Below are positions 1 to 64,000 of a stretch of DNA of 64,000 bases, one piece after another. A program made the translations under genes and the position numbers. A model generated the notes under the pieces. The model saw only the letters and a list, made by a program, of their open reading frames with translations. It made no database searches and had not been told where the DNA came from. This DNA is from Bemisia tabaci. Its lineage: Eukaryota > Arthropoda > Insecta > Hemiptera > Aleyrodidae. Where the stretch lies: assembly GCF_918797505.1 (NCBI RefSeq), contig NC_092801.1:27744477-27808476 (forward strand). Reading direction: 5' to 3'. The first letter of the stretch is position 1. Every line of letters starts with the position of its first letter.

Positions 1-429
1 TTTGACACCAAATATGCACCTGTCTGGATCATAGTGTTGGATTTTACCAATTTTTTTTTGGCTTGCATTCCAAGCCAATAAAAGTGTAAGAAATGATAGC
101 ACCCATCAATACAGTCGTAGCACGGCGATCATATGCAATATTTCACAAGCGGCGGCGATTCTAATAATTGGTGACTGTAACTTATATCCTCCATTTAAAG
201 CTGTAACTAAAAATCAATTGCAAACAAGACAGCTCACCTTAATATGGAGCTTCATCATGCATTTTAATGGGAGAAATGCTAATATTACCTCCTTTAAATC
301 ATTCCTCTGCCTTCGAGTCTCTAGGCTCTAAGGCAAAAGGCTGGGGTCCCAAAGGGGGCTAATAAATTGTTTTACAAGCAGTGCGTATTTTAAACCAAAG
401 CGAATTTTATTTCAAAGTTAGGAATAAGG

Positions 430-536
430 CAGAAAATGAAGAGATGCGATCTGCCGGAGGCTCGGTATCAGTGGCGGTTGGATGTCGCAGAGCGCACAGA
501 AGCGCGCTGTAAGAGCGACATGCTAGTTAGTTAGGA
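430..536 (+). mobile_element. LINE 3'-end fragment
   Basis: Reading from 437, KRCDLPEARYQWRLDVAERT matches the last codons of the LINE reverse transcriptase at 15189-15935 (ECQLPDNLWEDRALWRLGVA), and the fragment ends in a short TTAG repeat tail. It is severely 5'-truncated. Confidence 0.6.
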
Positions 537-696
537 TGAAATGTAAATTTGTTGGGAAATAACCTGCAAAGTTGATCGAAAATAATTCACCAGGAATTTG
601 AAACATTAGGATTTTTTAAATATTCGCGCAGACACTAACAAACTTCCTTTGCCCTGATTAAGTTATCGAATGCAAAAAAAGAAGTATTGATCTTAC

Positions 697-3061
697 CGCA
701 ATGAAACCTGGATCTCCAGGATTCAATATTCCTTTATTCATGTCAAACAGGACTTTACCAGCATCGAAGTAACGCCGTAGGTTCTCGAGAGATTCATCTG
801 CCACTCTCACGAACTCCAGGAATTCGCCCGTGACGTTGCTTTTGGGCGCTTCTGGGTACCAGATGCGCCCTTTCCAACCGTTCGACTCCCCCGATGTAAC
901 ATGTACTATACTACATGCCCTTTTGCCTTATGGGTAATGACGCCATTCTGGTACACCCGGGAAAAATTGGATTTTTTTCTGCATCTGGTATTCGTAAAAG
1001 TTTTCGTGAAATGTTTTGCTTTTAAGCATAACAATCTCGCACGGACGTTTTACCTGGTTAAAGTATTTTAGGGCCTCCTTATGCTTTAAATACTTATATC
1101 CGAGGCAGTACTTTCAGATCGATTTGAAAATATTACGAACAGTCACGTGATCTCTTCATTTTAGTGACGTATTACTGTGCTACTTTGTGATTGGTTCATT
1201 TTCTTGGCGCAGCATCGACACGTCAGCTGTTTGCGGCATTGAGCGGAAGGTTTAAGGTTATGTCATGGACCAAGAGAATGAATAAGGACCCCCAACTCCA
1301 GTTAGCGGAGACATTAGCGCTGCCTGCGTTCACGCCGTGAATATGGGTCCAGCCAGCGCCGATGTCACCGCCGGCCGGCCGGTCCCTCTCTTCCCCGCGA
1401 CCCGCGCTTCCCCTCCCCATTGCTGAACTCCTCTTCACGCGGCCCCGCGACCTGCGCGCCCTACCTCGCGGCGTCGCGACGCCGCTGTCCGCTAGATCGC
1501 GTTGACGCACCAGCTTTAGAGGTTCCGCCGCTCTTTCCCGTCGTCTGATTTACAGTGAATCCTTTATGTTTCCATTCACCACTGACTAAAATTCATCACA
1601 AAATGCTTGTGGAAAGTTTCAGGACTTCGCGGTCGATCTGAAGTTTTGAAGGGTTTTGCGGTAAAAGAATCCCACTTTAAATTCCAGCTTCGTCAGTCTT
1701 CGGGTACATAAGTTGGTAATAATATGCTTTGACAAAGAAGCGCCCTTCAACGCTTGGGCGTTGGAACTGCTTGTTTAGGTTTGCAGCCAGCCCTACCACC
1801 CTCTTTATAGCAGCTTTTCGGCTGGTTTCGACGGTCATAAGGCCGGCTAGTAATTCATCATAGCTTCGAATCGGTGTGGCTGTTGAAGTCGGCTGCAAGG
1901 AGTTAGGATGTCAATTAATTAAGCTCAAATAAGTGTAAATGCTATTATATACCCTGTTTGAATTTTCCGAACTGCACTGTGAAGCAACACGAAAGAATAA
2001 CGATTTAATTTTTTTTACTGCAAGACCTAAAATTATTGGTGCTGGGTCATTTGTCCTAAAATTGTCTTTCTTACCACAAGTTTTCCTGATACCTTTTACT
2101 GCTCGTTTTTTTGTCCCATTACAGTAAATTAGGTACTCTACAGTAAATCCCACGAGTGAGATTTTCTGCTGGTCGCTTTTTCTCTAAGGATATTTGTCCT
2201 AATTGTAATTGGAACTTTAACATGGGGAGTTTAGAGGAAAGAGTTTGCGACCTAACCTTCCACACGTACTTAGATCGGTTTCTAGGAGACACACCCTCCC
2301 ACTATTTTAAAGTATATTTTTTTGGATTTACTGATAGCTCAATTGAATTTAGGACAAATACCTTAAGGAAATAACTCAGTAAGATATACTCGTAGGACGC
2401 ACTGTAGCGAGAAAAAAAAGAATAGGAAAGAAGTGTTAGGAAAACTTGCGATGGGAAAATTCTATTTAGGAAACATAACATGCCACCGAAATTTTATTGA
2501 AGCTATGAATTCGATACATGTTCGGTGCACGGAAAAAAATAATTCACTATCGCACGTAAAAGTGTCCTTGTCATAAATAAGTAGATGAAAGTATTATTCA
2601 AAAATAGAATTTCACAATCACATCAGTGTTTTTTTCCTGTCAAGTATGATTTTATTATAACAAGGATTCCAATTATAAATGTAGAGAGCTTTTCTTTCAT
2701 TGCAGCAAAAGATGTTTATAAAAAGAAAATCATAATTGTGGCAATGTAATTTTTATATGAGTCTTCAGTTTGTAATTTTTCTTGCGAAAGTGATGTATTT
2801 TCTATGTGCGAACAAATAGATTCAAATAAGAACGAAAGAAAGAGGCTAAAAACAATTCTTGGTTTCAAATGCACTCACCAATTTCAAACTGTTTGAAATA
2901 TTGCTACTTATTTTTGGGCTATTAATCTATAAGATTATTTCTTTTCTCAACTCATTCATTCGCATGATTTTTTTCCCCAATCAAATCAAACCGTCCATAC
3001 TTACTGATGCCTCAAGAGATACAAGAATCAGCGCTACAGGGCACACTAACGTTAAAATCAT
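697..3061 (-). pseudogene. Tandem gene 6 (type B), exon 2 interrupted; exon 3 outside the window
   Basis: The signal exon 3005-3061 (MILTLVCPVALILVS...) and its promoter box look intact. Exon 2 begins normally after TTGCAG at 1892 (SYDELLAGLMTVETSR) but loses homology near 1746; read on, it ends in a stop at 1677. The missing C-terminal half (SNVTGEFLEFVRVADESLEN, then LRRYFDAGKVLFD) lies at 843-697 and ends at a good GTAAGA donor. The two halves are thus split by about 0.9 kb of foreign DNA (roughly 844-1745), with 9-bp inverted ends GGGCGCTTC and GAAGCGCCC. Dropping exactly that interval leaves one open frame, though about ten residues longer than in its relatives. No exon 3 is seen in 1-696, so it must lie beyond the window. 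Either a recent insertion broke the gene or the insert is spliced out; the former is likelier. Confidence 0.7.
844..1745. mobile_element. Insert splitting exon 2 of gene 6
   Basis: About 0.9 kb lies between two halves of one exon. It has short inverted ends (GGGCGCTTC and GAAGCGCCC) and a GC-rich stretch at about 1330-1500. No transposase or clear target duplication is visible, so its class is unknown and its exact ends are tentative. Confidence 0.45.
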
Positions 3062-3118
3062 ACTTTGGACGCACGTATAAATTCAAGGAACAATTCAAAT
3101 AAAACGTGTACTTGATTT

Positions 3119-3140
3119 GAGCTTATCAAATACGATCTGA
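3119..3140 (-). promoter_or_regulatory. Shared promoter box, gene 6
   Basis: Reads AGATCGTATTTGATAAGC, 60 bp before the ATG. The leader ACGTGCGT before the start is also kept although exon 2 is broken. Confidence 0.55.
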
Positions 3141-3411
3141 TATGATTCAATAGTCTTACACGACAAGCTGAGCAGTCACATAGGTTTGACACCATCATTT
3201 CAAAATTTACCATATTTTCATCAAAAACAAATGTTCCTCCATCCCCTTTTCTCCCCCGGATATTCTGAGACATCGCCTTTTAATCGAATAGGTGAATCTT
3301 ATGGCCTGAGACAGGAGCACTCTATCTTCGGTTGAAAACATAGGAATCATGCATAAACTAGTCTCTGTGAGATGCTTTACTCTACGTTTCAACCGTAAAT
3401 CGATCTTTACA

Positions 3412-5084
3412 TTACATACCTTCTTTAATAGGGTTTTCTTTATTTTTGGCCTTTTCCAACTCAACTTTTAATTGTTCTTCAAGAGGAGTCACCACCTGTT
3501 CACTTTGTTTGATGATGTCCATCACAGGTCGCAGCACGCTCAACATGTCCTGTGGAAGACATCCCTCACCAGACTGTAAATTTTCTTTTATTTTTGCCAG
3601 CCTACGCATTTGCCCTTTCAAGTAATTTTCCTCTCTCAGGAGATAAGTTTTCTAAAACAAAGATATATTTTATGAAATCTTGGCGTTAATAAGTAGTGAG
3701 GTATGCAAGAACACGTTTCCACCAAAAAAAATCCTTTCTTGGATTTTTTTCTTCGGCATTGCGTAAATGTAAGAGAATTCGCAGTTTAATGGAGGTATGG
3801 AAGTATTTAAATAGTCAAAACTAAAAGAAGAAAATTAAAATCTTAGTTAAAATCGTTTAGACTCTCAAGTAAATATTTAAAGACGGGGCCTCTGGTCTAA
3901 GTTTTAAAATTTCAGTCTTGAAATTTCAAAAATGTCCGATTTACATTATTTTCTCTTATTTTTTACCTGTCCCTTACAGACACGCTGCTAATGTCGATAA
4001 GTGAGAAGTAAGTTCCATGCAACGTATGATTTATACTTGTTTGTGCCAAACTTTAGTCTCAGAAGACACACATGAATCTAGCCTTGCAACTTACAAAATA
4101 TCTTACAGTAACACGATGGATGAGCCAATGAGCACATTTCATATAGATTAGAAAATGTTAAAATCGCCTCTCTCTCTCTCTCTCCCGCTCTCCCCCCTCC
4201 CCCCCTCTCGCTCCCTCTCTTTCTCTCTATGATTGGTTAATCGGTCAATCCATCTATTTGAGGGTGCCTTGATAAAACTAAGTCATCAGCACCTTGAAAA
4301 AATGGTATTGATTCTGGCTATAATAAACTATGCAAGTTCTAACGATATCACCTAAGATAGTTTTGATTAATTTAAAGCAAAAAAGATGAGAGTTCTTCTT
4401 ACCAAATTTACATCTTCCTCCAGGAGGTTCGATTCTCCCTTTTCGAAGTCCAGCTTTACCTTACCAGCGTCAAAATAGTGTCGTATGTTTTCGAGTACAG
4501 TGTTTGCGTGCCCTATAGCCTCCAAAAAATTCAGCGCCCCGCTGCTTTTCTGGTTCGTGGCCACCTTTTTTGCCTTATTTATGGCATCTGTTCGCATAAT
4601 TTCCAAGGCTATGAAAGAATCTAGTATTTTGTCAAAGCTTAGACTTGACGGTACTGCGGTAGGCTGCAAGAAGATAAAATATAATTTTTTTAAGTTCGAA
4701 TAAGTATAAATGTTACAATATCCGCATGTTTTTAAATTGTATTATTCTTACCTTTTACAATGGTAGATTTGTGTTTACTTAAACCTGAAAATATAATGGT
4801 GATGGCGCATACCTTATCCTGATCTGTTTTTATTAGAAAAGAGGAAAAATAAAAAAGAAAGAGTGTAAAAAATTGATTTAACCACATCCTTGATTTTCAA
4901 TCGTCAATTTAAACCTTTTAAGCTCTGCTGCTTCATTTTAGACCCTTAGTTTAATGCTCTCTTTATTAGTTTTTATTTTGAACTTCATTCCTTCCCATGA
5001 ATCCATACCGTGATCTACACTTACCGAGGCCTCAAGGAAAGATGCAAGAATCAGTACAACAGATGACACTGGTGTTAAAATCAT
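3412..5084 (-). CDS. Tandem secreted-protein gene 5 (type A), three exons
   Basis: Coding exons are 5025-5084 (20-residue signal peptide MILTPVSSVVLILASFLEAS), 4403-4663 (87 residues) and 3412-3651 (79 residues plus stop), all phase 0 with GTAAGT and GTAAGA donors. The product is 186 residues. Exon 2 has SFDKILDSFIALEIMRTDAI and HANTVLENIRHYFDAGKV; exon 3 begins KTYLLREENYLKGQ and has LPQDMLSVLRPVMDIIKQSE, then an acidic-basic tail ending KEGM. One cysteine is present in exon 3. As in gene 3, the stop codon overlaps a perfect GTATGT donor-like sequence. Gene 6 starts 351 bp downstream, nearly the same spacing as between genes 1 and 2. Confidence 0.85.
4166..4231 (+). repeat. Pyrimidine (CT)n microsatellite
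   Basis: CT-rich simple repeat within intron 2 of gene 5 (between exons at 4403 and 3651). Confidence 0.9.
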
Positions 5085-5141
5085 ACTTTTAGCGTATGTA
5101 TAAAAGTGGGGGAAAAAATCAACTAAACTGCAGTATAGGTT

Positions 5142-5160
5142 AATCTTATCAAAAACAATC
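5142..5160 (-). promoter_or_regulatory. Shared promoter box, gene 5
   Basis: Reads GATTGTTTTTGATAAG, 60 bp before the ATG. As in gene 3, a further matching block (gacagtca then tgacaaacc on the plus strand) extends upstream, so type-A promoters share more than the core. Confidence 0.5.
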
Positions 5161-6326
5161 CGTACGCGCGGACAGTCATGGATGACAAACCGACTGGGAG
5201 CATTACCTAACTTAAAATTGCCGCTGAGAATTATTCACTCCATTTTTACTAGTTCATTTAGACCACTTTACCAGGATGAAAGTCATGTAAGTATCACATC
5301 AGCGATGATCAATAAATCGTATGGGTGGGGTCTAGATTCCTTTGATCGCATTCCGAGAATCGTGATACATTTTTGTAACTACTTGCGGCATCATTTCTAC
5401 TGGATAAGAAAAGAAAAGAAAATTGATGTCGCACAAAAACGGTTGGCTGATATTTAATACAAACAATTACCAGTGCTAGACGCAAATTAGGGCTGGTGAT
5501 TTGTTGCAGTTGATGCACCATTCGCTTACGTAGCACAGTGCAAGAAAAGTATTGAAATAAAGTTGCGATTTAATTATATAAATGAAACTGTATTTTTTTA
5601 TAGCCATTGAAATTGCAATACTTTTACAAAATTTGGTCAGTAATCGTTAATTTTAAACAAACGATAAGATGAGTTTAATTGATCAGAAAAGTAGGCAACC
5701 AGCAATTCAAAAACAAATCGCTACTTATGACATGGTTGATTTGGAATAGATCTCAATTGCAGGTGCCCCTTCAACCAGTAGGTATGCAACATATACATCA
5801 CTGCGATGTGTTGTATGCAAGTTTTTTTTTGGGGGGGGGGGATGTGTAATAAAAGACAAAGATGCTTAGAGTACTTTTTTACGTAGCGTTATAAAAATTG
5901 TGCAAAATTTACAAAATTCACGTGAAATTCAACCCTCTGATCTGAAAAAAGATGCTCGTAAAATACTGCAAAAGATAAAACTTTTAAAGACAATTTGAGT
6001 CAGGTAGGTTTTTTCCTCACTTCGTGCATTCATTTTGTCCCTCTTCATTTTTTTGTAACAAAACGCTGCAACTCCTGGCAAGACTATTACGTAGTCTTGA
6101 ATATTACTCGAAATTCTTAAATATGGGTCATTCTTTGTTGCTATGTTGGAAGCTTCCTGCTCGAACCTCCCTGGAACTGAATATAAACTATTCGTGACCG
6201 ACCGTATGGTCAAAGGATTGGTTGTCACTCTTTTTTTTTAAAATCTTTACGATAGGACACGGAAAGCTTCGATTATAGTCGATATCTATTCTTCAAGTCA
6301 TGATCTAAAATTCGTATATTGCAGTC
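5161..6326. other. Interval between gene 4 (B) and gene 5 (A)
   Basis: No coding exon found. The block at about 5755-5820 recurs in the other B-to-A intervals (13070-13140 and 20940-21020), so it belongs to the duplicated unit. A T-then-G homopolymer run sits at 5822-5840. Confidence 0.55.
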
Positions 6327-8368
6327 TTATGTGGATATTGGTTTGGACTTCTCCAATTCCTCTTGGGATTTTTTTGCAAGTAGAATTAATGCAAGTTCAC
6401 TTTGTTTGATAAACTTGATAACTGCCCCCAGAACCCTATACATGTCTTTAGGCAGATTAGGCACTTGAGACTCTATTGTTTTGTAAGTTGCGGATAACTT
6501 AGTCAGTTGATCATTCAAATATGTCTCCTTCCGCAACAGCTCAGTTTTCTGTAACAGAGTTGAAATTTCAAACTTAATTTAATGAGGCACTGAGGTATTA
6601 ACGGAAAAATTTTCGAAAATAAGTTAGTGTTCTTGCGTTCAGAACTATTTTCTGCATTCCTAATTTAAATGTCGGTGCAATTGTTGGATCATTGTTTCCT
6701 TTCATCTGCTGCTCACCTGTATTAAAATGTCTGTTAATGAAAACAAATTAGGTTGCTATATACGAGTCAGTGACGCGCCTTTTCAACACATTGTGTCGGA
6801 GTTCACTATTTGGTTTCGTTTCCTTTCTTTTTTTTGCTGAGTACAAGCAATTAAAGCTGTGCTAGTTCCAATGAACTAATCCAAACGTGATATCTTCAAC
6901 CTTTGTCTCGCCAATTTGATTCTTTTAAACCAAAGTGTAGATAAAATTTTGTAATAAGAGCTTACCTATGGAGGGAAACAAATAATCAGTGTAAAAGCAA
7001 AGAAGAGAAGGAAGGCGTGGAGGAGTAAATGGTGCAAGACAGAGAAATAAACTAAAGAAAAAGGACACGCGCAGAAAAATACGCCAAGGGACAAAAAAGG
7101 GAGGAAAGAAGAAGGAAAAGTAAAGGTAGAAGAATTGAAAGAGGAAGATCAATAAGAAGAAGTATAAATTCTTCATGTTTCTCTTCTTCCTCTTCTGCTC
7201 CTAATTCTACTTCTTCTCTTTCTACATTCTTTTCTTCTTCTTCTTCTCTTGGCGCTTATTCTCTTATTCCTCCTAATGTCTTTCTTTGTATCTCCTTTCT
7301 TCTGTCTTCCGATTTCTAATGCGCTCTCATCCATCGTAGGCTAGGAATACTGCGAACTTAATGGGTCTGCAAACTAGGGATAGAGTAAAGAATATGTAGT
7401 CTTACTCTCACCGCATGTAAATCTGTTTCATTGAGTTTCGATTTTCCTTTATTCTTATCGAACATGACTTTACCAGCATCAAAGTAGCGTCGTATATTCT
7501 CGAGCACTTCATCTGCCTCTCGCACAACCTTCAGAAAGTTGAGTGTTGCGTTGCTTTCAGCCCCTGTAGCCACCTCTTCAGCTATCTTAATGGCGGTCTT
7601 TCGGTTGTTTTCTATGACCATGAATTCATCCAATAATTCATCAAAGCTTTTGCTCGGCGTCGTGAAAGTTGGCTGCAAGAAGTTGGATTCTAGTTTATTG
7701 ACTCAATTAAGTACGAAAGTAACATTATTTGCATTTTTCATTTCCTATGTTAGACGAGAGAACATAACATCGCTTTAAGGTCAGGAAACTGAATTGCACG
7801 ATTTTATTTTTGCCCAGCATGTTGCTGATTTTGGCGAGTGTCAGTGGTAAATGCAGGGAAACTTTCAGTCAGAAACACTGAACTACTTCCAAGCATAAAT
7901 GAAATTTGCAAACAAAAATTCAACGACGTTAAAATACATAGTTAAGTTCTTTTTCCCCAAAAGATGACGATGTGCTCCAGTGAAAATCTAAGTTTTGTAG
8001 TGTCCACGTGTCCACGTTCAGTGCTACACAACCTCCCCCCCCCCCCCCTCCCCCGAAAAAAATGCAAGTGTTGTTTTTATCACACAATTTTAAACTATTT
8101 TGTAGGCCAAATGTGCTTGACCGCACTTCGAGCCATATCATTCAAAAAAATGAAAAAAGAGCACTGAACATAACCTAATACTTGGTACTCAGGTGCCAAC
8201 TTTTAACTCATGTAATTGTTGCTGCTGAGATGTTTACCAATGACTGAGTAAATTTTAGTGATTTTTGTACCTTAATCTTATATTCCATCTATCGCAAACT
8301 TTTACACTTACCGAGGCCTCAATTGATGCAAAGATCAACACTTTAGAGCATAATAAAGTTAAAATCAT
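6327..8368 (-). CDS. Tandem secreted-protein gene 4 (type B), three exons
   Basis: Coding exons are 8312-8368 (19-residue signal peptide MILTLLCS...SIEAS), 7412-7672 (87 residues) and 6327-6548 (73 residues plus stop). Junctions are phase 0 with donors GTAAGT and GTGAGA and acceptors TTGCAG and TTACAG. The product is 179 residues. Exon 2 has SFDELLDEFMVIENNRKTAI, VVREADEVLENIRRYFDAGK and an N-A-T sequon; exon 3 has LRKETYLNDQLTKL and KDMYRVLGAVIKFIKQSE and ends KPIST. The mature chain has no cysteine; the only one lies in the signal peptide. Intron 2 holds a striking purine-rich then pyrimidine-rich block. It is the type-B partner of gene 3. Confidence 0.83.
6962..7312. repeat. Purine-rich then pyrimidine-rich block in gene 4 intron 2
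   Basis: The plus strand is almost all A/G from about 6962 to 7170, then switches to C/T with CTTCTT repeats to about 7312. The halves are loosely complementary. Confidence 0.75.
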
Positions 8369-8423
8369 AATTTTAACGCACGTAAAAATATGAAGAACAG
8401 TGAAAATGAAACTTGCACTTTTT

Positions 8424-8443
8424 GAGCTTATCAAATACGATCT
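8424..8443 (-). promoter_or_regulatory. Shared promoter box, gene 4
   Basis: Reads AGATCGTATTTGATAAGC, 58 bp before the ATG; identical over this core to the gene 6 copy. Confidence 0.55.
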
Positions 8444-8525
8444 AATACGCTTACATAGTCTCGGACGACAAGCTGAGCAGTCAAAGGTTCGACACCGTCA
8501 TTTCAACATTTAGCGTATTTTTATC

Positions 8526-8551
8526 AAAAAAAAAAAAAAAAAAAAAAAAAA
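8526..8551. repeat. Poly(A) run upstream of gene 4
   Basis: Uninterrupted A tract. Sequence on both sides (aggacaaggc near 8570 and ccttgtcctcc near 8784) forms a loose inverted repeat, suggesting a small insert at about 8530-8810. Confidence 0.6.
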
Positions 8552-8999
8552 ATGAAGGGCTTGGAGGACAAGGCACATAAGTACAGATTTTAAAGAAATT
8601 GATTTATCAAAGATTTCAAATAAAACTAATCTTGATGCATTCTCTGCGAAAAATTCGCTCCCAAATTCTAGTTTTTAAGCATCAAAAAGTCAGTTTTAAC
8701 TTTCTTTCCGCCAAAGGTATCCAAGTAATTTCGAAACTTCAAATACATATTTTTCAAAATAGCAAAAAATGCACTCGTGAGCCTTGTCCTCCAAGCCCCT
8801 CAAATGTTCTTTCATCCCTTTTTCTCATTTGAATCTTCTGAAACATCGTTTTTTAACCATATGGGTGAATTTTATGGAGTGAGAGAGGGGCAATATTCGA
8901 AAATAATAACCATACATGAACGAGTCTCAGCGAGATGCTAAACACCAAACTACTGAAACTCTATGCCTCCCGTAATTTAAATATCTAAATTTTTGTATA

Positions 9000-9458
9000 C
9001 AGGGTGTCTCACGAAAAAGGAGCCACCTTGAATATCTGGCGAACGGGTTGGAATTTCGAAAAACGGTAAAAGACGTGTTCGTTTATATCGAGGGGGACAC
9101 CTTTTGGCGTATTTGACATTTTCTCAAACCGCGGGGGGGGGGGGGGGCGGGGCGGGGGGTGCCCCCCCCGTAAATCGAAATTTTCAAATGGCACCCCTAC
9201 TTTTTTATTTCAGAAATCAATTCTACGCAAAAAAACAAGCCACCCTATCCAAACCGGATGTAAATCGGACAATTTTTCAGCGATTGGCAGAGGTTCAAAC
9301 ATTTTTTTCATGCTCTTTTCAAAAATTCCCTACGCTCAATGGAATTGCCGTATCAAACCAAACTCTCCGCCAAAAAAATTCTTAAACATTGCACTTTCAA
9401 TTAAAAATAAGAAAAAGAAAGGATACACCCCCAAAAAACCAAAAAAAAACCCCCCCCC

Positions 9459-9513
<55 letters not shown>

Positions 9514-10141
9514 TACTTGAAAACTTGAGCACGCGGAGCCCTTTTTTGCGATATTGAAATGCGTTTGACCGAACATATCCGAGGGGCGCTCATCGGGAGG
9601 GAGTGGTAAGTGTTTGACACGAATTATTATTTTTGTTTCTGAAGCATAAGGAACCATGTCCGTGAAGAAACAGCTAAGTAGAAATACAAATGAATTACCT
9701 TTTTTTAAGTGAGTTTCAATGATTTGAGCTGGACCTTGATACTTCTGAGGACGCTACTTTTCTGCGGTGCGTGGCAATTTTCCGAAGTTCATTTTGGATG
9801 ACCCACGAAGAATGAACGGAGAGTTTACCCTCCTCCTTTGTTGAAAATGAAAGCTTCCACTTACAACTTCTGATTAGTTTACTAATCTCATATCATTGAA
9901 AATCTGGATCAATTGAAATCATCATACTCAAATCATTGAAACTCACTTAAAAAAAGGTAATTCATTTGTATTTCTACTTAGCTGTTTCTTCACGGACATG
10001 GTTTCTTATGCTTCAGAAACAAAAATAATAATTCGTGTCAAACACTTACCACTCCCTCCCGATGAGCGCCCCTCGGATATGTTCGGTCAAACGCATTTCA
10101 ATATCGCAAAAAAGGGCTCCGCGTGCTCAAGTTTTCAAGTA

Positions 10142-10189
<48 letters not shown>

Positions 10190-10640
10190 GGGGGGTTTTT
10201 TTTTGGTTTTTTGGGGGTGTATCCTTTCTTTTTCTTATTTTTAATTGAAAGTGCAATGTTTAAGAATTTTTTTGGCGGAGAGTTTGGTTTGATACGGCAA
10301 TTCCATTGAGCGTAGGGAATTTTTGAAAAGAGCATGAAAAAAATGTTTGAACCTCTGCCAATCGCTGAAAAATTGTCCGATTTACATCCGGTTTGGATAG
10401 GGTGGCTTGTTTTTTTGCGTAGAATTGATTTCTGAAATAAAAAAGTAGGGGTGCCATTTGAAAATTTCGATTTACGGGGGGGGCACCCCCCGCCCCGCGC
10501 CCCCCCCGCGGTTTGAGAAAATGTCAAATACGCCAAAAGGTGTCCCCCTCGATATAAACGAACACGTCTTTTACCGTTTTTCGAAATTCCAACCCGTTCG
10601 CCAGATATTCAAGGTGGCTCCTTTTTCGTGAGACACCCTG
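9000..10640. mobile_element. 1.64-kb palindromic (foldback) element
   Basis: Two near-identical arms (9000-9728 and 9927-10640) lie in inverted order around a 198-bp spacer. The ends read CAGGGTGTCTCACG and its complement and are flanked by TATA on both sides (TA or TATA target duplication). The arms contain a long A/T homopolymer next to a C/G run. No transposase is present, so it is non-autonomous. A dispersed repeat kept intact at 16872-17003 and 21945-22083 shows the unfilled site. Confidence 0.85.
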
Positions 10641-10757
10641 TATACACCCATCTCCCAAATTCTTTGTAAAGACGTTAATAGCCTGGGGTGCTGAATGTCA
10701 ATGAATAAAATAACTAACTAATTAACTGTATGTCTAAGCCGTGAATTGAAATTTAAA

Positions 10758-12410
10758 TTACATACCTTCATCAATTGTGTTTTCCTTTTTTTTTGTATTT
10801 TCCAAATTAATTTGTAACTGTTCTTCAAGAGGAATTACCGCCTGTTCACTTTGTTTGATGGAGTCCATCACTGGTCGCAGCATATTCAACATATCCTCTG
10901 GCAGATTTTTCTTTTCACTCTCTATTTTTTTGCAGATATCAGCAAGCAGAAACATTTGTTTATTCAAATAATTTTCCACTCTCAGGAGATAAGTTTTCTA
11001 AAACAAATATATATTTCATGAAGTTTGAAAGTCATTGAATGGGATATGAGAGAACACGTTCCCGTCAAAATGAAATATTCCTTGGATTTTTTACTTCCTC
11101 TGCATTGCGTCAATCTCGATTAAATTGCAGTTCGATGGAGCTACTAAAGTATATTAAAAGTTAAAATTCAAAAAATAAAAATAAAAATCATAGTTAAGCT
11201 TTTTAGTTACTCTAGTAAATATTTGAAGATCAGAAGCCTTTGGTGTAAGTTTTAAAATTCTAGTCTTGAAATTTCATAAGCGTCTGAGTCCTATCCTCTT
11301 CCATAATTTTTTACCTGCTCATTATAGGCGTGCTGTTAATGCTAACGTGAGAAAAGTATTTTGCATGCAACGTATTGCTCGGAAAATACGAATTAATACA
11401 TCCTTCACCGAAAAAAAGCGTTAAATGTTAATCGCTGAAATTGTGGTACTACTCAAATTAGTTGGATGATATGGACATTTCCAATTAATTGCGGTAGTGT
11501 CGCAACATTTGGGTTAGTAACCTAATTTATGAAGGTACTACCACAATTATTCGGAAATGTCCATATCATCCCACAACCCCGTGGTCTTCTCTATCAGAAA
11601 AGTTTGAAGCTCTCTTTCTCAGTGATTGGTTGGTTGATAAATACTCGTCCATTTATTTGAGGGTGCCGTGACAAAACTAAGCCATCAAGACCTCAGAGAA
11701 GGGGTATCAATTTTGCATGCAAGTTCTAAAAATATCATCTATAATCGCAAAAAATATAATGTTCCTTCTTACCAAAAGTACTGTTTCTTTCGGAAGTTGT
11801 GATTCTCCTTCGACAAAATCCAGCCACATCTCACCAGCGACAAAATAGCGTCGTATATTTTCAAGTACATAATTCGCGTATCCTACGTCCTTCAAGAATT
11901 TCAGCGTCACCTTGCTTTTCCGGTTAGCAGCCACCTCTTCTGCTGTTTTTGTGGCGTTCGTTCGGTTCATTTCCACGGCTATGAAAGAATCTAGTAATTC
12001 GCTAAAGGTTTGGTTCGACGGCATTGAAGTAGGCTGTAAGAAGTTGAAATATACTTGCACAATTTTTAAGTTCCAGTAAAAAGCCTTTTTTTTACTGTTC
12101 ATAATAGAAATATTTTGTTTACCTAAACCTGAAAATATCGTGGTGATGACACATTTTTATTCCTATCTACCAGAAAGAACGTAAAATAAAAAAGAGAGCG
12201 TGTAAAAATTATACCTCATCTTTAATTTTCAGTCGTCAATTTAAACTTTTTAAGCTCTGCTGATTTAGGTTTGACTCTTAGTTTAATTCTTCGACCCTTA
12301 TATTTTAGTTTGAATTTCATTCTTTGCTATGAGTAATTATCTATACTTACCGAGGGCTCAATGGAAAATGTAAGGATCAGCACAACGGTTGACACTGAAG
12401 TTAAAATCAT
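10758..12410 (-). CDS. Tandem secreted-protein gene 3 (type A), three exons
   Basis: Coding exons are 12351-12410 (20-residue signal peptide MILTSVSTVVLILTF...), 11773-12033 (87 residues) and 10758-10997 (79 residues plus stop), all phase 0. The product is 186 residues. Exon 2 has FSELLDSFIAVEMNRT, a GYANYVLENIRRYF segment and N-Q-T, N-R-T and N-A-T sequons; exon 3 starts KTYLLRVENYL and has LPEDMLNMLRPVMDSIKQSE. The only mature cysteine is a single one in exon 3, so disulfides are unlikely. Within the otherwise invariant YFDAGK motif this copy reads YFVAGE. The last codons are GAA GGT ATG TAA, where GTATGT could also act as a splice donor. Intron 2 contains a hairpin MITE at 11461-11577. A 1.64-kb palindromic element separates this gene from gene 4. 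Confidence 0.83.
11461..11577. mobile_element. Hairpin MITE in gene 3 intron 2
   Basis: Inverted arms start GTTGGATGATATGGACATTT and end with its complement (through ccacaac). A second copy lies at 18954-19086 in a different intron of gene 1, so the two inserted independently. Confidence 0.75.
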
Positions 12411-12466
12411 ACTTTTCATGCACGTATTAATGTAGAAAACAATTCAATCAAACGCGAGTGTGGTTT

Positions 12467-12487
12467 GAGCTTATCAAAGACAATCTG
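12467..12487 (-). promoter_or_regulatory. Shared promoter box, gene 3
   Basis: Reads AGATTGTCTTTGATAAGC, 59 bp before the ATG, followed by the leader TAATACGTGCATGAAAAGTATG split around the start codon. Confidence 0.5.
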
Positions 12488-13136
12488 TACGTGCAGACAG
12501 TCATACATGACAAACCTACTATGGGTACATTACCTAACTTCAAATTGCCGCTGAGAATTTTATTCATTCCATTTTTACTGGTTCATTTAGACCACTTTAC
12601 CGGGATGGAAGCCTAGTAAGCTTCATCAGCGACGACCAATAGATCGTATAGGTGGTTTTAAATCGATTGATTGCATTCCGAAAATGTTGAAAACATTCTC
12701 TCATTTGGGAAATTATTTCCACGAATAAAGAAAATTGATAGCACACAAGAACGTTTAATTGGCTGATATTTAACTCTAAAAATTATCGGTGCTAGACTCA
12801 AATTAGGGCTGGTGATTTGTTTTAGTTGATGCGCTGATCATACAAGGAGGACAGTGTAAGAAATATTGAAATAAAGTTACTATTAAATAGAATGGGACTA
12901 AAATTTTTTAGCATATAATTGCAATATGTTTACAAAATTTGGTCAATAATTGTCAATTTTAAACAAACAGTAAGATGAGTTCAATTTAGAAAAGTACGCA
13001 ACCAGCAATTCAAAAAAAAATTCTAAATTATCTAAGTCTCAGCTCAATTGGAATGGATGTCAACAATAAAAGGTGCCCCTTCAATCAGTAAGTAAGCAAC
13101 ATACACAACTTTGCGGTATAATAGTATCAAAGTAGC

Positions 13137-13308
13137 ACTGCCGTGCCGTAGAAAAAACACCTTCAAGAACTATAAGTAAAATTGCGAGCAAAATTATCTG
13201 AAAAATTGGAAGAAAAATATTTACAAATTTTCCCGAAAATTCATGATTTACCTGAGGAAATTTGGCAACGCCTCAAGGTTTCTACGGCTTTCTTCCTTAT
13301 CACGGCAG
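13137..13308. mobile_element. MITE family G copy (CTGCCGTGC ends)
   Basis: Starts ACTGCCGTGCC and ends CACGGCAG, with family inner motifs such as aatttggcaacgcc. It splits the duplicated block shared with about 20940-21020. Confidence 0.75.
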
Positions 13309-14019
13309 AATAGTATAGAGTGTATATAGTACATATAGTAACTTATAATAACTTATAACTTATATAACTTATAATAGTACATCAATATCGATACAGTGTG
13401 TGATATAATATCACACATATTATTTAAAGGAGCATACCATTTAAATAAGTCTTTGTTCAAAACATCCAATGTAGATACAACTCTCTAACTTAAATCTGTC
13501 TAGTTGGTACTTTCAAGTCTATTTCTACCATACATCATTCTCTAAAACAGATTCAATCACCGGCCACTTTAGTATCTGTTCCAATGCATATTTTATTTGA
13601 AACTAGGGAAAATTCCGACGCAGAAGTTGTTGGTAATATTGCGTTGTGAGGTACTTTTCCGGCTGCCAATTTGGGTCTGGTTCTAAAGTATCGCATCCCT
13701 GAAGCTGAGATGCCAAGTACTCCATTTCCATTCACTTCCCTGCTTCACAGAATCCTTACTCATTTACCCCAAAATGTGTTGTGGTCACATCTTGGTCTTG
13801 TAATCTTTTTCTTGGGTTCTTTACACAGATCAAATGCAGACAAATGAATGAGCTCATCACCGTTGAAGCGATGTAACGCATATTTAGTTGATAAAATTAT
13901 ACGCTATCAAGAAAACCAAAAAATATCAACTGTGATGAGTCTTGGACCAAGACTCATCTTGGTGATTCAGGCTTAATTTCTCCTTTTTAGTCGCGGATAC
14001 ATTTTTTCATTTTATGGTT

Positions 14020-17000
14020 TTACCCGGACATCGGTTTGGTCATGGTCACATCCATATCGATTTTGAATTGATTTCCAAGTGGAATCAGTGCCTGTTCACT
14101 CTTCTTCATTGCCTCAATTACAGGTAGCAGCATGCTGTAAAAATCCGTTGGCACTTTTGCCACTTCAGTTTGCATTTCTTTTGAGGATGCGGCCAACCTT
14201 TGTAGCTGATCATTTAGATATGTCTCATTTCGCATGATCATGGTTTTCTGAAACAAGATGAATCGCAGTTAAACACTAATTGAGCTTTGAGATTTTAAAG
14301 AACACATTTTTATGGAAATAAAATGGGTTTCTTGTCTTTTGTATTTCTGCACTCTGATGTTTCTTCAGCTCCAAATGGGGTAAAATAAACAAAGCCAGAA
14401 GCAGAAAAAAGTTCACTATTTCTTTCTAGAATTTTCTTACGTTGAAAACGATTCACATAACGCGAATATCAAAACTTAAGAACTCATAAACTTCTAAATA
14501 GGGCACGAACAAGTATTTTAAACACAGACCGATTGGAAGTTGGGTTATTCAAAATACGTGATTTGTATTTTTGCCATTTTACCACTGTTAATTGTGAGCA
14601 CTTGTATCTTGTTAAGGTGATTTGCAGACCTCCAGTCGTGTAATTTGTTTTCTTCGTAAAATTTTGAAGCGATAACATGTTGCATAGTGCTATAATTTAT
14701 AACTTTGTTTAGGAGCTCACTCAACTGCATGCATAGTTGGATGCAGAGACAATAGGTTGGATGTAGGGACAAAGTGTAAACATTTAAAAACAAAATCAGA
14801 GGATAAATCATAAACTCTAATGAAGAATTTAAAATACACGTGACCACCAAGGGGCAGTGGACATTAATTCATGGGGGCAAATTTTTCTGTACAGCGATTT
14901 TTGCCGAGTTGGGGTGAATGATCGGATTTCAAAAAGAACGCTTTGTATAGTGTCCTGAAAAGAATTTGCGATTGATTAAGTTAATTATTATGTTTAGAGA
15001 GAGTACGTGGTGTTACATTGTGATTCGGCAATTTCAATCCCAAACTTATGTGATCAAAATTTTTAGTAATTTTTCATTGAAACAACGTTTCGACAGGGTA
15101 CGTCCGCAATCACATATCTCATTTGCGGTGTCTAAAAAATCTCCGCCTCTATGTTAATTTTTTTTTTAAAAGGAGAAGAAATTGACAGGTGGTGGTTGCT
15201 CAAGATCAAGAAGACGCGGAGTACATGATGCGCAAGTTAGTAGAAGAATATCGGAAGTGGGGTTTGGAAGTCAGCATATCCAAATCTGAGAAGATGACTT
15301 TTGGTGGTGATCAGCAAAGCATTGAGTTGGAGGATGGGCAGCAGATCAAATGCTGCGAGCACTTAAAGTACTTGGGAGTGCGGTTGACCCAGGATGGAAG
15401 GACGGATCAAGCTATCAGGGAAAGGAACACCTTAGCAAGGAAGGCTATAGCGATGTTAAATGGAATCCTCTGGGATCAGCGGATTTCCAAAGATAACAAG
15501 AGGAGGATATACAACGCTGTAGTAAAAAGTATATTAACATACGGATGTGAAGTTTGGCAGCTGAAGAAACGGACACAGGATATGCTAAGAGCAACGGAGA
15601 TGGATTTCTGGAGAAGGTCGGCAGGAATTTCTAGGTGAGATCGGGTCCGTAATGATAGAGTGCGTCAGATAATGGAAGTCGAAAATGACATCGTGTTCGA
15701 CGTCATGACCAAACAACTTGTTTGGTATGGTCATGTCAATAGGATGACGGAAGAGAGGCTGCCAAAAAAGATGCTTGATTGGGTTCCTCCTGGGAGGAGG
15801 CGTAGGGGACGCCCAGTGAGAGGTTGGCGACAGGGGGTGTTAAGTGAGATGAGGGAGTGTCAACTCCCTGATAACCTGTGGGAAGACCGAGCTTTGTGGC
15901 GATTAGGTGTCGCAAAGCGCCAAAGAGCGCTATAACAGCGACTCGTATGTATGTAAGAAATTGACATCATTTCTTGAAGTTTTTGCATATTTTCCTCGCA
16001 CAAGGAAGAAAAATCACGTCAGTCTAACGAATTGCTGTTGAGTAGTTTTCCGTTTAAAAAACAAAGTCTGACAGGAAGTCTTGCCGACTTACATCGTCGA
16101 TTTATGGGACTTCACGTCAAACCACCACAATTTCAGCTTTGTTTGACATTTGAAAGTGATTTGTCCAAACACACGCTATGCAAATTTTTAACATACTCAT
16201 CTAAACTCATTCATTTGAAGCAACAGAAATATTATGATTCTTACCGCTAGCATATCTTGTACTGTAAGGTTCGACTTTCCAGAATTAAAGTCGAACAAGA
16301 CTTTCCCAGCATCAAAGTAGTGTCTTATTTTCTTGAGTACGTCATCTGCTTCTCGCACCACCTTTAGGAATTTAAGCGCCTCTTTGCTGTTTTCCTTCGT
16401 GGCCCACTTTATTGCTTCATTTATGACGGCCTCTCGGATGGGTTCTTCAGCTATGAATGCAACTAATAAATCGTCATAGCTCTCGCTCAACGGTATTGAA
16501 GTTGGCTGAAAACAAGTTAGAATTTCAGATCATTATCTCAAATAAGTATGAATGAAACATTACTTGCATTTTTCAAACTAAGTATGCCCCAGGAATAACG
16601 CAGGTTTCACAATGCAAGTTCCTCTTGAGTGCGATGCAACTCGATGAAAAAATGCTATTTTTTTTTCTTTGAAAAACTTAACAATTTAATGTGAATACGA
16701 AATTTTTGACGATCAGCACGAATGGTCAAAAAAAGAGGCAATGTAATGGGGAGGAACCAAACATAACCCTAATACTTTGATTTTCAGGTGCCCAAATTAA
16801 ACTGCCTCAAATAATGCTATTTTGACTCATATTAAATATATTTACCATCTCTTAATAATATATTTATCCCCCTACCGAAATTCTGAAACGCTTCACCTCT
16901 CTTCATTTAAAAATCTAAATTTTCGTATATACTCCCATTAATAAAATTCTCTGTAAAGACGTTAATAGCATGTGACGCTAAATGTCTTAAAATATACTAA

Positions 17001-17112
17001 CTAACTAACTATTCCCCTAAAATTAATTCCGTATTGGTCCCAATGTCATACTCACCGAGGCCTCAATAAATGCAAGTATTATCGCTATAGAGTACGACAA
17101 AGTTAAAACCAT
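14020..17112 (-). CDS. Tandem secreted-protein gene 2 (type B), three exons
   Basis: Coding exons are 17056-17112 (signal peptide MVLTLSYS...FIEAS, 19 residues), 16245-16505 (87 residues) and 14020-14247 (75 residues plus stop). All are phase 0, with donors GTGAGT and GTAAGA and acceptors TTTTCAG and TTTCAG. The product is 181 residues. Exon 2 holds SYDDLLVAFIAEEPIRE, VVREADDVLKKIRHYFDAGK and one N-L-T sequon; exon 3 holds ETYLNDQLQRL and KKSEQALIPLG and ends in KPMSG, like gene 4. No cysteine is seen in the mature part. Intron 2 is about 2 kb because a 5'-truncated LINE sits in it on the opposite strand; intron 1 carries a repeat with a (TAAC)n tail. The subtype markers (19-residue signal exon, READ motif, ETYLNDQL) pair it with gene 4 and the broken gene 6, not with its neighbours. 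Confidence 0.8.
15188..15954 (+). mobile_element. 5'-truncated non-LTR retrotransposon (RTE/BovB-like) with 12-bp target duplication
   Basis: The element is bounded by perfect copies of AAGAAATTGACA (15176-15187 and 15955-15966). It begins just after the place where the reverse transcriptase catalytic Asp-Asp would be and ends in TGTATGTA repeats. Truncated 5' end, simple-repeat tail and target duplication are the marks of target-primed reverse transcription. It lies antisense inside intron 2 of gene 2, within an older dispersed repeat. Confidence 0.9.
15189..15935 (+). pseudogene. C-terminal part of LINE reverse transcriptase, one in-frame stop
   Basis: Open frame of 249 codons broken by a single TGA at 15636-15638, in SR*DRVRND, most simply a CGA-to-TGA change. 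Visible parts: a KCCEHLKYLGVRLTQDG segment, SILTYGCEVWQL, and the C-terminal QLVWYGHVNRM followed by GRRRRGRP and WEDRALWRLG, all typical of the region after the catalytic core in RTE-like and related LINEs. The fingers/palm motifs and endonuclease are missing, so the copy is dead. Clade assignment is from motif style only. Confidence 0.85.
16872..17003 (+). repeat. Dispersed repeat with (TAAC)n tail, copy in gene 2 intron 1
   Basis: Contains gtaaagacgttaatagc and ends in taactaactaac. Other copies lie at 21945-22083 and at 8950-10728, where it is split by the palindromic element. The tail suggests retroposition. Confidence 0.65.
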
Positions 17113-17173
17113 ACTTTCAGTGCACGCACACATTAATGAGAGAAACAATCAAAATGAAATGTGTGTACAGTTT

Positions 17174-17193
17174 GAGGTTATCAAAAGCGATCT
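17174..17193 (-). promoter_or_regulatory. Shared promoter box, gene 2
   Basis: Reads AGATCGCTTTTGATAACC on the gene strand, starting 64 bp before the ATG, the longest spacing of the six. Confidence 0.5.
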
Positions 17194-17466
17194 AATCACA
17201 GTTTTTAAGGCGAGTTTTTGTTTCCAACTAGACCGACTACGGCCGAGTTGAATTTTCTGTAATAACAATCAAGGTGTTTTTTAAATAAAATTTCCCTGGC
17301 TCTAATTTTTTTCCTTGACCCTCCTTGCAAATCCTCCGGATATTGTCATTGTTATGATCTGAAGATAACACGCTATTCAAACCCGAAATATTAATGATAA
17401 ACGCTTTTGTTGGTAAGACGTTATCCGCCATGTTTGTGCCTTCAGTAGGCTAAAAATTCACTGACC

Positions 17467-19330
17467 TCATAAGAAATGTAATCTTCTTTTGGCCTCCTCT
17501 ATATCGATGTGTAGGTGTTTTTCAAGAGGAGCCACGGTCTGTTCACTCTGTTTGATGTTGTCCATTATTGGCCTCAGCATGTCCAACAAGTCCTCTGGCA
17601 GATCTTCTTCCCTCGCCTCTAAATCTTTGATAATTTCGGCCAGCTTATGCATTTGCACACTCAAGTAATTCTCATCTTCTAGGATATGTGTTTTCTGGAA
17701 CGAAGATGATTTTCACGTCATTCAATAGTGAAATACCGGACCATACATCTCCACGAAAAATGGAGGTTTCTCAAATTTCCTCGAAACAAACCAACCAATC
17801 GTCCTCTTTGTCCAGGATCAGTTATAGGGGAGGGATCGGCGCTTCATCTACTGGGTCTTATTATTCTTGGGCAGGGGTTTGAGTTCGACTGGAGCTATAG
17901 AATTTTTGATAAAACTAAACATTAAACTACAAATTTTAAAATTCCAGACATGAAATTCAAAAAACGTCTTGTGAGCTTCCCTTGTGTCCCTGTTTTTACT
18001 TATCCATTATAATTGCGATGCTGATAAGAGAGATTGCATTGCATGCAACATATCGGTGGTGTATAACTACCAGACCATGTATCACGGTTTGCGACATTGC
18101 AGACTTCCTGTCATAATTTTTTTTTGGATGGAAAACTACCCAACGTCCTCTCTTGAAAACTTACGAGATTTTTCTTCTTTGTGGAACGAACGTGGAGTTT
18201 TTTAAATACCGCAAATGAGATACGTTGTCTGGTAATTTCACCGTCTATATTCATCTATGTGTATGTGTGTACATGACAGTTTAACCCCGTAATACACGAA
18301 CGTAAACGGTACAAAATATCCAAAACAGTGACGGGCATGATAAGCTTGTTGCATATCCAGTTTAAAATTCTTAAATTTTGTCTCGGTGTCTGGCTATCAT
18401 AAGCTATGCAGGTTTCAACGAAATCATCGAAACAAAGTGAAAGAATTTCATCTCACCGCAATTACATCCTCCATTGGAAGGTTTGATTCTACTCTCTCGA
18501 AGTCCAGTCTGATTTTACCGGCATCGAAATAGCGTCGTATGTTTTCGAGGGCATAATCCGCGTGTCCTACAACATCCAAAAATTTGAGCGTCACGTTGCT
18601 TCGCCGGTTCGTGGCCACCTCTACGGCCCTCCTTATGACGTCCAATCGGTTGTTTTCCAAGGCTATGAATGAATCTCGCAATTTGTCAAAACTTATACCT
18701 AATGGCGTTATTGAAGGTGGCTGCAAAAAATTGAAATTCAAACCTGCTTAGTTTAAATGATCATGCTAATTTTTGCATCTATTTAAGTTTTCTACGCTCC
18801 AAATTTCACCATAAAAGATTTTTTTTGCCTTAACTTGAATGTACTTTTGCAATAACAAATTTTATATTCATGTCCAGCAGACGAAAATTACAATAACAGA
18901 GGGGAAAAAAGGGTCAAGGGTTATCATCTAAATTTGTGGTACTGCCCCAATTCGTTGGATGATACGGACATTTCCTAATTAATTGTGGTAGTACTGCAAT
19001 ATTTGGGTTAGTAACCTAATTTATTGGGGTAACAATTAATTGGGGCATTACCACGATTAATTGGAAATGTTCACATAATCTAACAACCTCGTGCTCTTTT
19101 GTCCGTGAATAAAGAAAAGAAAGGAAACATGACCACATTCTTGTTTTTAATCGTCAATTTTAAACTAGTTTAAGTATTTCTATTATTTTCTGTCTTATCA
19201 GTCATCCACATCTTTTATTTCACAGAATTAAAAACTATGTATTACGTATGTAAAACTATGTATAACTTACAGAGGCCTTGATGAAAGGTGTAAGGGTCAA
19301 CACAACAAATGACACCGAAGTTAAAAGCAT
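17467..19330 (-). CDS. Tandem secreted-protein gene 1 (type A), three exons
   Basis: Coding exons are 19271-19330, 18457-18720 and 17467-17694. All junctions are phase 0 with GT-AG borders (donors GTAAGT and GTGAGA; acceptors TTTTTTGCAG and TTCCAG). The 183-residue product starts with a 20-residue hydrophobic signal peptide (MLLTSVSF...FIKAS). Exon 2 (residues 21-108) carries FDKLRDSFIALENNR and ALENIRRYFDAGKI; exon 3 (109-183) carries LPEDLLDMLRPIMDNIKQSE. There is no cysteine in the mature chain, one N-V-T glycosylation sequon, and a charged, probably all-helical composition. Secretion is inferred from the signal peptide. The end (RRLHFL, TGA) differs from the KEGM end of the other type-A genes. 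Intron 1 holds a 133-bp hairpin MITE. The type-B gene 2 starts only 355 bp downstream. I do not recognise the family; a salivary or gut secreted protein is a guess. Confidence 0.85.
18070..18245. mobile_element. MITE family K copy in gene 1 intron 2
   Basis: Inverted ends (ccagaccatgtatcacgg and gagatacgttgtctgg). Relatives lie at 42665-42930, 63740-64000 and around the LINE at 15100-16140. Confidence 0.6.
18954..19086. mobile_element. Hairpin MITE in gene 1 intron 1
   Basis: Copy of the 11461-11577 element; arms GTTGGATGATACGGACATTT and complement. Confidence 0.75.
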
Positions 19331-19387
19331 ACTTTCAATGAACGCATTGCTGTAGGAAGTAATTCCATTAGACCTGAAAATTTCTCG

Positions 19388-19406
19388 ACATTATCAAGAC
19401 GATCTT
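19388..19406 (-). promoter_or_regulatory. Shared promoter box, gene 1
   Basis: On the gene strand the six array copies share an element close to AGATCGTATTTGATAAGC (18 bases), 58-64 bp upstream of the ATG. Its TATTTGATAA core may serve as a TATA-like element; that role is inference. This copy starts 60 bp upstream of the ATG and is the most diverged. Confidence 0.5.
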
Positions 19407-19464
19407 ATACGAGCAAAAAGACGTAGAAGAGGAACAGTGTAGTTGCACATTAGTTTAAAAAATA

Positions 19465-19800
19465 ACTTCCGCTGCCGCGCCGCGTTGACCGCGCTGTGTT
19501 TGGAGAAATGCTTGAAGTAATCCTACAGTCTTGTAGGCGTTATGCGTTTCACGCCGACCACTGCTGAACGCACTGTGTTCGACGCAATGCGTGAAGTATT
19601 CATACAGTCTTGTAGGCGCTATGCATTTCGCGCTGACCGCACTGTTTGGCGCAATGCGTGAAGTAACGTGCAATCTTGAAGGCGCTATGCGTTTCACGCG
19701 CCGACCGCTCTTGACCGCACTGTGCTTGACGCAATGCGTGAAGTATTCATGCAGTCTTGTAGGCGCTATTTTGTGTTACATGCCGACCGCCGCGCAGAGG
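19465..19800 (+). repeat. Satellite-like tandem repeat, about four 70-80 bp units
   Basis: Units carry GCGTGAAGTATTC, AGTCTTGTAGGCGCTAT and CCGACCGCACTGT. The same unit forms an array at 60400-60625, 41 kb away. Confidence 0.75.
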
Positions 19801-20321
19801 GCTTCTCCTTCTCATCTCAAGTCCTGGTCATCATTCCTCTCTATGCCGCGCCGCTCCAGGCCAATTAAATGGCGTGTTTGGTTTCTCTTTTAACTCGACT
19901 AATTAAAGGTGCTGTCTCTTGTATCACCGAAAGACGACAAAATTAGATACAGAGAATTAGAATTAGACAAAAACTATACTCTCGGGAAAGAGAGATTCTG
20001 TCGCCTTTCTCGTTGGTAATTGTTTTTCTGAATCCGATTTTCTTTAAACCAAACTTAAAAAAAATCGCAAAATTTGCCACCATGGACCGCGGCCCATGTG
20101 GCCACCCCGTAAATCCGGCCCTGCGTGGAAGTGCGTTGTTAAGGAAGAAATGGGTGTTCAATGCGTGCGTTTTAATAAAACTTCTTTTTACATACAAACA
20201 TACACACATACATACGTAATCTTTTAATTTTGTGTACTACCCTTTCGTGACCCTACTTTTTAATTTTTTTAAATTCTGTACTAAACTAATTTGATCTCTT
20301 CTCTAATGCGTTAATTTCTCA

Positions 20322-20575
20322 GATGTTAAAAGCACCAAATAAACGTATCTACCGACCAACCATACACACTATTACACACACATCTGCACTACACTATTTT
20401 GATCTCTCCTCTAAGGTGTCAATGGCTCAGATGTTAAAAGCACCAAATAACGTATCGACCAACCAACCATACATACAAAAGCACCAAAAAACGTATCTAC
20501 CAACCAACCAACCATATATACAAGTTAATAGCACCTTTAAATAAGCGTATCTACCAACCAACCGTACATACATAG
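20322..20575 (+). repeat. Minisatellite (ACCAACCAACCATACATACA-like)
   Basis: Irregular units built from agcaccaaataaacgtatc plus accaaccata blocks. Confidence 0.7.
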
Positions 20576-20929
20576 GTCATTTTAAAGCACTCGCTCGCGC
20601 TCTACGATACCTAACCCTGTTAGAAGGGTAAGGTAAAAGAACCGAAGGTATGCTTCTTTACTACGGACTATCCAAAAGTAACGAAACACTCCGTTCCATT
20701 CGTTCCGTTTGGTTTCAGTCTTGGCCTGGAGTTGGAAATAAATGGCGGTTTTCTTATTTGATTTTTATTGGTCCAATTGTTCCCGGCCAGAGGGAAATTG
20801 GACAAATGAGAGTCGGGTATAAAAATCTTTTCATTCTTTTGGGCCGTTCTTTCGTCGGAGCGGGCCTAAGAGAGGGTGAAGCGCCCTCTGGGGGTTGGGC
20901 CGCGTAGCGACCAGGGGGCATGACCTCCT

Positions 20930-22135
20930 AGTTTATTTATATCAGCCCCAGCTTATTGGGAATGGATCTCAATAAAAGGCGCCCCTTCAATCAGTGAGTA
21001 AGCAACATACGCAACACTGCGATGTAGTATCAATAATTTATTCCACACATATTTATTTAATGTAGGAGCACCATTTAAATAAATCTGTCTTCGAAATGTC
21101 GAATACAGATGCATCTCTCTAACTTAAATCTGTCTAGTCTGTACTTTCAGTCTATTTCTCCCCTATCATTTTCTAAAACATATTAAACGACCGTCCACTA
21201 TAGTGTCTGTTCCGATGCATATTTTATTTGAAGTTGCCGCGAGCGGACAGTCGAATTCCCTATACCACATCCTCGCTTCCACACCACAAATCGAAACTGG
21301 ACGTATTTATGCTAAAAGGAACTATGTCACACCCAATCCCTATGCACATAGCTCCTTTCAGCATAAATACGTCCGACTGTCATCCCCCGAAATTCTGACG
21401 TAAGTGGCAGCTGCGCCATTCAATTTTAATCCGGGAGCTTTCGTCACGAACGGTCTACCCACACAGTCAATTAACTAAACTGAAAGCTGGAACCCTAAGT
21501 GGGAAAGTTCCCCGCGTTCGCGAGCCGAGACAGCCGAGAGAAATTTCACGTGTCATGCATTAATTACTCCTAGACTCATAGGTTGTCGGTGGCGGAAATG
21601 TACCCTTTTTCCTCCTGATTAATGCTTGATGAACGAGGTTTAAATGGTGGTCATCCGAATGACAAGCATCATCAATATCAACATTATCTCCAATGAATGC
21701 CACGATGGGAGCAGTCCAATAAGCATATACTTTTCAATCTCATATATTTACGAGTGATAGGTATACGTCGTGCTTCACTAAGTATGCTATTTTGCATACT
21801 TCATTAAATTAAGGCGATTTGATGGACGCTATATATTTTGTGTCATAATGAAATGCGATTGCCCTCCAGATATCTCCAATCACAGATCTACTCCCCTACA
21901 ATCAACAGAAATACAAACCCACTTACATGCGATGAACCCAATATTACTACCAAAATTCTGAAACTCTTCACCTCTCTTAATTTAAAAATCTAAATTTTCG
22001 TATATACTCCCATTTTCAAAATTCTCTGTAAAGACGTTAATAGCCTGTGAAGTTAAATGTCTTAAATATATTAACTAACTAACTTATATATCTCATCGAT
22101 TAGTTCCATAGTTTCAGCTAATTGTCATGCTCATC
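20930..22135 (-). pseudogene. Remnant of a further type-B copy and its flank
   Basis: 20940-21240 matches the B-to-A interval at 13070-13600. 21945-22083 matches the repeat in intron 1 of gene 2, and the next bases up to about 22135 (aattgtcatgctcatcga) match the donor flank of gene 2 exon 1 (aatgtcatactcaccga). No exon 1, 2 or 3 coding sequence survives. This implies the array once extended further right. Confidence 0.45.
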
Positions 22136-22446
22136 GAATTTTGAGATCGCGATTCTTTTGTCACGCGACTAAAGAATTCGTTTTCCTTTGAGAAAGAAAT
22201 TCAACGCAATAAAGACATGGTTTTTAGAGGAAAAATATCGCATTCGATACTGATATTGAAACCGTACCCTGCCTTTATTGCGCTGAATTAGTTTCTCAAA
22301 TTCGGTAAGTGAATTCTTTCGTCTCGTGACATCAGGATTGCGATCTCGAAATTCGATGAGAGAGACGAGTACCTGAAACATGGAACTAATTGATACCGCA
22401 TGTCATTCTGATACAAAATATGGCGCCCATATCGAATCACCTAATG
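21808..22446. mobile_element. Element with 45-bp inverted ends enclosing an array fragment
   Basis: The left end (gatttgatggacgctat, attttgtgtcat) is the complement of the right end (atacaaaatatggcgcccat). A solo end is at 37384-37452. Inside are the (TAAC)n repeat and a nested hairpin at 22131-22372 (arms around gagatcgcgattc). Confidence 0.5.
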
Positions 22447-23751
22447 TATACCTGAGAAAATAAACCGATTAGAATATATAGGTATTAGAATATATTTACT
22501 TTAAAGAGATGCCTTAGCAACTCGCCTTTCACTCATTTGCAATTTAAGCACAAAGAAAAGAGAAAAAAATTAGAATTGAATTTGTCCTCCATCAGCTTCG
22601 TTGAACAATTTATCTGCCAAAAAATAAAATGATTGCGGAATTTTTTAAACGTCGCATGGCGCTTGTGATTCATTGGTACAAAGGTGACGAATCAACGATT
22701 AGTGGTAAAGCCAATTAAATTAACGCTTTAAATTAAACGTAACGGTTAATCGAATCAAACAAAATTAAAAGTTTCTGACGTCACCGTGGCATCAAAGGAA
22801 GTAATTTCTCATTAAAGTCGTGTCAATCTCAAGAGACTTAATCCAGTGGAGCGCACTTAATTTCGCTATTATTACTGCAGCGCATCCATTCAAGTAACGG
22901 CACATAAATTTAGTCGTGTTTATTTTACTTGTATAGGGTTAACGAGGGTAGACAGAAAAAATCCTTCGTCGCTCATAACTTCCTCCCATTCTTCATTAAA
23001 GTATTCCAGGAAAAGAAGGTGGGGAGAGTCAAGGGTTCAATGAAATTATTACATCTAATAGCAAACCTTAGAATTGTATTTTATAAGAAAAAAATCTGTT
23101 GAAAATTCGACTTATTATCGTCGAGAAGATTTCATAAATGCGCGTTTTCGTTAAGATACTTTAAGCTTCAACATTCCTGTTTCGAGACATATTTTTTAGA
23201 AAACATCCAGCTAAAATGTGTTTTTATGTCCTAAAAATTAAAAAAGAACTCATTTTTAGAGATTTATAATGAACGTCGAGATTTTTTTGTACTTCTATGT
23301 AATAAATTCACCTTAAATTTCAAGCGATTCAGTGCGGAATGTCCAAAAACATGCGCCACTCTCACTATCCCTCCCCTGATGTCAGAGCTTTGTTCAGATA
23401 AGTTCACCCTCCTAATCCTCCTATCTGATCAGATGATAGCAGTTTTTTTTTTTTCTTTTTGTGATAGAAGAAAATTACAAGAAATCGCAAAGAAAATTCA
23501 GTGAAATTTTCAAACAGCTTCGTTGAAAATTTCTCGTTAAAAAAATAAAACGGCGGCGGAAATTCTGAACTGTGGCATGGCGCTTGTGATACTTTGACCG
23601 GAAGGTGACGTTGTAATGAAAGAAATGGGGCACTTAATGAGACTTTTACCCTGAACGAGAAAATGCCCTCAACAGAAAATAGCTCCGATAGCTATGACGT
23701 AATTCTAACGTCTCAATCATCTCGATTTTCAAGGGACCCGTTTAATAACAA

Positions 23752-23788
<37 letters not shown>

Positions 23789-24789
23789 ACGACGGTGTCT
23801 AAGGAGGCTTGCTGCACCGGCCAAGGAAACAGCGTGTCGCATGACAGTAAAAGAGGGTAATTTCTTCGCTTCTCTAACGCAAGACCATCAAGTGCGCTTA
23901 AGAGATGAGCCTTACAGCGCATATGACCCTTGCTTTCCAAGGCTCAAGCTGGAATCGAGATACGTCTTTACGCCAGGAGAGCGACGATTTATGGGGACGC
24001 GAAATTCGATGCGCGGGAAAATTCAAGGTGCCCCCTCCTCCCTCCCGCACAAGCATTGACGGGGTGGCTGGAGTCGAATCTAATTATGCGTGGGAATCCA
24101 ATTTAGCTTCGCGTTCACGCCGTTACCGCGTCGTGTCGTGGCGCTAGTGTCGCATCTCGAAAATTTATTCCGGGCTGATCCCCCCGACCATCGAACGGAT
24201 TTTTTGAAGGTCGTAAGTGCTACAGGAATCGCGTGGCTTTTGCGCGTTTGTTCAATCGGACCTCTCAAATTTCACTGCGGAGTAAGCAACCGTGACATTT
24301 AAAATTATTCAGATATCACAAGCGCTCATATTGAGATAGAACTAGAGTATCCATAAAGGGTGGCTTAAGGTTAAACTACCCTTAAGCATGAGCGTATCGT
24401 CGCCAAAGTGCGAGACCACGTATGTTCGTCGCAAAGTTTCAAAATCTCTACTCTATTTTATTTTTTCGAGGAAGAACAAGTCAACCTATAGATCTTGAAA
24501 TTTTTACGGAATATTCTGCCTACTGAGAAAAAAAATCAAGGGTGTTTTCAAAAAATTACGTTGGCTAGTTTTCAGCAGAAAAAATAGAGTTTAACCGGAT
24601 GTATGCAACGTTACAAACTTATAAGATGTACGTGGTTCTACACTTTAGCCATCGATATTTCCTACGTTAAAGAAAACACTTTTCCCCCTTCAGAAGCTAA
24701 ATCTACTGACCTTCCCCAAATTGTGAGTATCATCTTTTCCCAAGAGTTTTAGCGACAGGTATGGGCAGAAATTCTTTAGAATGTTTACC
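22447..24789. other. Gene-poor stretch with repeat family D
   Basis: No convincing exon. A repeat with catggcgcttgtgat and aaggtgacg occurs at 22590-22700 and 23515-23620, and inverted at 28395-28505. A 29-bp poly(A) run lies at 23757-23785. Confidence 0.5.
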
Positions 24790-25210
24790 TTTAAGCCCTG
24801 AATAGACGATCAAATTCCGAATCAATTCCGACCGAAGTAGACATACTGATGACTGATGGTCACCATCTACCATCAAATTTTGACGGGCCGCACTTATCGT
24901 CGCTCCTCTGACGTAAAGGGCGTATCTAGATTTTTGCATGAGCCTTAGAAAGCATAGAGTTATACGGAGCACAGGGGTCACGTAGAAATCAAGTTACGCC
25001 CTTACGTCAGAGGAGCGACGTTATTTGTTCAAAGTAAGATCAGAATGGAGTGCCACCATTCATCATTTCCTGCCACAGGAAACATTTCTGCCGAGTTTTC
25101 ATTTTAAAATTAAGCAAATTAATGAGTTTAAGACTGATGACTCCCGACACTTTGATGCTACTTTGATCGGAATTGGTTCGGGAATTTGATCGTCTATCCA
25201 GGGCTTTAGA
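24790..25210. mobile_element. Nested inverted-repeat element
   Basis: Outer arms (gccctgaatagacgatcaaa and complement, near 24796 and 25200) surround an inner hairpin (cgtcgctcctctgacgtaa, near 24900, and complement, near 25019). Confidence 0.65.
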
Positions 25211-26600
25211 ATTTTTTTCCACATTTTTATACACGATTTTACACCAAATACCGTACGGCAGACGGCAGCATACCACCATTGTTTTTAACATACTTTGGAT
25301 ACCGTACACATACAGTGCGAGGATACTATCTCTTACTAAGTCAGTAGCAACAGATAAGTGTTGTATTTGCTTCAAAACACAATTTTTCTGTAATTTCCAA
25401 CAGAATGAAACTCCCATTGGAATATAACGTTTGAGGTAACGTGTTTTCTTTAAATGCAATTCGAATAATAACCTTAGCTAAAACAAATGAAGCCTTCATC
25501 AATTTTTCACTCGGAGAATCCCATTCCGCTGATATCATCCATTTCTATTTTGCCGTATGTTCCGGGGGTAATTTGCACACTTTTTCAAACAGACATGTGA
25601 GCTTCCAGTGCCCCTCGGTCAATTCGGAGATAAATAAAAGTCGTCGAGTAAATAAAACTTTGAGCTGCTTCCGAACCTAATCCTCTCCGAAATCAAGCCT
25701 GAGGAGATTAATACGAAAAAAAAACTGCCGAGAGAAGGAAAGCTCCATTTTTATCAGTGAAAAAATGTAAGGAGGGGGAACTCCTCGAGGAGTGGAGATC
25801 CGGAAAATCAAAGCAAGACCTTGTTGTGACGTTGGGTTGAAAGTAAGGATTTTTAAAGTGAAAGTTCAGAGCCCTGGATGACAGTCTAGCGGCAGAGATG
25901 AATTATAAATAAGGAAGTAATGAAGAGAGACGAAGTTTTAAACATAAATTTGATTTGCAAATAATTTTGCGAAGCATTTCCACGGAGTATTGCCTTCGTT
26001 CCTGAAGAGCTCTTCAAACCTTTCTTGAAAGGTTTTACTTTTTCTAAGAATTGAAATTGATTGCATTCAACTAAAGGGATTGAATTCTTGACATGCGACT
26101 TTTATAGCTTAGCTCGAGCTCGGCTTAAATGTCACTGAAGTCCAGTTACTATAATGCAGGAATAATATCTTGACTTTTCATTGTGGAAAAACATTGATAC
26201 ACTGAATGACACAGTGATATTATTCCCAACATTTTAAATATTCTATATCTATCACCTAGTAGTTATCACACCGTCATTCCCCATCAGATAAATGCTAATA
26301 CTGGGGATATTCTTAAAATGTTGACCGCTATGAACCGTGCTATGAACCGTCATCAAATGAACCGTGACTGTAGTGAGGAACGCACTAAGGTGCATCAAGT
26401 TGAACTGAAAAAAGGTTTCAAATTTTATTCCTCCTCAAGACTGAGTTTAAGGATACAGTTTGACCAACTATTTTCACGTTCAAAATGACTTCGAGCTATT
26501 AAGAGGAGACAATTCACGACTAGTTCTATTCAAAACTGACCCAAACTCATTTTTTTGTTTCCAAATTAGTGCGTTCCTATTAAAGTCAGCACATACAGCC
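25211..26600. other. No supported gene
   Basis: Short open frames only, none with splice signals or recognisable motifs. Confidence 0.5.
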
Positions 26601-26614
26601 GCAAAGTGAAAGAA

Positions 26615-27245
26615 ACGACAAAACGCCTTCAGATTTTTGTATAGGCTACACGCTCATCCACTGAGCACGAATAGTTGCATGAAGGCGTATTATCGATTCG
26701 CGTCGTGTTCGCTCAAGCTTTGACTAATGCTAGTTTCTTCTAAAGTATGTATACAGTGAGTATATGGGCAGATCGTTTCATGGAGGGCCCAAAAGGCAGC
26801 CAACCTCATAACACAAAAAATGTCACTGCTAATTTTCAAATTCCAATATCAAACCAAGATGACCAAGAATGTTCATAAATGAACCGTTCCTCCGTCAAAA
26901 TGAGTAAATTTATGCAAAAACAAATCGCAGGTCCAATGCATGCTTTTTAAACGGCGGGTCGTAGACAATTGTAATAATAAATCGTTCTGGACAATTTGAA
27001 ATCCATATGTTGGCTGCCCTCTGGGGCCCTAACTTTATTCGCGGAGGCATCGATGAAGGCCTGATGGACTGCACACCTCAAGTGAGAGGGACGAAAAAAC
27101 GCCTTCAGTTTTTTGTGTAGGCCACACGCGTATCCAGAGAGCACGAATAGTCGCATCAAGGCGTTATTATCAATTGCGACGTGCTTGCTCAGGGTTTGAC
27201 TACTGGTAGCTTGTTCCATTACCAAATTATGATGTGTCAATCATA
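26615..27245 (+). repeat. Two copies of dispersed repeat family F
   Basis: Copies near 26620-26735 and 27085-27235 share AACGCCTTCAG, TAGGCCACACGCG, GAGCACGAATAGT and GCGTCGTGTTCGCTCA-like blocks. Further copies: 30490-30620, 31715-31870, 32130-32290 (inverted), 32440-32590 (inverted), 45045-45125 and 61688-61790 (inverted). Confidence 0.75.
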
Positions 27246-27399
27246 TGTAGTAATTTTGTGTTCTCTCTATTTTTAATAAACCTATGGAAATAGAGATAAG
27301 GCGAATTTTGAAGGAGACTGTTATTCTAAATAACATATCAATAGAGACATATTCCAATGCAAACTGCCTGAGCTGAACACTCCTCCCAACCTTTGTTTC

Positions 27400-28980
27400 G
27401 TACTGGAATTAGAATCCCAGACGCATTAGAGCATTAGAATTAAAAAAAAAAAAATTAATTTTGACTCTAATTATAATTTTTGGAACTTCTTGGCTTCGTA
27501 TTCCCCGCGAAATGGTGTGAACCCAGCACGATTTCTACACCTTTGTTACATACAGTTCGGGCCACTTCTTAGGTTTTTTTTTTTTTTTTTTTCCCCATAT
27601 CAGTAGAGAGTTTGTAGGTGTCTGAAATTTGATGAACTTCGTGTTAAAGTGGAAACTACTGAGTGAACTGAACTCGAGATACCTTTGGTTCATGGATCGA
27701 ACGATTATTGGAGAAGATATGACAAAATGATCTGATCTGCTTAAATTCATGTGTTTAAATGGAAAATGTCGCCAGATGACGTCACCAGGCGGTGCATTTT
27801 CTTACATTTACACTTGTTTTTATACTACTCGTATTTCCCATATCAGAAAAAAGCACTTTCAGATGAAGCAATAAAAAATTGCATGCAAATTCTCCATTAG
27901 ACTACCAAATTTCACCGGACTTCGGATTGCTATTCCTCGCACGGACGCTTCCCGGATAAATATGTCAACGGCGACGGCGTCCGTCGAAGGAGGAAGCGGA
28001 GCCTGTCATTTGACAGGGGCTAAAAATATGAAGCGCCTTCAATCATCGGGACGGCCAAGGGAGGGACAGGAGCCGATCCCTCGGATCATATGGCTGTATC
28101 TCTTCCGTCCAGCCGCGGCAAGACTGGAGCGCTGACCTGGCCCCCTCCCCCCCCCGTTTGCTCTATTTTTACTCCGGAACCTCTACTCTTTTGACCCCTT
28201 CGTGAAGGACTTTGGCCTCTCGCCTTCTCGAAATTTCATAGCCGGCCCACCTGACTCGGTTATTTTCCGCTCGTTTTTTCTTTTTCCCTCCTGACTCGGA
28301 TGCTCTCACGAGGGGTGAATAATAAATTTTTCCTGTATTTTGTCGGCGACTGTCCAAGGAAAAGAACTCAGAGACAATACGTCGTTTCCCGGACCAAGGA
28401 ACGTAACGAGATTTCGTCACCTTCCGGTCATAGTATCACAAGCGCCATGCGACGTTTCGAAATTTCCGCCGCCATTTTACTTTTTTACAGAGAAACGGTA
28501 AGTCAATGTGGACGGGGGTTCCTTTTTCCATGGACACGGTCACAAACACCCATACCAATGTTTCGGAAACATTTTGAAATCAAGAACCAATATTTGTCGC
28601 TCATTTAAGAAACGCTTGTAAATCAGAAGTAAAATAAAACAAGTTGGTTTTTGCAATCGCTAGCGATAGCAATATTCGTCATGGGAACTTTTGCTTCTGG
28701 GATATGAAAATGTTAAGGTACAGTTCGTTGTAGTATCTTCAGAATTGAAGGGGCTATGTAATTTTGTGTCGACATCTCTTTTTTAACATTTTTAATTTTT
28801 TTTCTTTGCATACAAGAAAGCTGTTATTTACCAATTATTTATTTTCGTTGGATTATGTATGGTTTTTGGAAGTTAACGCATTTAACTTTCAGTTTCGTTT
28901 TTTCGGCGTAAAGTATGATATTTTTACTCTACGCATATGCCCGAATACGCATCATAAGTGACCTATGTGCTTCCTAAGTT
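27400..28980. other. No supported gene; local GC-rich block
   Basis: A GC-richer block at about 27940-28300 contains a C run at 28148-28158. The ATG-plus-donor arrangement near 28447-28507 belongs to repeat family D and was not accepted as an exon. Confidence 0.4.
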
Positions 28981-28989
28981 GCCATTTTT

Positions 28990-29055
28990 TTCATTCAAAT
29001 AGATGTAACTGAAATGTTAGATGTGTACTACCTATACTACTTTCATGTCATTGCT

Positions 29056-29086
<31 letters not shown>

Positions 29087-29575
29087 CTTTTTGCGTAGGT
29101 ATAAATTGTTATTTTTTTGCTGAATTTTGGAGAAAATATTGCTTTAAGAACGTGGAATGTAAATTAATTTTATTGAAAAAAGAAAATACCATCATTAATT
29201 TGGGCGAACAGAGAAAATATACATCAATATTTGGGTCAACATCTCCCTGATTATATAAAGGATGAATATATTAGTATTTCTGTATCAAAAAACTTAGCTT
29301 TTGTCTTCAGAGATACAATGATTCTAGTCCCAGTCAATTTGTTTTATTGAAAAAAACAAAAAAACAAAAAATAAATAAAAAAAAAAAACAACTGAAATGT
29401 TAGACATACTATTTTCATGTCTTTCTATTTGTATCAATAGGTACTTTTTGCTTAACTTACGAACGTTGAATGCAAATTAACTTTATTGAAAAAAGAAAAT
29501 AACGTCATTAATTTGGGGGAACATGTGGCTGATTATATGAAGGAGGTATATTCCAGTATTTTTGTTTAACATATT
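28990..29575 (+). repeat. Diverged direct duplication with (TTTA)n
   Basis: 28999-29280 and 29390-29570 share aactgaaatgttaga, ttattgaaaaaagaaaata and gattatat. The first copy has a (TTTA)n microsatellite at 29060-29089. Confidence 0.65.
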
Positions 29576-29663
29576 AACTCACGAGAAAATGTTCGTACAT
29601 TTATCATCTAGTATTAATTATTTTTTGATGATTAGTCTAAAACATTCAATACAACCATTAAAA

Positions 29664-29768
29664 AGTAACACCCATCGTCGGGTATCGAACTCCCGATCGC
29701 CTATTGCCCGCACCTAATCAAAAATATGAGGCGGTTTAGTCAACTAGGCTATAACGAATCGGCGTGTA
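29664..29768 (-). repeat. tRNA-derived SINE-like sequence
   Basis: On the minus strand an A-box-like TAGCCTAGTTGAC (near 29745) is followed by a clear B box GGGAGTTCGATACCC (29680-29694). The spacing between boxes is longer than in a normal tRNA and no cloverleaf closes, so a SINE head is preferred over a tRNA gene. Confidence 0.5.
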
Positions 29769-30806
29769 GGAGAGTAAAAATAGCATACAAAAGACTCGGG
29801 CAATGGGCGGGACTTATCACAAGAGACCTTGACGCTTTTGGGATATGAGAGAAATGAGCTAAGCGCATTGCTGTAGGAGCCATGGTTCGCACTGTTTTCA
29901 TGTCTCTCAGGGTTCATCTCAGCATGCATTTGCCATCGCGGCAGTAAGCTGAGGCAATATTTGTTTATCCATGAATTAAATCAATCAATCGAGCTCTGAT
30001 TTTGACTTCTTTGTCCGTAACGAGTCCTCCAGAACAATTTTCCACCTTGTACGATGGTTATTATTTCTTTACTTCTATTTTTCAAATTTGAGGTGGGATA
30101 ATGGCGGCTTCTCAAGAGCACCGAGGTAGGCGATCTTTTGCACCAACGAACAGAAAACTGATGGCGAAAAATAACCAATCAGAACCTCCCAAAAAAAAGA
30201 ATTTGCCCAAAATCGGAACTTCGTGGTTCTGCGCAGATTTACCAGTCAGACACGACATCTCAAGGTGGAAAAAAACTCGCTGAAAGCGAATTTTAGAAAT
30301 CAACACAACTTGACGTAGAGACATGATTGGCTAAAAAATACAACGGTTTTTGATACATCGGAAAATCAACCAAAAATCGAAGACTGGGCGAAACGCTCAA
30401 GGTCGCAGAGGCATAGGGAATCCCATAGCGATAGCAACGGAACGATTGTAATATCATGGGGAACTCCGTTCCCATGACAAAATGACAAAATGTCTACTGT
30501 TTTTTCGTATATGCCACACACGCATCCATTAAGAACGAAAAGTTGCATCAAGACGTTTTCACCATATCCATTGAATGCGCTCTGTATCTGCTTATGACGG
30601 CTGGTTCCATTTCCATATGATGAAGTGAGAACATTCAAGCTGAGTTAACATACGGTTAACATACAGTTAACGTACATGTATAAGATAGAGTTAGTATGAT
30701 TCCCTATCGCAAAATTTAATCAATTTAATTCTTTGATGTTACAGACTCTTTGTGCTATGGATAATACGTAACGTAAAATACTAAGATATTTATTTTTCTG
30801 TTCCAG

Positions 30807-33800
30807 ATAATGACAAACAGAGCTTCGAGCCATCTCGGTCTGGATCCATTGTAAGTACCCTAAAGCTTTACATAGAACTTTAATTAATTGAGGTAATTGA
30901 GCTTAATAATCTGTGTTGTAGATGTTTTAGGTAAAGTATACACAATAGATTTACGTTTGCTCAAGTTTTTCACATCATTCAAATATTGTGCGCACGATCA
31001 CCAAAGTTAAAGGTGCGATGGACGACACTAAAGTTTGAAGTTTCGGAGTTTAAATCTCGTAATTTGTTTTTGAAGGACGCAAATTCGACTCAATGAGACG
31101 AAAGTTCTTTAAAAATCAGGGATTCATATTGATGGGAGTTTTGAGTGACTTTTTTAACATTTAATTGATTTTGGAAGTGTTTCACGTATTTGGCATGTTC
31201 CACATGAAAAATCGAGGGGGTTACTTCTATTTTGGTTTGTGAGATCCAATCTTGCCTTGCAGTCCCTTGATACGAAATTCCATGAAAGATGAGATGGAGG
31301 TTACCTCAATTTCTGATCGTTTAAAGTCCCTCAGGACCAAGTGGTAGAATTTAGGATGATGCGGGAAATTTATGTAGGACCGTCTTCCTGAATAAAAAAT
31401 TGCAGCTTTAAGATAAATATAGACCCGTCGACGCTCGTCGAGCATTCTCTTGATTAGATTCTAAACTTACCGATGCAACGTTGCCAAGAGATCGAGCGAT
31501 TTTCTCACCGCGGATTTTACGGTAGGGTAAATTCAGTCAACGTCAAGAAGAGAAAAATCACTCAAAACTTTTTTGTCTGTGTGATAGAAATCTCACATCG
31601 TTGCAGCTTGACGAACTATCTCGGCCATCAAAAAATTGAATATGATGGAATTTGATCAATATGAATCATCGGTTTTCTTTGATCTGTTTTGTTCGCGGAT
31701 GCACACACAGCCGCCAGGTAAAAAAAAACGCCTTCAACTTTTTGTATAGGCCACTTGCGCGTCCACAGAGCACGAATAGTTGTATCATGGCGTTTATCAT
31801 CAATTTCGCCGTGTTCGCTCTGCAGTTGAATAGCGGCGGCTTCTTTCATTTCCACATCACGATGTGTAAATGATACGCAGTGCTGTTGTCTTCTCTCTAT
31901 TGTTAATTAAACCCGATTTTTAATTAGACAGACACAGAGCAATCACGATGTAATTGTATAAAAACAAAAATTAGACGTTAGTCAATTTCTAAGTTACTTT
32001 ATTTGAAGTAACGCCTTGATGCAAGTAATGTGCCCCGATTAATTAAAAAACCAAACTTTAACAGTATTCCTTAAAAACTGCCTTAGTATTTAATCCCAAT
32101 GTTTAATTAAAAATATACAGAGGACAAAAGCACAACACATCATTTACAGATGGAAACAGGCTAGCATTAGTCAAACCCTGAGTAAACACGACGCAATTCA
32201 TAATAACGCCTTGATGAAACTATTTGTACACTCAATGGATACGCGTGTGGCCTATACAAAAACCTGAAGGCGTTTTGTTGTCTCTGACTTGACGGTTACA
32301 CACATTAAAACTACTGTTTGCTCGCAAGATATCACTCCGATGCTCCTCTTTAGGGAATATCCATTCAGGCTACTTATGAAAACCTATTCAAAATCTGCTC
32401 ATCTGTGAGATTTCCCAATGGTTTAATGAAAACTGCTAATATGGAAATGTAACAAGCCGCCATTAGTCTAGTCCAGAGCGAACACGACGCAATTAATAAT
32501 AACACCTTGATGCAACTATTCGTGCTCTATAGATGCGCGTATGGCCTAACAAAAAGTTGAAGGCGTTTTGTCGTGTCTTGGACTTGTTGCATGGCTATGT
32601 GTACACCGCAAAACTAAATGCTGGTGATATATCACTCCGATGCTCCTCACAGGCACAATATCCATTCATGCTAGAGATAAATAGTTGGCTGGGTTCATTT
32701 CTTTATCAGGTGAATACGTTAACTTGTTTTGCTTACTTTTTATTCTTCGGTCCTGATTTTTTGTATTTATAAGATGACAATGATCATTTCGGACCTTTTT
32801 GGTCCATCCTCAGGTCACACTTGGCACTCGAGAACGCATTTTTATGTTTTGACAAGTTCGCGAGTTTGCGAGTGCCAAGTGTGACCTGAGGATGACCTAA
32901 AAGGTCCGAAATGATTATCGTCATCTTATAAATAAAAAAAATCAGGATCGAAGAATAAAGAGTAAGCAAAACAAGCTAGAGATGAATACTATTCGAATCT
33001 ATCTGCTTATTCTTGGCTAATCTGTAAAATTCTTCAACGATTTTCTCTGGATGATGTCGAAGGGAAGGCTGTGCCTTGAGGGGTGACGTGGCAGCCAGGA
33101 CAGGGGGGAGGGGGGCGTCTGAAAATTCAAGGACAGGAGGCGTCGCGACGGAGCGGAGTCCGACGCCGGACAGAGACGCGCTGGAATAATTGTCCGCTCA
33201 AGCGTCAAGCGTCAAACGACCGAAATCAATTTGCTTCGCTCAGACGGGGGTGGCTTAAGATCGCAGCCGCCATATCGTGCCGAAAACTGCGAGAGAAATC
33301 TTCTATGTGACCGAATGGTAGCATAAGTTCCACCTCACCTATACTAAAACATGCAAATTCTCCATTGGAGATGTTTGCATGCAATGTTTATACACATCAA
33401 AACCCCGGCGCGAAAGTCAACGCTTACTCAGATTGCGATATTGACCACTGGAACTCTGAATGTATGGATCCGGCGCGAAATAACTCGGCCGCGAATTTGC
33501 GCTGTGGCCAGATGAAAATCCTGACAGGCAAAACGTAAAACGGAACTGCCGCAGCATGGATTCAAATTCCGAGTCGCGGCGATGGTAAACGAGTGCGCTA
33601 CCACTCATCGCCATTCGGCGCTCGTATCACGTAAAACGAATTTACGCTACTTGTGAGGTACCTCAACTAATTCCGACCGTCGTTGTGATATTACCTCTGA
33701 TCATATTCACGTCAGAGTACGGCGCGAAATTCGCGCTGGATTTTTTTTTGTTTCAAGCCGGCTATTCACTCAAGAAATCATTGATTTTTAACATTGAGTG

Positions 33801-36800
33801 GTGTACTGCATAAATGCTTATAGGCAAATGGCGTTGATAGTCAACATTACACAACACTCTAATTCAGTTGCAATACTTTTACCATCTACTTGCAATTTAT
33901 TGCAATCTGTGCTATACTTGAGTAGCGCATGATTTCTAGAGAACATATGTTTCTCAGTTTTGCACAAGTCTAATCATTTTCCGCACAAGACGAAGAGACT
34001 CTCCTCTGAGTGGAGTGCATTTTGCTCGAGAGTGAAATACGGTGAAACCCGAAACCTGCGAAAAACCATCGCGCGATGTTTAGATACAGATAGCAAACAT
34101 CTCAGTCAACAGGTCGTAGCAGGGAAGTATTTACGACAGAAAATAACTACCCATATGAGGAAAACACACCCGCAGAGGCAACGGAATGTCAGAGCTTTAA
34201 ACGGTAAGGAACCACAGGGCCCGAAGGGATCTGCGGTATTTCTTCTCACATAGTCGTACTCCTCCGCTTACGTCATAAATCCTGCGACTTAAAAGCGTGC
34301 CTTCGAGACGGTCTTTACAACAGGGATACCAAATTTTGCGCAAAATTCGCCTATTTCACACAGTGTTCATGGGGAGAATGTGCTAGATTTGCACCGTTGG
34401 CTGCACTGGTTCATTGGTGCGACGGGTTTCCGCTTTGCAAAGAGGATGCTCTTTCATGACGTCATAAGTCCCGTGGCTTAAAAGAGTGGCGATGCTTCCA
34501 ACATTGCTGCCGAATTTTGTCAATAAAATTTGCGCATTTGCATTGCGTGCACGGAATAAGTTTGTAATTGAATTTTGCGGGAAAATGTGCTGAAATTACG
34601 GAGTTATTTGCACTGGTGAATCGATAGTATGAATTTCCGCTCTGCAAAAGCGATGCTACTCTGTAATGTGTGACTAAGGATATTTACAGCTCCTGGAATG
34701 CTCGTCTCCCAAGCGAGAAATGTCTCAATTTGCAGCTCCTTTGTGGGGTTGTTAGGAAGTAAGGAAGGTTGTCGGATTTGAGTTGAATTGGTTCAGTTGT
34801 GGTTTGACATACCGCATTCTCTCCTTCGAGTGAAAATAGGATGGGGAGAAACTTTACGGTATAACTTACATCCACGAGGTATGACGGCAATTGCAATCAG
34901 ATTCATCGTTGATATTATTTGCATTGAAATAAGGAGTTTGCACGCAAATTTTCAGAATATCTCAGTTTCACCATTAATATACGAATTTGCGATCGGCGCA
35001 TTTGAGTCGTGGCAATGAATGTATTTTACCGTAAAATCGTCGTCAAAAGGATAGACACTTCGGAATTTTTCATAAATTACGAAAGGCTCTGGAGAAAGGG
35101 AGGCGGTATGAGCCTGCGTTACGTTGCACTAAAAAAAGTGAAATTGATTTAACATTCTGGATGTAAAAAAAGTGTGCAAAAACTCCGAAAATGCTGGATT
35201 ACTCGCTTCAGCAGTTAGTTTTACATCTTGAATTTGTTAAAGTAGCTTATGTAGCGGTTAATTTAGCATGATGTAAGTTCTTGCACACTTTTTTTGAATC
35301 CAGAATGTTAAATCAACTACACTTTTTGTTGCGCGTTACAAGGGGAAGGGGAAATCTGTGCCAGCGTTATGAAACCCTCTCTATTGTTAAAAAACACTCA
35401 AAATCCGGAATGTACCATCCTCACTTCTTCGACGTAATTTTGTCACACCAGAGTTGCGTTACGAAGCGTTAAAAGGGGAAGACGGAGGGGGGTCAAAAAT
35501 GCCGAAAAAACGCGTTATGTAATTTACAAATGCTCCCGTTAAAGGGCAACTTGTTCACCCCACAAAAAACACAGAATGTTACTTCATGCGTCAAAACAGA
35601 ACGTTTTTCATCCCCAAACTGTCATTCCTCCACGTCAACATTTCAACGCCTCTGAGCTCTCAGAAATCAAAACGCCCCCTTGACACCCGTATCTCCGCTC
35701 CTCGCCGGAGCAACCCCCCCGTCAGTGGGGGGATTTAATCCGAGTGAAAAAAAAAACAATTTAGGGAACTGAAAACATCGCGTGGAGACGGGGGGGGGGG
35801 GGGGGGGGTCGGACCGAAGGCGGCTCAATGCTGGCTAATCTCGGCGGCAGCGTTTTCTTGGCATTGAAAAACGACTGCATCCGAACGGGGGATGAAGGGG
35901 GCGATGAGGGGGCCGAAGGAGGGGGTGCGGAGACAGGTCATCACGGCTTATTTGTGGTGGAGGTGGTGGATCGATAGCTCCTGGCACACGTGCCTGTGCA
36001 TGGCACTAATACACTGGCAAACACGCCTCGCGCCACGCACCGCACTAGCGAGAAAACATTTTTTCAAAGTCACAGGATAGGGAGCAATAACCGGATAATC
36101 AATTATTGAATATATAAGAAAACGCTTTAAAAAAAACCTTAAAAATGGTATATTTTGTAGAAGACTTTCACTTTCACTTTTCAGCTTTTGTAGCCTGTGT
36201 TTTAGCTTTTTGTTCGCGGTGGCCAAGATATTAATCAATCGACCACCCAGGTAATAAAGTACTTTGCTTCTTATTTTTGTTCCAACTTTCGCGAGGAACG
36301 TGTCATACTACTGGAAGTCTGGAAATCAACTCCAGAACAAGAATGAATTGCTTACAATTGACATTAGGTAAATGGCCAAAAACGACGGAATTAGTACAAT
36401 TTAACTTCCATTTAAGTAATGTCAAAATTGCTCGTTAATTTCTCGTGTACAAGTTGATTTCTGAACTCCTTGTTGTGCGAATAGTTTATTCCACGTAAGA
36501 TTTTGAGGAAAACACATGTGACTATACTTCTCAGTTTAGACCTTGTTGAGTATGAATTCTAAGACTTCATAAGTATGAAGTCTCGAATTCATACATTTCA
36601 ATTATAGGATTTAAAGATTCTTTTTTCCTCCAGCCTTTTCTTAAAAAATAGCTGATGCAAAGTGTTGTCAACCAAGGTGTGCATTGAAAAAAAAAATAAA
36701 TTAATAAATAAGTGAATGTAACAAGCGATGTAACTTTTTTTGAGCTGACAAAATACCCCATGTATAAGAATATTTCAAAACTGAACAGATTAATAAAATT

Positions 36801-39800
36801 TAATTTTACAAAAAATTGGTTTCTCAAAAAGAAATCATAATGCAGTTAATAATTACTTTTACATTACCTCTGAATACTCCATATTTCTCCCCTTTCAACG
36901 TTTTCTAACGTCAAAGCTAGCTGAATGGCCTAGTTTCTTATTTAGTGTGCACCATGCACATTTTCAAGGTACAAATGCGTGAAAATAGAACATTTTCATA
37001 TAAAACCGCCACATATTCATTTTTATATTTTCTCGAAAATACGAAAATAGCTCTGCTATTAGAATTAATCCAACGGAAACCGCGACAATATTGTCCGCAA
37101 TCCTGCTTCTCGCTTGAACACCATCGCGCTATCAAAAGCCCGCAACTGCAAAAGAACGCATACGAAGAGACGTTATTTTTGCCTATGACGTCATGGCCAG
37201 CGTACGGCAAGAACGCACCCGGAAGCTACGGAGCTTGACTTCGTAATTTCCGGGTAGCAATTTCCTCTTCCGTGCTCCGCGGAGCTCTCACGGTGCCGCA
37301 ATTTTCCCTCGCATTCTCAGAACGCCTCGCGGGATGAAATTATGGACAGCAAAGGCTCGCCCATCTCAAGCTCGTGGGCATTCAGGTGATTCGATGGACG
37401 CCATATTTTGTGTCAGAACGGTATGCGATGTATCGCATCAATTGGTTCCATTTTTTCAGTCACTCGTCATTTTTCTCCAATTTTCATAGTCTGCCCTGAT
37501 AAATTTATATTTTTCGACCTGAATAACGCTTGAATATTTATATAACTTGTTGGCACAAGGTAAACTGAACCGAAAAAAGAAAACCGCAAAATCGGATGGT
37601 CACTCGTTTCCCCTTGAAATGGCCAAAAATGAGTATTTCCAATGGAATACTTAGATTTTTCCCTTTTCTGTCGCTGTTTCGATTGCAATTTCAAAAGTTT
37701 CTTTTGCGTGCAGATGCTTCTATCCATAAGTGTTACTAATCGTAAAAAAGTGAAAATCGGAAAAAAACCCGAGTTGGTGTGTTTTCGAACTCACTGATTC
37801 AATTATTTTATACTGAGAATTTTCAACATAAAAAACTCATTATTATGTAGAACGGTACATGTTGCTGCAAAATGGAAAAGTTTTCCTGCTTAGTCAGAAG
37901 GGTTATGAATGCAAATCGATAGAGGGACGTAACAAGCTCACTCCATCACTTTGGTGGGAACCGAGCTTTCAGAGACACCACCTGTTGATGGGCGGTTTCG
38001 ACCTCGCGGCCTCTTTTATGTCTTTCCTCTTTGAGTAAACACTGCGAGCTGTGCTAGGGTTTGTAAACGGAAGAGATTACACAACCGTGATCGTTAAATC
38101 TCGGACACTGCTATCATATTTCAAGCAATATCAGGATGCATAACCTCTCGGTAAAACCTCGACCTGCGAAAGCACGGGTGAAAGGATACACAACGAGCAG
38201 TTGGTCTTCATTTTGCAATTAGGAACTACTACTTCTGGCACATCTGTAAAAACACTATGCGCATAGTGAAATGAATGGTACATGCATTGTTTTTAAACTC
38301 AGCCAGAAATTGAAAGTTCCAAATTGCAAGACGTTGTCTAAATCTTCTTAATATTTCATACTAATAATATTTCAACCAATATCGAGGTACATAACCTCTT
38401 GGTAAAACCTCGACCTGAGAAAGCACGGGTGAAAGGATACACAACGGGCAGCTAGTATTCTTTTTGCAATTAGGAACTACAACGTCTGGCACATCTATAA
38501 AAACACGTGTGTGTGAAGTGAAATCAATGGTACATACGTTGTTTCTTAACTCAACCAGAAATTGAAAGCTCCAAATGGACCACTAGACAAGGTACGAATT
38601 TCAGCATTCTGATTCATGTTTTTTAGCTAAAATTTCACGTAAAACACGTTGCGCACGCCGAAAATTATCGAAATCAGCCCCTTACGAAGATATTTAATGA
38701 TTCTTGATGCGTAAATTCAAACCACCCGCTCATGAAAACTCAATGCTCTACGTGATTTACATTGTGCGCTAAAAGTTATCATGACAGTATCTGCGATTTA
38801 AAAATCTGGCAGCCTCGATTTTGACGCTTTGGCTCAGCTATAGCAAATTGCTCATAGTTTGAACACACATGGTAGGAAATGAACATTGCTCGATTGAGAA
38901 GCTTGCTGAAACCGCTGTAGTACGCTATTTGACTCGCGTAGAGCTTTGAGTTTCTTGTGAGCGGGCAGTTCAAATTCCTCGTAACCAATGTGAAATAAAA
39001 ACGTTGGAGTCTTCTTTAGGAGTTAGTTTCAGTGATATTTGTTGCGCTAATCGTGTTCTCCGTGAAATTCTGGTTCAGAAACATGTATAAGATTGCTTAA
39101 ATTCGTACCTTGTCTAGTGGTCCATTGCAAACCGTGGGCAACGGCTGCACGCGAAAAAAAGCGTATTTATCTCCGATTGTAACGTTGCACACATCTACTG
39201 ATGTTTTATTTTTAATCGATGTGATTCAATGTTTTGACAATGCTTTCTGTCGTTTTCTGAAGGTTTTCCGGAAATTTTCTGAAATGATTTAAAAATAAAA
39301 ATCACAGAAAGTTTCGACGCGTTACTCTCGTTTTTTCATTTGCTTCAATCAAAAAACGAATCAAATACAGTTAAGTTTTTTGAATCGTTGTAGTTTAAAT
39401 ACATATTTCAATTTAAATGATAGTAAAACTGGGCAAAAAGTGAAAATAATGACGCGTATTCTTAGGTTTGCGGGGATTTCAGCGTTGCGACAGCCAGGGA
39501 AAGGAACACGGCTGCGTGATCTTCGCAGTTTGACGCGCCTTCAATCCGGCTGGCTGCAACATGCCTACATCCGTGGTCGAATAGTTGTATCATTACGCCT
39601 GACGTAAGTGAATTGAAATACCAACGGCTGCACGCGAAAAAAATCGTATTTATCTCCGATCGTAACGTTGCATACATCTACTGATGTTTTATTTTTAATC
39701 GATGTTTTTGACAATGCTTCCTGTCGTTTTCTGAAGGTTTTCCGGAAATTTTCTGAAATGATTTAAAAATAAAAATCACAGAAAGTTTCGACGCGATACT

Positions 39801-42800
39801 CTCGTTAATTTATTTGCTACAATCAAAAAACGAATCAAATACAGTTAAATTTTTTGAATTGTTATAGTTGAAATACATATTTCAATTTAAATGATAGTAA
39901 AACTGGGCAAAAAGTGAAAATAATGACTTAGGTTTGCGGGGATTTTAGCGTTTCGACAGCCAGGGAAAGGAACACGGCTGCGTAATCTTCGCAGTTTGAC
40001 GCGACTTCAATCCGGCTGGCTGCAACATGCCTACATCCGTGGTCGAATAGTTGTATCATTACGCCTGCCTTGAATGAATTAAAATACCAGGTCCAAATCT
40101 GTTTAATATCTCATATTAATAATATGTATAACCAATATCAAGGTACATAACCTCTTGGTAAAATTTCGACCTGAGAAAGCGCGGGTGAAAAGATACACAA
40201 CAGGCAGCCGGTCTTCATTTTGCAATTAGGAACTGCAATTTCTGGCTCATCCGTAAAAACACGTATGTGCGCATGGTGAAATTAATAATACATGCGTTGT
40301 TTCTAAACTCAGTCAGAAATTGAAAGTTACAATTTGCAAAGTGTAGTCCAGATCTTTTTGGGACGTCACGGAGTTTATTATTGCAAAAATGTTTATGTTC
40401 GAAACGGAATTGGCTTTTTGGTGACTTTGAAAGCCTTTTTCCTCGACTAGAAATTGATTAAATGAAAACCAAACAAATTCAGGCATTCTTTTCATTTAAG
40501 AACTATCCGGGAATGAATGAAAAAAATCGGGCCACTGCCCCATTGTGTAATGGATTTTGCATTCCTGAAATGAAAAAAACGTTTTGCCGTCAGAGAAACG
40601 ACGAACGTGACGAGGAAAAAAGGGAAAATCTGCAAAAGAGGGTCACATCACAACTTGATCCCGCCCAAGTTGGAGCGAAGTAAATCCACCGACAACGAGC
40701 CGAGAAACTTTGTTAAATCATGAGGTAAACTACATATGAAAGGTGTAGAAAATCCGCGACAGCTTATAGTCTGTCCCAGATACGAAGAGCCCTGGAAAAT
40801 CAGAGTAATTAGCACTATTTGGCGGGTTGGGGTGCCTCGACCCTCGTCACCTGTCATCTCGTCGCCTCTCACATGCGTCGCACAGAGGGTCGCAAGCCAC
40901 CTTGAGGCAACGCATACTCCCTTTGCATCTTTCCGCGGTGGTTTTCCCCGAGGCCCAGGAGCGGATTCCCGGCGTAAGACGCCGACGCGCCGCGGAGCTC
41001 ATAACCAACCCTCTGTACGGTGCGGGGTTTGCTCGGTGATTAGTTGGGCACAATAGAACGAACGATACCTTGCTTCTACATAGTGCAAATTATTCTGATT
41101 TTCCAGGGCTCTTCGTATCTGGGACAGACTATAGTCGAGATGACATGCGAGGGCAGCGAGATACTTTTTGCGCAGAATGATATCCCTGCAAAGCTCGGAT
41201 TTGCCAACGTGACGTGGTGCCTCTCAAAACCTGACACCTGAAGTCAAACGAGATCGTGCAGCTCTCTTCCTTGTGTCAGGCGTCCATTCCGCCGTTCTAA
41301 GGAAGAACGTGCTATGAACATTTGGGAGTTGCCAAATTTCCCTTTATGAAACCTGTATTTTTGACAAAATTGATGCATATTTGAATCAGTGTTGTGTTGA
41401 GAGGCATTCATTGGGTGTATCTCGTTTGTGCAAATGACCCATTCTATTGACTCGATCCCCAGTTCCCTCATATCGTCGCACAGAGGATCAAGTCAATCAG
41501 AGAGGTCGGACATGACATTTTTGACTAAAACTGGAAATTTTGGTTTTTATTTCGTCTCATTTTACATTTCAAGTGGTGCTCAAGATGGAAAATTTCACGA
41601 GGAAACCAATTAAATCACTTTCAAGACCTCAAAGTTTAATATGAACGGAGTCATAAGCGTTTAAAGTTTCCAAATTTTGTCCGACCGTTCCTATGGACTT
41701 GATCCACCGTGCGTCGCCTCCCTGACGTAAGGGCATACCCTCATTTGAATTAGTGAGTTCGAAAACACACCAACTCCGAAAAAAAATTGTTCAGGAAACA
41801 CCTAAAACTGCGCAACGGGCGAAGAAGTTAGTTAAAGAAAAACCTTTTTGGTGCCAAAGGACAAGTACTCAGAGACTTTGTAAAGCACCAAGTTGGAATC
41901 GATACACCATGTTTGATGACAGATAATTAAGCGTTTAAAAATTTCCGAGTTGGTGTGTTTTCGTTCTCTCCGACTTTCAGATACCGATTTTTTTTTCATA
42001 GTCTGCCCTGAAAAATTTATATTTTTCGACCTGAATAACGCTTGAATATTTATATAACTTGTTGGCCCAAGGTATACTGAACCGAAAAAAGAAAACCGCA
42101 AAATCGGATGGTCACCCGTTTCCCTTGAAATTGCCAAAAATTGGTATTTCCAATGAAATACTTCGATATTGCCCTTTTCCCGTCGCTGTTTCGAGCACTT
42201 CCGATTGCAATTTCGAGATTTCCTTTTGCGTGCAGATGCTGCTATCCATAAGTGTTACTAAACCGTAAAAAAGTAAAAATCGAAAAAACCCCGAGTTGGT
42301 GTGTTTTCGACCTCACTGATTCAGTTTTCCTTGAAGTTTTCAGATATATTAGATCAAATTGTGTAAAAAATTGTCTGAAAATTTGAGAAAATAATATTCA
42401 CAATTTTCCCAGTGATTTCGGTTTTTATCGGAGGGAACCTGGCAACGTCTAAAGGTTCATACGGCGTTCTTTTGTAGCACGGCAGAAGTGGAGATTGCTA
42501 CCCTGTCGCACGAAGGAAATCGTCGTATAAACCTGCAAACATTACCAAATTTCTTTCGATAAATACTTATTCTTGAAGAAAGTTGTGCTTTTTTTAAAAA
42601 TTTGTCAGATATTTAGTATTAAACAGAGACCTAAAAAAAAAGATGAACTTAAGGCTTCTGATACATCGACGGTGGAGCTACCAGACCACGTATCTCGTTT
42701 GCGTTGTTTAAAAATATCTTTTTTTTTATAAATTTTGAAGGAGGGCAAATCAATATCATTCCTTAAGTTTACACAAAGATTTTCTCGCTTGGAGAAAAAA

Positions 42801-45800
42801 TAATAAGGAAGTTTTCAAGAATTGACGTTGAGTAGATATTTGTTCTAAAGAATAAAGTATGACAGGAGGTCTGCAGCATCACAAGCCGAGATACGAGGTT
42901 TGGTACTTTCACCGTCGTCATGTCATTCAAAGTTTAAATAACGTGGGATAGTTTAGCCAAAACGTCGATATTGAGGTTGCCATATCTCATACTGCAAAGA
43001 CTGTTATAGTAACGTTTACTGCATGATTTAACTCTAATAGATTATTGTTTTTTTATTGAGTGGAAAGTATGAATTTATACAAACTCATTATTCAATTTGG
43101 GGGATGAGGGCAGGTGATAATTTGATAAATGATAATTGATAATTGATAAAACAGTCAAATCCTTAATCAAGATTAATCTCGATTTTCTTTTTTGTTACAG
43201 ATAAACGACGAAGCTGTTGAAGAGCTGCGGCATTTGAAAGGAAATGCACTAACATCTGATTCAAGTAAGATTTTCTCATTTAAAAAAGCAACTTTTTGGG
43301 TGTTCGATTTTTGTATTTTTGTAATTTTCATAGATTTCAACGATTTACCGCTCAATGCTTCCTGCCTCTTGGAGTTTTTAATGTTTATAGCCTTGTTTAC
43401 GAATATTTTTATTCCCTCCTCATTCCGTCAAAGTATTTATATGGGATACTGTAAAGATTGTGCAAGTTTGTTCTCACTATTTATACGAAAAAAAAAAACG
43501 CACACAAATTACTCGCCCTTGAATAGGAATAAGTGTAAAATCGGAAACGATATTTAGGAAAAATCATTGATGGTGCAATTGCAAATGATCACCACGTTGC
43601 ATAATCTAAGTAGCATCGCAAATAATGCGTTTCTTTTTATTGACCTACCACTGACTGAAACTCGTCCTTTTTTTTGAGGACTATTTTCATGCCACCTATT
43701 TCTAACAAATTAGTCGAATTAAATAAATGAAACGAGTGTTTGAGCACGTCGATGTTAAATTTGGAAATGTTGCATTTCATACATGAACGACACGAAATTA
43801 ATTCCGATTTATTTTTTCCACAGCAGGCAATGGCGGATCGATCTCCGTCGTTAAAACCCACTCCGCTGTCTTCACGAATATGAACGGGAAACAAGAGGGG
43901 CATGCAGAAATGAAAGAGCAAGGTGAGTTCTTCTTTAATCCTTTTACTAGAGACTTTTAATTTTCTCCTCGAATACGAAGAGATTCAAGCAATCAACCTA
44001 TCATCCTAACTAGTTGGTAAATATTCTCTCGTCAAAATGTCAAAGTCGAGAAAAAAATTTTATTACGTGAAATCAGTCGTTAAACTTTGTCCTCAATACT
44101 AAAGCTCGTGAAGAAATCGTCCTCCAAACCTCCTGATGCTACTTAGTGAATTTCTGATAAACTCAGTTCAATTTCAGTCTGTATTTTGCATCCTCTGATG
44201 ACGTCACAAATACTTTTGAGATCCGTTATAAAGAACTGGAGACCTAGTTGAAGCACCTCTTTCTCAGTTTTACCGTGCTGAGGAGAAACGCCGTATGAAT
44301 CTTCACGCGTTGATGGATATTTTCCTTCTAATTTTTCAGATTATTGAGTTCTCAATTTTATCCAAAGTTCCTGAAAATTTCAAGGACAAAAAATATTCAT
44401 TAATCGATTTCCTCAAAAATGAACGCCCATCGAAGGAAATTTGGCAATCCTCGATTGTTCGTACGGGGTTCTTCCTTAACACGGTAGAGTCGAGGTTCGT
44501 ATGTAAAAATTGCAGACCAAATCAGTCGCATCGGGAGACCGATGGAATACTAATACCGTTCGAAACTAAAATCGTGTCAATTCCTCTGGATACCAGTTGG
44601 AAACGGAGTTATTTAGACGTGCTCCGATTCAGCAAATCCCGCTTAACATTTTTAGGTCGCGACCTGAGAGCTGAGACCGCCTCTTCATTTCTACGGTATT
44701 CTAATTTGCTCGTGCCCTTTCGCAATGGATAAATTAGCATCGTCCCTTCACTTTTTTGGATACCTGGTAAAACGACTGTTAAGAAACATGTGAAAAACTC
44801 GTAAATTTAAAAAAGTCGAATCTTAAAAAAACGGATTAAATGCTGGTGCCGAAAGTCAAAAGTTCCAAACCCAGAATGTCCAAAAATCCCAAAAGGTTAA
44901 ATATAAAAAATGTCCATCAGGACACGTTAGGGCGTGTCCGTAAGTGTGAGTAGAAATACTCTTGAGTCCCACGGTGGAAACGTGAAAAAAGAGACAATTA
45001 CTCTTCAATAAGCGCTTCAATCTATGGAATGCCGATGCCTTCTGAAAACGCCTTCAATTGAACGAGTAGGCAAAACGAATCCTACGAGTACGAATAGTGG
45101 TATCCACCCAATTGTATGCACTGCCAGGACTTTGCAGTAAATCCTTATGTTTAGTGTTGTTCATTTACAACCTGATGGTGTGCGTGCCGATTTAGAAAAG
45201 CAATAATTAACGTTAAATAAATCCTGAAGTTTATACATTTGAGTGAGGCGTTGTAATCAGAATGTTGGATTCTGAAAAAGGTCTCAATGACTATTCTTTT
45301 GCTTTAAATTCTAGACGTAGGGAAACAGAAAATGAGAGAAATGAAGCAAACAAAAACAATTGAAAATAATGAGAGAGAGGACCCTCAATCTGACAACCTT
45401 GTTAGGATTAATTACACATTTATGGCTCAAGAGCAAACATTGTACCTAATTAAAATCTTGCTTTACCTCGTCTCTGGAGACATCGTCTTTGCCTAGCAGC
45501 GTTGCGTCGCATGCGGAAAATCCGTTTGGAAAATGACATGCCTGCGATAATATCCATTTTAATTTCTGAGAATAATAATCGTGGCTAGATGTCTAATTGT
45601 TTAGTATCCTATCATAATCTTATAACCCTCAGCTTTCCTCAAGTTTAGAGTATTTCCCAGATGTACGAATGAGTTACTTCAGCACACAGTCATAAGCTTT
45701 ACTTTTTTTTTTAACTACCGAGTTTAATGCCGACTAATGATCAGCTCATTTCTAACATACTGAAAACTTTTCCGCTCGAACAAATTTTCTACACATCACA

Positions 45801-48800
45801 CAGTGGATCGAGTCAATGGAAAACTCGGACAAAATTTGGAAACTTTTAAGGCTTATAAGCCGGTTAGGTGTCGTAGAGCGCGAGGGAGTGCTATAAAGCG
45901 ACCTATATGTACGTGTGAGTTCGTTAAACAAAACTTAGAGGTTCTAAAAATGGTTCCGTTAGTTTTCGTGGACAATTTCCTTCTAGAAGCACTCCTTAAA
46001 TTTAAATTGTGACGAGATAAACATCAAAATTCGCATTTTTAGTCAAAAATGTCATGTCCGACCGACCTTGTAATTCACTCGATCCACTGCCATTGGCGGA
46101 TCCAGCAAATTGGCAACACTGTTTTTCTCCATTTAAACCTATGTAAATGTATCGATTCTTGGAGGGGCCAGGTGCCCCGACCAGAATCGATTATTTAACA
46201 TGGGTTTAAATGGAGGGAATCCGTTGTTGCCAAATTGCTGGATCCGCCCCTGTCCACTGCGCGTCAATTGAATCGGCTCATGTAAAAAGGACGGAAGTTT
46301 AAAAATTCACGAGCCCTAACTTTCCTGAAGAACAACGAAAACCAGGGCTCATGAGCTTTTGAACTTCAGCCCCTTTTTGCACGGCTACAGATCTAATTAC
46401 GCGGTGGCCGCCCTTGACGAGACCACGAAGGCCAATGTCACCTCTTGCCGAGTGTCCCATTCGGAAAGAATGGAAAATTTCTCACTCACCACTCGAGCCT
46501 CTGTCACAAAAATGTCGTAAGCGCATTATTAACGTGAGCCTTGAGGAGTATGGCGATATATCCTAAAAAAGTATCATCATATGATCCGAATCGTGGCATC
46601 TTAATGGCATCGCGACGAATTGTTATTTCTACGGGTCGTGGCGCAGGTGCGCGTGTTTTTCTTCTCGGGAGGGAACACTCGAAGCAGACACGCATGCTGC
46701 CAGATTTACCACTTAATTCGATTCATTTTTTTGCGTGGTGCGCACTGAAAAAAAATAGTGTATTTCCTTCGGAAAATACACTAAAAATTCTCGGCCGGGG
46801 ATAATAATAGAGTGGTTCAAGGCAGTGGCGTGGCGTGCTTTGCGATATATCGATTGTTATGTCATTTAAACCTATGGAAAAGGATCGATAAACAGGGTGT
46901 TCGCAGCGAACACCTTAATAATCGATTCTTTACCATAGCTTTAAATTACATGTCAATCGATATATCGCAATTCACGCCACGCCACTGGTTCAAGGAGTAC
47001 ACTTACAATCAAAATGGTGAGATTTAAAAGAAAGATGGAGTTTTAGATGCAACATGCTCTTCACTGAAAAAAAATTCTCGGCGTTTTTACCAAGGTCCGT
47101 TGGTACCTTTTCCATCTCACTTTTTTACCAATTATTGGTAATTTTACCAGGACAGACTGGTAAGTTTACCTAAAAACCTGTATTTTTACTGTTCTTTCAG
47201 GTAAGGATACCACTTTTATTGGTAATCAATTCCCGGTAACTTTGCCATTTTATCTCGGTAATTCTACCACAGTCGATAAAAAATATTGGCGTTTTTACCA
47301 AGGTCCAGTAAAATTACCGAGAAAGTTCAATAATGTTACCGAGATTTCTCGGTAAAATTACCAGTCCCATAAATGGTAATTTTACCAAGGAAAAACTGGG
47401 ATCAAATAGAACCCTGAATTCTTGGTAATTTTACCCTTTTCTCAGTGAATACACCGAGATTTTTTTTTCAGTGTGGGAAAATGGAGGATTTTCGATACGA
47501 TTTGGCATACTCGCAGATACGGAAGTAGCTCGTGGGCGTCCGGCGAGCCGAGGGGGTGGCAATGAGGGGAGGAAAGAGAGCGGGAAATGAGAAAATGAAG
47601 CAACACTCTTAGTCCAGGCATATTAGATCAAAAATCGGCGATTAGAAAAAAAAATTTATATATAAGGTTTTATGTGCCCAAGTTGTTCATTGGGGTGCCA
47701 GGGACTCCCAGCAAAAAGTCCCCAAGAATCCCCTGTACGCTCGACCCCCCGCCCCCCCAAAACCCCCAAAAAATCGACCTTTCCTCGGTTTTTCGTAAAT
47801 ATCTCAAAAAGAATTGGTTTTAGCGAAAAATGAGTTATCTAGTGAATAAAAGTTCATAAAATTTCCAATAAAAATGAATTCTGTGAATTTTTTTGTAAAA
47901 CGACTTTGAACCCCTCAAAATGGCCGCCGAAAAAAACGGGCATTTACGGAAATTTCAGTTTTTTCCCGAAAATGCCCATTTTTCTTTGAAACGGCTGCTC
48001 TCATGTAAAAGTTAATGGCAGATTCTGAAAGAGCGTTGAATTTCACATCAGAAATGATTAACATCGATCATTAGACTCACAGTCGATCTACGGAAATACG
48101 ATATATCGAAGCTCTTCCGCCCGGGCCTAACAAATCAAGTACTAGGTAGTTAAACATTTGCGGCCAGGGTTCTAATGACACTAAAGTCATACTTTTTTCA
48201 CTCGGGGGTCGTTTGTATTAGCCTTTTTACGCCTTTTTAAGGCCATTATCGGAGGGAAGGGAGTAGTGATTGTGGGGGGGGGGGGGGTGTGTCACCCATT
48301 ACCCTTCCTCCGCTTAGCCGCACAACTAACCTAACCTAACATACAGGAACGATAAGCATGGTCCAAGCCTGCGAAGACGTCGATGTGAAAGGATGAGGCC
48401 ACGGTTTTTTGTTTTTGTCTTCGCATTGTCGCATTTTGGGAGGAATCGTAGCTGCCAAATGACAGAAAAATGATTAATGCTGAAATACATGGCCCGAGGA
48501 GTGGAGGGACATTATACCTAGCAACACTGGACGAGCCCTTCTTTTCTAGAACTCGGGGGGGCTTATATGTAGCTCGTTCAGGGGCTTCGGTTTCATAAAA
48601 ATTCCCCTTTCGCCTCTCGTTGCCCCCCATCGAATTTATCTCGTCGGGCTCCTTCTTATGTTTTGCGATTTGCGATTAGTGTGAGAACTGATCTCTAGCA
48701 GTTGCACGGACTTCCACCCTCGATCCGCGTTGTGGCTGTGTGCATTCTTACTCCAAGCATATTATATATCTGCATATTTATTATCATATTATTAATAGGC

Positions 48801-51800
48801 AGCGTCCGATTAATATATATCGGACTTTATCATGCAAATAAAAATATCGAAAGTTTGAACGAACATCGTTTCATCAGGTTTAAAAAAGGTGCAGTCACGG
48901 CTAAAACAAGTAGTCTCGAAATTCTACCACCGACAGAAGATGCCGCCAAATTGCACGGTTTTAGAGCATTCCTTCAAATTCAAACGTGGCTCGGTAATGC
49001 ACTCCCGTCTTTAAATTGGGGGTGGAAGTTGGATCCGCAGCTTACTCCTGTACGAACCACTTTAGGGCCTGCACCTAAACAAGTTTTGGACGCAATTTTC
49101 TGTGGCTGTGTTAAGGGTTGCAGAAAATCGTGCGGTTTGTAGAAAAACAGGCCTGAAATGTTCAAACGTTTGCTTGCATTGCAACGGCATCTCGTGTGAT
49201 AACTCGCTTCTGCTTAATACAGACGAGTAAGAAGAAGAAGAAAAGGTCAATATGGATGACGCGAGGGCAACGCTAGAATTGAGCGGCAATAAGGCGGAAG
49301 AAGAAGGAGGAAGAGGATAAACAAGAAAAAGAGATGGAAAAGAAGAGAGAAAAAGTTGTAAGCAATTACGCACTTAGGCCAAAAAGACGACGATTATTCT
49401 AAGACTTTTCTCTAAGTTTTACAGCTGGACATTCCTTCAAAAAAGTTATTGGGCAACCACTTGCTCTCGAATAAGTAATTGTAATTAATTAGAATACACT
49501 GCTTTACAATGATTATTAAGTGAAACAAATCGAAAATATTATTTGTGATTAATATACTGATCATTTGTTCTTTAGCACGGTTTTTATAATTGACTCTATT
49601 CAAGCTCAAGTAGTACATGAACACCTTACGCTTAAAAAGATAATCATTTAAAAGATCTGAGTCCCCCCCCCCCCCCGCTTACAACCATCTGTACTGGAGC
49701 TGGAGGTATCGAAGTGAAAAAAATGAACATTTAAAAATGTGTTTTATTGCTTTATTGCTTTACTAGAGACATATCGAAGTGAAAAAGAGGAATCATTTAA
49801 TTATAAAGTAATGCTCTATTTCTATTTTTCAGCCCCCCCCCCCCCCCCCCCCCAACACTCAATGCACAATTTCTGTTTTCTGGCTGGGAGAATCCCGACT
49901 CTCCTCCCTCTTCAGATGCATTACGCGATAATTGAACGCTTCCTTGCTCCAGCAGAACCGTAAACTTAAATGAGTAACTACCCAGCACTTGATTTGTTAG
50001 GCTCGGGCGGAAGAGCTTCGATATATCGTATTTCCGTAGATCGACTGTGAGTCTAATGATCGATGTTAATCATTTCTGATGTGAAATTCAACGCTCTTTC
50101 AGAATCTGCCATTAACTTTTACATGAGAGCAGCCGTTTCAAAGAAAAATGGGCATTTTCGGGAAAAAACTGAAATTTCCGTAAATGCCCGTTTTTTCGGC
50201 GGCCATTTTGAGGGGTTCAAAGTCGTTTTACAAAAAAATTCACAGAATTCATTTTTATTGGAAATTTTATGAACTTTTATTCACTAGATAACTCATTTTT
50301 CGCTAAAACCAATTCTTTTTGAGATATTTACGAAAAACCGAGGAAAGGTCGATTTTTTGGGGGTTTTGGGGGGGCGGGGGGTCGAGCGTACAGGGGATTC
50401 TTGGGGACTTTTTGCTGGGAGTCCCTGGCACCCCAATGAACAACTTGGGCACATAAAACCTTATATATAAATTTTTTTTTCTATTTTTCCTATAATGCCT
50501 GGACTATCTGTCAAATTATTGCATCCAGGGTTGCAAATGCTGTCGTCACACCACGTCCCATCCTTGAAATTTTCTTTTGATCTAGGGGGTGAGCAGCGCG
50601 GTTTCTTTCGCTAATACTTCCTCATCCCACGTCGCGGAAATAATAACCGCGAAGGTTACTTCTTATATTTCATGTGATCCTTGGGGAAAGCTCATATTTC
50701 TGGTTTTCCCTAAGCTTAAATGCTCACGTGTCACGACACGTGTCTGTGATGTGCGTCAGGTACACTGAAATATGAATAACAGCAACGTATCATTATTGTT
50801 CAATAATAACCGTTGAAAATTAATTATACACGCAGAAAAAAATAATATGCCGTTTTAGCACCTAGGATGTTAATATGTGTCTGGTGATCCCAAGATGCTG
50901 CCTTAACTGCCGACACAGTTAAATTCGCATTCACGGGATGTAAAGTTAACTGCGAGGACAGTAAAGACGGCAACTTCGGATCACCAGACACATTTTTAAC
51001 ATCGTAAGTGCTAAAACAGCACAGAAGTTTTGAAATATTTACGTTTTAATAAATGAGGAGCATTTGAAGAGAAAAAAATACGGAGATTTTGTGGAATTGA
51101 CCATTAATTCCTTCCAAAATATTGACAATCAAAGAGCTCTTCGTCATATATTTGCAACATCTCGTAAACCGTCAAAATTTGACTATCTACCTAGGTCCTA
51201 GGTATTTGATAAAACGCCTGATTTGACTAATTGCCTGCTACATATGAATATGTACATAAATATTTTAGGAAGATAAAACATATATGTACCATTACGGATA
51301 GATAAGTCAACTTCTATCATCTATGCAAGAAACATTTTTTTAGCGATTTAAGAACAATGAAAATTCCATTTCAATAAAAAAGACGCTTTTAATATTCTTT
51401 TTCAAAGGGAAAGAATGATCGATCCCTCTCTTTTTGTGCTTTTCCTCCTCTATGTTCTCTTGTCCGAGCTTCTCTTTTTCTGTGTTTTTTAGGGTTCGTA
51501 TGAGTGTGTGTGTTCATTTCAGTAAAAAAGACGCTTGTGGTATTCTGCCATGCTGAGGAAGAACGCCGTATGAACATTCGAGAGTCGCCAAATTTCCTCC
51601 GATAAAATGTTTATTTATGAGGAGAATTATGAACATTGTTCCTTTAAGAACTTTACGGAAAATCGTGAACAAAATTATCTGAAAAATAGGAAGAAAAATA
51701 TGTTTTCCAAATTTTCCCGAAAATTTGTGATTTACCAACAGAAAGGCAACGCCTGAGGGTTCATACGACGTTTCTCCTCAGCACGGCAGTATTCATTTTC

Positions 51801-53770
51801 ATATGGGAAGAAAAATCGACTAATCGATTCCCACTCTTATTTTTTGCGCTTCTTTCTCTATGTTCTCTTGTCAAAGCTTCTCTTTTTCTGGTCTTTATAT
51901 GGTGTGTGTGTGTGTGTGTGTGAGTGAGGGTGTTCTCATCTGTGAGTCAATGCACTGGCACTAAAAATTCGAGCATTCAATCCCTGGAAGTGCCTTTGAT
52001 ACCGGCATAAAATTAATTAATCGACTTTGACCGGGAATAGAAATATAAGGCTATCACGACCCGAGCATAAAAGTTTAATACCAAAGCCGCACATTGTTCG
52101 GGGATGATCCGTTGTCTACGAACCCTGGATATCCCCCCCCCCCCCCTGGACCCTGGATAAAACGACGTTACTCAATCCTCGCTTGAACCATGAAAGGCAC
52201 CGAGATTTATCCGCGAAGAGGATCACTCCGAAAATCGACTTACGCTGTTTCATCGGTGAAGCATCGAAAAGGATGTTTCGACGGGAAAACATTCGGGAGA
52301 TCCCCGTGCCCACCGCACCCTCTTGTTGGGCGTGAAATCGATTATACGGGGAAAACAACAGGTAATTCCAAATGAAAACAGGTCACCTGTTGATACGACC
52401 GGCGCGATGCCCTTTTAACCGGGGAAAGCGTAATTTCATCGGAAACTTACTGCCCGTACACGGTTTCTGCTTAACGGGGTGGTGTAGGGGTCGTTGAGCG
52501 CCCACGCGCCTACAACTTTCATCGACGTTGCCAGTTTAACAACTGAATTATGGACTCTGTTTTAATGATACTTAGTTTTTTCAATGATCGCAGGACCGCT
52601 GAAAAATGTGTATAATGTAAATGAAATAAAATAGTTCCAAGATAGGATAATAATTTGAACTTAATTTTGCAAAAGGGAGCTGCTATTTCTAGCTCATTTG
52701 AGAAACAACGTATATTGCCATTATTTCCCCAATGCGGGTAGATGCTTTCATGGACGAGTAAAGGAATGTGGCTCCTTATTGGGAAATATGGTTCATGTAG
52801 TCTGTTGAATTTGCTACACAAAATAATATGACTAATCAAATTAGAATTGATAAAATAATGCAACGTTTCCTCCTAATATTATAGAAATTGGACTTAAAAT
52901 CGCGTATACTTTACTTTCATTCTACGCGATTTTACTTTCGATTCCTAACCAGCTAGGAGGATTGGTTGCTTTGCTTTTATCAACTCTAATTTTACTCGTC
53001 ATACTATTTTGTGAGAGGAAATTTAACAGAAACAATTCATAATGTCAAAAACAGTCCTTGTTTAAATTGCGATTCTCTGAAAAGAAGAGAAAACTACTTT
53101 TACCCTCTTGATTCTACATGCTTCATTTTCGACACCTGCAATTCGTCGCTTCCCGACGAAAGAAAATAACTCCATTCCAAGGTTGCAAAGTCGACTCAAT
53201 TAATTTGATTTTTTCCAAGAATGTACCTATGCAATTTTCGTCCAGAATTTTTCTGATTTTTGCATGAGATCAGAGGAAAAATCAGTGAAATTTGCAGTTA
53301 GAAATACCCACTATTCTCTAGGTGAAAGAGAAATTTGTGAGGGGAAATTTGGCAATATTGCTATGTAGTTACATTTATCAGTGAGGGAGACGACGAAATG
53401 CTCCGCTCTTTTTTTTCTTTTTTTAGCTCACGGCACGGCAAACCTGCTTTTGATTCTTTCATAGAATCAATTGGTACGGTAGTTCCCTTGGCAACGGGAG
53501 ACATAACTATGAATAAAATAGCCGGTTCCGAGAGAATTCTGGATATTTCTTGATAACCTACGAGGGATTATCGTAGAGAGGTTTCGGAAAGCGGCCGTTT
53601 TTTTCCTGAGATACCTTTCCGCAGCGGCGGAGAGAGTGAATTTGATGTGGAGCATCGGGGAATTTCATGCGGGATGTTTACATCTACATACATTTATATT
53701 TCAGTACCACCTGGTTGAAAATGAGGAGCTTCAGCTTCAAGTCAAGTACTTTGAATTCGAGGAAAAATGA
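30807..53770 (+). CDS. Multi-exon plus-strand gene (partial; 5' end not found)
   Basis: Exons: 30807-30850 (after TTCTGTTCCAG, donor GTAAGT), 43201-43264 (TTTTTTGTTACAG, donor GTAAGA), 43824 or 43827-43922 (TTTCCACAG, donor GTGAGT), and less surely 45315-45400 (AAATTCTAG, weak donor GTTAGG) and 53705-53770 (TATATTTCAG, ending FEFEEK and TGA). Each exon is open in the frame imposed by its neighbours, and the other frames of 43201-43264 hit stops at once, which favours a real chain. Readable parts: SFEPSRSG, INDEAVEELRHLKGNALTSD, then SVVKTHSAVFTNMNGKQEGH with AEMKEQ. The last resembles the SSVF-N-NG-Q-GHA pattern I recall from uncharacterised insect secreted proteins; function unknown. The first intron is about 12.3 kb and the last about 8.3 kb, both full of repeats. 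The first two junctions are the surest, the last two the weakest. Confidence 0.5.
31715..32610. repeat. Cluster of three repeat family F copies
   Basis: One forward copy (31715-31870) faces two inverted copies (32130-32290, 32440-32590). The two inverted copies also share flanks (atatcactccgatgctcctc), so they are a direct duplication of about 290 bp. Confidence 0.7.
32684..32975. mobile_element. Palindromic Penelope-like fragment with hammerhead-like cores
   Basis: Inverted arms (32723-32820 and about 32869-32975) are flanked by 13-bp direct repeats CTAGAGATAAATA (32671-32683) and CTAGAGATGAATA (32976-32988). Each arm contains CTGAGGA, a GC-rich hairpin with an A-rich loop, GAAA and a short second hairpin ending ATC, which resembles the hammerhead ribozyme core known from Penelope-like elements. 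No complementary stem I is visible, and a U interrupts the junction after CTGAGGA. Confidence 0.5.
32990..35115. other. No supported gene; tandem duplication inside
   Basis: A GC-rich block lies at 33040-33300. A possible tRNA-derived SINE head lies on the minus strand at about 33545-33640 (GGCGATGAGTGGTAGCGC, then GGAATTTGAATCC). Two diverged units of about 190 bp run in tandem at 34268-34455 and 34456-34660 (shared tgacgtcataa, tggcttaaaag, tttccgctctgcaaa). Confidence 0.45.
35123..35332. mobile_element. Hairpin MITE with 7-bp direct repeats
   Basis: Arms gattтaacattctggat-like (near 35150 and 35300) are inverted and the element is flanked by GCGTTAC (35116-35122 and 35333-35339). Confidence 0.65.
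35340..37480. other. No supported gene
   Basis: A poly(G) run lies at 35790-35808 in a locally GC-rich stretch. A solo end of the 21808-22446 element lies at 37384-37452. Confidence 0.45.
37484..37806 (+). mobile_element. Half copy of the 41747-42323 element
   Basis: Shares ataacgcttgaatatttata, aaaccgcaaaatcggatggt and the terminal gagttggtgtgttttcga with the complete copy but lacks the left terminus. Confidence 0.7.
38100..38590 (+). repeat. Two tandem units containing a small MITE (family T)
   Basis: Units at about 38100-38345 and 38350-38590 share taaaacctcgacctg and aaagcacgggtgaaaggata. Each carries a MITE of about 120 bp (38211-38329 and 38461-38577) with ends TTTTGCAATTAGGAACTAC and complement. 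A third unit is at 40100-40345. Related MITEs lie at 53970-54085 and 56143-56262. Confidence 0.75.
39138..40088 (+). repeat. Tandem duplication, two units of about 0.47 kb
   Basis: Units 39138-39617 and 39623-40088 share aacggctgcacgcgaaaaaa, ttttccggaaattttctgaa and ggctggctgcaacatgccta. A diverged relative lies at about 60050-60410. Confidence 0.85.
40765..41136. mobile_element. Element with 45-bp inverted ends and a GC-rich core
   Basis: Ends tatagtctgtcccagatacg and complement, then gagccctggaaaatcaga and complement. The interior (about 40820-41040) is much more GC-rich than its surroundings. Confidence 0.75.
41479..41711. mobile_element. MITE family C copy (GGTCGGACA ends)
   Basis: Inverted ends GGATCAAGTC and GACTTGATCC with inner GGTCGGACA and TGTCCGACC. 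Other copies: 45799-46260 (interrupted twice) and 63377-63606. Confidence 0.7.
41747..42323. mobile_element. MITE-like element with TTCGAAAACACACCAACTC ends
   Basis: Inverted termini near 41757-41778 and 42294-42316 (GAGTTGGTGTGTTTTCG). The right part is shared with 37484-37806. Confidence 0.7.
42665..42930. mobile_element. MITE family K copy
   Basis: Ends gacggtggagctaccaga and complement-like ggtactttcaccgtcg, with inner cgtatctcg and cgagatacg. Confidence 0.6.
43821..43826 (+). promoter_or_regulatory. NAGNAG tandem splice acceptor
   Basis: CAGCAG precedes the third exon of the plus-strand gene. Using either AG keeps the frame, giving S-T-G-N or S-S-N at the junction. Confidence 0.45.
44268..44490. 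mobile_element. MITE family G copy
   Basis: Ends taccgtgctg and acggtag with the inner cgccgtatgaa motif. Its inside is open for 145 codons by chance, but the same sequence recurs as repeats elsewhere. Confidence 0.65.
45799..46260. mobile_element. MITE family C copy with two nested insertions
   Basis: A LINE 3'-end piece (about 45863-45915: gttaggtgtcgtagagcgcg) and an hAT-like MITE (46091-46252) interrupt it. This gives a relative order of insertion. Confidence 0.65.
46091..46252. mobile_element. hAT-like MITE with 8-bp target duplication (second family)
   Basis: Ends CATTGGCGGATCCAGCAAAT and complement-like ATTGCTGGATCCGCCCCTG, flanked by perfect TCCACTGC (46083-46090 and 46253-46260). 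Confidence 0.8.
46823..46987. mobile_element. hAT MITE (CAGTGGCGTGGC), copy 1
   Basis: 165-bp near-palindrome from CAGTGGCGTGGCGTG to CACGCCACGCCACTG. Perfect 8-bp duplication GTTCAAGG at 46815-46822 and 46988-46995. The centre is itself a hairpin (ggtgttcgcagcgaacacc). No coding capacity. Confidence 0.9.
47059..47477. mobile_element. Element with CACTGAAAAAAA ends packed with GGTAA/TTACC motifs
   Basis: Inverted ends (cactgaaaaaaaattctcgg and ccgagatttttttttcagtg). I count about 19 GGTAA or TTACC words inside about 400 bp. A short fragment with the same start is at 46746-46795. Confidence 0.7.
47611..50505. mobile_element. 2.9-kb element with 0.53-kb terminal inverted repeats
   Basis: Left repeat 47611-48152 and right repeat 49975-50505 start AGTCCAGGCAT and are nearly identical inverted copies. 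The 1.8-kb centre holds a broken CXC-domain gene and two C/G homopolymer runs. No transposase motif or clear target duplication was found. It lies in the last intron proposed for the plus-strand gene. Confidence 0.85.
48840..49230 (+). pseudogene. CXC-domain (tesmin/TSO1-like) protein fragment, frameshifted
   Basis: The frame reads SLNEHRFIRF, LPPTEDAAKLHGFRAF, then LNWGWKLDPQLTPVRTTLGP and PAPKQVLDAIFCGCVKGC. A single extra T near 49138 shifts the frame; the next frame continues CRKTGLKCSNVCLHCNGISC then DN, to a stop at 49228-49230. The Cys spacing C-x-C...C-x3-C, CRK-x-GL-x-C, C-x2-C matches CXC domains found in many repetitive arthropod predicted genes. I see no start codon context or splice sites that make it functional. 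It is probably cargo or the former protein of the enclosing element. Confidence 0.7.
50848..51021. mobile_element. Palindromic MITE
   Basis: Arms tgccgttttagcacctagga and tgctaaaacagca, and tgtgtctggtgatcc with ggatcaccagacaca, are inverted around a centre rich in gttaac-like words. Confidence 0.75.
51544..51790. mobile_element. MITE family G copy
   Basis: Ends ctgccatgctgagg and gcacggcag; inner cgccgtatgaacattcgaga and complement-like tgagggttcatacgacg. Confidence 0.75.
51895..51922 (+). repeat. (GT)n microsatellite
   Basis: Simple dinucleotide tract. Confidence 0.9.
51930..53690. other. No supported gene before the proposed last exon
   Basis: Holds a poly(C) run (52132-52146) and a degraded family T end near 52665. 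No exon between 45400 and 53705 could be linked to the plus-strand gene. Confidence 0.4.
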
Positions 53771-55303
53771 ACCCTTAATCCCTGAGCTTTGCCAGGGATA
53801 GTTGCTTATCGAGTCACATAGTATAGGGAACAACATATTGCGATCGTTCATAAATTAGACCCATTTCAATAGAAACGGACTAAATCGCACACTTGAAAGA
53901 AATAATGAGTTTGGAACAGTTTTGGCTTCGATTAGTCGGAAAAATTCTCCTGTCGAAAACTGGACTGAACTTTGCAATTTGGACCGATAAATTCTGGCTC
54001 ATCTGGAAAAACACTTGTGTGCATAGGGAAACTAATGGCACATACGTTGTTTTTAACCGGGCCAGAATTTATAGTTCCAAATTTCAAAATTCCAACAGTC
54101 CAACTCTTCCAACAGTTCCAACAGTCCAACTCTAAGTAGAGAAAATATATTTTGAACATAAAAAAGGGCGTATAAATCTGTCTTTAAAATTAAGTCTTGT
54201 GGAGGAGTAAAACTTTTAACTCTTTTTCTCTAATGAAACTTAATGTGATTTGGTGCGTTTTTGTCATACTTGACCCAATTTGTCGTTCCCCTCCGGAAAG
54301 AACGTAACTGAAATTCGATATTACCAAATTTCTTCTCAAAAACTGCATTTTTACCCAAAAAAATCTTGGGCATTTCTAACTGAAAATTCCGCTGGTTTTC
54401 CCTCTGATCTCATGCAAAAATAGACAAATTTGGACGAAAATTGCATCGGTACGAATTCATGTGAAATTTGAATTGCTAAGTCGATTTTGCAACCATAGAA
54501 TAGAGTTACGTCCTCTTGTCCGGAAAACGAAGAGATTTTCCTCAATTTCTTCAAAAGCTCACAGGAAAGTAGGAGGAAGAGAAAACTCAAAAAGTGAATA
54601 ATTTTTGCCTGAAATCACATCTGTAACCTTCCTTTAACTCTTTTTGTGAAACACATAAGATTTGCTCTCCGAGGCATATCAAAACAAGAACAACTTCTAT
54701 GGATTCAAGCGAAGTGCTGAAGTACTTCAGACGTGTGACACAAACATCGGCAGCTTGGCCTCAAGTTTTTGTAAGTTCAGTCCGAAAACTTTTCAACTTC
54801 GGGCTCCAAGCACGAACTTTTTTTCTTCCTCTTTTTTTCAATGAGAAACGTACCATGTTTCTTTTTTTTGAAAAAGCTGGCAGCTGTGTTGTGGAATTAC
54901 CCATATTCTCTTCAGAAAACTTAAAGTTCCCATCTTGTCGTCCACACCTTCCTTCCTTCATAGTTATTATGCGCAGCACCATTCCCATTCTCTTTCAGTC
55001 TGTTTCACGGCCATCATCAAAGCTGCTGGGAGAAAAATTTGCATGACGTAATAAAACGCAGGAAAGGGAAACAAAAGACAATTTCATTTTCTCTCGCTCT
55101 GGCGAGAAATGAATAAATTTCAACACTCTTGAACCTTTCTCCGTACATTCTGGTAAGAGATCTGAAGTCGAGGAGTTTCATATTTGTTTTCCCAGACTAA
55201 TTTCAATTTTAAGAAAAGTACAATTTTTTAATAATACGGATCAAAGTGGCAATATTTGATTTTGTGCTTTTACCGTGCGTCAGTCTAACGTCTAACACAA
55301 TAT
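53771..55303. other. Gene-free stretch with MITE remnants
   Basis: A family T copy lies at 53970-54085, a partial family G piece at 54287-54345 and a short aacagtccaactct duplication near 54095-54130. No clear polyadenylation signal right after 53770. Confidence 0.45.
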
Positions 55304-55560
55304 ATTCCGCCTTGCTAAGGAAGAAAGTCGCATGGGAATTCAAGAGTTGCCAAATTCCCCCGGATAAAACAAGTGTTTTGAGGAGAATTATTATGCATAT
55401 TTTTCCTTGAAATTTTCAAATATTTTAGATCAAGTCGCAAGCAAAATTGTTCGAACATTTTTAAGAAAAATATCCATAATTTTCCCCGTAATTTTTTTTA
55501 TCGAAGGGAATATGGCAACGTCTCAGGGCTCATAAGACGTTCTCACTTAGCACGGCAGTA
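55304..55560. mobile_element. MITE family G copy
   Basis: Ends ttccgccttgctaagg and cttagcacggcag with the family inner motifs. Confidence 0.75.
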
Positions 55561-56262
55561 TTGTAATATGGGTCAAAGTAGATAACCTTTTATTTCGCGT
55601 TTACTCCGTCGCAGGTCTAAAACGAAAAATTAATTGATGTAGGAAATACTCGTTGTCGGTAAATTACAGGAGATGAGAATCTTCAACGTGAAAATGTTTT
55701 TTAGTTCTCTGTCGAAATCAATTTCCTTTTCCGAGAGGAGAGACTGAGTGGACAAAGTTGAAATGAAACTTTCGCGAGAGGGAGTGTAGATCCTTATTCA
55801 AAGATCCCGTTTTAATTCTCGATGAGGAATTGAAAAGCTGGTCTCGAGAGCTTCGGACTCATCATTTACAAGTTTTCCAGAGAAACTTGGATGCTAGTTA
55901 CCCCGGATCTCTCTCAAAGGGAAAGCGCAATTCCCTTCGGGCAGTGGGTGGATGTTTCCGTGCAGGTCTAAAATACCCCTCTCAAACGGATAACTCATTC
56001 ACTGAGTTCTTTGTTTGCTCTGCGTAGTTACTTTGAGCATTGCAAAGATAAAAGCTCAGGGCCATACCGACGATGTAGAACTAATGACTCACACACTGAG
56101 AGCGACACGTTTCGTACCATGAGCGTTTGCATTTGGACTTTATTTTGCAATTAGGAACTACAATTTCTAGTCTATTCGTGAAAATACTTATATGCAAAAG
56201 AAAATTAATGCTACATGCGTTGTTTCTAAAGTAAGCTCGAAATTGTAGATCCGAATTGTAAA

Positions 56263-57632
56263 ATGTAGTCCTTTTGCTGATTGTTGTAGAATGTATATCG
56301 TTATATCGTTAGAAATCGAAGATAAAGTACAGAGTGTATCTAACTCCGGATGCATACCCCTCCCCCCGGCACCCCCCGAAATTGTGGATCCGAGTTGTAA
56401 AATGTAGTCCATTTGCTCATTGTTGTAGAATGTATATCGTTAGAAACTGAAGATAAAGCCGAGAGTGTATTTAACCCCGGATGCACTTTATGCCCCCCCC
56501 CCCCCCAAAAAAAAAAAAAAAAACTCGATGAATATATGGATCGCATTCAGCAAGAAGAAACCAGCGCGATTACAGTGTTGTAAAAAAAGGTTGCCTCCTC
56601 ATTATTATCTAAAAAATTTCCCAGAATATCAAATAGTATTTGCTTCCAAATAAAAATTGTTCATTTCATAGGAGAATCATTGTGTAAATTTTAATATTGT
56701 GCATATATTAAGTTTTTTTTTTAAAAAAAAAAAAAAGTTGCACAGTTTTTAAAACAAATTTTATCGCGCTGGTTCCTTTTTGCTAAATGTGGTCAATATA
56801 GAAGAGGTGAGAACAGTCCCCTAAGAGCGGAATCAACACCGTAAAATTTTTATTTCGCTCCGATTTCATATTACTCCGGTTCTCTCGAAGCAAAATTGGT
56901 CCGAAGTGAAACACTCTACCGGGTATTATCCAGCATTTCTAAGTAATGGATCCAGATCGGGAGAGTATGAACATGGGTAATTTCTGAAGTTGGGTTCGAT
57001 TAAGTCATGGAGATTTTAGAGCCTAAAGGAACAGCCAAACTATAAGCTCAATACGTGAAACCTATAATGAGAATAGACTTCATACACCGTTGAATTTGAT
57101 TCAGACAGCACGATAATCTTTCATTATTTACAGAGGAGTTATTTGTAGAGGTTCCTAGTTGGGTTCTTTAGCTCTGGAGACGTGAAGTAATGGAAAAAGA
57201 TTGTTTGTGACGGTGAGTCCTTGCTCCCCGGTGAGACTTGACCCTTTTCGCAATCGCGATGATCTTAGCTCCCGACAGCTCAACCACTCAACATTGTTGC
57301 ATGAGAATAAAGGATTATTTATATAACACAGGAATAAGAACACAAATAACAGCGCCCAATATATGTATTTCAAAGGATTTTAAACCATCCATTTTACAAT
57401 GGACCACTGGACAGGGTACGAAGTTATGCTTTCTGATACATGTTTCTTAACCAAAATGTAACGTAGAACACTATTCATGCAACGGAATTTACTGAAATTT
57501 ACTCCTAACCAAGACCAAGGTATTCAACGTTTCTTGACGTGTGAATTCAAACCTCCCGCTCATGAAATCACGATGGTCTACGTACGTCAGATCGCAAACT
57601 GAATCATTCAGAATTATTAATATCGTACCTCT
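56263..57632 (-). other. No supported gene; duplicated G/C-run segment and a SINE-like head
   Basis: 56290-56380 and 56420-56500 are direct duplicates (tgtagaatgtatatcgtt). A C10 then A20 run is at 56494-56523. On the minus strand 57205-57300 carries A- and B-box-like words (TGAGCTGTCGGGAGCTAAG, GGGTCAAGTCTCACC), suggesting a tRNA-derived SINE. Confidence 0.45.
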
Positions 57633-57892
57633 ACACTGTCTTGCTGAGCGAAAACGGCATATAGACCTTCAGACATTGTCAAAATTTCCCCCGATAAACT
57701 TTTTAATCTTAAGGGAGGATGAATATTTCTCTTTGAGATTTGCAGATTCTGTAGATTAATGTACGGATAAAATGCCCTGGAAAATTAAAGGAAAATTAGA
57801 GATAAACATGTATTTATGGAAATCATTTCTTTAACAAGAGATATTTGGCAATATCTGATAGCTCATATGGCTTTCTTCCTCACTACAGCAGC
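57633..57892. mobile_element. MITE family G copy (diverged)
   Basis: Ends cactgtcttgctgagcg and cctcactacagcag. Confidence 0.6.
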
Positions 57893-58893
57893 CTAGAAAC
57901 CTACACCGATGCATGTATACATTTTTATGAAACTTGCGGGCTGATCATTGAAATTGATAGATAAATCTATAGACAAAGGAGGCATAGGGAGTATGCAGCG
58001 ATCGTATCGGTTGAAATGGATGGTTCCCACAGACTAAGGGAGGAAATGATGGACTAACTATAGGATCTGTCGTAGGTCACCGTTAGTCTTTCTATTACTT
58101 ACCTCCTTTGTCCATTGCAACGACCCGCTTCTACCTATAGGATCCCTTCATATCCCTTTTGTATTCCTTGTCTAGAGCTTTTGTCTACCAATCTCAATCA
58201 TCGGTCCGCTGCAGCTTTAGATCTGCGAGGAGATTGACCGAGAATTCTGCCTTGAATTGAATGTGCTCCCTGCATGGAGTTGAAGCTAGAATATTTATAA
58301 TCATTGAAGTTTCTTTGAAAAGAGGTAAGAACAAACCCTGCACTTTCGTCGTGGGAAAAATTCAATCCCTCCGACCATCCACGGAGTGCAATTTCCTTGC
58401 GGCATCATCCCTCTATATTTCTGACCCAGTTCTTCAGGGCGTTGCTACTATACAATCTTAACATCAACCCTAGATATATCCACCCCTGTTGTCGCTTTTA
58501 CACTCGCGAATGAATAAAAATATTCGAGTTTTGTATGGACGTTATTAAATCTTACGGGATTAGGCGTTGAAGTAAAATGACGCTGAGCGTATGTTTTCAG
58601 TAGTTATTAACATGCAACCTTAAAATCAACCCTGATTTATCCGTTGTGTTGTCACTTTTACCCTTGCGAATTAATCAAAATATGAGACTTGTCAAAATCT
58701 TCAGGACTGGGTGTTAAAAAAACCAACGCTTACTAAAAGTAAATGTTTATTTCCTGGGAAATAGCAGATTCACGAGCAGATTGGCATAATGTATTTCAGA
58801 TCAAACTTTGTAGTTTTGTGAAGAAACGCCCTGCTGTTCTTGTTTGCACTGAAAACTTTACCAATGACTTGATGCAAAATTTGGATTGAAAAT
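57893..58893. other. No supported gene
   Basis: About 58460-58700 has two loosely similar halves (ttaacatcaaccctag and ttaaaatcaaccctga). Confidence 0.4.
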
Positions 58894-59057
58894 CAGTGGC
58901 GTGGCGTGTTTCGATGTATATCGATATTTCCTTACTTGAAGCAATGATACAGAATCGATTATTAAGGTGTTCGTTGAGAACACCCTGATAATCGATCCCT
59001 CTCCACAGGTTTAATTGGCAGATCAATCGATAAATTGCAAAACACGCCACGCAACGG
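58894..59057. mobile_element. hAT MITE (CAGTGGCGTGGC), copy 2
   Basis: 164 bp; flanks TTGAAAAT and TTGAAAAC differ by one base. The right terminus is mutated (CGCAACGG). Confidence 0.85.
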
Positions 59058-59559
59058 TTGAAAACCAACCTTCAGGATACGAGTATATTTCGAAGAAATC
59101 GACCCGTCTATAATGAGTTCCAGGAAAGTAAATACTGAAGGAGGCTTAAGAGCCGGACTGTTGATCGCACTGCAATTTAGATTTTTCCATGGACTACACG
59201 GCTGAAAATGGAATTTAGATTGATGAACTATCAAAATTTCTGCAGCAATCCGAAAGAAGAGCATTCTCTCGATTTTCCTAAGTTTTTCGACAAAAGGCGG
59301 CGTGCGATTATCTCTTCCCTTCGAAAAATTTTGTAATTTTCCCCTTTTCGGTGTTTAACAATCTTTCTCAATCGGATTAAGCCTAGGAGGAAAGATTCAA
59401 GTCAAATTATGTCGAAACTAAGGAAAAGCAGTTGAAAGTTTTATTTTTTCATTAAGCTACGATTTCCTCAAATTTCGTTTTGACGAGGTCGTCGGCGCCA
59501 GTCATAAAAGCTCAGATTATAGTTTTGGTCATCAAGAAATGTTGGCGCCTAGTCGTAGC

Positions 59560-59726
59560 CAGTGGCGTGGCATGCTTTGCGATGTATCGATTGATCTGCC
59601 ATTTAAACCTATGGAATAGAATCGATAAAATAAGGTGTTCGTAACGAACACCTTAATAATCGATTCTTTTCTATAGCTTCAAATGGGAGAATATCGATAA
59701 TCGATTATATTCACGCCACACCACTG
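59560..59726. mobile_element. hAT MITE (CAGTGGCGTGGC), copy 3
   Basis: 167 bp; perfect duplication GTCGTAGC at 59552-59559 and 59727-59734. Confidence 0.9.
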
Positions 59727-60399
59727 GTCGTAGCGTGAGACGATCAATACACGTAATGTATTACACGTGATCTAATTGGACTGAATAAAACAGAACGGTT
59801 CCTTATACGAATAAACTATAACGGAGAGAGGTTTAGAGTTTTCTTTCTTCATAACTATTAGTGCGAAAATGAAAGAGTCCATTTTGGAACACTACACATG
59901 AGGAGCTTGGAGGACAAGGCGCATAAGTGCAGTTTTCGATATTTTGAAAAGTACGTGTTTGAAGTTTCGAAATTACTTGGATCCTTAAGGCGGAAAGAAA
60001 GTAGAAAAATCGTAGAACAGCCATGTTCAAGTTTTTTAAGAGATGGATGGCTTCAAAACACGACGGGTGCAGGGGTACACCCGAAAGAGAGCGTATATTT
60101 ATCTCTGATTGTCTGATTGCTACGTTATGCACCACTTTCATGTTTTATTTTTCATATATGTTTTTAAAAAACTACACACAGTTTTTCTGAAAAGTTTCCG
60201 TGAATTTACCTAGATTATCTCAAATAAAAGTATCGAAAATTTCGACGCGATGTTTTCGTTCGCACTATTTTCTTTTAGTGTAACCAAAACAAAATTAAAT
60301 CTCATCTAAATTTATGAATCGTTACAATGAGGATACATATTTCCCATTTAATTATGGTAAAAACTTGAGCAGAAAGTCAAAAATGATGACTTGCAGTCC

Positions 60400-60625
60400 A
60401 ACAGCATTCCTATACATTCTTGTAGGCGCTGATATGCGTTCCAGGCCAACTGACCGACTGCATTGCGTTTGTCGTAATGCGAGAAGTATTCAGGCAGTCT
60501 TGTAGGCGCTAATATGGGCTTGACGCCGACCGTACTGTTTGGCGCAGTGCGCGAGGTATTCCTACAGTCTTGCAGGCGCTATTATACGTTTAGTGCAGGC
60601 TGCACTGTTTGGCGCGATTATCCGA
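60400..60625 (+). repeat. Satellite-like tandem repeat, about three units
   Basis: Same unit as 19465-19800 (cagtcttgtaggcgctaat, gccgaccgtactgtttgg). Confidence 0.75.
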
Positions 60626-61220
60626 ACTCCTGTTACAATAATCGCGGCATCGAATAATAGAACTTAAAAGGCCCGTGTTGTATTTTGACGCTGCATAAGG
60701 CATCTGCGTGTTTCCTTGACAATTTTAAAACCACCTTGTGCGACACACACAAATCCAAAAAAAAAAAAAAATAAATAGAATAAAATAAAACTAGGTGATT
60801 CCTAACTCCGTTTAATTTCGATTTACCAGTCCGAACTTTCAACCGGAGCGTATCCCAGTTTTAAATCGGCGATTCCTAACTCAGCGAGGCAACGGAGTTC
60901 GCCCGCCTTCAATTTAATTAAAAAAGGGTAAAAAGGCAACCCAAGAGGCTGAGCCTGCTTCTTTTTAACGTCCCTCCCACCCCCCCCCCCCCTCCTACCC
61001 CGCTCCGTATTCAGCTGACTCCCACCCTTTTACTCCGTTCGCCTTTTTCCGCGTTTCTTTCCAGGTTTCCCTCTTTTTAATAACAATTTAAAGGATGTAT
61101 TTTGTTTCGGCTTTAAATAGCCGCGTCCCGAGGGCAAGATTTAATCGCCTCAAACGCAGCGATTCTTTCACCGTCGAACTGCCGCGAGGCGTCCGAGGAA
61201 GCAGAAACGTTATCCCTCTA

Positions 61221-61484
61221 TTCTGCCGTGCTGCGGAAAAAGAAAAACGCCGTATGAACCTTAAGGCGTTGCCAAATTGCCTTTGATTAAAATCGAATTT
61301 TCTGGTAAATTTATTAATATTTTTCTATCAATTTTTCCGAAAATTTTGATCGCAATTTCACCAGTAGTTCCTGAACATTTCTAGGAAAAATATCCACAAC
61401 TTTCCTCAAAAATAAACGTTTTATCGAAGGAAATTTGGCAACTCTCGAATGTCCATACGGTGTTCCTTCTTAGCATGGTAGTAT
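61221..61484. mobile_element. MITE family G copy
   Basis: Ends ttctgccgtgctgcgg and cttagcatggtagt, with cgccgtatgaacc near the left end. Confidence 0.7.
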
Positions 61485-62533
61485 TCCGGGAAATTCTGAG
61501 CTTAAATGAATAACCGCGATCTCAAGGGACTGGTCTTTCTGCGCTGTAGGATCAAATAAAAAACTAGACGGCAGGGCTTTCAACTGTAGACTGATTATTG
61601 AAATTAATAGACAAAGCTATAGGCAAAGAAGACAAAGGAAGAATGGAACGACCTTATCGTTAGAGTGATGGTTTTCAATAGACAAAGCCTCATGTAGCGC
61701 CTTGATACAATTATGCGTGTTCCTAGGCTGCCCATATTGCCTATTCAAAAATTGAAGGCGTTTTGCCTTTTCGTGCGCTCATAGCATTCCATCTACGACA
61801 TAAAACATGAATGTGGTGCATAACGTTGCTATCAGAGATAAATATACGCTTTCTTTCGGGTGTACCTGTCGTGTTTTGAAGCCATCCATCTCTTAAAAAA
61901 CTTGGACATGGTTGTTCTACGATTTTTTACGTGTGGTTTTTTTTCTCAGTAGTTGGTGGCCAGAGGCCCCTAGTTCACTTTTTAAATGTTTACAAAAGCT
62001 CTCTGGGAAGGGGCCATTCGTTTTGCGAGGGCTATCCATCGAAGAGAGACCTGCCCGTAAATGAATAGGAAATGAACAGTCTTCCGCGATGTAGCTATCT
62101 GCCACAAACTACCAAGGTTGCCAGATTAACGCTTCCTCGTTGAATAATGAATATTCGCGCAAATATGTGAGTTTTCAGTACCAGAAAAATTCGCGCAATC
62201 CTATGCATGTCCAAAAATGTAAAAGAAGGGGCATTCGCGCGAAGTTTTATCCCAGCCGAAAAAATCCCGAGGGAAGATTCTAAAAAGTTTGCTGCATTTT
62301 TCTGGGTTTGTCAACACTGACACTGCCGTTTAAACTAAAAACGCCGTAATCTCTATTCAAAATTAATCAATTTTTTACTGGAAAATGCTGTTTGTTGGGA
62401 GCTCAAAATGAGAGAATGAAGCCTTGTGAACATTCGGTTTTCTTGTAATGGAGCAGTATATGGGGAGTAATAATATAACATAAAAATGACGTAAATGGTC
62501 AAGTTACGGCGTTTTTACTGTGTATGACAGCAC

Positions 62534-62794
62534 TACTCTACCGTGCTAAGAAAAAACGCCGTATAAACCCTCAGGCGTTGCCAAATTTGCTTTGATAAAA
62601 CGCGAATTCCCTGGTAAATTTATGCATATTTTCCTCCCAATTTTTTCAGATAATTTAGTTCGCAATTTTACCTAAAGATTCTGAAAATTCAAAGGAAAAA
62701 TATTTATAACTTCCCTAAAAAATAAACATTCTATCGAAGGAAATATGGCAACTCTCGAATGTTCATACGGCGTTCTTCCTTAGTACGGCAGTAC
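62534..62794. mobile_element. MITE family G copy
   Basis: Ends ctaccgtgctaag and cttagtacggcagt; closely like the copy 1.3 kb to the left. Confidence 0.75.
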
Positions 62795-63001
62795 TATCCT
62801 TGACATACCCGACCGGAAACGCAGTTATAGAATCGCTGACTCGTCACTTCGCCGGCTGCAAGGGCGCGGCCACCACCATCTATTGTGTGACGTCATAAGG
62901 AGCTTATCCCCGGATCCACTGCTCCTATTTTCCAGCGTATAGCGTCCCACGCTGGATTTACCCCGCGCATAATTCCGTATCGATTTTCCTGACATATTTC
63001 T

Positions 63002-63164
63002 CAGTGGCGTGGCGTGAACTGCGATATCGATTGTTATGCCATTTAAACCTACGAAAAAAGATCGATAAACAGGGTGTTCGCAGCGAATACCTTCATAATC
63101 GATTCTTTACCGTAGGTTTAAATGGCATATCAATCGATACATCGCATTTCACGCCACGCCGCTG
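63002..63164. mobile_element. hAT MITE (CAGTGGCGTGGC), copy 4
   Basis: 163 bp; flanks ATATTTCT and ATGTTTCT match at seven of eight bases. Confidence 0.87.
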
Positions 63165-63376
63165 ATGTTTCTCTTTTTTCAATGCGAGGAAGAAATATGA
63201 TAGAGCGGAGCATTGAGCCGTGAGATTTCCGCGTTCTGTGCTTCGATCCTTCCAGCTCGAACTGCTTGGATTGGCTAGCGTCTCGATTCATTCAACGTGA
63301 TTGAGGGGGCTATTTTACTTCGTGCATGACGCGTGACGTATGACGGGCAGCTTATTTTTTATGTATGCATGCGTCG

Positions 63377-63606
63377 CACATGGGTCGAGTGAATCAGAGA
63401 GGTCGAACATGAAATTTTTGACAAACACTGCGAATTTTGATGTTTATTCCGTCACATTTTAAAGTCCAAGAGGTGCTACTTGAAGAACATTTTACGAGAG
63501 AACCAATGAAACCACTTTCAGAACCTCAAAGATTTTCATAAACGGAGTTATAAGCGCTTAAAGTTTCCAAATTTTGTCCGACCTCTTTAACTGTCTCGAT
63601 CCACTG
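63377..63606. mobile_element. MITE family C copy
   Basis: Starts cacatgggtcgagtgaatca and ends cgatccactg, with gaggtcgaacatga and tttgtccgacctc inside. Confidence 0.7.
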
Positions 63607-63739
63607 TTCGGCGCGTGCATCGGAGCCGCCCAAGGGTAATGAACCACCCGATAGATATTCCCGTGAACTGATGGATCGGGGAAAATATCGTGTGGTTTGT
63701 TTGTTCCTCTATTCTTTAGAGAGGGGATTCTCCTTAGAA

Positions 63740-64000
63740 TATCGATGGTGAAACTCCCGAACCACATATCTGTTTTGCGGTGCTTAAAAATCTCCGCTCC
63801 AATTTTATTTTTTTATACAAGTGAACAAATTGACATCATGCCTTGAATTTTTCACATAATTTTTTTTCGGGCAGAGGAGAAAATCAAGGCAGATTTTAAA
63901 AATCGCCGTTATGTAGTTTTCCATTTAAAAATAGAGCCTGACAGGATTTCTACAATGTTGCAAACCGAGGGCAAACCACTATAAGGGCTATCACTTTCGG
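63740..64000. mobile_element. MITE family K copy (reaches window end)
   Basis: Begins atcgatggtgaaactcccga and runs to gctatcactttcgg at the edge; the right terminus may be cut. Confidence 0.55.

Follow-up and report, generated by a model that had tools for sequence, protein, structure and literature searches.

Alternating secreted-protein genes of two subtypes in Bemisia tabaci and evidence for a duplicated A+B block

The androgen-binding protein (Abp) genes of the mouse have expanded as two-gene modules arranged head to head, and secretoglobins are disulphide-linked. The bicycle genes of aphids have many small exons and encode cysteine motifs. In the mouse, 30 Abpa and 34 Abpbg secretoglobin genes are described (PMC4274081). 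Among whiteflies, orphan genes regulated on virus-infected tomato lie in tandem clusters, and eight of them, on scaffold 17, are intronless and encode 88-132 residues (PMC5426028). BtRDP is an Aleyrodidae-specific salivary protein for which the authors of that article report no gene homolog in NCBI nr (PMC13143284).

The array described here consists of six genes of two subtypes, A and B, on the minus strand of a 64-kb stretch of Bemisia tabaci DNA (the window), in the order A1-B1-A2-B2-A3-B3 between positions 697 and 19330 (Table 1). An earlier note on this DNA had claimed the strict A-B-A-B-A-B order, which the gene models bear out; its interpretation as a whole is partly supported.

Gene structure, subtypes and relatives

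Five of the genes (A1, B1, A2, B2 and A3) are intact, with three coding exons each, phase 0 at 10/10 introns and a reading that stays open across the splice sites. Their proteins measure about 180 residues, with 0-1 cysteine in the mature part. The sixth gene, B3, is broken: its exon 1 is intact, but exon 2 is split by an insertion into two pieces about 0.94 kb apart and exon 3 falls outside the window, leaving five intact genes and an incomplete one where six secreted-protein genes had been proposed. The first exon comprises 20 codons in 3/3 A genes and 19 codons in 3/3 B genes, exactly as the note had described the signal exons. Its motifs fared less well. The A segment GHA/GYA...LENIR is present, but with a gap of three residues, not two; the B motifs are looser than claimed, ETYLNDQL being found in B1 and B2 only; and VVREADE-LENIRRYF is not common to the B copies, since B1 has VVREADDVLKKIRHYF and B3 has VRVADESLENLRRYF instead. 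From stop to ATG, A and B are 354 bases apart in pair 1, 2389 in pair 2 and 350 in pair 3, and the pair 2 spacer measures 736 bases once the palindrome at 8994-10646 is removed; the earlier note had given 355, 351 and about 750 bp. When the six gene entries and 26 database proteins served as tblastn queries, no further family member appeared above 19330 or on the plus strand of the window. A fourth pair, A4 and B4, is shown by a gene model from the same assembly.

Table 1 Positions of exons, upstream elements and duplicated blocks in the window.
Feature	Position	Strand	Remark
A1 exon 1	19271..19330	-	signal peptide, 20 codons
A1 exon 2	18457..18720	-	predicted helices 1-2, by analogy with the A3 model
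A1 exon 3 to stop	17467..17694	-	predicted helices 3-4
B1 exon 1	17056..17112	-	19 codons
B1 exon 2	16245..16505	-	
B1 exon 3 to stop	14020..14247	-	
A2 exon 1	12351..12410	-	
A2 exon 2	11773..12033	-	
A2 exon 3, to first stop	10758..10997	-	
B2 exon 1	8312..8368	-	
B2 exon 2	7412..7672	-	
B2 exon 3 to stop	6327..6548	-	
A3 exon 1	5025..5084	-	
A3 exon 2	4403..4663	-	
A3 exon 3, to first stop	3412..3651	-	
B3 exon 1	3005..3061	-	
B3 exon 2, first piece	1785..1892	-	border with insertion approximate
B3 exon 2, second piece	697..843	-	
Promoter-like element, A1	19391..19404	-	
Promoter-like element, B1	17178..17192	-	
Promoter-like element, A2	12471..12485	-	
Promoter-like element, B2	8428..8442	-	
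Promoter-like element, A3	5146..5160	-	
Promoter-like element, B3	3123..3137	-	
Duplicated block, pair 2 copy	8306..13115	-	0.7 kb upstream of A2, A2, spacer with palindrome, B2 exon 1
Duplicated block, pair 3 copy	2999..5805	-	0.7 kb upstream of A3, A3, spacer, B3 exon 1

Public proteins, substitution patterns and trees place the observation beyond chance. The B1 protein is contained whole in the public Bemisia protein P0005, the A3 protein, minus its last two residues, is contained in a public Bemisia protein, and dN/dS across the mature protein is 0.28-0.56 in 10/10 pairs of the five intact genes. In trees of exon 2, exon 3 and both combined, the A clade was strong, with support of 99/98, 100/98 and 100/99, and the B genes formed one group in the best trees, weakly (43/78, 86/82 and 74/85). 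The neighbour groupings A1+B1, A2+B2, A3+B3, A4+B4, B1+A2 and B2+A3, tested in the same three data sets, were rejected (AU p ≤0.028). The earlier note had set its subtypes against a tree that joins neighbours, and it is the separation of A and B that stands. Taken by itself, strict alternation is weak evidence, its chance at random order being 2/20 for 3+3 genes (0.10) and 2/70 for 4+4 genes (0.03). The A tree does not mirror the B tree. Because A4 is nearest A3, B4 is nearest B2, and the groupings B3+B4 and B2+B3 were rejected, pair 4 does not represent a simple duplicate of any one pair.

By profile similarity, the proteins are related to the Bemisia tabaci orphan family LOC109040353/354/357/358, whose arrangement of a signal exon and two exons with phase 0 borders is found in all five intact genes. 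Allowing E-values up to 1 yielded 17 related proteins and up to 10 yielded 23; all those with an organism name are from Bemisia tabaci, and P0017 and P0025 carry none. Searched against Pfam with E up to 1, the five proteins matched no family at its cut-off and no secretoglobin was listed; a search of the main texts of a paper collection by 11 LOC ids and by terms found no description of the family. The monomer is predicted to be a four-helix bundle (A3 model; mean pLDDT 85.1, pTM 0.75), and each protein would form a single such bundle with one predicted helical hairpin per exon.

Eight more single-domain relatives are known as proteins only (P0011, P0012, P0013, P0020-P0023 and P0026). In LOC109033347 (P0018) and in P0019, a single chain combines two family domains, each from a different clade. 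Both domains of P0018 include their exon 2 and exon 3 portions, but the chain starts inside the first exon 2; P0019 has the signal and the whole first domain and is without the last exon 3 part. Grouping of the first domains (with P0022) or of the second domains with B was rejected (AU p 0.007 and 0.002), so a straightforward A-B fusion does not account for the two-domain genes; for A, neither the first-domain nor the second-domain grouping was rejected (p 0.25 and 0.18). Single-chain prediction of the two-domain protein gave a pTM of 0.51, at which no interface can be claimed.

Extent of the duplicated block

For pairs 2 and 3, DNA similarity continuing across the spacer supports the proposal that an A+B pair is the duplicating unit. 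The stretches 11610-13115 and 4215-5805 are 71.5% alike across 1620 columns, and further similarity joins 10722-11375 to 3376-4027, 8801-8939 to 3228-3376 and 8306-8534 to 2999-3231. In pair 3, the similar segments run consecutively through A, the spacer and the start of B. Since the similarity extends from 0.7 kb 5′ of A through the spacer into B exon 1, A and B were copied together in these pairs. The sequence comparison supports a copied unit that, at least once, would have consisted of the A 5′ flank, gene A, the short spacer and gene B.

The similarity between pairs 2 and 3 ends at 13115/5805, past which the B-to-A spacers gave no match (z 1.6). Past B exon 1, only exon similarity was found. 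Because no similarity was found between the B2 and B3 introns (intron 1, z 2.7; B2 intron 2 against 1-696, z 1.3) or in the spacer part adjoining A2 alone (10647-10757, z 0.3), the block is traced no farther than B exon 1. In the pair 1 spacer only about 75 similar bases remain 5′ of the ATG, and similar bases also lie 5′ of A2.

Upstream element, splice links and their interpretation

A promoter-like element (TGATAA at -65 to -71 from the ATG) precedes all six genes, and these 6 occurrences are the only ones on either strand of the 64 kb; the pattern was derived from these six genes, and only its absence elsewhere counts as a test. Its presence in all six could stem from descent alone. Poly(A) hexamers fail to distinguish the two subtypes, AATAAA/ATTAAA lying ≤500 bases 3′ of the stop in 1/3 A and 1/2 B genes.

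Public gene models, all of them computed, splice A2 to B2, B2 to A3, A3 to B3 and A4 to B4; among these models no splice link was found for A1 to B1 or B1 to A2. The odd tail of P0004 is matched exactly by splicing A3 exon 3 onto the beginning of B3 exon 2, with a fitting donor after base 3420. As this A-to-B junction is out of frame, such an RNA would encode an A protein that ends in a short novel tail, without any secreted B. P0007 opens with two residues that agree with the splicing of A2 exon 3 onto B2 exon 2; the site needed occurs once in the stretch searched (7673-12500), and A2 exon 3 has a donor 8/9 to consensus after base 10766, before the first stop. In P0001, sequence closely related to B2 exons 1-2 is followed by close relatives of A3 exons 2-3, a link that crosses pairs, and P0002 runs from the final part of B3 exon 2 through A4 to B4. 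P0006 (A4) and P0009 (B4) are listed by name as isoforms of a single gene, LOC109040354. On the minus strand, 20 kb contain 7 donor sites with at least 8/9 consensus, two of which are those of A2 and A3; under a matrix built from the 12 local donors, the A2/A3 site does not stand out (0.53 equally good sites expected per 61-base window). In A1 exon 3, a candidate donor (7/9 consensus) lies one base beyond the stop.

The array is best read, with a probability of about 0.5, as a co-regulated, splice-linked A+B block that duplicates whole. It would represent a family of secreted Bemisia proteins that lacks known relatives, in which twin promoters may drive both genes of a pair in the same cells and a single primary transcript may partly carry both, since the donor of the last A exon joins exon 2 of the following B. 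The pair would be kept together mainly as one transcription block, from which co-secretion of an A and a B would follow. The signal peptide and the feeding habit hint at saliva or gut as the site of action. Because within-gene exon borders are all in phase 0, splicing between neighbours could chain hairpins of different subtypes into one secreted protein, and chaining models exist (B2 exon 2 - A3 exon 2 - A3 exon 3, and the two-domain chains). We consider it quite improbable that the array serves as a store of two-helix exons that can be swapped, in which the alternating pairs mark a stage between separate genes and a multi-domain, splice-diversified secreted protein.

If a two-gene segment was copied in tandem a few times by unequal crossing-over, this suffices for alternation, which would then be a by-product with no joint function or expression. 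The chance of 0.10 for six genes, the decay of B3 with A3 retained and the trees that do not mirror each other agree with such a reading, but the upstream element in all six genes, the splice-linked models and the two-domain relatives argue against it, and it seems rather unlikely. The joint function suggested by the earlier note, for example as a heterodimer, is possible, if unlikely; A and B would then be subunits of a secreted heterodimer, and the block would be kept since both are needed in equal amounts. The two domains of different clades in P0018 and P0019 favour it, as does the upstream element common to both subtypes, but the broken B3 beside an intact A3 in this assembly speaks against an obligate heterodimer. 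The unlike A and B trees, the rejected grouping of fused domains with B and the pTM of the two-domain model also weigh against it, and the splice links give a different ground for keeping a pair intact.

Where similar exons lie so densely, the splice links themselves might be annotation artefacts of automated pipelines, which can string together adjacent exons that look alike, or might reflect rare read-through. P0002 and P0003 begin within B3 and leave out parts of exons, and some links cross pairs, such as that in P0001. However, the P0004 and P0007 junctions differ from one another and fit the window base by base, and the links occur in differing record styles (PREDICTED LOC, isoform-named and 'unnamed protein product'), which suggests separate annotation runs. 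We regard this explanation as a minority possibility and prefer the co-regulated, splice-linked block.

Comparison with known systems

Whiteflies are major crop pests, and many of their secreted proteins are without known relatives. For a little-known family of small helical secreted proteins, this locus offers a clear case of pair-wise duplication together with a predicted fold. It lets one ask, by RNA, whether neighbouring genes for secreted proteins are produced as a single unit, and the two-domain relatives in the same insect provide a route to asking how gene pairs become fused proteins.

Like the array, mouse Abpa and Abpbg form a secreted family of two subtypes grown by duplication, and their products form dimers (PMC4274081). 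In contrast, the whitefly genes lie head to tail, their mature proteins have 0-1 cysteine, no sequence relation was found, and a dimer is here only possible. The aphid bicycle genes likewise encode fast-changing proteins of a sap-feeding insect (PMC9168663), whereas the array genes are without many small exons and without cysteine motifs. With the orphan clusters regulated on virus-infected tomato, the array shares Bemisia-only tandem genes for small proteins (PMC5426028), but its genes have three or more exons and encode about 180 residues, compared with the intronless scaffold 17 genes. BtRDP is described as secreted and whitefly-limited, like the present family (PMC13143284).

Six alternating genes of two subtypes

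The array comprises six secreted-protein genes of two subtypes, A and B, transcribed in the order A1, B1, A2, B2, A3, B3, so the alternation described in the earlier note is borne out by the gene models. A search for further family copies in the window (32 queries, 392 hits) found none; all hits are on the minus strand, at 19330 or below. Five of the six genes (A1, B1, A2, B2, A3) are intact. The signal exon has 20 codons in A and 19 in B, and the intact genes have an exon 2 of 87–88 codons, an exon 3 of 73–79 codons ahead of the stop, phase 0 at all ten introns and mature proteins 160–166 residues long, each with no more than one cysteine. B3 retains an intact exon 1, its exon 2 is broken into two pieces and its exon 3 lies beyond the window edge. 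Another B. tabaci record of this gene, P0015 (LOC109040357; P numbers denote family relatives from the protein database), has exon 2 continuous, without the insertion; intact copies therefore exist.

Features of the array and its surroundings
Feature	Position	Strand	Remark
Six-gene array	697-19330	minus	A1 to B3
Insertion in B3 exon 2	844-1784		~0.94 kb, borders approximate
Possible early splice donor, B2 exon 2	7468-7474		GGTAAAG within DAGK codons; P0024 ends as expected from its use (hand-derived)
Start of A2/A3 similarity	13115 / 5805		continues downstream
Matching segments, A2-B2 spacer	8801-8939; 10722 onward
Palindrome, A2-B2 spacer	8994-10646		near-perfect, arms 99-100% complementary
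Palindrome flanks	8944-8993; 10657-10727		match the next row
Adjacent B1 intron 1 stretches	16874-16923; 16944-17010
Similar stretches, A2 intron 2 and A1 intron 1	11412-11588; 18905-19098		short; inverted-repeat similarity
Reverse transcriptase-like pieces, B1 intron 2	15189-15935	plus	two open frames resembling retrotransposon, by eye
In-frame ATG seven codons upstream, B1	17113-17133		public model P0005 begins here
~70-base repeats	19473-19790		at least three copies, directly upstream of array

The earlier note had named as its refutation a tree joining neighbours rather than genes 1-3-5 and 2-4-6. In trees of 19 domains, A forms a single clade (support 99/98 for exon 2, 100/98 for exon 3, 100/99 for both together) and B groups together in each of the three best trees, weakly supported (43/78, 86/82 and 74/85). 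The neighbour groupings A1+B1, A2+B2, A3+B3, A4+B4, B1+A2 and B2+A3 were all rejected, at p values up to 0.028 (A1+B1 in exon 2). The tree that the note named as refuting it was thus not obtained. A larger exon 2 tree (25 rows) again recovers A as a single clade (99/98); B1 and B3 are long branches there, their placement unsure.

Upstream of all six genes lies a promoter-like element, GAT[CT]G[TC] followed after at most two bases by [TC]TTGATAA. Its TGATAA is located 65–71 bases ahead of each ATG, and the pattern occurs nowhere else in the window on either strand.

Extent of the duplicated block

A2 and A3 are alike together with their flanks, and the segments of pair 3 (A3+B3) matching pair 2 (A2+B2) continue across A3 and the spacer and cover B3 exon 1. 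In the pair 2 spacer they are split by the palindrome and ~0.1 kb resembling B1 intron 1. This similarity shows a single copy event that took A along with the spacer and B, or at least the beginning of B. The proposed A+B duplicating unit is thus supported for pairs 2 and 3 and is not demonstrated for pair 1 (A1+B1), where ~75 bases ahead of the ATG are still alike and the rest of the spacer is not. Beyond the start of similarity the B-to-A spacers show no resemblance (z 1.6), nor did a comparison of the B2 and B3 introns find any; therefore, the upstream end of the block can be placed and the downstream end cannot.

Divergence between A2 and A3 is lower in the upstream flank (0.26) than in exons 2 and 3 (0.36, 0.29), and higher in the introns (0.37, 0.50). 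The dN/dS ratio is 0.56 for A2/A3 and 0.28–0.49 for the remaining nine pairs, the genes therefore being under moderate constraint. The B1 intron 1 stretches matching the palindrome flanks look like an unfilled copy of the same site, and the stretch shared by A1 intron 1 and A2 intron 2 is possibly a small mobile element.

Family and predicted fold

Named hits in profile searches came from Bemisia tabaci only. P0005 contains the entire B1, P0004 contains A3 minus its last two residues and P0007 contains B2 exons 2–3; neither A1 nor A2 is whole in any of the 26 database proteins. No Pfam family reached the cut-off, NCBIfam gave no match for the two proteins tried, and B2 had no sequence match among solved structures (best E 0.22). 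An AlphaFold2 model of A3 from 16 sequences (mean pLDDT 85.1, pTM 0.75) has four long helices (30–57, 61–94, 117–138, 141–178). The exon 2/3 border (residue 107/108) falls between helices, so that each exon would encode one helical hairpin. Nothing stands out in fold searches.

Probable splice links and readings of the pairing

Every gene border from A2 to B4 is spanned by at least one public computed model; none bridging A1-B1 or B1-A2 was seen among them. P0002 and P0003, alone in spanning the B3-to-A4 border, chain the end of B3 exon 2, an A-type domain and a B-type domain, and P0006 and P0009 are the A4 and B4 domains as isoforms of one gene, LOC109040354; the order beyond the window therefore very likely goes on as B3-A4-B4. 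A4 is nearest to A3 (70% identity) and B4 to B2 (72%). Groupings B3+B4 (p 0.0086) and B2+B3 (p 0.0028) were rejected; A2+A4 was not (p 0.11). Faster change in B3, a long branch, could be the source of this mismatch; if not, pair 4 (A4+B4) did not originate as a single pair's copy.

We favour, at a probability of about 0.5, an A+B block of genes for secreted four-helix bundles, duplicated, co-regulated and probably linked by splicing, as the best supported reading. The cross-gene links rest on computed gene models, and their origin in an annotation artefact is possible, if doubtful. The tail of P0004 is exactly A3 exon 3 joined out of frame to the first part of B3 exon 2; the first two residues of P0007 fit A2 exon 3 joined to B2 exon 2, and the ATG-AAR before GT required for this start occurs once in 7673–12500. 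P0001 has B2-like exons 1–2, then A3-like exons 2–3. In both A2 and A3, exon 3 carries, directly ahead of its first in-frame stop, a donor fitting the consensus at 8 of 9 positions; 20 kb of minus strand holds seven sites of this quality in all, and a matrix from the 12 donors of this locus gives it no preference.

Slightly less probable than such an artefact is that the pairing is a plain by-product of block duplication. The readings overlap in part, and their probabilities need not total one. An A-B heterodimer, raised in the earlier note, we consider unlikely overall. Grouping either domain of the two-domain relatives with B was rejected (p 0.007, 0.002); with A, such a grouping was not rejected (p 0.25, 0.18). 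In P0018 (LOC109033347), two domains from different clades share a chain, the first of them lacking its beginning; P0019 has a first domain that is complete and a second that is half present, and P0008 combines a pair of exon 2 domains with a single exon 3. Such relatives suggest that two subtypes can act within one molecule, which would make an A-B heterodimer a reasonable proposal.
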